A DNA stretch of 60,202 bases, taken from Parasitella parasitica. Its lineage: Eukaryota > Mucoromycota > Mucoromycetes > Mucorales > Mucoraceae. The translations under genes were made by a program, and so were the position numbers. The stretch spans positions 240,716-300,917 of the forward strand of contig MU619261.1 in NCBI GenBank assembly GCA_025201805.1, given 5' to 3'. The notes below the pieces were generated by a model that did no database searches, had not been told where the DNA came from, and worked only from the letters and a program-made list of their open reading frames with translations. Of this stretch, positions 1 through 60,202 are shown piece by piece (positions within the stretch are counted from its first letter, which is position 1; each line of letters opens with the position of its first letter).

Positions 1-53
<53 letters not shown>
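1..53. repeat. poly-A run at window edge
   Basis: Fifty-three adenines open the window. Bases 54-118 continue in an open frame that ends in TAG at 116-118 (residues include RLRLSETIEDID), which could be the tail of a coding region lying to the left or chance. A homopolymer at the edge suggests an assembly break. Confidence 0.8.
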
Positions 54-55
<2 letters not shown>

Positions 56-118
56 AAGATTAAGATTAAGTGAAACAATTGAAGATATAGATCCTAAATA
101 TAAAGAAGGTAATTATTA

Positions 119-1184
119 GCTTAGTCGTCAAATACAAGACTAATTTAATTAAACAATGCTTAATAATTAATTACTTCTGCAATTGCAGAGATCTCTGCTG
201 CTAATGTTGCCATGTAAATTAACACCATATCTCAGCAACTTACTGCTGTTATTTTCAACTCCTATGACGACTCATCCTTTTTTAGTCTATAAAGCCTTAT
301 GAATACGAAGGATTGTAACAGCTTTTTGATTATTCGATGTCCCCTTTGAAATTTTGCGTGATTATTGTGAAAAACAGATACTAAATTTTTTTTTTTAAAA
401 AAAAAGCAAAAACATCTTCTGTCTTATTCAAGACAAGAAGTTAATATCATATAATATAAACAACATGCCTAGTTTATATGATTCCAGCAGCAGTAAGAGT
501 GTTGTATCAAGATTTATAAATGAAGAAAGTCCTGGATCATGCAGTACCATGATGAAGCAAGCTCTTTTGGAACTCGGAGATAAGTGAGCTATTCAAGAAC
601 TATACAAAAACTTATGTCCACTGAAAATGTGAATTCGGTCCTAGTAAAACGTGTATCAAGTAGCTCTGGTCCTGCTGGCTTCAACATAGCACAGTTCTTG
701 ATCAGATAGATTCTTGGCAGGTAGTGATGTTTTAAAGAGTTGATTTAGAACAAATTTGCCAAAGAATTACACTTTATCACGGATAAATTTCGTAGGTGTA
801 TTTATACGCAATCGTTATTCAAGGAAGGTTGCTATAATGTGGGTGATAACAAAATCCAACACTTATGGAGTGTATTAAATCTAAATCGCCCATGAATTAA
901 CCCGAAAAATATGCGACATATTACCTTTTCCTGAAAATCATATAATGTTTTATCATTGCACTTGGGCTTCTAGCAAAACAACTTTGAGAAATATGAGGAT
1001 CTAATTGATAGGCAAATACGATTACAAATATTTGTATCATACACACACTGCTAGTAACACATATACGATCATGTTAAAAGATATGAGATAGGGATTTATT
1101 TTAATGCATGTATTTACATGTATGTTACATTTACTACAATTGCTACTATTTCTGATTCTACTACTTCTATTGCTATACTAATTT
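119..1184. other. intergenic, no gene recognised
   Basis: AT-rich DNA with many stops in all frames. A 40-codon open frame starts at ATG 465 and ends in TGA at 585-587; it has no family match I recognise and may be a decayed element. The 3' untranslated region of the RasGEF gene on the minus strand lies at the right end. Confidence 0.5.
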
Positions 1185-3742
1185 TCAAATGCCTTCAGTT
1201 GAAACTTTTGCTAAACGTTGAGCCAAAGCAGCCTTGAATTCATCATTTTGAGTAGGTGCAGCTGTTGGGGTGGCACTATGAGCAGTAGTAACAGGAGGCT
1301 TAGGTACAGGTCGAGGGGGCACAATAGGCACTTGATGCTGTAATGATGGCGAATTATTATTCCAAACATCACTCTTTGTTGGCGCAACATGAAAATTCTC
1401 TGTTTCCTCTTTTGATAAACCTTCAGTTGACCCGCCTTCATGAATTGTAACTGGCCTTGCAAAGATGCCATTGCTGCCATCCACACTCTTTCTGAATGGG
1501 AAAAACGAGGACTGGCTGTACCTTCTCTCCTCCTCTTCTTCCACACTACTGTCTCCATGAGTACTAAGCGTGTTCAAAGAAATGGAGCCTGTACTAAATC
1601 TGACATTGGAACTGGCGTTGCTAAAGACAGAACTGGTCCGGTTGCCATTACTACTGCTACGAGCACCATACATGCTATTTGATTTTACTTGAGGTGGCTC
1701 TCTTAGTGTGCTCAACTCATCTACCGTATTCTGACTCACCCAAGATCGCATCAGAATGTACTGTGTAGCCAATTTCTGCTGCTCATCCAAGTTTTCATCG
1801 TCTCCATCATCCATTGATATGTTGGCTGCGCTGCTGCCGCTGCCGCTGCTGCTGTTGGGCGACTCGTTACCGCCAAAAAATCCACCGCCACTGAACCGCT
1901 GTATACGGGATGCGCCGCGATGTAAAGCACTGGACAAAGCTGGTCTAAAATGATGTTTTTGCGATGATTTCAAAAACGCAGCAGGTATCGAAGGTGTGTA
2001 GCATGGCCCTGTTTGAAAACGATGAATGGTATTCAGTACCTCGTGGATACGGGGTTCATTCTCTGCGCTACTGCCAGCGTTTGAGGAGTTCTTGAAGGCG
2101 GCTAGTAAATAAGTGATATCATGGATAAAGGTGCCAAGAAATGGAACTGTGGGTCTCGAGTAATGCTCATCCCGGATCAATTGCACACTTTTGCCGTTAA
2201 CTACGCTGGTTTTCACCATGCCCATATGCTCTCGGTATTGTCCATAATTGTTGGCTTCAGACATGAGTTCGTTCAATGCATCCAGCTTAGTGACGCTCTT
2301 CTTGGGTATATACGCCCAAGTACGCTTAAGACGCTGCACAGGGGGCGTGTTTAGTGCTGATATAATGGCTTTAAGTGTTTGATAATTGTTAATGTCCAAA
2401 CAGCGGGAGGCTACTTTGATCCAGTAATGGATGAGTTGGGCTCTTGCTGATGCTTCTTGTGGTAACAATACTGCATGTTCAATACAACGAGTGATGTAGT
2501 TGAAGAAATCCGTCGAAGCTACAATGCGAGGATGGGGGTGTTTGGAAGAATGCTCCAAGAGCGCCAAAGGAGGGATAGCATTGAAGATAGCAGCTTCAAT
2601 TAGGGTGATTTGATAAGCAATAACATGTGCTTGAAACTGCAGAATACTTGGTATGGTCGCAGCACTCATGTAAATCGTGCGCACGCCGTTCAAAGTAACC
2701 TTCAATTCCGCCAACACTCGCAAGTACTGTGCAATCATCTGGTCCAGGCTGTCTTCTGTCATCGCATCGAGTGCCTGGCCTTGTGAGATTGCTTGTTTGC
2801 GGGCTCTGCAGCTGCGAATCTTGTCTTCAAATTCATTTACCTTTTGTTGCAACACTCGATGCGTTGTAAGGAGGGGAGGTGCAGGAATCAAGGGAACATG
2901 ATCTGTGCTCATGGAACCAGACGATGGAGCCAGGCTATCGCCGGCATTTGTTTGAGCCGGCACCAGATAATCAGGGTCGATTCCCCCTTCAGCGACAATG
3001 CGAACATTGGCAACATGCGTGGTATTTTCTGACAAATATTCGGTAGACGGCCTTGGGGAAGTCTGCAATGTGCTGATATGATTGTGAGGGAGCGGCGGCA
3101 AACTAATTGGTCGGCTTTCGTGAACCCGTGGTTTAATCGTCATTGGCTCTTGTTTGTACGAATCGTCTAAAAATCAGATTAACAACCAACGCCTGCTTAA
3201 AACCTTGCAAATTTACCCAGCAATTCAGTTTCCACAAGAGTGGCGGGTGTTTGCTGAGCAGCTGTTGCCGTCGTCGTAACCGTAGGAGAGGTGACTTTGG
3301 GCTTTGGTGGTACGGCCGGTTTCTGCATTCTCGAAGGTTTTGGAGGCAGAGGAGGGCGCTTTTGATCACCCGTAGTCTGCCTACCGATAGGAGTGTATGT
3401 TGTGGTTGAGTGCTTCTCAATGATATTTTCAATGTGCAGCAAGCATGTTTTGATGGATGATAGCAGCAAGGCGTATTGCTTTGGGCTTGAAATAATGGCT
3501 ATATTTAAAGAAACAATGTTGGATTGAATGTATCTTTTGCAGTACGCAACTTACAAGAATGTACAAATTTGACATCATTTAATGTTTCAATTGCGCTTTT
3601 GCTGATTGATGTGAATGAGAAATAGGCTTCCTAGTAATGAATTAGGTTTGCAAAGCAAAAAGAAAAAAAAAGCGGGTTCTTTTACTTTTATCTGTCCTCT
3701 TTCTTCCAGCTCAATAGCATTTTGTATATCTTGGTCAAACAT
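1185..3742 (-). CDS. Ras guanine-nucleotide exchange factor with MIT-like N-terminus
   Basis: Predicted 798-residue protein from four exons (3742-3686, 3630-3555, 3498-3217, 3166-1185), all joined in frame by GT-AG introns of 50-56 nt. Residues 1-70 form an MIT-like helical hairpin (AIELEERGQIKEAYFSF). A proline-rich stretch with PPLPPKP and AVPPKPK, possible SH3 ligands, follows. The middle holds the catalytic CDC25/RasGEF core: a helix with LIHYWIKVASRCLDINNY, then AIISALNTPPVQRLKRTW, and PFLGTFIHDITYL. RasGEFs load GTP on Ras-type GTPases at membranes and so drive growth signalling. No REM domain is obvious. The C-terminal third is serine-rich and low in complexity. The long last exon alone could be mistaken for the whole gene because it has its own ATG at 3143. 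Confidence 0.87.
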
Positions 3743-4963
3743 TATCTATATAACAAAAAACTCGAGTCTTTTGATGCCAAGCTTTCTATTTCTACTATGA
3801 TATCAATTAAAGAAGGAGGGAAAAGACAAAAGGACGAAGAGAAAGAGAGAGAAAGAGAGAGAAAGAGAGAAGAAAGAGAGAAAGAGAGAAAACTCGGGGA
3901 GAAAATTTGTGTGAAAATACACCCAGACATGTAATATCTGAACTAGTGCAAACAACTTGAGATAATTATTCCATATAGTTTGTGTATCAATAGCGTTTTG
4001 TCCTGCATCATGAGGGTTTTATCCCAGATAATCTTATGTTAACTAATCATCTGAACAGATCAATTATGCTGTGCATTAATCCGCTATTGCGTACACATAC
4101 ATCATCCGACAATACATGGCTTTGGCTCTACTGTTAAAAAGAAAGTCGTAATAAGCTTAAACTTTATATATACAAATCTCCCGCTTTGCCTATTTTGTTA
4201 TGTTTCCGTTTAAGGGTGGATAGCCACCTTTTTCCGGGCAAGCTTACTAGCATGATGAAATCTCGGGAATCGAACAAGGCTTTTAAAGGCTCAACCAAGC
4301 CAGCGTAATAATAACAATATTATGTTCTTCGTTTCGTTTGCCTTAAAACCTAGTGAATTGCGTTTTGTCCTATCTAAAAATAAGTCTGATTAGGTATACC
4401 TATTTTTAAAAAATGTCAACTGTCTCAGGAACGATCGCATAGCTACTTTGGACGCATCAATATTATAAATTATTATTGTCATAATATGTAGAACAAAATT
4501 GTAATGTTGAATTCGTAGGCAAAAATAATCTGACCTACTGAAAGCTTTTCTATCTTGGGATAGATTGATTTTTTAAAGAGTATAATTTATCAAGAGAAAT
4601 CCATTATTAATACTAATCATGAAAAAAGTCTGTTTCAACACTTTTAATAAGGCGGCAGCCGTGTTGCCAAAATTGAAGTAGAACCCATCACTACTTCTTG
4701 TTATCGGCGATATTTGCTTATTTCAAAAGAGAATGCGCCAAAGCATACGTTAGTGCTAGATGAGCAGTTTTAGAGCAACTGTGCCCGTCAAAGTACCAGG
4801 AAAATCCTACGATATCTATGAATAAGGACAAAGTAATTACATCGAGTACAATTCTTGATTCAAGTAACACAGAAGAAGCTATTATAAAAACACACATTGA
4901 ATATAGTCAATTCGGGCAACAAGCCATATTGCCACCATACCTTCACTTATTGAGCTAGTACTG
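3743..4963. other. intergenic with GA-rich tract
   Basis: Contains the 5' flank of the RasGEF gene, including a purine tract of GAAAGAGAGA repeats at about 3836-3891, and the 3' flank of the next minus-strand gene. No coding exon was recognised in 3950-4960. Confidence 0.5.
3836..3891. repeat. GA-rich microsatellite
   Basis: Imperfect GAAAGAGA repeats about 95 bases upstream of the RasGEF start codon on its template strand. On the mRNA side it is a CT tract, a common fungal promoter or 5' leader feature. Confidence 0.7.
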
Positions 4964-5491
4964 TTATATCTGTTTCCTAATCAAGCAAATGTACAGTATA
5001 ATGTATAGAATGATATCATGTTTAATTTTAGTTTCATGCATATGTAAGACGTTATTTTTAACATGAGGACTATATACAGTCAAACCTATGAAAGTGACAA
5101 TTATTTTTGTAAAACCGCCAATTTCCATTGGTTTGACTGTATAATGATATTTACCTGTGTTTGTTGGTGTTACAAAGTCTCCTTGTTTTGCTGCTAATGA
5201 CTTTGAGTTTGTAGAGACAGCATTTGCTGGAGGCACCCAAATGTCGAGTGATTTGCTGCTTGCAGGATTTTGCTGTGAAGAATTCATGCTAATAGGCTTG
5301 TACACGGCTCTAATCGAGTTCAAAACGGGATTTTTATCCAAAATGATGTTCTTGGCGCTTAGCGTCGCGTTCATGTGGTCCTGGATAACGAGAAGAGATT
5401 GGGATTGACTATGAGCTAGAAAAGGGGCATACAGCAAGATGGTTGCAGAGATTGGCAACAAAACAGACATCAAAAGACGAAATAGATGCAT
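4964..5491 (-). CDS. small secreted protein, C-terminus altered by transposon
   Basis: Open frame of 175 codons. The first 30 residues form a typical signal peptide (LLMSVLLPISATILLYAPF, then a likely cut near AHS). The mature part is Ser/Asn-rich with possible N-glycosylation sites (NAT, NSS) and no domain I recognise. Codons from about residue 117 onward (VKPMEIGGF onwards) fall inside a 67-bp inverted-repeat element at 5075-5141, so that end is unlikely to be ancestral. A GTAAAT donor-like site lies at about residue 113 (TGK), just before the element, so the true 3' end may use an intron or be lost. No function can be assigned. Confidence 0.5.
   Translation of the reverse strand: MHLFRLLMSVLLPISATILLYAPFLAHSQSQSLLVIQDHMNATLSAKNIILDKNPVLNSIRAVYKPISMNSSQQNPASSKSLDIWVPPANAVSTNSKSLAAKQGDFVTPTNTGKYHYTVKPMEIGGFTKIIVTFIGLTVYSPHVKNNVLHMHETKIKHDIILYIILYICLIRKQI
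5075..5141. mobile_element. miniature inverted-repeat element, TA-flanked
   Basis: Terminal inverted repeats CAGTCAAACC (5077-5086) and GGTTTGACTG (5130-5139) are perfect over 10 bases and imperfect further in. The element is bounded by TA on both sides. CAGT ends and TA target duplication are hallmarks of Tc1/mariner-type MITEs. It is too short to encode anything and lies inside the 3' part of the secreted-protein reading frame. Confidence 0.75.
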
Positions 5492-5617
5492 GACAGAAAA
5501 AGATGGAGAAAGAATTCAGCTTATCATCATTTCAATTGTTGATTTTTATATACTATATTTTGTAAAAAAAAATTTAACACTTTCATTGTGAAGGGGTTTC
5601 ATTGTGATAGCCAGCTT

Positions 5618-6701
5618 TTATGTGCATGAAAATATCGCCAGAGTCTTCTTGACTCTTTTTGATAATCCCTGGTAGTTTTGTTGTCCCAATTTGAAGTGCT
5701 GTTGATGCTGGTTGGCTTGTGTTACTGGATGATAACAAAATTCTTTGTGGTTATCTTTATGTAACTGTGGTCGTGGTTGCAGCTTATCCCTGACAATCAC
5801 TACGGGTATACTAGAATGTTTGAGTCTATACTTGAATATACCGGCACCGGAATAAGCATGTTTGTATTTCGCTTTATTTCTGGATCCAACAACTAGCATC
5901 GAAGGTTGATACATCCGCAGCTGTTGCCATGCAGAAAAAAAAATTTGTCAATCAGTATTCTCATATTATCAACTGGTGCAAATACCATTTCTTCTAAAGC
6001 AAGTTCAGGTCTGCCAAATGTTAATTCTACAACCATGCTTATCTAAATTGGAATAATCATACAGTGAATATAGGCTAGTCTACATGGATTTATATATTAC
6101 ATTGTCCCCTTGGTGCGATTCTACTATCCAATTCATTATCTCTTGTGCTTTATCTTTTGGCTGAAGCTCCTCGTCATCTATTATGTATAAAAAATTACAA
6201 CCAAATATCTGATACTCATCATCTTCTTACGATGTAAATATATATATATATATATACCTGCAAGTTGGCCTTGTGAATAGACGCCAACGACAACAACTTC
6301 ATCTCCTTCGTCTACGAGATTCTAGATGTTGGTGATTTTAGGAATAGGATATGTGTCTTTGTATGTGTCAAATTGTTGTCATTAGTGATAAATACCGTCA
6401 ATGCAAATACAAGTGGTTCTACACTACGGCAGTCTAAATCAATAGCCACGATAAATGTACGGGTTCTTCTGTTTCTTTCAAACCCTTTACTGCACTGCTT
6501 TAGTGTAAAAGATTGAAATGCAGGTGAGATATTGGTGACGTTGTCAAAGGAAACTCGTCTTTGATATGTTCTTGAGCTATCAAAAGAGGACTGGATCGAA
6601 TGGCGTGATTCCAAAGATAACGATGAAGCTTGCTTATTTAGTTTCGAAGCCAGAGAAGGTTCAACAATCAGTACTTTTCTTGGTTTATTTTCTGCCATCA
6701 T
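5618..6701 (-). CDS. universal stress protein (UspA) family
   Basis: Five exons (6701-6396, 6321-6258, 6177-6101, 6042-5986, 5920-5618) join in frame to 268 residues. After a basic, serine-rich leader of about 80 residues the Usp fold begins with TRTFIVAIDLDCRS, followed by VDEGDEVVVVGVY. It ends with the nucleotide-binding signature: MLVVGSRN, then a glycine-containing loop (SGAGIFKYRLKHSS), then IPVVIVR. Usp proteins bind ATP or related nucleotides and are linked to stress tolerance. The fungal versions with long N-terminal extensions are poorly studied. The last 50 residues are His/Gln-rich and not part of the fold. The four introns are 54-80 nt; the second includes a TA repeat next to its donor. 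Confidence 0.85.
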
Positions 6702-6936
6702 TTGCCGTGCTACTATGCGAAAGAAAGATTTCTATGTAAGTTTCCGACATCTACTATACAGTGCAAAACGATTTATTTGTTTATTGGTGAAAGCTTTGTT
6801 TTGATGGACACAGACAAAATATATAAGCATTTGGGCTAAAATAATCTGATGGCTAGAAGAAAAATTTACAATTCTGTTGTACAATATATAATATGAAGAG
6901 GAGTTATATGGAATTAGTTTGTTAAAATGCAAATTG

Positions 6937-7998
6937 CTATTGGCGAAATTGCTGTTGTTGTAGTTGCCACGAGTCAGTAGGTTGTTGTTGTTGGCCTAGG
7001 GCTGATACAGTATTATGGGCAAACGGAACTTGCTTCAATTTGGCAATATGCGAATGTTCAATGTGGTACTTCAGTCCATTGAGATTCTTGTAGCGTTTGT
7101 TGCAATAACCAATTGTACACATGTACGGCTTCTGAGCGTCTCTTTCTGCCTCACTTAAAGTATCCTCCTCTGAGTGCCCATGCATTTGATGATATTTAAG
7201 TCCATTTGGATTTTTATAAGCCTTATCGCAACCCTCAATAGGACATTTATAGGGTTTATCTTGACCATCGTCTATAAATTTGGTGTCAGTAGACGACCAC
7301 TCAATGACTCATTTTAAAGAACTTACCACAAGTTTGGTACAATGCTTCAGATCTAAAATAATGTAGACTTTCATGGGCGGCTATAGGTGAGCTTGTATCT
7401 ATCAGTGCTGGTAAAGCTTGCTTCAAGATATCTTCAGTATGTTGGCTTTGGCTGATAATTGGAGACGATAATACTTCATTAGTGGTTGTAGGATCACTAG
7501 GAGCAGGAACGTCTCCTACTGGCGTGGGCACCCGTACTTCGATGTTCTTCCGGATTAATGGGCTACTGGTAAGCGCAGCAAGTTCATGGGGCTGCGTGGG
7601 CAAGGCCGTAGAAAACGTATCAACACCCTCCATCACCATGTCACTAACATCATCTTCTCCTTCTTTTGGTTCTGGTTCTTCTTCAATAGGGGCATGATGA
7701 TGTTCCTCATAATGATGTAACAGTTCGTGCAAATCTTTGACTCGAGTACCACAGCAAACTAAATCACTGCAAAAAGCAGACTCTAATTCTCTTTGGTGTA
7801 CAAAGCTGTCTCTGTGCTGAAATAAAGCTGGCATCGTGTGTGATGAAGGTGAATACGACATTGCTGAAGCTCCATTACCACTACTACATAATATACACAA
7901 GAATTCATTGAACCGACTTATATTGACGACATATATATGAGATATACTTACATGGATTGTTTCCGCTTAAAGCTTATATTTATATTTTGTGATGCCAT
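6937..7998 (-). CDS. Sfp1-like split C2H2 zinc-finger regulator
   Basis: Three exons (7998-7952, 7883-7327, 7271-6937) give 312 residues. The first finger region reads FCSDLVCCGTRVKDLHELLHHYEEHHH. The C-terminal pair contains DKPYKCPIEGCDKAYKNPNG and YMCTIGYCNKRYKNLNGLKY, each followed by LKYH-x3-4-H. This spacing and the split arrangement match Sfp1-type regulators, which in yeast control ribosomal-protein and ribosome-biogenesis genes and cell size in response to TOR. An acidic linker (EEEPEPKEGEDD) and a Gln-rich tail are present. The second acceptor is ambiguous by one codon (7881 or 7884). DNA binding is inferred from the intact Cys and His ligands. Confidence 0.85.
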
Positions 7999-8291
7999 GT
8001 ATGTTTATTGTTTCAATTAAGAGAATTTCTTACACAATAACAAAAGATGAAAAGGGAGAAGATAGAAAAGCAAATTATGAAAACAAGTTTCAGTTTTGGT
8101 TTCAAATGTAGCAAGGATATATAGGAAAAAGTGACAGGTTTGATGTGATCAAATTATTAATTGATCATTGCTGATTCATCGCACCAATGTTATGTCATAT
8201 ACTAAGCGATACCTGTTACACAAAATCCTACACAATATTGTCTACAAATAATGTCAATACTACTATATTTATATCGCAATCTCTGTTACTC

Positions 8292-8378
8292 TACAGTAAA
8301 GTCTCTTTAAAGGCTAATCAAGACATCTGATTATAAACTTTAAAAAAAGTAATTAGCCTTGGAGAGAGATGGGTACTA
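8292..8378. mobile_element. possible relic of an inverted-repeat MITE
   Basis: Left end TACAGTAAAGTCTCT followed by AAAGGCTAAT. The right end on the opposite strand reads TAGTACCCATCTCTCTCC then AAGGCTAAT. The inner repeat AAGGCTAAT/ATTAGCCTT is exact and the outer ends diverge. TA is present at both limits. Confidence 0.35.
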
Positions 8379-9828
8379 TGGAAATTACTGAGGTCATTCA
8401 AGAAGTTTTCATAAAAAAAACGCACAAAAGCAAACTTTTATATTCCAATGTTAGATTGAGTCTTGTATACACACATTGAAGCGATTAATAAACTGGAAAT
8501 ATTTGTTTATCTAGTCAAAATACGTATACATGCCTATAATAGGAGTAACCGATGGCTAAAAAAAACAATTGTCTGTATAGTATATTTTGCAGTTCAATTT
8601 GTATACAAGAAATGCTATTAATTAATATTTTGTAATCATGTAAACATAGGCTTTTTCCAGAAAATTATTTTACTATTTTGTAATGCATTAAATGTAAACA
8701 TTATGCATCAAATCAACATTTCTAGCCAAAATGCACGACGGCTTCATAATTTGTATATTAATACGCACACATGTAGGTATTAAAAAGGACAAATAAAGCA
8801 AAAATAAAGATCATTGACTTTTTAACCCCTAGAATTTTAAATAAGACATGTAACCTTTTGTGTCAAATAAAATATCATTATTTTTTTTAAAACATAGGAG
8901 ATATATCTAATTTTATATAGCTCGCTTAGAAAGATGTTTTGATCTGACATTATTGATGTGACTCATACAATTGCAATATATACCATTATGTTACGATCAA
9001 TATAGCCGTTACCGATTTTCTTTTTGACAGGAAACGATTTCAAGTTTCCTTAACAACGACGAGTATTTTTTAATTAGTCGTAAATCTCTATAAAAATCGT
9101 AAATTATATTCAGGCACATGAATGTGATTTTCTCTTAACCGGACTAAATCTTTTGTGCTCCATCTAACAAATTGGATATACAATATGTCTTGTACTACAT
9201 GCAATCGAACTATGATAATCAAGTGAAGGCATAATAGCGGCGCGATGTCGTTAGAGAGCTAGAGACGTCTAAGATTATGATACTTTTTGACCATCAACGC
9301 ACTTGATTTATATAATGTCAAAAAATAATGTTGCTTCTAGCAGACTAAAGAGAGATGTTAAGTAAATCTTTACAAATTACAATAACATGTCCTAACCCCT
9401 GCGTCGCTCTAAACCGTTGTTATTATCATGCGTTCAAACCGGGGCAACAGACTATTAAAAAAGCGCTCCAAACGGTGTATTGATTTTTTAGTTTCCATTA
9501 TAAATATGTGAGAAAATAAATGTATCATACGAAATCTGGGGTACATTTAGACATGGCTTTTTGCAACTACTGCAACCAAAGAAAGTGACATTTTTTGTGC
9601 CAGTTAAAGCAGCAAAAAGCGAGAATGAAAGGCCTTTAAAAAAGGGAATGCATTCGCTTTTAAAATGTGGAAAATATACAACATTTCTTCACATTGTTTA
9701 TTTTTTACATAACGGTAAATACTTGTGCCGTTTATTCTTAAAAGAGTGACATGGTCCCCACTTTTTTTTATTTTTTTTTTTATTATTTTGACTATAACAA
9801 ATCACTTTCTTCTTCTCTTCTGATTGCT

Positions 9829-9832
<4 letters not shown>

Positions 9833-9913
<81 letters not shown>

Positions 9914-9940
9914 TTCTTTCTCTCTCTCTCTCTTTCTCCC
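9833..9940. repeat. CT microsatellite in WOPR promoter or leader
   Basis: Over 100 bases of (CT)n with occasional TTT interruptions, about 260 bases upstream of the WOPR start codon. Pyrimidine tracts of this kind often mark promoters in these fungi; a regulatory role here is only inferred. Confidence 0.8.
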
Positions 9941-10200
9941 TTCTGTTTAGTCTGCTTTGTCTACTTCAAAAACGAGCATTTTGTTTTATAGTATTGAATA
10001 ATTTCTAGAAGAAATTTAGAAGGAACCCTCCCCCCCCTTTTTTATTTCTTTTAACGATTTATTTAAACATTTGACGTTATCATCGTTAAAGAATTAACTA
10101 GCTTTCGAAAATCTAATCTGTATATATTTTTATATTGATATTTACCCCCCTTTAAAAGTAGTAATTACACTATCGTTTTCTGTATCTAGAAAAAAAAGCA

Positions 10201-11924
10201 ATGTTGGTCACAGAAACATTTCATGGTTACATTGAAACGACGCAAGATGTATTGTTGATATTTGAAGGTTGTCGCAGAGGATTGCTTCCAAGGATATGTA
10301 GACGACTTCAAGAACGTGAGCGTAAAATGATCAGATCAGGTTCCATCTTTGTATTTGATGAAAGAGAATCAGGTAAAAAAAAAGTAACGAAAATATTCAC
10401 GGCACAAACTTAGAAACTTTAAAATTATTCCCCATCCACTCAATCTTAGGCATTAAACGTTGGACAGACGGCCGAGTCTGGAGTCCTTCTCGTATTTTGG
10501 GCAACTTTTTAATTTATCGAGAATTAGATAAGAAAGCCGGTGAAAAGAAATTAGCTGCACTTAACAACAATAACAATAGCAATGAAAGAAGAAGCTTCAG
10601 TTTGGATAGCACAGTTGATAGAAACAAGGAGCGCCAACTTGTTGGTAGTTTATCAGACTCTTATAGATTTAAAGAAGACGGTCTCATCAAAAAGACAATG
10701 TCCATTATTGTAAATGGTGTAGCCCAACATCTTATCTCTTATTATGATCCTCAAGAAGTACTGCAAGAGAAATTACGTGCTCCTTCCTCGGTGCCTGAAT
10801 TAGCCAGCCTTGAAATTTCACCCGAATTACTTGTCAAGCAAAACTTTAGAATCCCCCCTTTAGTCGAACCAACATTTGATCAAAATGATCATCATCTAGG
10901 GTCTATTACTCCTCCTGAGGCATCTACGTCCACCGGTTTCAATACAACACGTGCAATGCATCCTCTACGCAGTATGTCTGTAGGATCTATTCGCCATGAA
11001 CAGCAACAGCAACAACTGATGTATCACCCATATCAACAACCACACCAGCACAGACCTCAATCTCCTTCGACTAATAACTTTCAGCATCCCCTATCTATAC
11101 CAAATGTATATGGAAATAATAACAGCAATACTAATAATACTACAGGATTTCACGCTACAAACATGCCTTCTCCTTCGAGCTTGACATCTTCACCTAGTAC
11201 ACCTATGCTTTCGCCCTCTCGCTATCACCACCAGCAACATCATCAACAACAGCAGCACCAAAGGCACTATTCAACTTCATCCGTTTCCTCTATATCATTG
11301 CCGAGATTTGACCCTCGCAACTATTCTGATCCCATGCGACAAGGCTCCTCTTCGTCTTCTTTGAACCAAATCATGACCTCGGAACAAAGTGAGCGTTTTG
11401 CTTCTCCTAATCTTGGTCAGCTATTAAATCCTATCCATCCTCTCAACAATACCAATTCAACTAATGATGCTTCTTCAACTCCTGTGACAGCTTCTCCCGC
11501 TAGTAACGATATTTTGCAGTCTATGGGTATTCATCAGCACTATGAATATAATTCATCTAACCTGCGTAATTCCATCAGCAGTGCTAGCAACGGCAATAAT
11601 CATCATCAAGGTAGCCATGTTGATATAAAGCTTGAAATGAACCCACATACTTCCAATGGCAGTAATGATGGCAATAGGGGTGATAATCACAATCATAGCC
11701 ATTTGCATCGCCATGGCGGGGGCGCCGGCGCCAGCAGTGATGGTTGTACTGAAGGAAGTAGTGGTGGAGGCGGAGGCGGAGGAGGTGATGAAAGCGGTAT
11801 AGATTATATGTACTATCAACGCCCTTTAGCCAACCATCAACAACATTTGCATAATAATTTTATGTTTCAGCAACAAGATGTTTATACAAATGCCCAAGAT
11901 CATAATGATTTAATGTTAAAATAA
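10201..11924 (+). CDS. WOPR-domain (Gti1/Pac2) transcription regulator
   Basis: Two exons (10201-10372, 10450-11924) joined by a 77-nt intron give 548 residues. The N-terminal WOPRa block is TFHGYIETTQDVLLIFEGCR and RGLLPRICRRL, with ERERKMIRSGSIFVFDERES. It is continuous across the intron with GIKRWTDGRVWSPSRILGNF, then LIYREL. A second WOPR block follows at about residue 130 (DGLIKKTMSIIVNG and HLISYY). This family (Wor1, Ryp1, Pac2, Gti1) binds DNA and acts as a master switch of morphology and virulence programmes in ascomycetes. The rest is low-complexity: Gln/His runs, Ser/Thr-rich stretches and a Gly tract near residue 425. The large intergenic regions on both sides fit a heavily regulated gene. 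Confidence 0.93.
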
Positions 11925-14416
11925 TTTGCAGATTGCCTTTTTCGTTTTTCTTTATATTGTATTGCTTTTTTTTTAAAACCCTTTCCATTGTTTCTTTTTG
12001 TTTAAAGAAATATTGTATACATATCTTGCGGTTCTTTTTTATTTATTTTCCTTTGTATGCATGTACATTTTTGTGTAAGAATTGGTCATCTCGATCAATG
12101 AAATCTTGAAATAAAAAAACTGCGAAAATCTATAATATCTACGTCTATTTGTATTGGTACAAACCCAACCAAAGAAGGTGATTTATGAGCTCTCATTTTA
12201 TAGTCTATATCATTAGCGCGCTTAATGATTCGCCTATTGCCACCTTGGTCATTTCACCGACCTATTTAATCTTTACGACAGCAAAGCAAAGGTTTTAAAA
12301 CACAAGCTGTGTTCTATTAAAAATGTTCATGCCTGCAAAAAAAAACCGCTCCTTTTTATGTATACATAAAAAAGGGGGAGGAGGGGACAATTACAAAGCG
12401 ACAAATAAAAAGCAACCAAAGTTCATGACGAAAAAAGACGCAGCGATCAAGTTATAATGGAAAAGATCGAGTGGACTCGATTGGGAAATGAGATTAAAAA
12501 ATGGATACAGAATCTCAATTCTAAACTCATCCTGATCGAATATGTGGTCCTTGGGTGCGTAGACCGTCCGTCCATCACACAGTTTTAAAGTTATTAGCTT
12601 TTATTCTGCTTCGCCATGTCAAATCCAGGTACAGATTAAAATATTAAAAAACTGCCTTATATTGTTGATAAAGAATGTTTTCGCTCAACCTCATCAGCAT
12701 TGAAGATTGGCAAGAAATCAGTCTCCCAAAACTGAAGAGCAAAAAACTGGGTTTCTTCGCTGCTGCTATTTTAGTCAAAAAGCAACTACTTTTGTAGCGA
12801 AATTCCGTATATGCGTCGCCCTGCGGGAATAAAGTATATATCGGGCAGCCTTGATGATAGCGGTATCAGACAAGTATAAAACATGGCTTGATTTGTTCGT
12901 TATGCAAAGTTATAAGCGTTTATATGCATATTTTCAATAAAAATTGTTGATTTTTGTGGCCACTGTTTATGTACTATACGCATAGCTTGCTTCCAACGGA
13001 AACAATGTATGTAGCAGATGAGACTGACTTTAGAGGACATGTTATTTATCATGTCTGATCTTGGATAGCAATGTGAGGGGTCTCGTTATTAGAAGTTGTT
13101 ATATCAATAACATGCTTTAGTGCTTGTGGCCAGATCAAGGGGCTAAAGCCAATGGATAAAAAAATGATTTACATCGCATGCTCTATATAGTAAACCTTAG
13201 TTGCAGCCGTACATTACGACGTTAGTACATAATGTTGGTTCATATAAATACACCAAGAAGATGTATTTCCTAATAAAAATGAAACTATTTGGCAGATTCA
13301 TTTTACGGACTAATTTTGACATAATAACAGAAGGTATATACCAAAAACCATTGTTTATTTATACCGTAGTAGTAATGAAGTAAAGAAGAATATTTAAAAA
13401 CTTCGTAGTATCAATAATAGAATCACCATATCAGTAGTAGAAGAAATATAATAGTTATTCGCCATCATTAAGCGTGGCACAATGGCTATGAGAGTGAACA
13501 GCTTGGACAGCTTCGTGAAGCGAAACAAGCTTGGCACATATTCAGCTCGTCTTCTTGTAGAAATACTGTAGTGGTTATAAGTAACATAAAACTCCTTTGA
13601 ACAATTGCAGCTGATAAAATCTCCAGAGCATGCAATAATAGTAGCTTTAATCAGAGTTATTGACATCCAAGCTGCAGAAGAAAGTGCTTTCCATCCATTT
13701 TTGCCTAACGGACTCTCATAAAAATCAAGTAAATTGATGATTATAGAGTGTCGTATTCACATGTTGGCGTTTGCCTTTCTTCCTTCCCTTCAATCAGCTC
13801 TTCAGAGCGTTTCTATTGACTCAATATTCCATTATAGAAAATGTTCTTCAGTTAAATATTTGAACTTTCGCTGCGATTTTCAGATGCATGCTCTAGCTTT
13901 TAATCAAGCCACAGGGATTCGTTTAAATTCGCATGCTTGTCAACAGTGTTACTATTACAATTCTCTTTTTTTTTTTGCTTTTGTTTTTGTTTTTATTGTT
14001 TTTTTTTGCCTATTTTCATTAATATTTGAGAACGGAGCCATCCATATAGTTTAGAAACATGTTTACTCTTGGAATGGGCTTCATTTGGAATCTATTTAAA
14101 TCTCTTTAGAGATCAGCACAATTTATACCTATGGTCTGCATTGTTTTGCATGCATCTTTTACCATGTAGCTTTAATGCAGCAAGGTCTTTCAAAACTCAC
14201 TGCATTTGCTCTGTCTCATATACACCATCGAACTAGATACAAATAGTTTTATTTTACACGCTTTGCATTTATACATACATTTTTGTGTTTACGCCAGTGC
14301 AGTTCACCATAAAGGATTCTCACAAATAATAATAATTATGAAAAAAGTATATATATTCGCATGAAACTTGATTTGCCCCCAGGGCAACTATTTAATTCAC
14401 TCATATTTTAATAAAA
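11925..14416. other. long intergenic region with one start-less open frame
   Basis: Begins with the WOPR 3' untranslated region. A 43-codon frame starts at ATG 12457 (begins MEKIEWTRLG) and may be an isolated exon or chance. A minus-strand frame is open from about 13758 to 13394 and is listed separately. The right end is the promoter of the first peptide-precursor gene, with a TATATATA box near 14349. Confidence 0.45.
13394..13758 (-). other. start-less open frame, possible exon or gene relic
   Basis: Open for about 120 codons with no early ATG. It includes DFYESPLGKNGWKALSSAAW, then a hydrophobic stretch (MSITLIKATIIACSG), CNCSK, and a basic segment (ISTRRRAEY). The mix looks more protein-like than random, but I recognise no family and see no matching upstream exon. 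It could be an exon of a degraded membrane-protein gene. Confidence 0.25.
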
Positions 14417-14734
14417 ATGCATTTAGTGACTCAAATACTCATCTCATTAGCACTCGCAAGCTACATGGTACAGATATCCCAAGCTTTGCCTACAGATGGA
14501 ATGATTGGTAAATCTGAAGGCCATTCCCTGAGTAAGCGTAACGGCCTCCCTCTTGTTAGCGACTTACTTGGTGGTATTGGCAATAACAGGAGTGGTGCCA
14601 CTCCTAATGCAGTAGCAGCAGAAAATGCTCAACTAATGGGTCATGGCAAGATTAGCAAGACTGGCAAGAGTACAAAATCCAAGAAGCAAAAGAAGCAGAA
14701 AAAGGCGAAGAAACATTTAAAGAAGAATCAATAA
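14417..14734 (+). CDS. secreted kexin-type peptide precursor, short form
   Basis: Single exon of 105 codons. A clear signal peptide (LISLALASYMVQISQA, cut before LPTD) is followed by SLSKR, a dibasic kexin site, and then the peptide-like segment NGLPLVSDLLGGIGN. The C-terminus is extremely Lys-rich (KKQKKQKKAKKHLKKNQ). The LPLV-x-DLLGG core and its position after KR are shared with the larger repeat precursor at 16026-16862, which indicates a duplicated pair. A TATA-like sequence lies about 68 bases upstream. No known domain was recognised. Secretion and Kex2 cleavage are inferred from the motifs only. Confidence 0.75.
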   Translation: MHLVTQILISLALASYMVQISQALPTDGMIGKSEGHSLSKRNGLPLVSDLLGGIGNNRSGATPNAVAAENAQLMGHGKISKTGKSTKSKKQKKQKKAKKHLKKNQ

Positions 14735-16025
14735 ATGGCCCCTGTTATTGAGCAGTTAGGGCAATGGCAAAATAAATCTTGCGTTATGGTGTACTTGAAC
14801 AGCAAAAATAAAGAAGTCTATATACTTACAACAATTGTTGATTGTGGCGAAAGAAGAGTGCATATTCAGATTGTGTGAGGTATCATAATACTGTGATTAC
14901 TTATTCAAGTACATTTATGATTTGTGCATGTACAAGTCATTTAAGCGCTCTATTTAGATCAGAGATCGACCTTACACTGAAATTGACTCAGATCAGTATT
15001 AGAATTTATATTGACAATACAGCCACTATATGATATTACCATAGTATAAGCTTACACAAATAGCTTGTTGAGCTTTCATAGAAGACTAACCATAGTCATT
15101 TTATCCACATTAATGTCATAAACTAGGGACATTGTATAAAATACTATCACGCACATCAAGGATAAATAACGCAATACAGAAAGACTAATTAATGCAATAC
15201 AGAAAAAAAAAAATTAAAAGAGAAATACTACTAAGAAAGGAGCTATACTATGTATGCTTGCATCTACTTTATTCTTCTTTTTGTACATCTTCCTAGTAAA
15301 AACACAGAGGATACATTCACCATTTCTCATGCGGCTGCAACAGTTTTGATTGTTCATACAATGGGCCCCCTAATTGATCTTTCTCCCTTCTTTGCCTACC
15401 CCGTCCTAATTTACCCCTTACATACTAGAGTTGTTGGAGTATTTCAACGTTTAGCTACATATCACACATACAATCTGACACAGGCTTCGAATGAGGCCTG
15501 TGTTTCTTACTTGGGAATAGCGACTGCAAAATACCAAAAAGGGGGAGTATCTCGCTCAAAAAGAAGGGGAAGACTTGGATGAAACGGGATAAGGGATCAG
15601 AAGAAATGGCAGCACCAAATACACCAACAGCAGGTACAACGACAATTGGTAAGGCTGTGTTCTTGAAATATATATGTATATATTTATTCATTTTTATTCA
15701 TTAATATATGATAGCTCTAATGAAAAATGTAATGAAATATTGTGGGTGTAGTACATCATTATACTCAAGACACGTGAGCCACCTTTTGCTTGAGCTTATA
15801 AAGAATATAGACAGGTGGACCTGAAGAAAGCTAAATAATAGGAGTATCTCAATGTTTCCTACTTGCAACACAAATCCTCCCTCTTTATAGTATGCATATG
15901 AGTATATATATATATTTTTTTTTTTTTTACTAAGACCACTATAATCCTTATTCATATATAAGGGTTAATTACCAGTTTTCTTTCCATTGATTTTTAATAC
16001 TCTCTTTTTAACTTTATAGAACTTT
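14735..16025. other. spacer between the two peptide-precursor genes
   Basis: Mostly non-coding. A GC-richer stretch at 15455-15650 contains the hairpin ACACAGGC...GCCTGTGT (about 15478-15502). Open frames across 15250-15691 have no recognised family. A TATATATATATA box at about 15905 lies 120 bases upstream of the repeat-precursor start. Confidence 0.45.
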
Positions 16026-16862
16026 TTGTATAAAATGCGCACACATACATTATTTGCCGTAGCACTTGCTAGTTTCTTGATCAATTTCTCAGAAGCAGCC
16101 ACCTTGAACAAGCGAAATGAAGCGGTCGATATGGTGACAGGTTTTGTGACACCAGGAGGTGTCAGTAACTTGGCTGGAACTGCTGCTAGTTCAGTTCCTT
16201 CCACTGCTGGTGTATTGGGTAAACGTGAAGAGGAAATGAAGAGAGATCTCTTGGGTGGCTTGCCTCTCGTTGGTGGCCTTTTGGGAGGTGATGGAAAGGC
16301 AGCCCCTGCTTCAGCAAAGAAAGGCAGTAAAGGCAAAGGCACAGCATCAACTGGAGAAGATGGTCTTTTAGGCGGTTTAGTAAAGCGAGATCTCTTGGGT
16401 GGTGGCTTGCCTCTCGTTGGTGACCTTTTGGGAGGTGATGGAAAGGCAGCCCCTGCTTCAGCAAAGAAAGGCAGTAAAGGCAAAGGCACAGCATCAACTG
16501 GAGAAGATGGTCTTTTAGGCGGTTTAGTAAAGCGAGATCTCTTAGGTGGTGGCTTGCCTCTCGTTGGTGACCTTTTGGGAGGTGATGGAAAGGCAGCCCC
16601 TGCTTCAGCAAAGAAAGGCAGTAAAGGCAAAGGCACAGCATCAACTGGAGAAGATGGTCTTTTAGGCGGTTTAGTAAAGCGAGATCTCTTAGGTGGTGGC
16701 TTGCCTCTTGTTGGTGACCTTTTGGGAAGTGATGGAAATCCCGGCAAGAAAGCTAAGCAAGCTGCAACAAAGGGCAATGGTCGTGGCCGTAAGAGCAGTA
16801 GTAAAACACAAGAAGAAGGTGGTGTGTTAGGTGGTGGGTTGCCTGTTATTGGCGGCCTTTAG
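16026..16862 (+). CDS. secreted repeat precursor with kexin-bounded units
   Basis: Single exon of 278 residues. A signal peptide (LFAVALASFLINFSEA) is followed by a KR site (TLNKR), a pro-region with LGKR, and then four copies of a core reading KR-DLLGG(G)LPLVGDLLG. Three full spacers between cores are nearly identical (KAAPASAKKGSKGKG, TASTGEDGLLGGLV). Each unit starts at Lys-Arg, so Kex2-type cleavage would release three near-identical peptides of about 47 residues, each with an amphipathic Leu/Gly-rich head and a basic tail, plus a divergent C-terminal one. Repeat precursors processed this way are known in fungi for pheromones, repellent peptides and ribosomally made cyclic peptides. This one resembles none I can name. 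It is paralogous to the gene at 14417. Confidence 0.85.
   Translation: MYKMRTHTLFAVALASFLINFSEAATLNKRNEAVDMVTGFVTPGGVSNLAGTAASSVPSTAGVLGKREEEMKRDLLGGLPLVGGLLGGDGKAAPASAKKGSKGKGTASTGEDGLLGGLVKRDLLGGGLPLVGDLLGGDGKAAPASAKKGSKGKGTASTGEDGLLGGLVKRDLLGGGLPLVGDLLGGDGKAAPASAKKGSKGKGTASTGEDGLLGGLVKRDLLGGGLPLVGDLLGSDGNPGKKAKQAATKGNGRGRKSSSKTQEEGGVLGGGLPVIGGL
16245..16745 (+). repeat. 147-bp tandem coding repeats
   Basis: Core units begin at 16245, 16389, 16536 and 16683. The last two steps are exactly 147 bp and the first is 144 bp (one Gly codon fewer). Sequence identity between units is almost complete at the DNA level, including silent positions, so the array was expanded or homogenised recently. 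Confidence 0.9.
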
Positions 16863-18295
16863 GGTTAAACATAATACTAGAGAATTCAAATAAATTATAT
16901 TGTCTTATTACGAATAACATGTTATGCGCATGGCTTTTGCATCGGCATTTCCAAAGCAATGTATATCTGTTTGGAGCATGTTTCTGCTATATCGTTGCTA
17001 TCTGTCTAATTCAGATAAGACGCTGTTGCATCTCCTTAACTCTGGGTGTGCTTAGCATCAAGCTTTTTGTCATTAATGAATTCATTACGTAAAATAGACC
17101 TTTCTCTCAACCTGCATCCGTTCTGCGCAATGGGAATTGTACAACATAGTGTAACTGACTGTTGCAATCAATAACGAATACATTTCCTTGATGTTGATCC
17201 CAAGTCTACAATGTTTCAAAAATCGGTCAAACCTGCCCACTCAGTCATAAATTTACTCCTGCAAACAGGCCAATATTATTCCATGCCAAAAAACGTGGCA
17301 GCTGCTATTTGTATGATGAGAAATCCTTTGGGAAACTTGTCTGAAATATTGAATTGATATTTTGAAAGGTTACTGAAAATATAACTGTGATAAATTGAAT
17401 ACACAGCACCTTCGGTCTATGAGCAAAATGGTGGCTTGAATTCAAGATACAACATAGTCATAAAGGTAAACGTAAATGATCATTTCACACTTTTTCATTA
17501 GTAAGTGATGAAGAAACATCTAGTTTGCGCCATGCTGCCACAATAGAAATACAAACTATGTGTCAACGTAAGCAACCAAGTAATCAGATGTCAAGATGAA
17601 TCGCATTTTGATTTTCAGTAGAGTAAATGTATTAACAATATAGTGGTATCGTTTATTCGATCAGAGACACATTCGTTATCATTAAAAAAAAATATTTTAG
17701 CTTGAAACGATTATCTCTCCATCCTAAAACTTGACCTGTGGGAATCGTCATGAGGAGCTAGCATTTTCGATCAATTTCCGCATGTTGCTGATACCTTGGA
17801 AAACTAACACATGCAATTTCATATTTTGAGTGGATGGCGGCAAATGTGGTGTAGCTATTTATCGTGCCCAAAAGGAAAAAAAACTTGTTTGGGGTTACTG
17901 ACCCTTACTTCATTGTGGAAAAAAAGGGGTGAATCGAATCAGTAGCAGTACAAACATAATTACCTGCTTTTATATTCTTGAATTAACATATGAAAATAGT
18001 CAACCTGATAACTTGCTAATCACAACACCAACACAGTTGACAACCAATTTACAATAGAAAAATGCCATGATTGTGATACAAAGGCAGGCATTCAAAAGCG
18101 GATTTATGCAAAGGGTGTCTTTTGATATGTCTCATTCGCCCTGGACTGTCCTGCTTGCCACATTTTGTTAACACAGGTTTCACCCATGGAGAAAAAATTA
18201 AAAAAAAAAAAAAGGACCGATCTCTATAAATCCCCATCCGCAATGTCTTGGAATTTCTTTCCCTCTTTCAACTTTCTTTCTTTGTCGTTTCGAAT
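16863..18295. other. intergenic, no gene recognised
   Basis: AT-rich spacer between the repeat precursor and the C2H2 gene, with stops in all frames. The last 250 bases are the promoter and leader of the C2H2 gene, including an A-run at 18200 and a CT-rich stretch just before the ATG. Confidence 0.5.
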
Positions 18296-19376
18296 ATGCC
18301 TATTAGAAAAAGAACAACAGGCCCTAGATCTGCCCCTAAACTCTTCCGATGCTTAGGCTATGGCAATTGTGACATGGTCTTCACTCGAAGCGAGCATTTA
18401 GCAAGACACGAAAGAAAGCATACCGGAGAGGTTGGTACCTTACATTACTTCAAGTTAAAACAGTCATTTACTTTTTATTGCTCCTAGAAACCGTATGAAT
18501 GCATTGTGCCCGGCTGTAATCGAAGATTTAGCAGATTTGACAACATGATGCAGCATACTCAAACTCATGAAAAAACAAAAAGAGCAGCTCACTCTACTGC
18601 AAAATCTACTAAATTAAATCGAAAGCCAAAAGAGAGATCTCCCACTCCGATCAAGTCCGAGTCATTATCATCAGATTACTTGCTTGAAGGATCAAAAGAT
18701 GTGCCTGCTCTGGACTTTTCCTCCATGATTGATAGTCGAAAGCTGCCGTTACCAAGACGAGCTTCTCTTACTTGCACCTCCACCACTTACAATTTACCTT
18801 TGACTTCTGCTTCGTTGATCTATCCAACTCCTCAGCAATCTCATCAAAACACACCTCGAAATCGCTGTTCATGGCCAATTAGAAGGGAACCCTCTTTTTA
18901 TCAACAGCCTTATCAACCATACTCGACGAATGAAAGCTATCACAACACTCGTCGTAGATCTTCTACATCTACCCAATCTTCTGAATCGACTTTGGCGACA
19001 TTTCCCTCCAATCTCGCAAATCATAATCTTAGACGAAGAATCTCGATTGATGATCTGCGTTTACCAATCGAAGATTTAAAAAATATTCAATTAGGGGAAA
19101 AGCCTAGACTAGACACTGTTGATATTACTCCTGACGAGTATGAAGCATTAGAAGGCTTTAGTCAATTCCATTCCAAACCAGTAATTGCCCCAATACCATG
19201 TTCTCCCACAGGTATAAATATCATCCTCGTTATTATGACATAAGTGGCACTAATTGTTTTCCAAAGATTTGACGCCATCTCCTATTTTGAGAAACGAAAG
19301 CCCAAACTTTGCTTCTCAAGTGTGTGCAATGAGACAGCGTGTCATGACGCTGAATGAATCATTTTCAAGAGGTTAA
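18296..19376 (+). CDS. two-finger C2H2 transcription factor
   Basis: Three exons (18296-18430, 18488-19211, 19267-19376) give 322 residues. Finger 1 reads [20 protein letters not shown], then RH-x3-H. The linker HTGEKPYEC is created across intron 1, and finger 2 is [20 protein letters not shown], then QTH. Tandem N-terminal fingers of this kind occur in stress and nutrient regulators such as Msn2-like and Usv1-like factors and bind short G-rich sites. The rest is Ser/Thr/Arg-rich with a conserved-looking [16 protein letters not shown] block and ends with [12 protein letters not shown]. The intron 1 donor is GTTGGT, a weak variant, but the frame across it is convincing. The third exon is short and easy to miss. 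Confidence 0.88.
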
Positions 19377-19699
19377 AACAGCAATTTTTTTCAGCTTGTA
19401 GCACGTGTATTATTGTTTGATTTTTCATTGTAAAGTTTTAATATTATTATATAAGTAAAAAAATAAAATAGCTACCACTGCGGTGTCATGTACGTTGGAT
19501 TTGCTTAATGTGGATTGGCACATGCAATTTGAAGAGTTTGTTGTCATGACAGCACTTGTCTGATCTACAATGAATTAGCGAATGATCTCTTATCATGCAT
19601 ATGCACATTAGTGACTGTGCGCTACCGTCTGGAGCTCCTTTTATTTGGCACTCTACCAACAGAACATACTCGGGGTTATACCCTGTTTAATAGATAGAA
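19377..19699. other. short intergenic region
   Basis: About 320 bases with the 3' untranslated region of the C2H2 gene and the promoter of the small spliced gene. Nothing else recognised. Confidence 0.5.
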
Positions 19700-20028
19700 A
19701 TGGAGGATACTAGTGTCAAACTCTCTATTGATCTGACTAACAGAGTTTTGCAGCAATTCAATAAATTCTCTCATAAAGCAACCATCACAATAGACATCGG
19801 CCCTAATCTAATGTTGGCCGTAAAGTACTTAGCAAGTTCTTGGATCATCTACAAATCCATTGACGTAAGTTTCAAAGAGTTAGCCAAATAAAGGAATCGA
19901 GGATATAAAAATTGACGTCAATGATCATTTTATAGGCTGTTTTGAATGCCTATAATAGCAATAAAAAATCTGCCAAAAGTAGTCGCCATAGAATAACTAA
20001 CAAGATCCGAAAGAACATGATGAAATGA
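19700..20028 (+). CDS. small spliced gene, 85-residue hypothetical protein
   Basis: Exon 19700-19864 ends at a perfect GTAAGT donor; a 71-nt intron ends in TTTATAG and exon 19936-20028 continues in frame to TGA. The protein begins MEDTSVKLSIDLTNRV, has a mildly hydrophobic middle (NLMLAVKYLASSWIIYKSID) and a basic end (KKSAKSSRHRITNKIRKNMM). It could be a small membrane-associated or mitochondrial protein. I recognise no family. It ends 97 bases before the Mpv17 gene on the same strand. Confidence 0.6.
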
Positions 20029-20125
20029 TCAACTCCCAAACTTGAATAGGGGTTTCAAACCAAAATGAATAATAAAGCTTCACATTGCTTTCTCTTTCGT
20101 TCCGGTTCTATACGCCTTTTCAGAA

Positions 20126-20854
20126 ATGAATAGCTTGAGATCTTTAAAAGTTTTTTACAACAAATCCTACGATAAACGCCCAATTCTCACTCTATGCGTT
20201 GCAAATGGCATTCTTGGTGCGGTTAGCGATACAATGGCTCAGAGCATTAGCCTATACAACAAATACAACAAACGTTTGCAAGACGAATTGCTACCTGCTT
20301 CAGTAAAAAAACATCAGAGTATGTGGACATTAACAAATACGTGGGATTTTAAACGCACATTTCGATTTGCTGCCTACAATTTCTGTGTAGCGCCCTTGGG
20401 TGGCAAGTGGTACATGTTTTTAGACAAATTCTTTCCAATGCCTGTGGTTACAGGTGTGGTTACCAAAGCTGTTCAAAGTCAACTCACAAGAAGAGCAAAT
20501 GGCATGGCTATCAAGCGTATGGTAACAGATCAAGCACTGTTTGCCCCTGCAGGTTTGGTCCTATTCTTTTCAGTCATGGGTTTGGCAGAAAGTGGCAAAT
20601 GGGAGGGTGTAAAAGAGAAGTTCAGAGATGCCTACATGCCTGCTCTAATTGCAAACTACAAGGTGTGGCCGGCTGTGCAATACATTAACTTTAAATTCAT
20701 GCCATTACAGTACCGTTTACCTTTTGTCAGTAGCCTGGGCATTGTTTGGAATGCGTATTTGAGTTGGTTGAATAATGCTTCCAAACAAGAGGAAGTTGTG
20801 TTGGAAATATTGGAAAAAGAAGATACCGGATTAGAAGTTGTTCAATCCTCTTAG
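20126..20854 (+). CDS. Mpv17/PMP22 family membrane protein
   Basis: Single exon of 242 residues, a little longer than the usual 170-200 because of an insertion after the first segment. Family features are in order: N-terminal PILTLCVANGILGAVSDTMAQ, then KRTFRFAAYNFCVAPLGGKW, then TDQALFAPAGLVLFFSVMG, and the C-terminal hallmark YKVWPAVQYINFKFMPLQYR followed by VSSLGIVWNAYLSW. Members such as yeast Sym1 are inner-mitochondrial membrane proteins with channel-like behaviour needed under stress; others are peroxisomal. The basic N-terminus would suit mitochondrial targeting, but location is not certain from sequence. Confidence 0.93.
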   Translation: MNSLRSLKVFYNKSYDKRPILTLCVANGILGAVSDTMAQSISLYNKYNKRLQDELLPASVKKHQSMWTLTNTWDFKRTFRFAAYNFCVAPLGGKWYMFLDKFFPMPVVTGVVTKAVQSQLTRRANGMAIKRMVTDQALFAPAGLVLFFSVMGLAESGKWEGVKEKFRDAYMPALIANYKVWPAVQYINFKFMPLQYRLPFVSSLGIVWNAYLSWLNNASKQEEVVLEILEKEDTGLEVVQSS

Positions 20855-21843
20855 ATGACTAGATTATATATAAGCTTTTGTTCATTGCTATGACATATAT
20901 GTTTATATACAGACCAATGCCTTACATAATTTATTTTGCAAGTTGATATTAACACTAATAAAGCATTTTATTTCAAGTTTTTGTGCCTGAACGCACTCCT
21001 CAATTAAAACTTGTTAAAGCACAGTGGCCCACTCGTCAAAGCGACTGACATTAGTAGACATTTATACTCAAAAGTAATAAAAATTGTGATAATTGTCAAT
21101 CTGTATAACATTACTAATGCTTATATTCCTGAAGACGCTTAGTAAGATCAAAGTAATCTATAAATTACGGCTGTTTTAATCTTTGGAGAAATTTGAGCTG
21201 AGGGTCCAAGTTTCGACAACAGTCTTTGCTGAAGTCCTGAATCAAATTAATATGCTTAAGGTATGTGAAAATTAAATCAATCCATCAACAAGCAAATTTT
21301 ATTTTAGAGGTGATAGCTGGCCATTCCAATGTAGATTTTATTTCAAACATTACTTATTATTTATCAAGGAAGCTGTTGCTGATAGATCAAAGCATCAAGT
21401 CCGGGATGAATGTGCTGCATACACGGTAATATTCTAATAGACTAACGATGTTGTATCAGACACGGTCAATCGATCATTACGAAATTAGATTGTGGACACC
21501 ACAGTAACAATAAGTAATACGTTCCCTGCGTGGCAAGACAGTTTGGTGTTCTTGAAATGATGGCCAGCTTGGTGAACAAGATTACTTTCTGATTTGAATG
21601 CAGGCTATTTTAAAGTTGATAATATTGCCAACGTAACTTAGATTTACGATTATATATTCCAGAAATGAGTTCATTAGAAGGTGGACCAAGATAATAAAAA
21701 TATGTACAAGAGTTCGTACGCCAAATGTTCTTTACTAGGATTTCCAAAGAATAATACAGAAATAGAAAATTTCCTGACTATAATTGATCTTGGCGATATA
21801 AATGGGTTCCACGAATATGGCAATACCATAAGACATTCATCTA
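20855..21843. other. intergenic, no gene recognised
   Basis: Non-coding sequence after the Mpv17 gene with a likely poly-A signal (AATAAAGC near 20958). Short open frames at 21681-21884 run into the inverted-repeat element and have no support. Confidence 0.5.
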
Positions 21844-22075
21844 TACAGTGCTTCCATTCTCAATTTACCGACCCGAAAACTTGAAGTTAATTTGACCATT
21901 TCTTCGAAAATAAATTAACCACTTTCAATTAAATGGACCAATATTTTGGTCAAATTGATTACAAAGGCTCTTATTTAAAGTATTTAGGACGAATTTTTTA
22001 AAGACATCCGAATAAAAAGGTTTGGGTCAATTTGGCCGGTCAATCTTTTCCGAAAAAGTGGTCAGAAGCACTGTA
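21844..22075. mobile_element. 232-bp TA-flanked inverted-repeat element
   Basis: The ends are TACAGTGCTTC (21844-21854) and its exact complement GAAGCACTGTA (22065-22075). TA begins and ends the element, and CAGTG is the standard outer end of Tc1/mariner elements. The interior is AT-rich, non-coding and carries an inner near-palindrome (GGACCAATATTTTGGTC). It is best explained as a non-autonomous mariner-type MITE. Confidence 0.7.
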
Positions 22076-22338
22076 CCACCTAAAAGTGTCCATTATATAA
22101 TGTTCCATTTTTATTAGGAAAGAAAAAAGGAAAGTTGGAAATTGCTAATTCAAACTTCAAGTAGTTGTGCTGCTTTAATAGATAAATTTGGAACAGCCAT
22201 CCCTCACACGATATTATCTTTCCAGTTTCACTACAATATTCTTTCAATAATACAAAAGTGAAAGCGAACATTTTATTTACAATTAGAACTAAACAATTGA
22301 TTAAAATATGGTACAAGGCTATTATAAGTGTAATGAGA

Positions 22339-22848
22339 TTAAGGGGCATGCGCAACGACACGTACGACCACAGAATCAACGGTTTGCAAATACTTATTTT
22401 GACGTCTGACAGCCAACAAGAGAGAGGTGCCATTTTCTGGGACACTGATAGCAGCAGGGGGTACAACAAAAGGGAAACTTGTTTGATTCATGGGACCTCC
22501 AGCTAGTGTATCGGTCTTGTCGAAAAAGAATATGGCAACAGTTTCACTGGGGGCGCCTTCTTTGAACGTAACATTGACTCTTTCGCCAACGTACCAAGTG
22601 GTATTAACAGTAGGAAATAAAATTTCTATAACAAGCATGTCAGTTAGAATGCGCTTCACATTGAAGAAACTGCATATCTTCTACTTACGTCCTTGGCTAT
22701 TGCTAGTGACAGGTGGGGCACTATTTAATTCAGCAACATACATTTTCGCAATTTCGAAATCGTCCATGTTATTGTAAGGAATACTTGTGGATGATGCGAA
22801 CGAACATAACAAGGCAAATGCAATGGCTAAAAGTGCTTGGAGTTTCAT
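22339..22848 (-). CDS. small secreted protein with Kre9/Knh1-like fold
   Basis: Two exons (22848-22689, 22625-22339) give 148 residues. A signal peptide (LQALLAIAFALLCSFASS) is followed by a helical segment and then ILFPTVNTTWYVGERVNVTF, which fits the N-terminal pattern of Kre9/Knh1 and Ser-Thr-rich GPI-anchored proteins (ITxPxxxTxWxxGxxVxVxW). The remainder alternates in a beta-sandwich manner and has N-glycosylation sites (NTT, NVT, NQT, NGT). No GPI signal is seen, so it is probably soluble in the wall or medium. Family-level assignment is moderate; the beta-glucan role of Kre9 cannot be assumed. Confidence 0.7.
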
Positions 22849-23289
22849 TTTTTGCTTTTGATTTTTGTTTTTTGTTTTTTTTACAATGGGTTATTTGAAT
22901 GGATACCGATTCTACGCTGGGGTTTATATACGCTTCAACAAAATCATTATCAGAATGTGAATCCAAAAGCCGTCAAAATAGGATAAAGATATAGCCTGAA
23001 ACATGCGCTATAGCATCATTTGCCATGCAATTGAAGGGTTACTCGCAAATGGTGATAGGTTCGCCTGATTTCATTCATGTAAAAAAAAGAAACATGGAAC
23101 AAATTTCACCTTCAGTTTTATCTTCTCGAGTGGCCAAATTTCAGTGCCACACTTTTGTGCAACTTTATATTGTTTAAAAACAGAGATAGAGTTTGGCATG
23201 GCGTGTGAGAATCGGTTTATTCATTCAAAATGTGTGAATTCGAGAGACAAACTGTGCATAGCCAAGGGGAAATAAAGGAGAGGGATTCT

Positions 23290-24328
23290 TTAAAGTTCGT
23301 ATCCAACAAGAACATAACCTGTTTCTTGGCCGTAAACGGCAGGATCGATCATTTCAAATCCAAGATACATGAAAGCACGCAGCATGGTGCTTAATGTGTC
23401 TTTGTAATCATGGCGATCAACCGCTACAACCAAAGCACTACAGCCCGTTTTTTCCTCGGCAAGTTCAATCAAATGAGTGATACTACATTGCATCATGGCT
23501 ACATGTCAGTCTACATACGCTGTAAGGCCGAGTTTTTCCTTACCATGATTGAAATTCGCCGTCAGCCCAATTCAATAAACCAGCATTTGGGCCAACAAAA
23601 GGAGAGCTGAGAAAAACCGTGTCATTGTAAATAAATGCTTCACAAGAGAGTGTTCTTATCTCTGGAAATCCTGTTCTGGTCGTCTTGATATTCAAAGTCT
23701 CATCAACCTGAGCGTGGAATATGCTAGTTTGACCAAATATTTGGACAATAAAGTCATTTGTAACTGTCCATGTTTATGGTTGTAATGAGCCACACGAAGT
23801 TGTCAGAAGCGTTATACTTACCATTACGACCGTTTACAGTGACAAGATCGACTGCAGTTTCTTGTAAGTTTATTTTTGCATCGTTGTTGTTGTTTTGGCT
23901 ACCTGTAGTGGTAGAAGAAACTGATGTCATGGTTTGTAGAGGAATTGGTAATTCCTTTTTTGCAGGACTTGCTATAATCATGGACTCAAGGTGTTGAACT
24001 GCTTGCTACTGTTACTACTAATACTAATACTCCTACTGCTACTACTGCTGCTGCTACTACTACTGCTACTACTACTGCTACTACTGCTACTACTACTACT
24101 ACTACTGCTGCTGCTGCTACTGCTGCTACTACTACTACTACTATTACTACTACTACTACTAGTACTGCTCGAGGGTATTATATTCTTTTCTTTGGTGGCC
24201 TTGGAAAAGATGGTGCTTGAAGCGTAAAGAAGGATTACCGTGTGTTTATCCAGTGCTGTTACTCTATTTCCTTGTAGGTGTTTCGCTGTTTTGGTTGTTT
24301 GTGGCGTTAAATGGTTAGCACAAATCAT
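23290..24328 (-). CDS. ornithine decarboxylase antizyme, recoded gene
   Basis: The C-terminal half is clearly antizyme: GLLNWADGEFQSCITHLIEL, then AEEKTGCSALVVAVDR, TMLRAFMYLGFEMIDP and VLVGYEL. Antizymes bind ornithine decarboxylase, inhibit it and send it to the proteasome. Their mRNAs need a polyamine-stimulated +1 frameshift at an early stop. Introns 23821-23764 (58 nt) and 23543-23483 join the downstream exons in one frame back to 23987. Upstream there is a frame ending CCU-UGA at 23986-23988, from which a +1 step enters that frame exactly. An alternative upstream frame, MICANH at 24328 running through a Ser repeat, ends CCA-UGA at 23978-23980. The 5' exon structure is therefore unresolved. 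A short upstream ORF begins near 24344. Confidence 0.82.
24003..24165. repeat. trinucleotide repeat coding for Ser (minus) frames
   Basis: About 50 units of ACT/GCT on the plus strand, read as AGT/AGC on the antizyme strand. In one minus frame it gives poly-Ser, in the next Val/Ala, and in the third it is full of stops. It lies directly upstream of the antizyme frameshift region. Confidence 0.85.
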
Positions 24329-24882
24329 TGTATAGCATCATGTAGATTACCTGTAAAAACACCTAAAACAAACAGAAATATAAAAAAAGGGGAGGGTCAA
24401 GGGTTTAAAAAGGCTGCAATGAGTAATAATAATAAATAAAAAAAAGTTTGAAGGATAAGGCTTTTCTTTCTTTATCTGCGTATAGATGGGCTGTCTTGGA
24501 AGATTGACGATAGTAAAAGAAAAAGAAAAGGCTAGTCTTTCGGTTGGTACAGAGGGCTGTCGCGCTTAGGGGCGGTTCAAGTGTTGTAAAGGAAGAAGAA
24601 GGGATTTGGGTGAGAAATTTTCATCGCCTATTTATACGCACTACACGGAGTGTGCTTAAGCAACTAATAATGCCAGCGTAAATAAGAGCACTCGTTCTTG
24701 TATCACATTTGAATTGGGACTATATGCAGCAATACAATTCATATATCGTGTGTCAAGTTTAGAGAGCTGCATGCATCGCTTCTAGGCACTCCCTTTTTTT
24801 TTTTCTTGAAATGAACCCACAAGTACATATATATATATATACTCGGTTTCTGAAAGCCAGGCATGCCGTTTATTGCCGTTCA
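24329..24882. other. antizyme 5' leader and promoter; RecQ-like 3' flank
   Basis: The minus strand carries a T/C-rich leader and a donor-like ACAG-GTAATC at about 24350, suggesting a 5' untranslated intron in the antizyme mRNA. The left part upstream of 24882 is the 3' side of the RecQ-like gene and contains a TATA microsatellite near 24826. Confidence 0.45.
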
Positions 24883-26337
24883 TCACAATAAGATGCTTCT
24901 TTTAAACACTCGAGTCGAGCCATACTGCAGCTGCAGGTTATTAACAATATCAAGGAGCACTCTTTCGTTGGAGACTGCTGTTAGCGCAGTAATTGGTGTG
25001 TTTGGGTATATACTTGTTATCTTTTCGGCTGCTCTGAGGTATCCAAAGTGAAAATCTGTACCCCATTGCGAAACACAGTGTGCATCCTCCAGCACAAATC
25101 TTGTGATACGTCCATTCTGATGTAGCTGTTTGATGTCTAATGTACATTTTGAAAAGTCGTCAAATGTCATCAAGTACACTGTCGGCTTCTGCAGTGCTTG
25201 GACAATGGTTTGCTTGAATTCCACAGTGGGGATCCACCAGTTTCTCTTGAGGTTTCGGAACCTTGTTACAAAATAACTCTGCACCTGTTCTAGATTGAAT
25301 GACGGATTTGTCTCTTTCGCGAGCAGGGATGAAAGCGATGGCACTATAACGATGGTAACAAGAAATGGATTATGCTGCAAGGTAGCTGGCAGCAAGTAGC
25401 ACATATCTCTTGCTGGTCCAGACGGCATAACAATCAAAAGGTTTTCATTGTCAAGATGGGCATATATCGAATCTAGTTGATTGGCCATGAATGCTTTTTG
25501 ATGGAACAGTGCTAGCCGCTCTTCGATTCTTTGCTGTTGGGGTACAATGAACGTTTTGTCGCTGTCATCAGGGTTAGGGTCGGCCGATGTAGGAAAGCTC
25601 GTTTCGCTTTCCCATTCATTCGAAGCATCAAAGTAGAAGGCATCTTCGCTCATGGCACGCGTTACAGATGACCTACTAGGACTGTTTAAAGCTCCATTAG
25701 GTATTTTCTCTCGATTGCTTAATTTCATATGCCTAATACGAAGCTGTTGGTTTGCTCATATTAGTCTGTATAGCAAGATCCTTTGATGGACTAATTTTAC
25801 CTTGGCTACAGGGTCCATAAAACCAGATTTTTGATGGTCAGCGTCCACACCAGCCGGTTGTTTTTCTTCTGAAGGGATGGTTTCAGGCTCCTTGTCTACC
25901 ACAGACCTTGTATCAAATTCTAACAAGGTGGAAAGTTTGCCCTTACCGTCTGCTTCCATATTTGTCGCCCAAACACAAGGATTGTGTGCCTCCTGCTCTT
26001 TTAATGCTCTGTTGCGTACTGTTCTATTGGAATCATCTTTTTCATAATCTAGAGTATAGTATAAGATCATAGCCACCATCTTGTACACATGTAATTAATT
26101 ACTTTCAGAACTCCTCGCCAATTTGGGTTGTTCGTACGGTTTCGTGGCAGAGGCGTGCCACACCCTTGTTTTGATTGCAATAGGAGTAACAGCGTATGGC
26201 TTGACTGTGTTCTCATACCAGGTCAATTGCTCCTTGTAATTAGTGTTCATCATGTTTTTGTTTATAGAGAAGAAGCAATCAAGTTGATTTGTTCGTTTAA
26301 GCTCAGTTTTTGGTCCCTTTGTTACACGTAGCCTCAT
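24883..26337 (-). CDS. degenerate RecQ-like helicase, RecA1 half only
   Basis: Three exons (26337-26103, 26048-25801, 25743-24883) give 447 residues. The last 220 match the first RecA-like lobe of RecQ/DEAH helicases: FMANQLDSIYAHL (Q-motif-like), LLIVMPSGPARDMCYLLPA (position of motif I), TIVIVPSLSSLL (Ia), FVLEDAHCVSQWGTDFHFGY (motif II region) and YPNTPITALTA (III). The motif I sequence is PSGPARD where active enzymes have TGxGKS, so the ATP-binding lysine is absent. Motif II reads EDAH instead of DEAH. The protein stops before the second helicase lobe. It is therefore not expected to unwind DNA. It could be a decaying copy or a reused non-catalytic protein. Splicing and the long open frame are intact. 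Confidence 0.72.
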
Positions 26338-29101
26338 AAATGCTGTGGGGCACGATGATGGCCAAATGGCATTTTACTATCGTGGCAAAATTTGAACATA
26401 GTGTTTCATCTACCAAATTGTACACTTTTATACCAGAATTTGTGATTCAGTTACGCCACAAAAATAGATAAAGGCCATAATTGGCGTTGAAAATAGGCTC
26501 GTGGTGTTACTACTGAATGCATAAATGAGTTGTATCTCGCTCGAGCACCTAGAAATATGCAAGTTCATATTATGCCGACCCTAGCATAATGCCATTGTGT
26601 ATAAATACATCTACAACAGAATGTATCCGTATTAAAGTGTAATTCTTTGGCAGACTTATATTCTATTTGACTTTTGACATAGCATTGCGTATAACTTTTG
26701 ATATACACATCACACAGTGAAAATTAAGTAACGCTCAGATAGCCCTGATCATGCCTGTTTAAATCAGATTTAAAACAGTCGAAATTTAGTTTTGTGCGAA
26801 AAATTATAAGCGTTAATACGTATTTCTTGCATGAAAATTACCGTTTTTTGATGAGAAAGTTGTATATAATATGTATTTTTTTTTGGACAGGAATATATCT
26901 ATAAGATAGTGTTAATTTTACGGTTACTTGAGCAGAAGTTACGATCAACAGTTTTCTAATTATGGAATCAAAAACTATGCTCGCACATAACTTTTGGTAT
27001 ACGTGACATGAGATAATACTTTTATAATCAGTGATTTTTACTGGCACAAGCGTCCATGATGTCCTTCGATCAACATCCACCAGGCTATCACTCGTACAAT
27101 CTCGTTCATATCCATCTTGTCTATTTTCACTGTTGCTTTATAATACGTTAGCCAATCTTTCACAACGTTCTCGTTTGCGCTTCTGATTTCAGATAATGTT
27201 GTTTCGATTGTGGTTTCGTCGTCTTTCTTTTTTTCATTTAAAATACTTCCTTTGGAGATGACATTCTTCATCCCATCCCCTGCCTCCATTATAATGCGTT
27301 TTTATGTGCAGTTTCATTGTCTTTCCATTTACCTTGAAACACTTCTTGTCAAGTTGCCATGCCCTCGTCTTTGCCTCTGCTATGTGACAATGCATTTTGC
27401 ATGGCGGGATTATTGTTATTGCCTGTGCTTTCTAATATTCTTCGTCTGAAACAAAATCCCTTCTGGAATGAAATAAAGCCTTTTATTGTCATATCATTAA
27501 TCGAATTCCACGATTTAAGCCTAAAAGAACACTCACATTAAATCTAGGCATAAAAAGTATAGCTGGGTATTTAAAATATCTGTGAGCGATTGCATTCCTG
27601 ATCAAAGTACAATCTATCACAATACAGACACTCTTTATATCAAGCAATACTTGATTATGCTCGATTTCAGGATTCGATAAAGCATCTGCTCATTAAAGTC
27701 GCAGTTGCATTAATTCTATAGATATAAACAAAAATACCGAATCCCGAAACCCATAAAAAGCTCTGTTGCTTTCTCAACCGAATATAAAATGCATCGTAAG
27801 TTCCAGTATTGTATCGAAATTTCAACTGTTACCCTGTAATGAGAGAATGCCAATAATAGACATTCTTCTTTGTGCCTGTAGAATAGACATGTTCACAGAT
27901 GATGTAACTATTTCACAAATCGTATGAATATAGCTATATTCTCTCCTTCAGATTTCTTTTAGTCAAATAAAGTTAAAAGACTATAATTGTATTTTCTCGC
28001 TATGTGTTTATTTCTTATAATGTTTATTTTTATCATAAAATTATACAATTTTATTCCACCTTTTTCTATCCAAAATAAAATCATCCTGCAATACTTTGCG
28101 CCTGACTGGAACTGCAGTATATGTCGTGGTAATCCTCATTTTACCAAAGTTGGATGTGCGAAAAAGAGACTATGGGATATGAGCACGGCTTTTGACCACT
28201 TGCCGCAAGCCACTTTGAACAGACTCTTGCATTGGATATTTTGTATACTTTTGACATGCTTTTGCCGTTAAAGTATAGCGCATTGCAAATATACTTCTCT
28301 TTATGCGTTCCTTTTTGTTTTTTTTTTGTTTTTTTTTTAAAAGCCAGCTACAAAAAATGTCTTTTATCCATGCAGAACGCACGTACCCTTAAGTGTGGCA
28401 ACCTTGCTTGGTGACTCAAATTAGTATTTGCAGACTTTTGACGTTGGCAGGCAGAACTCATTAATAAGCTTTATCGTATTTTTAATTGAGAGACCATAGA
28501 AGATGTAATCAACAAATGTAAGTCAAGTCGGGAGCATCGACAGAAAATCAGGTACTACAATGAAAAAAATAACACCGACTGCTGTCAATCTTGCATGAAT
28601 TTGCAAATATACCCAGTTTTAGCTCGCCAGACCTAGCAGTATTAAGTGCTTGAACATAGAACATAGAGCATAAACAATTCACTGTTGGATTAATGCATTT
28701 GATATGCGGCTATTAGTACTAGGTATTTCTTGACAAGTGCTAAACGGAAATCAAAAGCAGTACATTAGCATAACATTGTTGCAGAAGGAGGTTATATGTA
28801 CTACTGGAAAGTCTTCAAATGCATACAAGCAAGAGTACACTATACTCGGAGATGAAGATGCTAATAAAGGGTTGCCATTGTAAGCGATACGTGAAATGTT
28901 ACCAGCTGCTTGATTGATCTGGTAGATCAAGGGAAATGAGAACGCGGCTGCGCTGTCAAAGGCATGAAGAAGATACATATGCTTATTATACACCTGTGAC
29001 CATCCTGGCAGTCATATCAACTCTATAATGGTGCAGAGTCTCTTTTTTTTTTCCCTTTGTTTCTTCACGTTTCTGTCAATACTTGAATAAGCTTAAAACT
29101 G
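26338..29101. other. gene-poor region
   Basis: About 2.8 kb. The minus-strand frame 27289-27038 (LSEIRSANENVVKDWLTYYK) and another minus frame just upstream with several Cys/His residues (CKMHCHIAEAKTRAW) look mildly protein-like but cannot be joined into a gene. Frames at 27987-28271 and 28993-28751 have no recognised family. Remnants of a decayed gene or element are possible. Confidence 0.4.
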
Positions 29102-30696
29102 ATGTCTTTTCAACGCACCCGGACGGACAAACAAGCTAGGAACGAGGCACAGCCTGATACAGGTTCCAATGATGTTGAAGAGCTATCAATTAGTGAAAGC
29201 CTTTTAGGAGACGTTCACATCGATTTCGGACAAGACGACCAAGATCCGGTATTTGATGAGGCCTTGTTGCAATATTTGGATCAACTTCCTATCGCTCCAC
29301 CTCCTACTGAAGCCAAATACAGTCCCACTTTTGTTGAAATGGTGTTGAGAGATATACAAACCTTCAAAGAGGAAGCAAGCATTTATGCAGATAGAGGGTC
29401 TTTAGTTGACTTTGAAAAGATGGCTTCAGACTATGCGAGTGTGAACGATGAATATACGGTTGAACAACCGAGACGCCAGCAAGAACAAGAGCCCAATGAT
29501 GAACGTGAAGCTGGTTTCCCATTTGCCTATAACGAATGTCTGCAGTTTCCATTTTCAGAACAAGCATCTTCCGAGTACTCGGCCGGACTCTTTGATCCAG
29601 TAGCCTTTTACAATGACCAGCAAGATATCAACCATACAAATGAGAGCCTCCACTCAATGGTAGACGTGAATGGAGGAGGCTTGCAACTCGCATCCACCAA
29701 TCAATTACCTGCAGACTATTTCGATCTTTTAGCTTCTCTGGATGATCAGCAGCAACAAAACCAATTACTTTATGACAAGCAGCAAAGTAATTTTTACAAT
29801 CTGTTGTTTGAAGACAATTCAAAGGACTTTTCGTCATGGCTCTGCTTTGAGGATGACAGTGAGGTAACACGATTCAAGGTATATTATGCGTATAGATTTG
29901 ACTGATATTAAATTACTAATATATACCAAAGAATGGCGTGGATCCTTTACTTGCCAGTTCTCATCAAGAATCCGTTATGGGATGCTCCTTCTTTCCCGAG
30001 TATCCTCTCGAACTAGCAAACCTGATAGATGACGATCGTACTGCTGCTCGTGCCCTTCACGATGAAACCCACCCAAATCCACCTGTTGACACTTTTAAGG
30101 ATAATCAGAAAATTGAAGAATTTTTAACTCAAATGGAGCGCACCATTGATCAAAAGATCAAAAATGTCAACAACAACAACAACAACAACAACATTAACAA
30201 TAACAACGATATCTGCAAGACTGTACACTCGGAGCTACTTTCAAATAACAGCGTACCATCGCGTATTCCCCCTTTTCCACAACAGCAGCATCACCGAAAA
30301 CAAAGCATAAAAAAAGAGACAAGTCGCAAACCTATTCCAGCTGTGCATATCTCAAAAGCCGACTTTATGTCTACCGAGGCTCTTGCTGCAACTACTGCAT
30401 TGCAAAAAAAGCGATCCTCTTTGCATGATGACGATGATAATCCGGAATATGGCGCCAGTTTTTCAGATTATATCATTGGCACCAGCACGCCTATTAAAAC
30501 AAACAGACACCTTCCCCCTGTTTCCAGCAGCAAAGTACTTTCGGATGTTGACAACCAACAAGAAGTCGGCAGTTCTCTGTATTTTAATACGCGGAGTCGA
30601 AGTCGTAGAAGCGAAAGCACTGTTAACAGCAGCAAAAAACAAGGCAAGACCGAGACCGCAAAGCCTACTTTTAACTTGACAAGGAAACGCCATTAA
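29102..30696 (+). CDS. acidic, Asn/Gln-rich hypothetical protein
   Basis: Exon 29102-29878 and exon 29932-30696, split by a 53-nt intron, give 513 residues. The N-terminal half is acidic and may be partly helical (PTFVEMVLRDIQTFKEE). The middle has Gln-rich and Asn-rich runs (residues about 215-230 and 330-350, including a CAA/AAC repeat at 30169-30207). The last 130 residues are basic and contain likely nuclear-localisation clusters (KKETSRKP, RSRSRRSES). An acidic front with a basic tail would suit a transcription co-factor, but no DNA-binding domain is seen and I recognise no family. Confidence 0.75.
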
Positions 30697-30935
30697 CGAT
30701 ACCAACAATAAAGCCATCGATACATATTGAATAAAAGTGTAGTTTTATTATGCTGTTATTTTTTTTTGCGGTATTATATAAATATATTATGTACATTTGT
30801 AACAAAAATAAGTCTAGATTCTGCTGTAAAACTGCACCAGCAGCTTTAATTCAACCTCCAATTAACAATAGATTCATTCAACCCACAATATTCCGGGCCA
30901 GTTACATCATCTATGGCGACATGGTTAGACAAATG

Positions 30936-31883
30936 CTATTGTATACGAGACAGCGTAATTTTACCCGAGCTATATATTGAACCGGATAGGCCATATGTTT
31001 CTACCAGATAATCCCACAAAAAGGGGGAAACAATCGAGAACCCTCCTTTGAAGTTACCGCGTGGTCTTGAATTGGGATTCAACTTGCCCTCCCTTTCAGG
31101 ATCATCCAATTCATGGTTGGCAATCGGCCCTGTTCCGATTTTACCATCACATAAGCGTAAAAACCACGAAATCAACCAAATTCTCTCGATGAAATAGTAC
31201 TTTTTACCATCAGAAACGACCGACGCTCGGTCTGCGTGTTCCGCATAGAGCTGCCTTTCGTCCATACATTGTGTTCTCCTCGCCATAGCCAGCTTACCTT
31301 TTTCGCTATCACGAGTGAGTGTCTTCAAAAGTGAATCGACATAGAGTGCTTCACTAGAGTCGCCACGAGTTTCGCCGAGCAATCTCTTACAGTCAAAACA
31401 GTACATTTGCAACACATTCATACGGAACAAAATGCCATGGCCTTTGGCAGATTTATGGTAGCTATAAGCACAATCCTTACAGCGATTTCTGACATTTCCC
31501 TTCCAGATATACAGACAAAGGCCAGTGTCTTTACAATTCGCTCCACAGACGGTGCAGTTCAAGTTTTTTTCCAGCCAATTCAATACCTGCTGGTATTTTG
31601 TGACATAAGGCGCCAAGGTCGTACCAGTTACATGGCATACATGAGGACACATTTTGCAGTTTTGAGGGTCGGCGGATTTGCGAGAGTACATATCTTTCCA
31701 GTCCTCGGTGGGGAGTTTGTAGGTGATGCCATAGTGATTGTACAATCTCTCTTTCCATACAATGTCGCTGTGTGCGACAAGAGCAAACTTGCGGCACACA
31801 GATGAAAAGCTCTTGAGGTCATCCTGTGCAAGATGGCCTGCGACGATGATCAGGAGCTCGTTGTTTAGTTCAGCAAAACGCAT
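30936..31883 (-). CDS. F-box protein with Cys-rich region and DUSP-like domain
   Basis: Single exon, 315 residues from the ATG at 31883 (an upstream in-frame ATG at 31961 would add 26 residues and is less likely). The F-box is at residues 4-45: ELNNELLIIVAGHLAQDDLK, then SFSSVCRKF and VWKERLY. The middle holds paired cysteines (CKMCPHVCH, CTVCGANC, CKDCAYSYHK, CFDCKRLLG) that probably bind zinc. The C-terminal part YYFIERIWLISWFLRLCDG, then NPNSRPRGNFKGGFSIVSP and WDYLVETYG, fits the DUSP fold found in ubiquitin-specific proteases. The protein is probably a substrate receptor of an SCF ubiquitin ligase. The pairing of F-box with a DUSP-like module is uncommon. Confidence 0.82.
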   Translation of the reverse strand: MRFAELNNELLIIVAGHLAQDDLKSFSSVCRKFALVAHSDIVWKERLYNHYGITYKLPTEDWKDMYSRKSADPQNCKMCPHVCHVTGTTLAPYVTKYQQVLNWLEKNLNCTVCGANCKDTGLCLYIWKGNVRNRCKDCAYSYHKSAKGHGILFRMNVLQMYCFDCKRLLGETRGDSSEALYVDSLLKTLTRDSEKGKLAMARRTQCMDERQLYAEHADRASVVSDGKKYYFIERIWLISWFLRLCDGKIGTGPIANHELDDPEREGKLNPNSRPRGNFKGGFSIVSPFLWDYLVETYGLSGSIYSSGKITLSRIQ

Positions 31884-32083
31884 AGTTTGAAGAGCAAGGA
31901 AAAAAAATTGCTGCGACAGGCAAGATTTATAAAGAGGTTCTTGCTTTGTGACGACCAGCATTTTGCTGTTTGATTCGCCCCTGAGTGGAGCCCTGTATTT
32001 TATTTAGAAGGGTATGATATGCGTCGTTGTAAGTGCAATACAACGAAGAAATGAAAGTGGTATAGCTAAGAAATGCGACAAGG

Positions 32084-32992
32084 TCATGACTGCAGATGGG
32101 CTGTTGACATGGCAAACTCAATGGTCCATTTCTGCTTTGCTGCACAGCCGACAAGAGCTTGTTCGTCTTCATCGCTTTGATCGCTGCTGTTCAGATCAAA
32201 CGAGCTACTGCTGCCATTGGCATGTTTGCCATAAAGTCGCACACAAGATATACTGCAATAATGCGATTCCAATGGGATTGTCATTTTGCTTCTAAAGCTA
32301 TCCAGTAGAGCATTGACCCCCACAGCGTGAGTGACAAAAATAAGCACAGAATTTGGTTTTGTTGATTTCATGCAGTGGAGGCGCGTATCTTCAAATCGAT
32401 GAATCATGTCTGCGTATCGTTCAGGGTAATTAAAATCCACGTATTCAGATTTGTAGGCATAATCGATCTTTAAGGGGGGCAGCATGGCATCCAAGATTTG
32501 CTTTTTGGCTGCCATTGAGTAAGTGAAGGCTTGCTGTCTTGCCAGCTTTTCCTGCTGACGAGTAACAAAGTGCCCGGCAGAACATGACACTGAATCGAAA
32601 AATCTCTCACACATCCACTCGCCCAGACCCAGATCGATTCTCAAAGTGGGAGGATTTTTTTTCTGCCTGAGCCCTTTGATAATGCCAATAGACGTATCGA
32701 TGCAGCGCTGAAATGGAGAAGTGTATATCACAATATCGATGCTGTCTGGATCCAAGCTTTGCTGATTCTGCATCAGCTCGAGCATCCAGCTGCCTGTCTT
32801 TTCTGCCTGAAGCATCCCTTGTTTTGTCGCGGGCGGATCCCATATTCCAAGCGAAGGGTCTTGAGGCTGCCACAATTTATCAGCATGATCTTTTTGTTAA
32901 AATGTCAGATCTTGTAAATAGCTTTGCCTTAAATTTATACCTAATCGTTCCCCATGGCGCACGATGAAGGCTGTCGGTATAAAGGCGGCCAT
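32084..32992 (-). CDS. histidine phosphatase (phosphoglycerate-mutase-like)
   Basis: Exons 32992-32941 and 32889-32084 (51-nt intron) give 285 residues. The short first exon carries the catalytic motif FIVRHGERL. Further signature elements are ATKQGMLQAEKTG, IYTSPFQRCIDTS (second catalytic Arg), LGEWMCERFF and the second histidine in LIFVTHAVGVNAL. This matches the clade of small fungal PGAM-like phosphatases related to UBASH3/Sts-type and TFIIIC tau55-type domains rather than glycolytic PGAM. Substrate is unknown. Missing the 52-bp first exon would delete the active-site histidine from a model. The C-terminus is Ser/Asp-rich. Confidence 0.88.
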
Positions 32993-33530
32993 TGTAAGAA
33001 TTGAGGCTCTCGTTGTTAAAGAAAAAGGGCAAGAATGAATAAACAGGGAGAAGAAAGAGGGAGACATGTGCCATGAACGTCTTCCATTCTATATGGCAAA
33101 ATTTCAAGTTACACAATGCGTCATATGATTTTTCATATGAATATCTGGTATATGAATCTGTTGCTTCAATGAATTCGCTAGATTGTGATTACTAAAGTGA
33201 AGACTTGCGGCTCGGAAAACTGTAAGTATGCTCTGCTGCCTTAGAACTGGAGTCTGCACAGCTTGAATTTCCTGCGAGACTGAGGAAGGAGTGAATTTCA
33301 AGTCTTTTAGAGAACATCACATTACCATAGGGGATCATTTCCCTTTATTATAAGTCTTGCGATATCTTGCTTTGGCCAATTGCATGAGCGGGTGTGTTGG
33401 GAGTATTCCGCTCGTAATAGTGCTGATTTCTTTATTGTATAATCCATACTGAAACTCAGTGACTTTTTCAAAAAGTGGATAAAGTCGATCTAGGGCTGCA
33501 CATTTTCGTTTTTCCCTGTTCGCGCAAAAA

Positions 33531-33886
33531 ATGAAAAGTTACCTAACGCCGGAGAAGACGCGAAGCATATTGGATTGGATAAACTCTCAGAACGCTCATG
33601 TTAGGAGAGGCACAACAACAGCAACAATGGCAAATCAAGATGTAAACAAGCCAGCTGCAAGTCGTACGTAAAATGCCTAGATATTTAATCTACAAAAATC
33701 AAATGATCTCACTCGATAATTGCAGAAAAGAAGAAAAGACGGCGACGCCCTCATAGAAAAAGACCGCGCAAACAGAACAAAGTGGTTTTACAAGAAGAGA
33801 AAGATAAGAGAGCGTTGCAGGAAGAGCAACAACAGCAACAGCAACATCAACAAGAGGCTCAGCAGCAGCAAGATGCGCAATATTAA
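33531..33886 (+). CDS. small basic Gln-rich protein
   Basis: Exons 33531-33663 and 33726-33886 with a 62-nt intron (GTACGT...TTGCAG) give 97 residues. It starts MKSYLTPEKTRSILDWINSQ. The middle is strongly basic (KKKRRRRPHRKRPRKQNK), followed by a Lys/Glu helix and a Gln-rich end. The basic block would act as a nuclear or nucleolar signal and could bind RNA. I recognise no family; too short for the usual gene finders and easily missed because each exon alone is tiny. Confidence 0.6.
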
Positions 33887-35813
33887 CTACGGAGATTCTG
33901 AATACATCCATGTAAAGACACAAAGCCATGTATGATATCCTGATATATTTTAATTCAAATAACAAATACTGACTGATTTGAGTCTGCCTACTACTACAGT
34001 TGTTTAGTTACGCAAGGGTTTTCACATTATTGATAATCTATAATTGAACGCTAATTTCCAAAGGCACTTTTGCAGTTGTTCCAAGAATATCATACTTTCG
34101 TCATCTATGCTTTATAGTCCATGTTTGTTATTGTGAGTTTACTTGTTTACTGGTCTTTTTTTTATACAGATGCCACTTGTTGCCTGCACGAAAGATACCG
34201 TAAACCCAATGAAGTTTTATCCATGTCAATCGTAGCTCTTTCAAGATGATAGATTTTGTAATGTTGCTTTATTGGCTTTATGCGCTGTCTCATAGTGCTC
34301 TCGTAAAACTGTTCTGGCAAGACATGCTAGCCTACATTTGCAGGTACTAGAAACCTTTACGCTATCTCTCTGAAATGGGTCGGCCTATTTTCTTGGGCTG
34401 TCAATGAAGCGCACTTCTCCCACTGCCCGTCTCTGCGAAGTTTCGTTATTTCTTGGTTTTTACATACATATTAGCAAATAAAAAGTAGACGTAGAACTAT
34501 AGTAATTTTCAAAATGTTTTATTTACAAATCATTTTTATGTATATATAATACTATTCCTATATTGCAAAACTTGTTAGTAAATTGAATCGATATAACGTT
34601 GTTCAACAAGTTTGTATAATATTTCAGATACGCGACAATCGACATTCCATGTGAGCTTGTACAGGCTCGGTCCGTCCGCCCGTCGATATTTATCATCCTT
34701 AAAAGAATACCAACAAGAAATAAAAGCACTACCTACCATTTGAAATGGTGCACTCTCTATTCCTTACAAGAGTTACACTCACCAACCATGCAAGAGAGAG
34801 CTTTGTGCTTATCTAAAGGGTTCAATTTTAGTAAACTATTGGCCACAATCATAAACAAAAAGGATAAACGAAAAAAATACATCAAGGCAAAAAGAGTCAG
34901 ACAAGGCTGAAAACTTAATGTCTTTTTTAGGCAACATAATGGTAATTCAGGGATGAATATAATTCGGACAATTTATCATCATTCTCGCACCATGATTGTA
35001 TTCTCGAAACCCTTTTTACAAGTTTATATATTTACCTTTAATGTTAGCTTTTCTTGAAGAAAGTAGAGTAGATGCCATAACACTTTTATACCTTTCAAAG
35101 AAAAATTTTTTGGGACTGCAAAGCCTTTTTGCATTCAATATCCGGGAAAGAGGATGCCCCCACAGCAATATAGCCAATCGAAATTGAATTGAGTTGCCAT
35201 GTCTCCTATGACAACACATCGACGATGAATCATGATCTGATGAAAACTACACATGTTGGGCCCCTTATGGGAGGCTTTTCCATCATGTTCTGTCGCACTG
35301 AAGCAAGTAAGCCAAGGTTACATTTGAAAACTTTGGCATCTAGTTTCTCGACATGGAAAAATGCGACCAGATGTCCCAAGCAATATAGCAGCCTATCTGA
35401 TAATAAAATAAATCGTTACGGTCGAACAGTGAGCAACGAAAACTCTTTAAACATCATTGTTTTTGACAGCTGTATTTCTGCTACTGGCATACTTGCAACA
35501 TTATATGGCTGGCCTTTTACAGACGAGTCAGGAATGGTGTATTCTTGAGGATAATTTTGGTCCCAAACCATCGTGTATATCGAATACTAGATCTCAAGGT
35601 GGAAAGAATTTTGCGTTGAATTACTGTTAGAGCAGAAAAATCAGATCGATTGTGCCCGATACTATTTTGGAATATTCCATAAAAAAAACCAGTAAACACG
35701 ATGATCTTGTATAGTCATTTGAGTTTTGCAACAGCTGAGATGAGAAGGGAGAAACATGTGTGCGCATTCACCTACCTTAACTACATGTACATGCAAACAT
35801 GAGTGAGAAGAAA
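33887..35813. other. gene-poor region
   Basis: AT-rich spacer of about 1.9 kb. Frames at 35189-35548 (plus) and 35219-35016 (minus) overlap and neither resembles a known family. No RNA gene was recognised. Confidence 0.45.
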
Positions 35814-36005
35814 TTATTGGGCTATCAGCATTTGCAACGCCCTGGCGCTGATACATAAACGAGATTTGAGCCGCCTTGAATTACTATAGAAAACGTTGCG
35901 TATGATATAATTACCCCTGTTTTCTAGTCTTCTACTGGTTGATTGATGTATTTTACGATACAAGGTTCCAAACAGTTGCATCGATTGTTTGGGCGTCAAA
36001 ACCAT
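35814..36005 (-). CDS. possible LYR-motif small protein, perhaps partial
   Basis: Open frame of 63 codons starting MVLTPKQSMQLFGTLYRKIH. The LYR tripeptide at residues 15-17, basic residues after it (TSRRLENRGNYIIRNVF) and a phenylalanine about 23 residues later resemble the start of the Complex1_LYR fold, whose members help assemble iron-sulfur and respiratory-chain proteins in mitochondria. The rest (NSRRLKSRLCISARALQMLI) matches less well, so the true 3' exon may be missed or the gene may be degraded. Treat as tentative. Confidence 0.35.
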   Translation of the reverse strand: MVLTPKQSMQLFGTLYRKIHQSTSRRLENRGNYIIRNVFYSNSRRLKSRLCISARALQMLIAQ

Positions 36006-37334
36006 GAGATTAATAGAATATTGTAGGAAAAGCCTTTTCTACCAAGAGTTAATACTTCTCCTATATTATCGAAATGCGTTAAGGAGGTGGATTCACATGA
36101 AATTGCGACGGACATGGTCTAAAATGGAAATTTTTCCTTTTCAATATATTATAAAAACATCAAAGCACACTTGCAACATTCTTTTTTTGTAATTAATATC
36201 AAAGAGGGTCCTTGGTTTTGATTGCAACAAAATCATAAACAGGACCATTGTCCCTCATGTTGCATGTATAACATGATGCCTCGGTATCCAAGGTAGATTT
36301 ACAATACCAATGGGGTATGATCATTTCGTGCTTGCAACATACAACTCCTAACAACAAGCATATGAAAATCCATAGTTATATTTTTATATTATGGGCGATC
36401 ATCTCACTACTCTATTAGTAAAATCGATTTTCCCCATCCTCAATAAACATCCATGTATCTATATATACATACAGGGAGTTGTTATATGCACGTAGATATG
36501 CAGTTCCATAGTAATAATAAATGAAGCATGCGTACAACTGTATACACTATACACAAACTTGCTGAAATGCAATTCAAGGTAAATTGATTAAATCATTCAA
36601 GCAGCATTTGAATTACCCTGCATATCTCAAAAAGTACACTGTATATACAATCGATACATATGCAAATAAAATGATATTCCGGCGTGTAACCAGCATGTTG
36701 ATTGTCTGGAGAAGTTTATACTCATCAATGTCGATCGGCATATATATATAGCATAGTGGTGAATACAATTGAGGCGTTTTACACCAACATCAGCCAGTGA
36801 TAATTGGTATTAATAACCCCAAAAGCAAAAACCATAAATATACTATACAAACCAACAAGTGTGCATAGAGAAATTAGCCGGGTTTATTGGATGTTGAGGC
36901 AATGTAAGTTTACATCACCTACACTACTGCTACCATAGGTTTAATAGGGGATCTCACACACACACACACACACACTCGATAGCTTCTCCTAATGAAAAAA
37001 AAGGGAGGGGTTATGGAAAGTCTATTTGCCAACGGAGACAGCATAGGCAATTTATATGTCAAGTTACGCCCACCTTTTTGCCTTTTATTTGTAATACGGG
37101 AAGGAGAAGTTGGGGGGGGGGAGGGGGGCAATAATAAGTATGATATGATGGTGATGATTTTCCCCCCCTTTTATTTTCTACAACATGTATAAATTGGATC
37201 GCATTAATACGACCCTTTTCTCTTTTTTTTCTTCTTTCTACAATCTCTTATTATTACCATCAATTCATTCTAATACCCAAATTCCTTCCATTCAAAAAAA
37301 AAATTATACAAATATACCTTTTTTCTTTAATACC
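36006..37334. other. intergenic with CA and G-rich tracts
   Basis: Non-coding. Includes a CA repeat at 36955-36975, a G-rich run near 37107-37130, and the T/C-rich promoter and leader of the kinase gene ending at ATG 37335. Confidence 0.5.
36955..36975. repeat. CA microsatellite
   Basis: Ten CA units about 360 bases upstream of the kinase start. Confidence 0.7.
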
Positions 37335-38515
37335 ATGACCTCGACTAATACCTCAGTTGCAACCACCCTACCTAATGGCACCCTAATTGATAATCTACGC
37401 ATTGTCGACGTACTTGGAAAAGGAGCCTACGGCCAAGTCTATCTTGGTCGCCACGAAGACAAAAACGAACTGTACGCCATAAAATCACTCCATCACACCA
37501 ACAAACAGCGAGCGTTGGAAAGAATGGAAATTGGACTTCATGCACGGCTTACAGGACATCCAAACATCATTCAATTGAAAAGGGTCATCCGCGATCAAGA
37601 GCTAGACTGGACACATGTTGTATTGGAATACGGTCCGGAAGGCGACCTTTTCTCTGCCATCACTGAACGAGATTTGTATGCAGGAAACCATCCACTCATT
37701 CGTCGTGTATTTTTGCAGCTGCTTGAAGCTGTTGGTTACTGTCATGACAATCATGTATATCATCGGGATCTCAAACCAGAGAACATCTTGGTGTTTGATG
37801 GCGGCAGAACTGTCAAGCTGGCTGATTTCGGTCTTGCCACAACAAACGCAATTTCTCAGGATTATGGATGCGGTAGCACATTTTATTATTCACCAGGTAC
37901 ATGGAAACATCAGTGTTAAATGGGCAATGCAGAATATTAACGTGGTTTTATTTTAAAGAATGTCAAGGCGATTTGTTTCAAAACAGTTCTGACCGTGTTG
38001 GTTACGCAACAGGACCAAACGACATATGGGCATTGGGTGTCATTTTAATCAATTTAGCCACTGGCAGAAATCCTTGGACTCAAGCATCTTTGAAAGATGA
38101 AACGTTCCGCGCATATTTGGCCGATCCAGATTTTTTGCTGTCCATTTTGCCCATATCTAAAGAGTTGAATCGCATTCTCAAGCGCATCTTTTGCATCGAC
38201 CCCATGCGTCGTATTCGCCTGCCTGAATTAATAGAACGTATCCGCAACTGTAAATATTTCACCCGCACTGCTGAAGTCGACCGCTGGGAGCAGTGTATCC
38301 AGAAATCAAGAAGATCCCATCACCACCGAAAGCAAGAGCCTGTTGTTGATTTATTACCGCCTTCTCCACCTGCCACGCCTTGCTCTGGCCGCTCTCGATC
38401 TAGTTCGCCTGCTATCTGGCAGCAACGTATCGACCAAAACATCAATGAAAAACAACAAGAAAACGCTATGCCTGACTCAATCCTTACCTCTATGCTTACT
38501 ACATTGGTAGTCTAA
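37335..38515 (+). CDS. Ran1/Pat1-type serine/threonine protein kinase
   Basis: Exons 37335-37896 and 37959-38515 (62-nt intron) give 372 residues. All kinase landmarks are present: GKGAYGQVYLG loop, YAIK lysine, helix C acid in ALERMEIGLHARL, HRDLKPENIL catalytic loop, KLADFGLATT, and SPEC made across the intron in place of APE. PNDIWALGVILINLATGRNP follows. The glycine loop, GHPNIIQL and SPEC pattern fit fungal Ran1/Pat1, Ksp1 and Sks1 kinases, which restrain meiosis or control filamentous growth and nutrient responses. The C-terminal tail is Ser/Pro-rich and low-complexity. In-frame ATG codons do not occur earlier in the same exon, so this start is preferred. Confidence 0.93.
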
Positions 38516-38886
38516 TCTATGCTCATCTCTACTCATTTATTCGACTCATTCATTTTGCATCTGTTTACAAGGTTGATCCTCGTAAAAAAAAAGACACACC
38601 TTCATTATCTCTATCCTTCAAGTATAATTTATGTATATTTTCTTTTTTTTTTCATTTCTTCGTTTATCTATTTATAAATATGTAAAAAGCAAGCAAGTAG
38701 TATGAACCCCTTTGTCACCATCCCATGCTTAATAAAAATGATATTCCTTTATGTAAATATATACAACTCTACCTTTTTGCATTTACTAATAAAATAGAGA
38801 CATGCAGGGCTCTGTGTTATATTTATTACCACCGATCAAAAAAGGCATGCGTGGGAAAGGAGATATTTATTTGTGTATATGTCTAG
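38516..38886. other. convergent intergenic region
   Basis: The 3' ends of the kinase (rightward) and AP180 (leftward) genes face each other across 370 bases. AT-rich, with AATAAA-like signals; no gene. Confidence 0.6.
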
Positions 38887-40597
38887 CTAAAAGATGCTAC
38901 TGTTACCCCAAGGCTGCTGCTGCTTATTGTTAGCGGTGTTGTGGAATGGATTTTTATTATTCAGTGGGGTAGGTGCAGCTACCATGATAGTCGGTTGCTG
39001 TTGTTGAGTGGAAAGTGTAAAAGGGTTACTACTCAATGATTGTTGAGGCTGCGGTGTTAGTAATGGTGGCTGCAAAGCAAGTGTACTACTGAAAGGCGTG
39101 TTCATTTGAGGCATGGTGCTTGCTCGGAAGGGATTGACTTGTTGATTACTTGTGGTAAGCGTTGGCAGCATAGGCTGTTGAGGAAGAGCCACGAATGGTT
39201 GTTGCACGCTGGCATTTGGTGGCGTATTTGTTCGGAATGGATTATGACCAGTAGGTTGAGAAGAGATGACAGGAATAAGCTGCTGCTGTTGATTGTTGTA
39301 TATGGTCACCGTTTCATTTTCAAGGCTTGCAAAGAAATCAGTCAGTTCTTTTGGCTGTCGAGTTTGCGCGTTAAAAGTAATTGTATTATTATCTTGTGGT
39401 GCTGCAGCTACGATTGATGTGCAGAAAAGTAAGTATCTACATATAATCTTTATTCGTCTGAAAACCACTTACTAGGTTCGGCGGTATTGCTGTGTTCTAG
39501 AGAAGGCTTGCTGTTGCTACTAATTTCGTTTGTATTGTCGAGATATTCTTGCAAAGCAGCAGCCAGTGATAAAGGAGCCTGTTTGCCTTGCAATTTTAGC
39601 AGAGAAACATCAGGTAAATCGAACACAAAACCACTTACATGCTTAACGGTCGGAATAGTCATACTCAAATCATTTTGCAGCCTTCGTGCTCTATCTAGAA
39701 ACACACTTGTATCCTCTGTTTGTTTGGCAAATTTCTTGTAAATCTCGAGGCTGGTTCTAGCATCTTCCTTATCCATCGTGAAATAATGCTCCAGAATATT
39801 GACAATCGATTCATTAATGACCTGAAATAAAATCACCAGATCCTCGACCAACAATCCATAGGCGTACAGGCTGATACCACTATCCACATCCTCCAAAATG
39901 AAATTGCTCTTCAGGAGCGTTCCAATCTGCTTTTGCAGCACAATTGTCTCCTTCAAAAGCCCATCTTTCACTGGCAAACGTCTCAGCCTGCCTTCCTTGC
40001 CCCCCATTGTCTTTTTCACATAATCAACCCTTAAATGGCGATAGGCAATCACCCTTTGTTCCAAATAAGCAGTGTATAGATATATGTTTTGAATGTGGAC
40101 CACGCCTATAACCGCATGTTGGTATACTCCCCTTTGCTGCTTTACACGAATCAATGCATGCTTACCTGATGATTTCTCTCTTAATTTGCTTGTGTCTAAT
40201 GCCGAGGGCTTTGTCTCAACGTAGGATATCACCTTTTCGCCATCCCCGAGTTTCATCAAAGTGTGAATGATGATCAGAACTTTGAATATAATCTAGCATA
40301 AAACATGGATGTAGGGAGTTGAGTGAAAAATAGAAAATAAAAATAAAAAAAGATCCCTGTCTATAAGTTACATACTATCCATGAATTCTCTCTCAATCTT
40401 TTATCGAGTATATCAATAATGCTGGCAGCATTTCCAGGGCTTTGAAACGTCAAGTTTATCAAAGCTACAAACACAAGTTGCTTATTATGGGGTTTTTTTT
40501 TTTTTTTCTTTTCTCGGTGCGATTTCTTACTCTGCAAATGCTTTTGCTTTGGTGGGTTATAGTCAAGTCTGGTTGCTTTTCTAACAGCTGCTTCCAT
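38887..40597 (-). CDS. AP180/CALM-type clathrin adaptor (ANTH domain)
   Basis: Five exons (40597-40531, 40464-40376, 40292-40166, 40105-39473, 39407-38887) join perfectly in frame to 478 residues. The ANTH domain starts VRKATRLDYNPPKQKHLQT and runs through ENSWIIIFKVLIIIHTLMK, then SGVVHIQNIYLYTAYLEQR and YRHLRVDYVK. The N-terminal K-x9-K-x-K-H cluster (KATR, PPKQKH) is the PtdIns(4,5)P2-binding site of this family. The C-terminal exon has four NPF motifs (HNPF, VNPF, SNPF, KNPF), ligands for EH-domain endocytic proteins, in a Gln/Pro-rich tail. The protein should link membrane, clathrin and cargo in endocytosis. The first three exons lie inside a longer frame that also contains the neighbouring TLC gene, which can mislead gene callers. 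Confidence 0.92.
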
Positions 40598-40760
40598 TAA
40601 AAATAGGCGTATTAGATAGGATGGAGGGGGGGGGGGAGGAAAAAGAAGAAAGAAAAAAAAAAAAAAGAGAGCATTATCTTTAATTGCTTTATTTGGTCTC
40701 TGTAAAAATAGAGGGGATGTTCGATTACTATTTACAGCACAAATGCGGATGTTTACTATT

Positions 40761-41518
40761 CTACGTTGCTGGAGCCTTTCTCTTGCTAGCGATTTTTTTG
40801 ATCTGCGCCTGCACAAAGCCTGAGTCAAATAAATCAGTGAGTATTGATTCAGACTTATCGTTATCCTACTATACTCACCATAAAACCAGTAAATGTGGAG
40901 CGGGTAGACAATTACTGCGATAATCCACATGAACTGAATCCTGTAGTATCTTTTTAAAGCAACCGTCATCCATGCGTGGACCACAAGACGAAGCACAAAA
41001 AACGTGGAGCCAAACAGAAGGTCGGATCTCCACGCTTGTGCCATGGAGCCTGCAGCAAGGACCAGAGTGGGCAGCTCCAAAATAGAGATGACAGTAAACA
41101 TGGACGATATTTGCAGTCGAGGAAACCAGGAGAGAGTAAAGATGTAGAACAGATGGTGCACCCACCCGGTCATCAGTGTGATGCGCTTGGGATAATAGAT
41201 GGAACCAAGCAGTAGATCCAGTATCAGGTACGAGATGAAGAAACACACGAAACCAGTGTGGAAGCGGCTGTCCATGGCAAGCAACTCCATGTCGAGATCG
41301 GCATGGCAGAATTGGATAACAAACGGAATAGAGACGATGGTACATATTAGGCTGCTAACAAGCGTTAGGAACCAGCTTGATTGTCTTTCCTGCTTGACGC
41401 TGTCTTCACGACAGAGATGGTACCGAAACAGCAAGAAGCTGCCTCCGAGAACCAGGAAGCTTGCTGCGAAGGAAACAAGTACAGTGGGCTGTCCAAGCAC
41501 TTGCGTTAACGAAATCAT
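40761..41518 (-). CDS. TLC-domain membrane protein
   Basis: Exons 41518-40879 and 40819-40761 (59-nt intron) give 232 residues. Hydrophobic segments are regularly spaced and the TLC core is clear: FISYLILDLLLGSIYYPKR, GWVHHLFYIFTLSWF with the conserved HH, ISILELPTLVLAAGSM, LLFGSTFFVLRLVVHAWM and YPLHIYWFYGF. This resembles the TLCD4/TMEM56-like branch rather than the ceramide-synthase branch, which has a longer Lag1 motif. Members are ER or plasma-membrane lipid-related proteins. The terminal KRKAPAT lacks a classic KKxx signal. The next gene on the same strand, AP180, starts 164 bases downstream of its stop. Confidence 0.87.
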
Positions 41519-41844
41519 GTATAGGTGTAGTAAAGGAGATTTTAAAGGAACAAGACAGCAGGAAGAAGAATCGTTTATATACAACATTGTGTCGACCCAC
41601 CTCATGATCCACGTTCCACCGTTGAAACAACCAGTTCATACAACTTGTAGATCAACCCATGATCTGTCTACATACTCGACATACCTCAACCTTGGCCAGG
41701 TTGATTGGATTGACCTGGTTATCACAATTACACGCCACCAATCAATGCATAAAATCATTGACACGCATTAGATTAAATCTCGTGAAATTTCCAGATTTAT
41801 ACATGTCATTTGGAAGAGAGTTTTATTCAATAAAGACATGAAAC

Positions 41845-42150
41845 TTAAGCCTTGTAGGAGATGGCACCGTCGAAACGCTGCTTGAACCATTCCATGGCCT
41901 CTTCCTTCTTGATTTGGTGCTTGACACCGACCTTGGCCTTGCAGTGCTTTCTGCGGGCAACACGGTTACCGGGACGACCCATAACTACGTAGTAGTCCAT
42001 ACCATAGATACCAATGGAGGGGTCATACTTGATACCCAAATCAATGTGTTCATCAATACCGAAACCAAAGTTACCAGTTTGAGAAAAGTTGCGGGCCTTG
42101 AGTTCGTATTCCTTGACCTTCAAACCACGTTCAAGGATTTCCTCAGCCTT
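41845..42150 (-). CDS. RPL11: 60S ribosomal protein L11 (uL5), 5' part lost in gap
   Basis: The C-terminal 101 residues are highly conserved L11/uL5: [75 protein letters not shown] and [17 protein letters not shown]11 sits in the central protuberance next to 5S rRNA. The coding region is open up to the run of N at 42151, so about 70 residues, any introns and the promoter are missing from this assembly. Confidence 0.96.
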
Positions 42151-42955
42151 NNNNNNNNNNNNNNNNNNNNNNNNNNNNNNNNNNNNNNNNNNNNNNNNNN
42201 NNNNNNNNNNNNNNNNNNNNNNNNNNNNNNNNNNNNNNNNNNNNNNNNNNNNNNNNNNNNNNNNNNNNNNNNNNNNNNNNNNNNNNNNNNNNNNNNNNNN
42301 NNNNNNNNNNNNNNNNNNNNNNNNNNNNNNNNNNNNNNNNNNNNNNNNNNNNNNNNNNNNNNNNNNNNNNNNNNNNNNNNNNNNNNNNNNNNNNNNNNNN
42401 NNNNNNNNNNNNNNNNNNNNNNNNNNNNNNNNNNNNNNNNNNNNNNNNNNNNNNNNNNNNNNNNNNNNNNNNNNNNNNNNNNNNNNNNNNNNNNNNNNNN
42501 NNNNNNNNNNNNNNNNNNNNNNNNNNNNNNNNNNNNNNNNNNNNNNNNNNNNNNNNNNNNNNNNNNNNNNNNNNNNNNNNNNNNNNNNNNNNNNNNNNNN
42601 NNNNNNNNNNNNNNNNNNNNNNNNNNNNNNNNNNNNNNNNNNNNNNNNNNNNNNNNNNNNNNNNNNNNNNNNNNNNNNNNNNNNNNNNNNNNNNNNNNNN
42701 NNNNNNNNNNNNNNNNNNNNNNNNNNNNNNNNNNNNNNNNNNNNNNNNNNNNNNNNNNNNNNNNNNNNNNNNNNNNNNNNNNNNNNNNNNNNNNNNNNNN
42801 NNNNNNNNNNNNNNNNNNNNNNNNNNNNNNNNNNNNNNNNNNNNNNNNNNNNNNNNNNNNNNNNNNNNNNNNNNNNNNNNNNNNNNNNNNNNNNNNNNNN
42901 NNNNNNNNNNNNNNNNNNNNNNNNNNNNNNNNNNNNNNNNNNNNNNNNNNNNNNN
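42151..42955. other. assembly gap (805 N)
   Basis: Unsequenced bases that remove the 5' part of the ribosomal protein L11 gene. The right flank begins with a run of A (42956-42982), which may explain the break. Confidence 0.99.
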
Positions 42956-43768
42956 AAAAAAAAAAAAAAAAAAAAAAAAAAAGATGGATTTTGAACATGG
43001 CTATAGCTATTAGCAAGAAAAATTTGAGCAGCATAGGGCAATCACAGAAACGATGTTTACATACAGCAAGCATGTGTATATTTCGCAGACTTTGATATGT
43101 AGCATACGCCAGTAATGGTTCAGAGCAGAGCGAGTGATTTGTCAATGGCTAGCACTCACTGTTGTAAGAACAGGTACTATTAAACGCATACACGTAAAAA
43201 CAACGACTTGAACAATTGGCTTCATCAGTTGGTATTTTGCAACAAAAAATCAGGATGGCCTCATCCGAAACATTGGTTATCTCGGACATAACAACAGTAA
43301 TATCAGCGAGACGGTTTACTCATTTAAATGCCTTTCATGGTACATTATGCATCAAAAACTCTATACAACTAGTAATCGAGGGCTCATATTCACGTATTTG
43401 TAATGATTTATCAGTTGCTGTGTGATTATGACACAAATATTTGTCTGCATAATTAAAGGATCCAATGCGTAGTAAACAGACCAGATACCTCATCATTGAG
43501 TATATATACATATCTGTGATATTTATTTCCTTTGAATACATGTATGTTAGTTTTAACAAAATTACAAAAGGCTCAACAAGCACCAGGTCAAGTACAAAAA
43601 GGAAGGGGAATATGATGATAAAAAAAAAAAAAGGTGTGTGTGTGTGTGTGTGCTTCCCTGAAGAGAAGAAAAAATATAGTATACAGAATAATGAAAAAGA
43701 TATGTTATATAGTGTCTTGTTTTGTGTGTGGAGAATGCATTGAAAAATAGGTTTGGGGCTGTAGGAAA
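42956..43768. other. intergenic with A-run and TG repeat
   Basis: Starts with an A-run of 27, contains a TG microsatellite at 43633-43652 preceded by an A-run, and includes the 3' flank of the bHLH gene. No coding exon was recognised. Confidence 0.5.
43633..43652. repeat. TG microsatellite
   Basis: Ten TG units next to a 12-base A-run in the 3' flank of the bHLH gene. Confidence 0.7.
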
Positions 43769-45438
43769 TCAAGCGGATACCGTAGTTTTGATCAAAGAAT
43801 CGTTGGGAGGCGCCGCAGTGGAGGTATCTACGTCCATTTTTGTTTCTGGGGGTTTCTCATTGTGCCAGCGATGGTGGTGATGGGAAGGAGACTGATCATA
43901 AATATGATATGGTCTATTTATGTCCGCTGGAGCCAGACTCTTTTGCTGCTGATGTTGCTGCTGAGCCAACATCTTTTGATGTAATTGCAGCTTTTCTTGA
44001 AGTTCGATCAATTGTCGCTGTTGGGTCTTGTGCTGCAATAAAGCTTTATCACTGCTGTTCGTATTTGCAGCAAAAGTTGTTTTGCTGGCAGGCTCTGCTC
44101 TTGGTGCTGCAGCAGGAGCGGCAGTTGTTGATTTTTTAAAATAAGGTTGACTACTCGGTGTCAAAGAAGACGGCCTGCTTAAGATACCCATCCGGCTTTC
44201 CATTTCAACACGTACTTCCAAATTCTTGATCTTTTCTCGTAAATTTCGGTTTCTTTTGTCGAGGTACTTGATGTAATCAACCGCTTTAAATAAAACTGTG
44301 CTTTTAGAGTTGTTGATGTTTTTCAAGGTTGGGACAATTTCTGTTAGATCTTTGAATCCTGATCTGATCATACTTCGACGCTTTTGCTCTGATGCAATGT
44401 GGTTGTTTCGCTTTTCTTCTTCTGTTAGCAATTCCTTGTGTGGTTTGCCACGTCGAATAGCACCACCGCCACCGCCACCGCCACCAGCACCACCACCACT
44501 GCCATGAATACTACTGATGTTGCCATGAGTACCGCTGCTATGACTTGAGTTTGGACTATGTGAGACATCATTTTCATCATTCTGTTGTCTTGGTGCTAAT
44601 GATGCTTCACGCGAAACTGGAGGCTTGATAAAAGGAGTAGTAATAGCATTACTTTGTTGAAGGTAAACAGCATCTGGTCTATCCTGATGCTGTTGTTGCT
44701 GTTGTTGCTGTTGGTGCTGTTGGTGCTGTTGGTGCTGTTGGTGCTGTTGGTGCTGTTGGTGCTGTTGGTGCTGTTGGTGATGTTGGTGCTGATGGTGCTG
44801 AGGGTGCTGATGGTGCTGAGGGTGCTGAGGGTGGTGTTGCATATCAAGGTCTTTGTTAAAGTATCTCTTTTGTTCGTCCAGCGACTGAAGAATTGATGAT
44901 TGCCGATGGTATTCTTCGTCTGGTTGATGGAAGGGATGCTGAGAATGTTGAAAATGATGTTGTTGGTGGTGGTTATCCAAAGACATGGGAGGAGGATGCT
45001 GAGTATCATACATTGTAAATTGAGGATCTATTTGCATGTTAGGATCAACGAAAAACTGGTCCAAAAATTCGCTGAACGCTCTATGGTCCTGCTCATCCAA
45101 AACAGCATGATTCATGGACACAGGCATAGTTTCCATATTAAATAAATCAGTTTCACTCATAGGAGGGGGTGGTGGTGGTATATCGAGAGGAATTGGCATG
45201 GCAAATTCAGGATCTAAGCCCAAACTAAATTGGAAGTCTGTAAAGTGGTTTTAGGCTGGTGGTTCATTTACACGGCTTATTTTTTTTTTTTTTTTTTTTT
45301 TTTTTTACCTTCGAATGCAACAGGCTCTTGCAAGGGCGCCTCTGCCGATTGCCGCTGCTGGCTGCTACTGTAATCCACGAAATTCCAATCCTGCGCATTG
45401 TGCTGCTGATTGAATATATTGCTATTCTGGTAACTCAT
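43769..45438 (-). CDS. bHLH transcription factor (E-box type)
   Basis: Exons 45438-45309 and 45237-43769 (71-nt intron starting at an A-run) give 532 residues. The bHLH is at about residues 310-370: basic region NNHIASEQKRRSMIRSGF with the His-Glu-Arg triad (H, E, R spaced by four) that reads CACGTG-type E-boxes, helix 1 KDLTEIVPTL, loop with NNSKS, helix 2 TVLFKAVDYIKYLDKRN, followed by a short leucine-zipper-like NLREKIKNLEVRVEME. The N-terminus is acidic and proline-rich (PPPPPP). A His/Gln repeat (44689-44842) and a Gly run precede the domain. The C-terminal third is Gln-rich. The repeats suggest an activator. The basic region resembles Mlx/Mondo-type and fungal HLH regulators; targets are unknown. 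Confidence 0.92.
44689..44842. repeat. His/Gln-coding CAG-CAC repeat
   Basis: Tandem GGTGCTGTT-type units on the plus strand give alternating Gln and His codons in the bHLH protein. Nine-base periodicity is visible over about 80 bases. Confidence 0.8.
45280..45306. repeat. poly-T run inside bHLH intron
   Basis: Twenty-seven T on the plus strand, i.e. an A-run directly after the GT donor of the bHLH intron on the minus strand. Confidence 0.8.
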
Positions 45439-45702
45439 CTTTTTGTAAATGTGTAAAAACAAAAAAAAACAAAAATATAAAATATAAAAAAGAAGAGTAA
45501 AATATTTTTTCTTGTTCATATAAAGGAGATACGGTATTATCTCTACTTGCTACAACTCCGCATAAACAGGTGGTGGGTACATGTTGTTGAGTGATAAACT
45601 CTCACACTCTCATACAAATGCTGCCACCCCCCGCAAAAATGCTTTCACGTCCTTCAGTGTAACACATTCAATCTAACGCTAAAACCAATCACAGTTTATT
45701 AT

Positions 45703-47411
45703 CTAAATTGCACATTCTTTTTCCCAGTCTTCAGGCACTTGATCCTTGACAATCTTTTTGAATGCCTCAAAGGTACAGAGCGATTTATCGCCCAGTTTAT
45801 GGCTCCCCTTGGCTTGACACCCAGGCAGCTCGAGCGTATCTTGGTTGTATTTGACTCGAACAAAATGCTGGTCCGACTCTTTTTGCTTGAATAATTCAAA
45901 CAAGATGACGGACCCAAATGGAGGCCATCTAATCAAAGTGTCAAAACATCACCCGGCAGCTAAATTAGCTAAAATACAGTACCTGTTGTTAAACGCATCC
46001 AAAATGATTAAAAGTGGAGCAACGGTACTACCAATGACAAAAACCAGAGATTTAATACCAGATGAATATGTGTGGGTCACTTTCTACTTACGTATCATGG
46101 CCAGAGTAGATTGCCAATTTGAGCTTTTCATCATCATCAGCGCCGCCTTTTTCTCGAAGACTCATGCGATCGCGAATGACGCCCATTAGTCTGCCTAGAC
46201 CGAGTCTACGAACTTCAGCAGAAGCTGTATGACCATAAAACCATTCCTTGACGACCACATCCTCCAAATCTCTCAATACACCATCATCAATGTCGGACGG
46301 CAATTTTAATCCATGAGCCTTGGCGGCGACAAGCGTGTCTATATTGTATAAATATTAAAATTTCGGCTGGGCTTCCTAATGGGGCTTATACTTACCTAAA
46401 ACGCCGTTTGCAGATGGATGGCTATCCAAAGACACATCAGAAACATAGTTGGAGAGTCTCTTTGAAAGAGATTTAAATTTGTCTTGCATCATCAACGACA
46501 CAGTCTTGTTGAATTCCTTGGACAACAGGCGGAGACGGTAGCAGTGAGGATTAGGGAACATGATATCATCTCTTGGATCTCTGTACGCATGACATAAAAT
46601 TGAGTGGGAATGAAACACAAAGCTATTTCCCCTCAAACTACTTTACCTAATTCGAAGTTTCAAGGTAAAATCTTCAGGTCTTTTACCCTCGGGGTACAGC
46701 CCACCAGCGACTAATTGCTGAACAGATTCCTGCGTGCGTATGTAATCACTGCTTCTTAAATAGATGGCTTCCTCATTGTACACATCGGGCAAAAAATGAA
46801 GTCTGTCACGATGTTGATTAAGCACAACTCAAAGGGCTTTTTTCCGTCGCACTTACTTGTTAATGTACATTTCTCTAATGCGTTCGCCTAGACTTGTCAT
46901 TCTATATCTTCCTAAATTAGTCAATTGGCCGTAATAGCTATATTATAGATGTCAGTCCGTAATATGTCAATTTAACAAAAACGTAGATTCTCTACCATGC
47001 ACCGGATTTGATTGGCACAGAAAGGCTTTCTGTTTTTTGAGTTTCGACCATACGCTCTGTACGCACGGATGTCAAGCCTTGCAAATTCTCATTTTCGAAT
47101 CTGGCAATGGTAGCAAACATGCTTGTATTGGCGTCGCAGAGGTTCCATACTGCAGGGAATATGCCTTCGAGACGTCTTCTCACTGGCGAACGCTCACCTA
47201 TAACAATACCGTCAATATTTCCTCGAATCGAGGTGCTACCGGCATAAAATTACCGTGTCTGTGAACAATCTGCAACAACCTGAATGCACAAGCAATTGGT
47301 GCATAAGTAATTGGTAAGCAATAGCGCTCATCTATAGAATGCACACACATACCTCAATTCCAAGTCAGGAGGGTATTGCTCGTCTCTAAATTCAGGTAAT
47401 TTGGCTGACAT
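45703..47411 (-). CDS. histidine acid phosphatase
   Basis: Multi-exon gene. The first exon from ATG 47411 (MSAKLPEFRDEQYPPDLEL) splices to LLQIVHRHG, then to GERSPVRRRLEGIFPAVW, which restores the catalytic RHGERSPV motif across an intron. Later exons give LRSSDYIRTQESVQQLV, a substrate-site region, and EWFYGHTASAEVRRLG. YSGHDTTVAPLLIILDAF, the HD proton-donor motif, is made across another intron, followed by NRWPPFGSVILFELF and a C-terminal exon ending EDWEKECAI. Introns are 50-80 nt. The absence of a signal peptide suggests an intracellular enzyme, unlike secreted phytases of the same superfamily. Closest in layout to animal ACP2/ACPP-like and ACP6-like enzymes. Exact limits of the middle exons were not all verified. 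Confidence 0.86.
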
Positions 47412-48778
47412 GGTTGTTTGTTTGTATACAAAGAAAAAAAAGAAGAGGCATATTGGTAGATTTCTGCACAGGTATATAAAACGACGGGAAAAAAAAATAC
47501 CCTTGTCCAATAACCTTCATTTCTGTTAGTCATAATCTGGGCATCGTTCATGACTAATAATCGAGAAATCGCTGTAGTCGTGCTATCATATTATCATGGC
47601 AATGAAAACCTTTTGCCTGTTTTCTGATCATTTGCATTCTTCCACGTATACTTGTGTCATAAAAGTATGAATCTGTACAAGCAATGGGGCATAAATATCA
47701 AGATTCGGGTTCCGTGATTACATAATCCAGAGGCACCAATATTTGTTAGTAATCTTGCAGATCCAAACCTAATGCCAGTCTTGCTGAAATATACTCAATA
47801 ATTAGATAGAAACCAATATGATTGTCTACAAAGATAGCATAATTATGTACATTCAGTCTTGCTGCCATCTAATGCAGATAAATCAGAAAATGGTACAAGT
47901 TATCAGATCTGTATGAATCTTTTTTTTTTTTCAAAGCTGTCTAACCATCAAAATACGTGCAAGAAATTTTATCAACGCCATAACTGGGTATGTTGTTTAG
48001 AACTTTGAAGGCATAGCAGATGGTTGAATAAAGACCTCTGAATCGCGCCAAATGGTTTTCAAAGCTCGTAGCTACCTTCAAATGCCTTTTTCACGAAAAG
48101 AACATTCAGTGAAAAATTGGCGATTTTCCATAAAGCGTAATAAGGGCAAAATGAAATTCAAAAAGCTTAAATTTGCGATTATTCACGCTTGAATCATTGA
48201 ATGCAGGATTTAAACCTATGCAAGAGGGCTTAGAAGTACACAACATATTTTTTTTTTTAGATTTGAAAGATATTGACGAGCAAATGATGCCCAAAATCTG
48301 GTCGCCTGGACCCCTTCGATTAAAAACAATAATGTATCGGTGTGTTAGTATTTTTCGGCTGGCAGCCAGGTTTAGCTGTTGCTTCAGGTAGCAAGCTGCC
48401 TCGCGAGGGCTACCTGGAGGATTGAACATGATAACGGGTCAAGATGTCTAAATAAAAGACTTTTTTATTTTATTTAATTATTTTCAAGTATATTTTATAG
48501 TTTGGTAGATTACGATATAAGATGTTTGGTTTTCGCCATTGCATGTGATAATGATTTTGCATGCATTGTGCAAATCGAGTACTAATAACAGAATCCGAAT
48601 TATGTTGATATTCGTAATTCACATGAATGAGAAGAACCACAAGGAGGATGTCATTTGTTGAACAATGAATTGTATTCCATAATATGTTCATTTTCGGGAA
48701 CATGTATACATTTCTTTGCAACACTAGTCTATCATTACTTGAACTTGTAAAATGGCTCCTAGACTTTGCATGTTTATA

Positions 48779-48781
<3 letters not shown>

Positions 48782-48817
<36 letters not shown>
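48782..48817. repeat. poly-T run
   Basis: Thirty-six T followed by C and nine A. Confidence 0.85.
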
Positions 48818-49279
48818 CAAAAAAAAAATTACAAGAAAGATACTCGAACTTGTAAACATGGGTATCATAATAATGATCGATGTTCAAGATTTATATGGGC
48901 AAGTGGTGTCCCTGACTTGCATCGGCAAGTGTATCATATATGGCTGAATGTAAGATGTCTAAAAATACCGCCATAAAATACGATAATTGCTCAATGCGAT
49001 GAAAGCCATTTTAAAAATTGATAACTCTTGATTGCTTTAAAATTTTCTCAAAATACGATGTAAAGCAATTTCGATGAATGTAAGAGGATCCCAAGGTCCA
49101 CACCATGTGTGTTTGATTTGCATTATGACTCTTTTTTTGTACGGTGATGATCATGTATCGCAACGCATGGCAATCATGTGGTATAATAGATGTATATACT
49201 GAGTGCTCATTTTTTCATGATTGACGATATTACATTTATAATTTCAAACGATTATACTGAAGATTATCATGATAGCAGA

Positions 49280-49281
<2 letters not shown>

Positions 49282-49322
<41 letters not shown>
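49282..49322. repeat. poly-T run upstream of PPxY membrane protein
   Basis: Forty-one T about 230 bases before the next start codon; may be a promoter poly(dA:dT) element that excludes nucleosomes. Confidence 0.85.
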
Positions 49323-49552
49323 CTTGTATTGTTAGTGTCACGAAACCAAAGAGGAAAATTATGCCGTAGAACAAGTGGAGATATTAATTATGCAATCATC
49401 CCTGAAATAGATAAGGGGAGGGGGTGAGGAGCAGGAGGGCAGACAAAGAAGGAAAAAGGAAGCAAAATCCAGCAGCTTGATTCCTCTTTTCTCTTTTACC
49501 TTACATATTAGCCTGATAGTGTGTTATGTTAATTTCATGAATCAAAAAGAGT

Positions 49553-50308
49553 ATGAATATTCAATATAGTAGTACTAGCAGCACTTCTGATACAACTACT
49601 ACTGATATTGTAACAATAGCAACGACGACAGAAGAATCATCGTCTACTTTGTTACATAGGCTCCACACAAATGAAAGACAATTGAGAACACTGGCTGTTA
49701 TTCTTAGTTTAACCGGTGGTCTTTCCTTATCTTTTGCGCTTGGCGTAGGTATTTTGATATACTGGTATACTCGAAAATGCAAGCAAAGACGAAAACAGCA
49801 CACAAAAAATGTGAAAGATGACGACCACTGCGAAGAAGGTGATGATGATGATGGTGATGACGAAAAGTCGTGCACCGCTACAAACTACTCTTATTGCTCA
49901 AGCTGCAATATGATGGTACCAGATCAGCAACTAGACATTACCTCAGAAATTCATAATACTAGCGACACAGTCATAATGCAGTCATCCATCAACACTGATG
50001 CACCATTACCCATACCATTGATAACCACCGCAGCGACTTCCATGACCTCGTCTTCATCGTCGCCGCTACCATCCACATCTGCTGCCTCGTCTGCTCATCG
50101 CATAGAAACAACAGATCTAATGAATTTACCCCCACCTCCAACCTCTCATTTACCACCAACGCCTGAACCATCCGCGCCTTCTGCTAAAGAGTTGCATCAT
50201 TTGAATTCAAGCAGTAGTAGATCAAATAATCATCAGACAGAACAAGAAGAGGAGGAACTATGCCATGATTGTCTAGTTCCGCCACCAGCATATACCAAGG
50301 AATTGTAA
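49553..50308 (+). CDS. single-pass membrane protein with PPxY tail
   Basis: Single exon of 251 residues. The first 45 residues are Ser/Thr-rich with no signal peptide. One transmembrane helix follows (LAVILSLTGGLSLSFALGVG, then ILIYWY), ending in a basic stop-transfer cluster (RKCKQRRKQ). The cytosolic part has an acidic patch (EEGDDDDGDDEK), CSSC and CHDC cysteine pairs, Ser/Pro-rich stretches, and ends PPPAYTKEL. PPAY is a WW-domain ligand used by adaptors of Nedd4/Rsp5 ubiquitin ligases, so an adaptor or substrate role in membrane-protein turnover is a reasonable inference. I recognise no named family. Confidence 0.75.
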   Translation: MNIQYSSTSSTSDTTTTDIVTIATTTEESSSTLLHRLHTNERQLRTLAVILSLTGGLSLSFALGVGILIYWYTRKCKQRRKQHTKNVKDDDHCEEGDDDDGDDEKSCTATNYSYCSSCNMMVPDQQLDITSEIHNTSDTVIMQSSINTDAPLPIPLITTAATSMTSSSSSPLPSTSAASSAHRIETTDLMNLPPPPTSHLPPTPEPSAPSAKELHHLNSSSSRSNNHQTEQEEEELCHDCLVPPPAYTKEL

Positions 50309-50426
50309 ATATGATCAACAGTGGAATTTTATGTGAAAAAAAAGAGTAGAAGTAGTACGAATGATGACAAAGGAATCTAATAATAATAAAATCGATGCTT
50401 TCCATTGTTGGAAGCAGGCCATGGAT

Positions 50427-51182
50427 TCATGTCAACTGTGATAGAGTACTTCCTGTGGTTGAAGGGGGAGGACTAGGCTTGTTACTGGCACTGCCTAATT
50501 TGAACATACGACCGAGAGATGACCGAAGTGAATAGTTTGAGCTAGTTGATTTTGGTTTCAATGTGCGTTTATAAGAGTCCTATTTCAAGGAGAGTTTAAC
50601 CATTTGTAGCAGGAAACGACATGCTCCATAAAGTATACTTACTAGATATGCTATTTGTGGTTTATTAAATGCCCCTCGTCGCTTTCCTCTAATGAACTCA
50701 ATCGCATCAAGTGGCTTCATCCCCATTTCAATAAGAGCAATGGCTACCAACGCAGGCGCTCTGCCCAGTCCTGCTACACAATGAACAGCAATTGTTGGTG
50801 CAGGAGTGCCTCCCTCTTTTGCTGTTTCAGCTAGCTGTTTATTTTTTTCTACGAGTTGTAACCATTCGCGCACAATCTGTGGTGGAGGCTAGTTCAGCCG
50901 TTAGGATATATCTCTTTCTCCTCCTCTTTTATCTCTACTTACCGCACCACCATCTTTGAATGGAAGATCTAATACTTGTATATTTCTCTCAGTTAAGCGG
51001 GCTGCACTGTACGTAGGTTGGCAGCATCGAACTACAGCAACGACATTTAGTCGCATAAATTCTTCCATGTAAAAATCCAATGTCGATTCAGTTGGGCAAT
51101 CAAGAATCAAAAAGCGCAAAGACGAGTTTGGACAATCAATGACTGTAAGCATGCGTCCGAGAGGAGAACCATTTCGAGACAT
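50427..51182 (-). CDS. PRL-type (PTP4A) protein tyrosine phosphatase
   Basis: Exons 51182-50943, 50888-50643 and 50579-50427 give 212 residues. Family features: [56 protein letters not shown] across intron 1, the P-loop [20 protein letters not shown] with catalytic Cys and Arg, and [23 protein letters not shown]-loop aspartate corresponds to the D in PFKDG. Animal PRLs end with a CaaX box and a basic stretch for farnesylation. Here the last exon gives a Ser-rich tail with [12 protein letters not shown] and ends STLSQLT, without CaaX. The basic segment YKRTLKPKS is kept. Confidence 0.92.
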
Positions 51183-51205
51183 TTTTTAGAATAAATAAGT
51201 ATATG

Positions 51206-51242
<37 letters not shown>

Positions 51243-51692
51243 TATGAAAAGGATATAAGCAGCTACTATCGTGGGTCTTGTTGATGGTGTTTCTTTGTTT
51301 GGAAAATAAGGAGTTACTTATGGATGCAAGCACGAGGTGAAAGTGTCGTCGCCGTGAATGAAGAGGATTTGATCAGACTTTAGACCAAAAATGCACAACA
51401 TAAAAAATCAAAAGAGAAAAGAAGATGGAAAAGAAATAGAAAAAATCTTTTTCCAATTTAATACTCATGTTTCTCCGCTTTTTTTTGTTCTGAATGAGGA
51501 TGTTGATCAGCATAGCACTACTCCACGTGATAATAAAACTTTCCATCTGTAATTGGCCTGTTCATGAATGAGAGGGAAAGGATCCTCCCCTTTATGATGT
51601 ATATTGTTCTGATTGATGGTTGCCATGGAAACCAAACATTATCATTGCAATTTTAATCAACCCGCGTGCTCCAATGAAATGCTATATTTTAT
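51183..51692. other. PRL promoter and anillin-like 3' flank
   Basis: Non-coding. An A-run of 35 at 51206-51240 lies just upstream of the PRL start (T-run on its coding strand). Confidence 0.6.
51206..51240. repeat. poly-A run upstream of PRL gene
   Basis: Thirty-five A, 24 bases from the PRL start codon, so probably within the 5' leader or core promoter. Confidence 0.85.
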
Positions 51693-53429
51693 TTACCACA
51701 GTAATTTCAGAGGGATAGATGATGGCTCATCATCCAAGGATACGTTGGCGTCACTACCGACATCATCATCGTAGGAATAAGTATCGAGGTCGCTGTTATT
51801 GTCGTCATAGGAGCCGCTGCTTGAAGTGGAATCCCATCCTCGCATCTCATCAAAGATGGAACCGACATAGTTGAATTTAGACTCCCACTCCCGGGCAGCA
51901 GCGGAAGATTCAGGCAGGAGGTACATACGACACTCTAAATCATCAGGAACCCAGTCTCTTTTGCTTTTGCTGACTGAATTCTCTGTGAATTGCAGGGCAA
52001 TTCCCCTCGCTCCAATATCGATACGGATCTCTTCGCCATCTTCTTCGGATGGGTCAAAAGCGCTTATGAAGTGATTCAAGGGAATGACATAGAGGGGAGG
52101 TCGATTCTACGTCCAACGGTCAGCACAATGGGGATACCACTTCTGCAGCACATACCTCTTTGTATTCGAAATCATACAGCTCAAACTGAACGCCACGTAA
52201 AACACCCCAAAAGCGTTCCCATCTCTACATGAGCAGCAGCAATTAATCGTTTTCAATAACATGGCAAGATGCTATACTTACAGGAACCATGCCAGTATGA
52301 ACGTAGGCAGTAATGAAGTCCTCGAACAGGATGGTGTTATTTAGCATATTTTGTGTTCTGCGACTTACAAATGTGCCGTGAACAACCAGCAGCTGAATGT
52401 CGTTGCTTTGTCCTGCGGCTGGATTGCTGTTTAGGACAAATCTCTCTGTCGTCTTTGATTTAGGATGCAGAGCAATTTGAATGGTCTCTTGGCCCAAGCA
52501 GGCTTCTTGTTTCTGGCTACGACTTTGAAATAGGCTGCTGCTTTTGTTTTGGGCATAGATGCTGATGGTAGCAGTTGTCTGATTGTCTACGTCGCTGTAT
52601 AGAGCGTTAGTATATCGACGAATGCGCTGACAAGGCTACTTGCAAAAGGAATGTTTCGTCAAACTGCGCAATGGAACTTTGTCTGCCAGTTTTTTCACTG
52701 GTAATTTGGGAGCTCAAGCACGTCTCTTGGTTGACCTGCACACCGCAGCGAAATAAGCGCGCTATAAACGTATTAGCATAGTCTAATACTCACATATTCA
52801 ACTTACTTTTTGATGTGTCTGTTGCAATCACTTGCAAAACTGTAGGTTCGATTAGTAAAAGCTGTCTCATTACGCGTAAATAGAATACCTCGCAAATAAA
52901 ACATGCCCTTGGGCTTTGTCTGTGCAGATCTTGGATATGAAGAGCTAATACTGCGAGTCAAAGGCTTTCGCAAGACTATAGATTTGTTATAGTTTGTAAG
53001 CGGATTTTTTACAAGCGTCGATGTTTGCTCGTCCTTGATCCAATTCAGCTTTTCCACCGGCAGTGACTCTAGTGTATGAAAAGGTCCGTTGTAATGAACA
53101 AGCGGCTCGTTGTCTACATTTTTGGCTGTCTTTTTTGCAGAGGAAGAGATAATCTTTTCTGTTGCTGATTTTTGCATGATTTGGCTGCTTTGCTGTGGCA
53201 TGATCCTTCTGTTATGCCCCACTCGAAATGTTGTGCTGGCATTTGAAATTTGTTGCATTGTTTGACTCATAAAACTGCGAAAAGATGCGGTAGAGATTGA
53301 CGACGATAATGAAGCTGTCGTTGATAATGACAAGTTACTGAGCAAATCTGATTTTCGAAACCTACTTCGTGAAGAAGACATGGGTGGACTTGGGAGTAGG
53401 GGGTTTCTTATTGTAGGATAATTTGACAT
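51693..53429 (-). CDS. anillin/Mid1/Bud4-like septation protein with PH domain
   Basis: Multi-exon. The N-terminal 150 residues are Ser/Arg-rich. The anillin-homology-like part follows: PKGMFYLRGILFTRNETAF, IAQFDETFLF, DVDNQTTATISIYAQNKSS, IQLLVVHGTFVSRR. A PH domain comes next, assembled across two introns (VPRWERFWGVLRGVQFELYD, FEYKENRPPLYVIPLNHFI and a C-terminal helix with AAAREWESKFNYVGSIF), and then an acidic tail. Such proteins scaffold the division ring or septum at the membrane. Two exon joins (near 52846 and 52650) keep the frame only if the introns use a GC donor (GCAAGT) with AG acceptor; see findings. Domain calls rest on pattern, not on strong motif identity. Confidence 0.65.
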
Positions 53430-53472
53430 TGTTAAATAGTCAAATAGTCAAGGAGAGGATGTGTTATTTCAG

Positions 53473-53476
<4 letters not shown>

Positions 53477-53519
<43 letters not shown>
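53477..53519. repeat. GA microsatellite in divergent promoter
   Basis: About 21 GA units just upstream of the anillin-like start and within the 397-bp space shared with the divergently transcribed mannosidase gene. Confidence 0.85.
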
Positions 53520-53522
<3 letters not shown>

Positions 53523-53826
53523 ATAAATAATGCTTCATGGTTCAGGAACATACCGTTCTTTCATCGGAAGATTTCATTCATTGTAAACAAGACTATCCTT
53601 ATGAAATGCGTGTGTATCATGATTGTCTATAGACCGTTGCATCTGCAACTATTTACCATTTGGCATGGATTGAATGTCTAGATGCGGAGTGTCTTACGTG
53701 TGTATCAGCGACCACTATTAGTACTAACATAGGCGGACGCTCAAAAACCGTAAGCTGCCGCCAAGTGTGCGTTTGTAAGAGAGTAGTTGTGAAGCCTTTT
53801 TCTCCTATCGCCCTTTTGTATGAAAA

Positions 53827-55841
53827 ATGCTTCCTACGCACCGTATTATGAAGAGCGGTCGTGGCGATTTTTATGAAGACGATAAATATAGCAAGACAAA
53901 CAATTACGGATCTCGTGTAATTAAAATGGCACTAGAACTCATCATGAAACTAATGTACGCAATAGAAATCCTGGCGCAACAAGATATGGATTGGTCTAGG
54001 CGTTGTTGCCTTTTGCATGATATGCTATACATACATCCAAACAGATAATGCCCATGAAAGGGACCCCATTCTAGATGTAGATAAAGCCAGGCCTGATTAC
54101 GGCCCTATTGCTGATAATGCGAAAGATGAGCCAACAAAAATTCATCCAGTGCTTGTAGCAGAAGAAGAAGAAGAAGAAGAGATATTTGAAGTGGCAGACG
54201 ACGATTTCGAGCAAGAAATTATTAGCATAGATAAACAGCCAACGAATATCTTGTTCACTCAGCATCCTCCACCTCTATCGCTGACACCAAAAAGCCCATT
54301 GTTGGCTTTTCGCCAACAGACAATTATCGAGGCTTTCCAGCATGCGTGGAGGGGTTACTCTAAAGACGCATACGGCCTGGATGAATATCAGCCATTGACG
54401 CACTCAGGACATAATTGGGCCCCTGGTGGAGTCGGACTGATGATTGTAGATTCCTTGGATACAATAATGCTGATGAACCTCACCAAAGAATACGACCAGG
54501 CACGGACTTGGATTGAGACCAATTTGGATTTCAACAAAAATCAAGATGTCAATGTATTTGAGACAACCATACGAGTACTGGGCGGTTTGTTATCAGCATA
54601 CCATTTATCCAACAATGATCCTCTTTATCTCAGAAAAGCAGTGGATTTAGGTGATCGACTTTTACCTGCCTTTGACTCAGAATCTGGTATTCCATATTCT
54701 GGGATTACGCTATCAAACGGCGTCCCTGTTGGTTATGGCCCGAGCAGCACAGCAGAAGCAACTACTGTTCAATTAGAATTTAGATATTTGAGCCATCTTA
54801 CAGGCGATATGAAGTATTGGAACGCTGTTGAAAAGGTAATGGATAGAATGAGCGAATTGGTTGAAGCAAAGGACAGCTCTGCATTGGATGGCTTGGTGCC
54901 AATCTATATAGACCCTTATTCTGGAAACTTTGCATCGAGAGAGATTCGGCTTGGCTCTCGTGGTGACAGTTACTATGGTAAGCCATATATGCTTAATACA
55001 AACAAATGCAATGAGTTCTAAACTCAATATTAGAGTATCTATTGAAATTATACCTTCAAACTGACAAAGCCGAAATCAAGTATCGAGAGAGATATGATCA
55101 TGCAGTGGACGGCATCAAGCAGCATTTGATACAGTACAGTTATCCCAGTCATTTAACGTATATAGCTGAATTGATGGATAGCTCGCAGCCCAACAATATT
55201 CACCCAAAAATGGACCATTTAGTGTGTTTTATGGGCGGCAGTTTTGCACTTGGAGTGACAGAAGGAGCATCTATCCATGATTTGGATCCATTAGATAAGA
55301 AGGATGGCGAGGATTTCAAGCTGGCTCAAGAATTGACAAGAACATGTTACGAAATGTACAATATGACTGCAACTGGCTTGGCAAGTGAAATCGTCTACTT
55401 TAATACAAACCCTGATAGTGGACCTGAGGATCCTGATATGGACATCCACATGAGAGATAAACACAACCTTTTGCGTCCAGAAACATTAGAGACTCTATTT
55501 ATCATGTACAGAACAACAGGCGAAGAGAAATATCGGTAAACGTGAAATAGAACGCCTTTAGATCAAACTTGAATACTGACGAATGCTTTTTATATAGTGA
55601 GTGGGCATGGAATATCTTTGAATCGTTTCAGACATATACAAAATTACCTGACGGGGGATATGCAGCTTTAAAAGACGTTACAGTGATCCCACCTCCTGCT
55701 GATAATAGGATGGATACCTTTTTTTTAGCAGAGACATTAAAGTACTTGTACTTGATATTTAGTCCTAATGATATTATACCGTTGGAAAATTATGTATTGA
55801 ACACAGAAGCACACCCATTGCCTGTGTTTTCAACGTTTTAA
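53827..55841 (+). CDS. class I alpha-1,2-mannosidase (GH47)
   Basis: Four exons (53827-53916, 53966-54977, 55034-55535, 55598-55841) give 615 residues. Topology is type II: a short charged cytosolic segment, then a membrane anchor IWIGLGVVAFCMICYTYI at residues 36-53, a luminal stem with an acidic run (EEEEEEEIFE), and the GH47 barrel. Barrel markers: AFQHAWRGYSKDAYGLDEYQP, GLMIVDSLDTIMLM, FETTIRVLGGLLSAYH, HLVCFMGGSFALG, TGLASEIVYFNT, LLRPETLETLFIMYRTTG and DTFFLAETLKYLYLIFSP with the calcium-site region near NTEAHPLPVF. ER members such as yeast Mns1 trim Man9 to Man8 on N-glycans. A Golgi mannosidase I role is also possible. The tiny first exon is supported by a clean phase-0 join that restores the membrane anchor. 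Confidence 0.93.
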
Positions 55842-56290
55842 ATAAATGTCTATATCTTTTGGCATAATACCTCAATACTAGCAATTTTACCACTGAAAAA
55901 AAGATTGACATTTCTGGTTTTTTATCAATTTGCCTCTATTTTCTGTTCAAGCTCGTCAATCACGTCTCGCAACAATTGACATTCTCTGTTTTAATAAAAT
56001 GTTGTGGTTTGAACTAACTTGAATCAATCGCAACAACGGCATAGAAATTGGTCAATGCTGCCTCAGAATTCCCAATATTTAGTCAAGAAGTGAGCAGTAT
56101 TGATTGATAGTTTCAGGGGCATTGTTTCTCAATACAGGGTCGATCTCGGAATTAATACCCTTCACATGCCACAGCCTTGCTTTTCCCACGATTTTTGGTT
56201 AAAAAATAATTGACTCGCTCTAAATAAAATTGCGGAGGCACCAATTTGGGTTCGAGCTCTCTTTTTCTTTCAAAAGAGATTACACATTGA
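55842..56290. other. short intergenic region
   Basis: Mannosidase 3' untranslated region and carrier promoter. No gene seen. Confidence 0.55.
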
Positions 56291-57519
56291 ATGCAAACAA
56301 CAACGGCCAATTCTTTGCAGCCTATAGTATCCGCTAATGTATCTACCAAGAAAAAAGCCTCAAAACGCAAGAATGAACATAGCCTGGACTATGTTGTGCG
56401 CTCAGGATTAGCAGGTGGGGTTGCCGGTTGCGTGGTAAGGTTTTTGTAATTTTAGCAAATCAAATTGACATTTTCATTATTATACGCAGGGAAAAACTGT
56501 CATTGCTCCTCTAGATAGAGTTAAAATCTTATTCCAAGCAAGAAACCCTGTATTTGAAAAGTACTCTGGTAGGTTTACTGGTGTATTCGAGGCAGGAAGG
56601 GATATTTTCAAAAGAGAAGGCACAATGGGATTATTCCAGGGGCATTCAGTCACCCTATTGCGAATCTTTCCGTATGCTGCAATCAAGTTTGTAGCATTCG
56701 AGCAGATCAGAGCTATTCTCATGCCAACAATTGAAACAAGAGACTCATCTACCCGCCAATTCATTGCAGGCTCATTAGCTGGTAAAGAAGCGATTTTTGT
56801 TTGCTTACGACTGTTGTATTCATATCTATACTGCAGGTGTAACTTCTGTCATGTTTACATATCCGCTAGATCTTGTCCGTGTAAGAATGGCGTATGAAGT
56901 CCGCGAAAAAGGAGCAAAAAGATTGGGATTGGTAGAGGTGTGCAAGATCATTCACAAGGAACCAGCGCAACGCATTCATGTTTTCAATTTCTACCGAGGA
57001 TTTTTACCCACAATCGTCGGCATGACTCCCTATGCTGGTGTATCGTTTTGGTTTCACCATATTGCCACTCGATTTTGCCGCCACCATCCAATGGCCACAC
57101 CTTTTACCAGAGAAGCGATTGCCGCATTCGATGAATTTGCAGAGGATCTAACGTTTGATCAAAAGAAATATCTAGAGAAGCCTCCGCTTAAAACCTGGGC
57201 CGAGTTATTATGTGGCGGGCTATCTGGGTTAGTGGCACAAACAAGCAGTTATCCTTTGGAGGTAAATCATTAACAGTGATAACACAATACATGTATCTAA
57301 ATCTGGATTCAGATTATCCGTAGAAGAATGCAAGTAGGCGGTTTGCTGGAACCACACAAATTTGTCCGCATCAAAGATGCTGTCAATGACATATACCTAG
57401 CCAAAGGATTCAAGGGATTTTATGTTGGGTTGACAATTGGCTACATTAAAGTGATACCCATGATGGCTGTAAGTTTTCTTGCGTATGATCGAATGAAGCA
57501 AACTTTAGATATTGCATGA
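56291..57519 (+). CDS. mitochondrial carrier, Leu5/SLC25A42-like (CoA carrier)
   Basis: Four exons (56291-56434, 56490-56781, 56837-57261, 57313-57519) give 355 residues. Three mitochondrial-carrier repeats are visible through their signatures: [21 protein letters not shown] and YPLEIIRRRMQ, each followed by glycine-rich second helices ([57 protein letters not shown]). Repeat 3 has RRR after the Px(D/E) motif and [18 protein letters not shown], which fits the Leu5/Graves-disease-carrier/SLC25A42 branch that brings coenzyme A into mitochondria. A roughly 35-residue insertion before repeat 3 ([20 protein letters not shown]) is typical of fungal Leu5. Substrate is inferred from branch features only. 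Confidence 0.9.
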
Positions 57520-57797
57520 ATACCTCGATTCATTGTAAATAGACCTTTTTCTTTTTCTTTTATACAAAATCAATCTTTTGGTGAAATAAATGTACATATA
57601 CACAAGCTAATAATTTATACTATATATGTGTTGTTTTCCATGCCTTTGTGTACATCAACATTGATTATTTGGGATGAAATGGAAATGGGGTAAATCCTAT
57701 AAAGGCACCATCCAGAAATAGACTGTGACCATTGTGATTTCACTGGAAATAATAACATCCGAGGTCCGTGTTTGATGATTCATCTTTTCTTGTAGAA

Positions 57798-58517
57798 ATG
57801 ATTAAAAGTATCATTGCAAATGGTTTATCGGGACATGGAGCTTCGACAGTGATGTCAGAAGGTAAACACAGCAGTAAAGATATACATTAAATTCTAAAGA
57901 CTGTCCTATTGTAGTGGACTGCAGTCAGTTCAGTTCTTGTAGTTCGTGTATCGCACAACAAGTCTGTGGTTTCTGTGGAAATGTCAATAAGTGCGTCAGT
58001 GGTGGATGGTTTGGAGCATTGGACAAATCAAGCTGTGGCCTAAATGATTATTACTTTCACCAGTGCCATAGTAAATTTTGCGAGCAACCGATCTCAAATG
58101 AATTACTAACGCATTTGATAATACACAGTGTCGACATTGCCGTTGGGAATTCTATCTATAGCCCTGGTTTCCATCATTGTTATAATACTTATTATTGGGT
58201 TGTCGATCCTTTGTTGCTGTTTCTGTTGCAAGTGTTGTCAGAGAGAGAATATCGAGGATGAAGATGAGGATAGACCATTATTAGGATCTAAATATCTGAG
58301 GAGATCATCCACATATTATCAGTGGAACAGACAACCGATAGTTGTTAACAAGATAAATCACACAGAAAATACAAAATCAACGTCATCTATTCCTGTGGAT
58401 CAAGTGGGGGACGCAGAACCACCGTATTCATCATCAACAACTGCAAATAGCTGGGAAAATAGACGCACAGCATTATTAAAAAAATATGCTCGAGAACCTA
58501 CATTACCAAATGAATAA
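57798..58517 (+). CDS. PSI-domain single-pass membrane protein (PTTG1IP-like)
   Basis: Exons 57798-57861, 57915-58070 and 58129-58517 give 202 residues. After a short N-terminus comes a cysteine-rich PSI domain: DCSQFSSCSSCIAQQVCGFC, then NKCVSGGWFGALDKSSCGLN and a final C, with the expected Cys spacing. It is followed by a 25-residue transmembrane helix (LGILSIALVSIIVIILIIG), a palmitoylation-type cysteine cluster (CCCFCCKCC) and a polar tail containing EPPYSSS. The layout matches animal PTTG1-interacting protein. No signal peptide is evident, and an AG acceptor directly before the ATG hints that a 5' exon may exist. Intron 2 contains a perfect TACTAAC branch point. Confidence 0.8.
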
Positions 58518-58744
58518 CTGTATTCAAATAAAAAATTACAATAAATCTTGCATTTTATAATCACCTGTATCATTTAGATTGCCAAGCGAACCTTTGAGAT
58601 GCGGCATAAGCCATTGTTTGTAATAATTATCACCTTAATGCAGTGAGCTGTCGGTAAAATTCTACCAAATTTGGAGGAAACTAACCGACCTGTATAAGAT
58701 GTGTATCTCTATAAAAGACAACATGTATTTGTCTGGTTTGTCAT

Positions 58745-59637
58745 ATGCAGAATACAATATATTTATCAGAAATGAAAGACACATCCCGAGAATACACTGG
58801 CGTTCATTCCAAGCCAGGATATAAATCGACATACACAATATCATCAATGGAAGAAGGGCAGTTCAACCACACGCAAGTAAAGATCAAGCCAACAAGAATG
58901 GAGAGATTCATGGTTTTCTTGAGCTATGCAAGGCCATTGCTGACAATGCTATTTTTTGACGTTGGATTACCACTTGCTGTGTATTACATTCTGAAACTAT
59001 GGCTCAGTGTATTGATTTCACTCGTCTTGTCAGGTATCCCACCATTATTACGCGCATTTTACATTTTTTGCAAAAGAAGGCATATTGATATCCTAGGCTG
59101 TATCTGTGTCTTCTCTTTCATTTTATCCGCTATTCTGTCGATCATCAATGGAGATGCTAGATTGACCTTGCTGCGTAACTCCACTATTACAGCCGTCGTT
59201 AGCTTCATGTTCTTTGTCACTCTTATCCCTATCGAAACAAAATGGTTAAAAGTCAGGCCGATTTTCTTTTTATTCTCTCGTCTGAACAACCTCCAGTTGA
59301 ATGGGTAGATAAACAAGGTGTACATTACTCTCTGGAGATAGCGGAATGGACATGGCAACATGTTGCTTCCTACCGCAAGTTTTGCTATATTTTGAGCGCT
59401 ATGTGGGGTTCTGCCTTGCTAGGACACTTTGTGGCCAAGATTATCATGATTAAAAGTACATTAGACATTGACCATGTTATTCTTTACGGCAATGTCATCA
59501 TAATTTGCGTTATGGTTTCTATGACTTTGGGCACATTTTTAGTCGTACGATTTGTTGGTAAAAAAACTGCTATAGAGTTACAAATATGGTACAAGCAAAA
59601 TATGTATATAGATAAATCTCCATCAGAAAATCTGTGA
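58745..59637 (+). CDS. six-helix VC0807-like membrane protein, frame broken
   Basis: Two overlapping frames encode one protein. Frame 1 (58745-59308; an alternative start is ATG 58772) has hydrophobic segments including LLTMLFFDVGLPLAVYYILK, VLISLVLSGIPPLLRAFYI, DILGCICVFSFILSAILSII and TAVVSFMFFVTLIPI. Frame 2 (to 59637) continues with PPVEWVDKQGVHYSLEIAEW and two more helices. The pattern GDARLTLLRNSTIT...KVRPIFF then EWVDKQG is characteristic of VC0807/integral-membrane proteins of this type. Passing from frame 1 to frame 2 needs a -1 step at about 59266-59272 and no GT-AG intron fits. Either one T is missing in a run of five or the frame shift is real. Function unknown. Confidence 0.7.
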
Positions 59638-60202
59638 AAAGAACAGTATATGAAATACATTCACTATAATAATCTGCATTCCACTTCTAAATTCATCTAC
59701 TTACCTTAAATCAATATATACTATATATGTGCACAATTAATAAGATGTACAATACATATCTATATTATATGAGCTGGTTATTCTGCTCATTTTAGTGATT
59801 TTTACACCTTCGCTACGCTACGCTAAAAATCGTCCTTCACGTGGGTTCCATCTCGCTCTGCGAGGCTGCCAATCTCCATAATAAATGAAATTTTACTGTA
59901 TTGTATTTATACGGCATAAAAGGAAATAGCGTGTAATTGTGGCACACTTGTCAAAATTAGATGCACACATTTTGAAATTCTGATGTGCAAGTAGCTGTTG
60001 TGTACATTTTTAGTTTCACACGAGCTTTCATACACCCCCCAAACTATGGTGAAAAAAATCGACCTTCGCTTCGCTTCGGTGATATTTTTCGACCTTCGTT
60101 CTATTGGGGGGTGCATAGCTCGCGCCTGCAGCGGGCTGTCCCACTCGACAATGCTAAATCAAACGAAATAAAAAAAAAGTTCCAGTTTGTATAGCACAGT
60201 TT
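59638..60202. other. terminal region with fold-back repeats
   Basis: No gene. Two GC-richer palindromic blocks occur in AT-rich DNA: GATTTTTA...TAAAAATC around 59799-59832, enclosing CTTCGCTACGCTACGC, and CACCCCCCAA (60033-60042) paired with TTGGGGGGTG (60104-60113), enclosing CTTCGCTTCGCTTCGG. They share a CTTCGCTxCGCT core and are probably related fold-back elements. Confidence 0.55.
60033..60113. mobile_element. fold-back (inverted-repeat) element
   Basis: Perfect 10-base inverted repeats CACCCCCCAA and TTGGGGGGTG are separated by about 60 bases containing two CGACCTTCG direct repeats. No coding capacity; a small MITE or structured repeat. Confidence 0.5.

What the first reader, a model, noticed from the sequence alone, without database searches (positions are those of the whole stretch)
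16026..16862. Undescribed tandem-repeat peptide precursor with Kex2-bounded 49-residue units
Seen: signal peptide, KR before every unit, four copies of DLLGG(G)LPLVGDLLG, almost identical spacers at DNA level (147-bp period). Known: fungi make pheromones, repellent peptides and cyclic RiPPs from such precursors, mostly described in Dikarya. Inference: a Mucoromycota peptide family with a conserved amphipathic head and basic tail, perhaps antimicrobial, surface-active or signalling. Recent homogenisation of repeats suggests selection for dosage or identical product.
Basis: partly seen in the sequence, partly recalled or inferred. Interest (0 to 1): 0.85.

Follow-up and report, generated by a model that had tools for sequence, protein, structure and literature searches.

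The report
Cleavable peptide precursor of Mucor-like moulds
A mould related to Mucor and Parasitella carries a gene for a secreted protein that is probably cut into several small peptides with water-avoiding ends and a positively charged middle; they may coat the fungal surface, but nobody has tested this.

Summary
ORF 16035-16862 (+), 275 aa, has a signal-like start and six KR sites; four units (46, 47, 47, 59 aa) follow KR. Units 1-3 are nearly identical DNA; unit 4 differs. Ten homologues were found: Parasitella, six named Mucor species, three unnamed. So it is a conserved gene of Mucoraceae, without Pfam match. The near-identical repeat was seen only here: Parasitella has three diverged units (48-71% identical), Mucor precursors hold several unlike KR-bounded peptides, often one acidic and one strongly basic. 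What is conserved is a block design: hydrophobic head, basic middle of free sequence, hydrophobic end. Best reading: a Kex2-cut polyprotein making disordered, hydrophobic-cationic-hydrophobic peptides that coat wall or surface, working like Ustilago repellents; membership in that family is not shown. The class (KEP) is known, also in Mucoromycota; this family was not found in the held literature. Cleavage, expression and function are untested; codon usage gives no sign of high expression, and the P4 residue of the sites is unfavourable by a published yeast Kex2 matrix.

The parts
16035..16862 (+). ORF, 275 aa, secreted-type peptide precursor
   Evidence: most homologues start with the same or nearly the same MRTHTLFA
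16035..16100 (+). signal-peptide-like N-terminus (22 aa; cleavage point judged by eye, no signal-peptide program run)
   Evidence: 20 of 22 residues identical to P0001 and to P0008; helix in the AF2 model
16110..16115 (+). KR site 1
16116..16220 (+). 35-aa pro-region, 22 of 35 residues identical in Parasitella
16221..16226 (+). KR site 2
16227..16238 (+). EEEM, four residues between two KR; possible remnant of the acidic peptide that stands near here in Parasitella and Mucor
   Evidence: sequence; inference
16239..16244 (+). KR site 3
16245..16382 (+). unit 1, 46 aa
16383..16388 (+). KR site 4
16389..16529 (+). unit 2, 47 aa
16530..16535 (+). KR site 5
16536..16676 (+). unit 3, 47 aa, identical protein to unit 2
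16677..16682 (+). KR site 6
16683..16859 (+). unit 4, 59 aa, net +3, corresponds to the last peptide of the homologues
16818..16859 (+). C-terminal hydrophobic block GGVLGGGLPVIGGL, a second copy of the head motif
16239..16738 (+). 147-bp tandem repeat, 3.4 copies
14417..14734 (+). neighbouring ORF, 105 aa: signal-like start, one KR, one head NGLPLVSDLLGGIG, lysine-rich tail; likely single-unit relative
   Evidence: no homologue found
14534..14539 (+). KR site of the neighbouring ORF

Best explanation
The gene encodes a secreted polyprotein that enters the ER, is cut after KR by the Golgi kexin and trimmed of KR by a carboxypeptidase, releasing four disordered peptides of 46-59 aa. Each is a three-block amphiphile: a hydrophobic head (LLGGGLPLVGDLLG), a basic middle (GKG/RGRG type) and a hydrophobic end (GLLGGLV or LGGGLPVIGGL). 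I infer that the basic middle sticks to the polyglucuronate-rich Mucorales wall while the two hydrophobic ends associate with each other and face air or other surfaces, giving a surface-active, water-repelling or adhesive coat, as repellents do in Ustilago. Shown here: a conserved coding gene, a conserved block design, KR before the heads, kexin and carboxypeptidase candidates in the genome. Inferred: secretion, cleavage, wall binding, self-association, coat function.
For: Homologues with conserved N-terminus, KR sites and blocks. Mean pairwise identity of the last peptide over 36 pairs of 9 sequences: head 0.87, middle 0.51, tail 0.76. The middle stays basic: net +5 to +14 in the seven head-bearing peptides that start right after KR and come nearest the C-terminus, +11 to +16 in the three whose head follows ER. 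Charge is kept while letters change, as expected for adsorption or assembly. Of 46 KR sites in 12 proteins, P1' is D 16, S 12, N 7, G 7, I 2, E 1, A 1, never P, K or R; acidic or small residues at P1', P2' and P4' were over-represented in cleaved Kex2 sites (PMC2515848, Discussion part 1 read). The own genome has a kexin candidate with S8 and P domains and S10 carboxypeptidase matches. AF2: mean pLDDT 45 for the precursor, 60 for unit 4, no fold. Rep1 of Ustilago has a like plan: 12 repeats of 34-55 aa between Kex2 sites, peptides forming surface-active fibrils on hyphae (PMC4617103 passages). Polyuronides make up 25% of sporangiophore walls in M. circinelloides (PMC6433966 passages).
Against: No transcript, peptide or phenotype was available. 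Codon usage is ordinary: CAI 0.41 (repeat collapsed) against 0.27-0.43 for 14 neighbouring ORFs, and the reverse complement scores 0.46, so the abundance expected of a coat is not indicated. The P4 residue of the three LVKR sites is Leu (0.09) and of EMKR is Glu (0.05), poor in the published S. cerevisiae Kex2 matrix, although P3 is good (V 0.91, M 0.71); one third of the proteins tested in that paper stayed uncut. KR before heads beyond K/R composition reaches P<0.05 in only 2 of 12 proteins. Avoidance of KR/RR inside peptides is not significant in any of 12. For the pair this protein-Parasitella the tail (0.47) is less conserved than the middle (0.60). Internal units have net charge 0 or +1 and acidic heads, so binding to an acidic wall could be weak. 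Six C. [quoted passage not shown] Absence of hydrophobins in this genome is not shown: the search and its controls were silent.
Confidence: 0.4

Rival explanations
1. Membrane-active peptides: the hydrophobic head inserts into membranes of competing microbes or hosts and the basic middle provides attraction, as proposed for the Ece1 polyprotein of Candida.
For: Same plan as Ece1 (several unlike KR-bounded peptides from one secreted precursor; PMC12153327 passages); strongly basic last peptides (+10 to +15) in Mucor; helical hydrophobic moment of the head at the 97th percentile of its own shuffles.
Against: The head is acidic (D at positions 1 and 12), glycine-rich and contains proline; AF2 on unit 4 gives only a 4-residue helix in a stretch of block-mean pLDDT 56-57; internal units net 0 or +1; no related chain in the PDB sequence search with one unit.
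Confidence: 0.2
2. Uncleaved or partly cleaved structural wall protein in which KR sites are linkers and the repeated hydrophobic motifs cross-link chains.
For: KR placement beyond composition is significant only here and in Parasitella, 2 of 12; in P0005, P0006 and P0007 the last head follows ER, with KR six residues earlier; P4 Leu or Glu is poor in the yeast Kex2 matrix.
Against: All four heads here directly follow KR with D at P1', a favourable prime side; a kexin candidate is present.
Confidence: 0.16
3. Signalling peptide or pheromone-like precursor.
For: General resemblance to alpha-factor type precursors; repeats raise dose (inference).
Against: Long peptides with a divergent middle (mean identity 0.51); Mucoromycotina are reported to use apocarotenoids as sexual pheromones (PMC6339444 section 18); no Ste13-type XA/XP dipeptide follows the four unit KR sites (by eye).
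Confidence: 0.1
4. Interaction factor for mycoparasitism or host contact.
For: Best hit P0001 is from Parasitella parasitica, a mycoparasite (recalled).
Against: Homologues occur in six named Mucor species, so the family is not tied to mycoparasitism.
Confidence: 0.06
5. Cyclic RiPP precursor of ustiloxin type.
For: Signal plus Kex2-bounded repeats is the shared plan (PMC7329392 abstract).
Against: No Tyr, Trp, Phe or Cys from residue 71 on; no UstYa match in the genome, but the controls were silent too; none in 10 neighbouring ORFs scanned.
Confidence: 0.03

Closest known systems
Rep1 repellent precursor of Ustilago maydis
   Same: Secreted precursor, amphipathic units of about 35-55 aa separated by Kex2 sites, longer last fragment (PMC4617103 and PMC2515848 passages)
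   Different: 4 units against 12; no sequence comparison could be made (Rep1 sequence not held here); wall location, fibrils and surface activity untested; units here carry a basic middle
KEX2-processed repeat proteins (KEPs) as surveyed in 2019 and 2020
   Same: At least three repeated units between dibasic sites behind a signal-like start: meets the printed repeat criterion of the 2020 survey if KR is counted
   Different: The 10 homologues lack near-identical repeats, so repeat-based surveys could miss most of the family; I did not find it named in the parts of the two surveys that I saw, and their supplementary lists were not readable here
Ece1 polyprotein of Candida albicans
   Same: Several unlike KR-bounded peptides from one secreted precursor, as in the Mucor homologues
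   Different: No sequence comparison was made; the heads here are glycine-rich and acidic, and no long helix is predicted
Hydrophobins
   Same: Proposed role (surface activity)
   Different: No cysteines after residue 22; no Pfam match

Membership tests
Kex2-processed repeat protein (KEP) | N-terminal signal peptide | tested here: inconclusive
   Hydrophobic N-terminus, 20 of 22 residues as in P0001 and in P0008; no signal-peptide predictor available
Kex2-processed repeat protein (KEP) | At least three tandem repeats of 8 aa or more between dibasic sites, none over 100 aa | tested here: met
   Units of 46, 47, 47 aa between KR sites plus a fourth sharing the head; criterion read in PMC7329392 section 13. 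That screen also counts KK, RK and RR, which I did not apply
Kex2-processed repeat protein (KEP) | Actual cleavage by Kex2 | not testable with these tools
   Kexin candidate present; P1' and P3 favourable, P4 unfavourable
Rep1-type repellent | Amphipathic Kex2-bounded units of 34-55 aa | tested here: met
   Three of four units are 46-47 aa, the last 59; ends more hydrophobic than middle, P 0.0002-0.013 for 4 of 4 units
Rep1-type repellent | Sequence homology to Rep1 | not tested
   Rep1 sequence not held; the profile search, in which only 7994 candidates were scored, did not return a named non-Mucoraceae protein
Rep1-type repellent | Hyphal surface location, surface-active fibrils | not testable with these tools
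   none
Hydrophobin | Eight cysteines | tested here: not met
   0 Cys after residue 22; no Pfam match
Ustiloxin-type (dikaritin) RiPP | UstYa/DUF3328 gene nearby | tested here: inconclusive
   None in 10 neighbouring ORFs scanned, out of the 54 ORFs of 90 aa or more listed for the window plus shorter ones; genome search empty but controls silent
Ustiloxin-type (dikaritin) RiPP | Tyr-containing core peptide (recalled) | tested here: not met
   No aromatic residue from residue 71 on

The most novel reading that the evidence does not exclude
The head LP[ILV]VG[DGE]LL[GS]G placed shortly after a basic cleavage residue marks a wide, unnamed class of fungal self-assembling peptides. Two other precursors from unnamed organisms carry it three times each: P0012 (243 aa; KR one or five residues before the D in 2 of 3 copies) and P0011 (287 aa; R of AR directly before D or E in 3 of 3). 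In Mucoraceae, whose order is reported by a paper title to have spores without rodlet hydrophobins, such peptides, often made as oppositely charged sets from one precursor, would be the missing surface coat, perhaps laid down as a coacervate.
Probability: 0.12. Interest if true: 0.8.

Novelty: new member of a known kind. Interest (0 to 1): 0.45.

Why it matters
What makes surfaces of Mucorales water-repellent or adhesive is, as far as I know, poorly understood; a paper title seen in two reference lists says their spores harbour no rodlet hydrophobins (the paper is not held). A conserved peptide precursor of Mucoraceae at one locus is a concrete, deletable candidate. It would also show how a precursor can go from several unlike peptides (Mucor) to one amplified peptide (this genome), which repeat-based genome mining would see only at the last step.

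Tried and rejected
Pfam on the protein and the neighbouring ORF: nothing at E<=1; on P0001, P0008, P0009, P0011, P0012: one match at E 0.24 below cut-off, to P0012. PDB by sequence: whole protein two weak matches at E 0.64 and 0.65, one unit none. Homologue search with the 105-aa ORF: 7 candidates, none at E<=1. Own-genome search with each protein found only itself; head patterns found no further KR-bounded locus. Dibasic avoidance: not significant in 12 of 12. KR-to-head association: P<0.05 in 2 of 12. Codon adaptation as a sign of expression: uninformative. Hydrophobin and UstYa absence: cannot be claimed, controls silent. AF2 models too low in confidence for a fold search; none was run. The excess of synonymous change in the neighbour's motif (5 synonymous, 1 nonsynonymous codon; 5.9 nonsynonymous expected, P=0.0001) is biased because the motif was picked by its protein likeness. 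The second head copy at the C-terminus shows no such excess (2 synonymous, 4 nonsynonymous). Motif strings in the paper library, matched anywhere in a word: 0 papers and 1 paper, on myeloma V(D)J sequences. Cyclic RiPP and pheromone readings were considered and set low. A bacterial promoter and terminator scan has no bearing on a fungal promoter.

Full report
WHAT IS THERE. The window is part of a 30.7-Mb, 232-contig assembly. The ORF at 16035-16862 codes for 275 aa. It starts with MRTHTLFAVALASFLINFSEAA, then a pro-region, then four units each directly after KR. Units 1-3 differ by one Gly codon and one or two single-codon changes; unit 4 keeps the head and has its own middle and end. TRF reports the 147-bp array at 97% matches.

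IT IS A CONSERVED CODING GENE. A protein search gave 11 proteins at E<=1. Ten look like homologues: Parasitella parasitica (59% identity, whole length), six named Mucor species (ambiguus, fragilis, bainieri, velutinosus, circinelloides, lusitanicus) and three without an organism name (P0005, P0009, P0010; P0010 is the weakest, E 6e-4, and its C-terminus looks like another gene model). The eleventh, P0011, has E 0.05. None of the 11 is identical to the window protein. A profile search with the 11-sequence alignment (the query and the ten) returned the same ten, which it must, plus P0012 at E 0.28; P0011 did not come back. In both searches only about 8000 candidates sharing most words were scored, so relatives elsewhere are not excluded. 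As far as seen, the family is in Mucoraceae (lineage of Parasitella) and unnamed records.

THE NEAR-IDENTICAL REPEAT IS LOCAL, THE DESIGN IS SHARED. Cutting each precursor at KR and comparing peptides of 20 aa or more, 3 pairs with at least 60% identity over 30 aligned columns exist in the window protein and none in any of the 10 homologues (gaps counted). With gaps left out, the three head-bearing units of Parasitella are 71, 58 and 48% identical to each other and the last two of M. lusitanicus 48%. The Mucor precursors hold a near-neutral GLPLAG-type peptide (net 0 or +1), a glycine-rich acidic peptide (net -1 to -7, P0002 to P0009), in three of them (P0002, P0004, P0008) a basic peptide, and a strongly basic last peptide (net +10 to +15; in P0003 an internal KR splits it). 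Parasitella has an acidic 28-aa peptide (-5) before its units; here only EEEM stands between two KR. This genome therefore seems to have lost the acidic peptide and multiplied one unit. Recent duplication suffices to explain the identity of units 1-3.

THE BLOCK DESIGN. In the last peptide, mean identity over 36 pairs of nine sequences is 0.87 for the first 16 residues, 0.51 for the middle and 0.76 for the last 13 (P0003, P0010 and the 105-aa neighbour were left out). The pair window-Parasitella departs from this: head 0.81, middle 0.60, tail 0.47. I tested the 22 peptides of 40 aa or more from 12 proteins: in 18 the two ends are more hydrophobic than the middle at P<0.05 against shuffles of the same peptide. 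The four that fail are one each of P0003, P0004 (P 0.056), P0010 and the 105-aa neighbour. These sequences are related, so the 18 are not independent. AF2 predicts no fold: mean pLDDT 45 on the precursor with 11 sequences, 60 on unit 4 alone.

ORF 14417-14734 (105 aa) has a signal-like start, one KR, a head NGLPLVSDLLGGIG and a lysine-rich tail, without the hydrophobic end. Genome-wide the degenerate head pattern occurs 15 times (9 for the pattern read backwards); the five here are the only ones with KR within 8 residues upstream. No homologue was found. I take it as a likely single-unit relative.

PROCESSING. The genome holds a kexin candidate with S8 and P domains, followed by a hydrophobic segment and an acidic tail (by eye), and S10 carboxypeptidase matches. 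In all 46 KR sites of the 12 proteins P1' is D, S, N, G, I, E or A. Published Kex2 work reports over-representation of acidic or small residues at P1', P2' and P4' (PMC2515848: passages, section 7 and Discussion part 1 read). Against easy cleavage: in that paper's matrix P4 Leu scores 0.09 and P4 Glu 0.05, the residues found at the LVKR and EMKR sites, while P3 Val 0.91 and Met 0.71 are good; the matrix is for the yeast enzyme. KR placement against K/R composition reaches P<0.05 only for this protein and Parasitella (2 of 12); avoidance of KR/RR inside peptides is not significant (0 of 12). In P0005, P0006 and P0007 the last head follows ER, with KR six residues earlier.

HOW IT MOST LIKELY WORKS. 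Shown: conserved precursor, KR-bounded peptides, hydrophobic-basic-hydrophobic blocks with free middle sequence. Inferred: kexin release, binding of the basic middle to wall polyuronides (25% of sporangiophore walls, 12% of hyphal walls and under 2% in spores of M. circinelloides, PMC6433966 passages), association through the ends, and a surface coat or adhesive. The functional model is the Rep1 repellent of Ustilago (PMC4617103 passages; the original papers are not held). Membership in that family is not claimed: its sequence, fibrils and location were not tested. Against a coat: ordinary codon usage (0.41 with the repeat collapsed; 1 of 14 neighbours higher; reverse complement 0.46), near-neutral internal units, and no expression data.

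NOVELTY. KEPs are a known class: a 2019 survey of 250 secretomes (PMC6339444: abstract, Results and section 18 read, other passages by search) and a 2020 survey of 1461 strains with 357 KEPs in 38 of 39 Mucoromycota strains (PMC7329392: abstract, section 13, part 1 of section 6, passages). 'Parasitella' does not occur in the main text of the 2020 survey; I did not search the 2019 one for it. Their supplementary tables could not be read, so family members may be listed there unnamed. Motif strings occur in no relevant paper of the library, and 'Kex2-processed repeat proteins' together with 'Mucor' only in those two surveys. So: an undescribed family, as far as these searches go, of a known kind.

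A WIDER LEAD. Two sub-threshold matches, P0011 (E 0.05) and P0012 (E 0.28), are repetitive proteins with LP[ILV]VG[DGE]LL[GS]G three times each. P0012 also has SASAEA-like stretches after KR. At these E-values, and with glycine- and leucine-rich sequences, convergence is quite possible.

Noticed in passing
14417-14734 (+): 105-aa ORF with signal-like start and one KR-bounded head, likely relative of the repeat precursor; no homologue in the protein database search.
   Followed up: yes
15477-15504: 12-pair inverted repeat with 4-base loop between the two precursor genes, inside an unverified 110-aa ORF (15250-15582).
   Followed up: no
G000:C27:67085-67270 (L018): Second proprotein-convertase P-domain match in the genome, with one stop in the matched stretch; intron or broken copy not resolved.
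   Followed up: no
   Followed up: partly
P0003 (Mucor fragilis): An internal KR splits the last basic peptide into two, unlike the other Mucor and Parasitella homologues seen.
   Followed up: no
42120-43073: A long stretch of this minus-strand ORF reads as X in translation (Ns in the window).
   Followed up: no
23978-24328 (-) and 43769-45199 (-): A long poly-serine tract from a TAC repeat, and a bHLH protein with INO4-type match and a His/Gln repeat tract.
   Followed up: no
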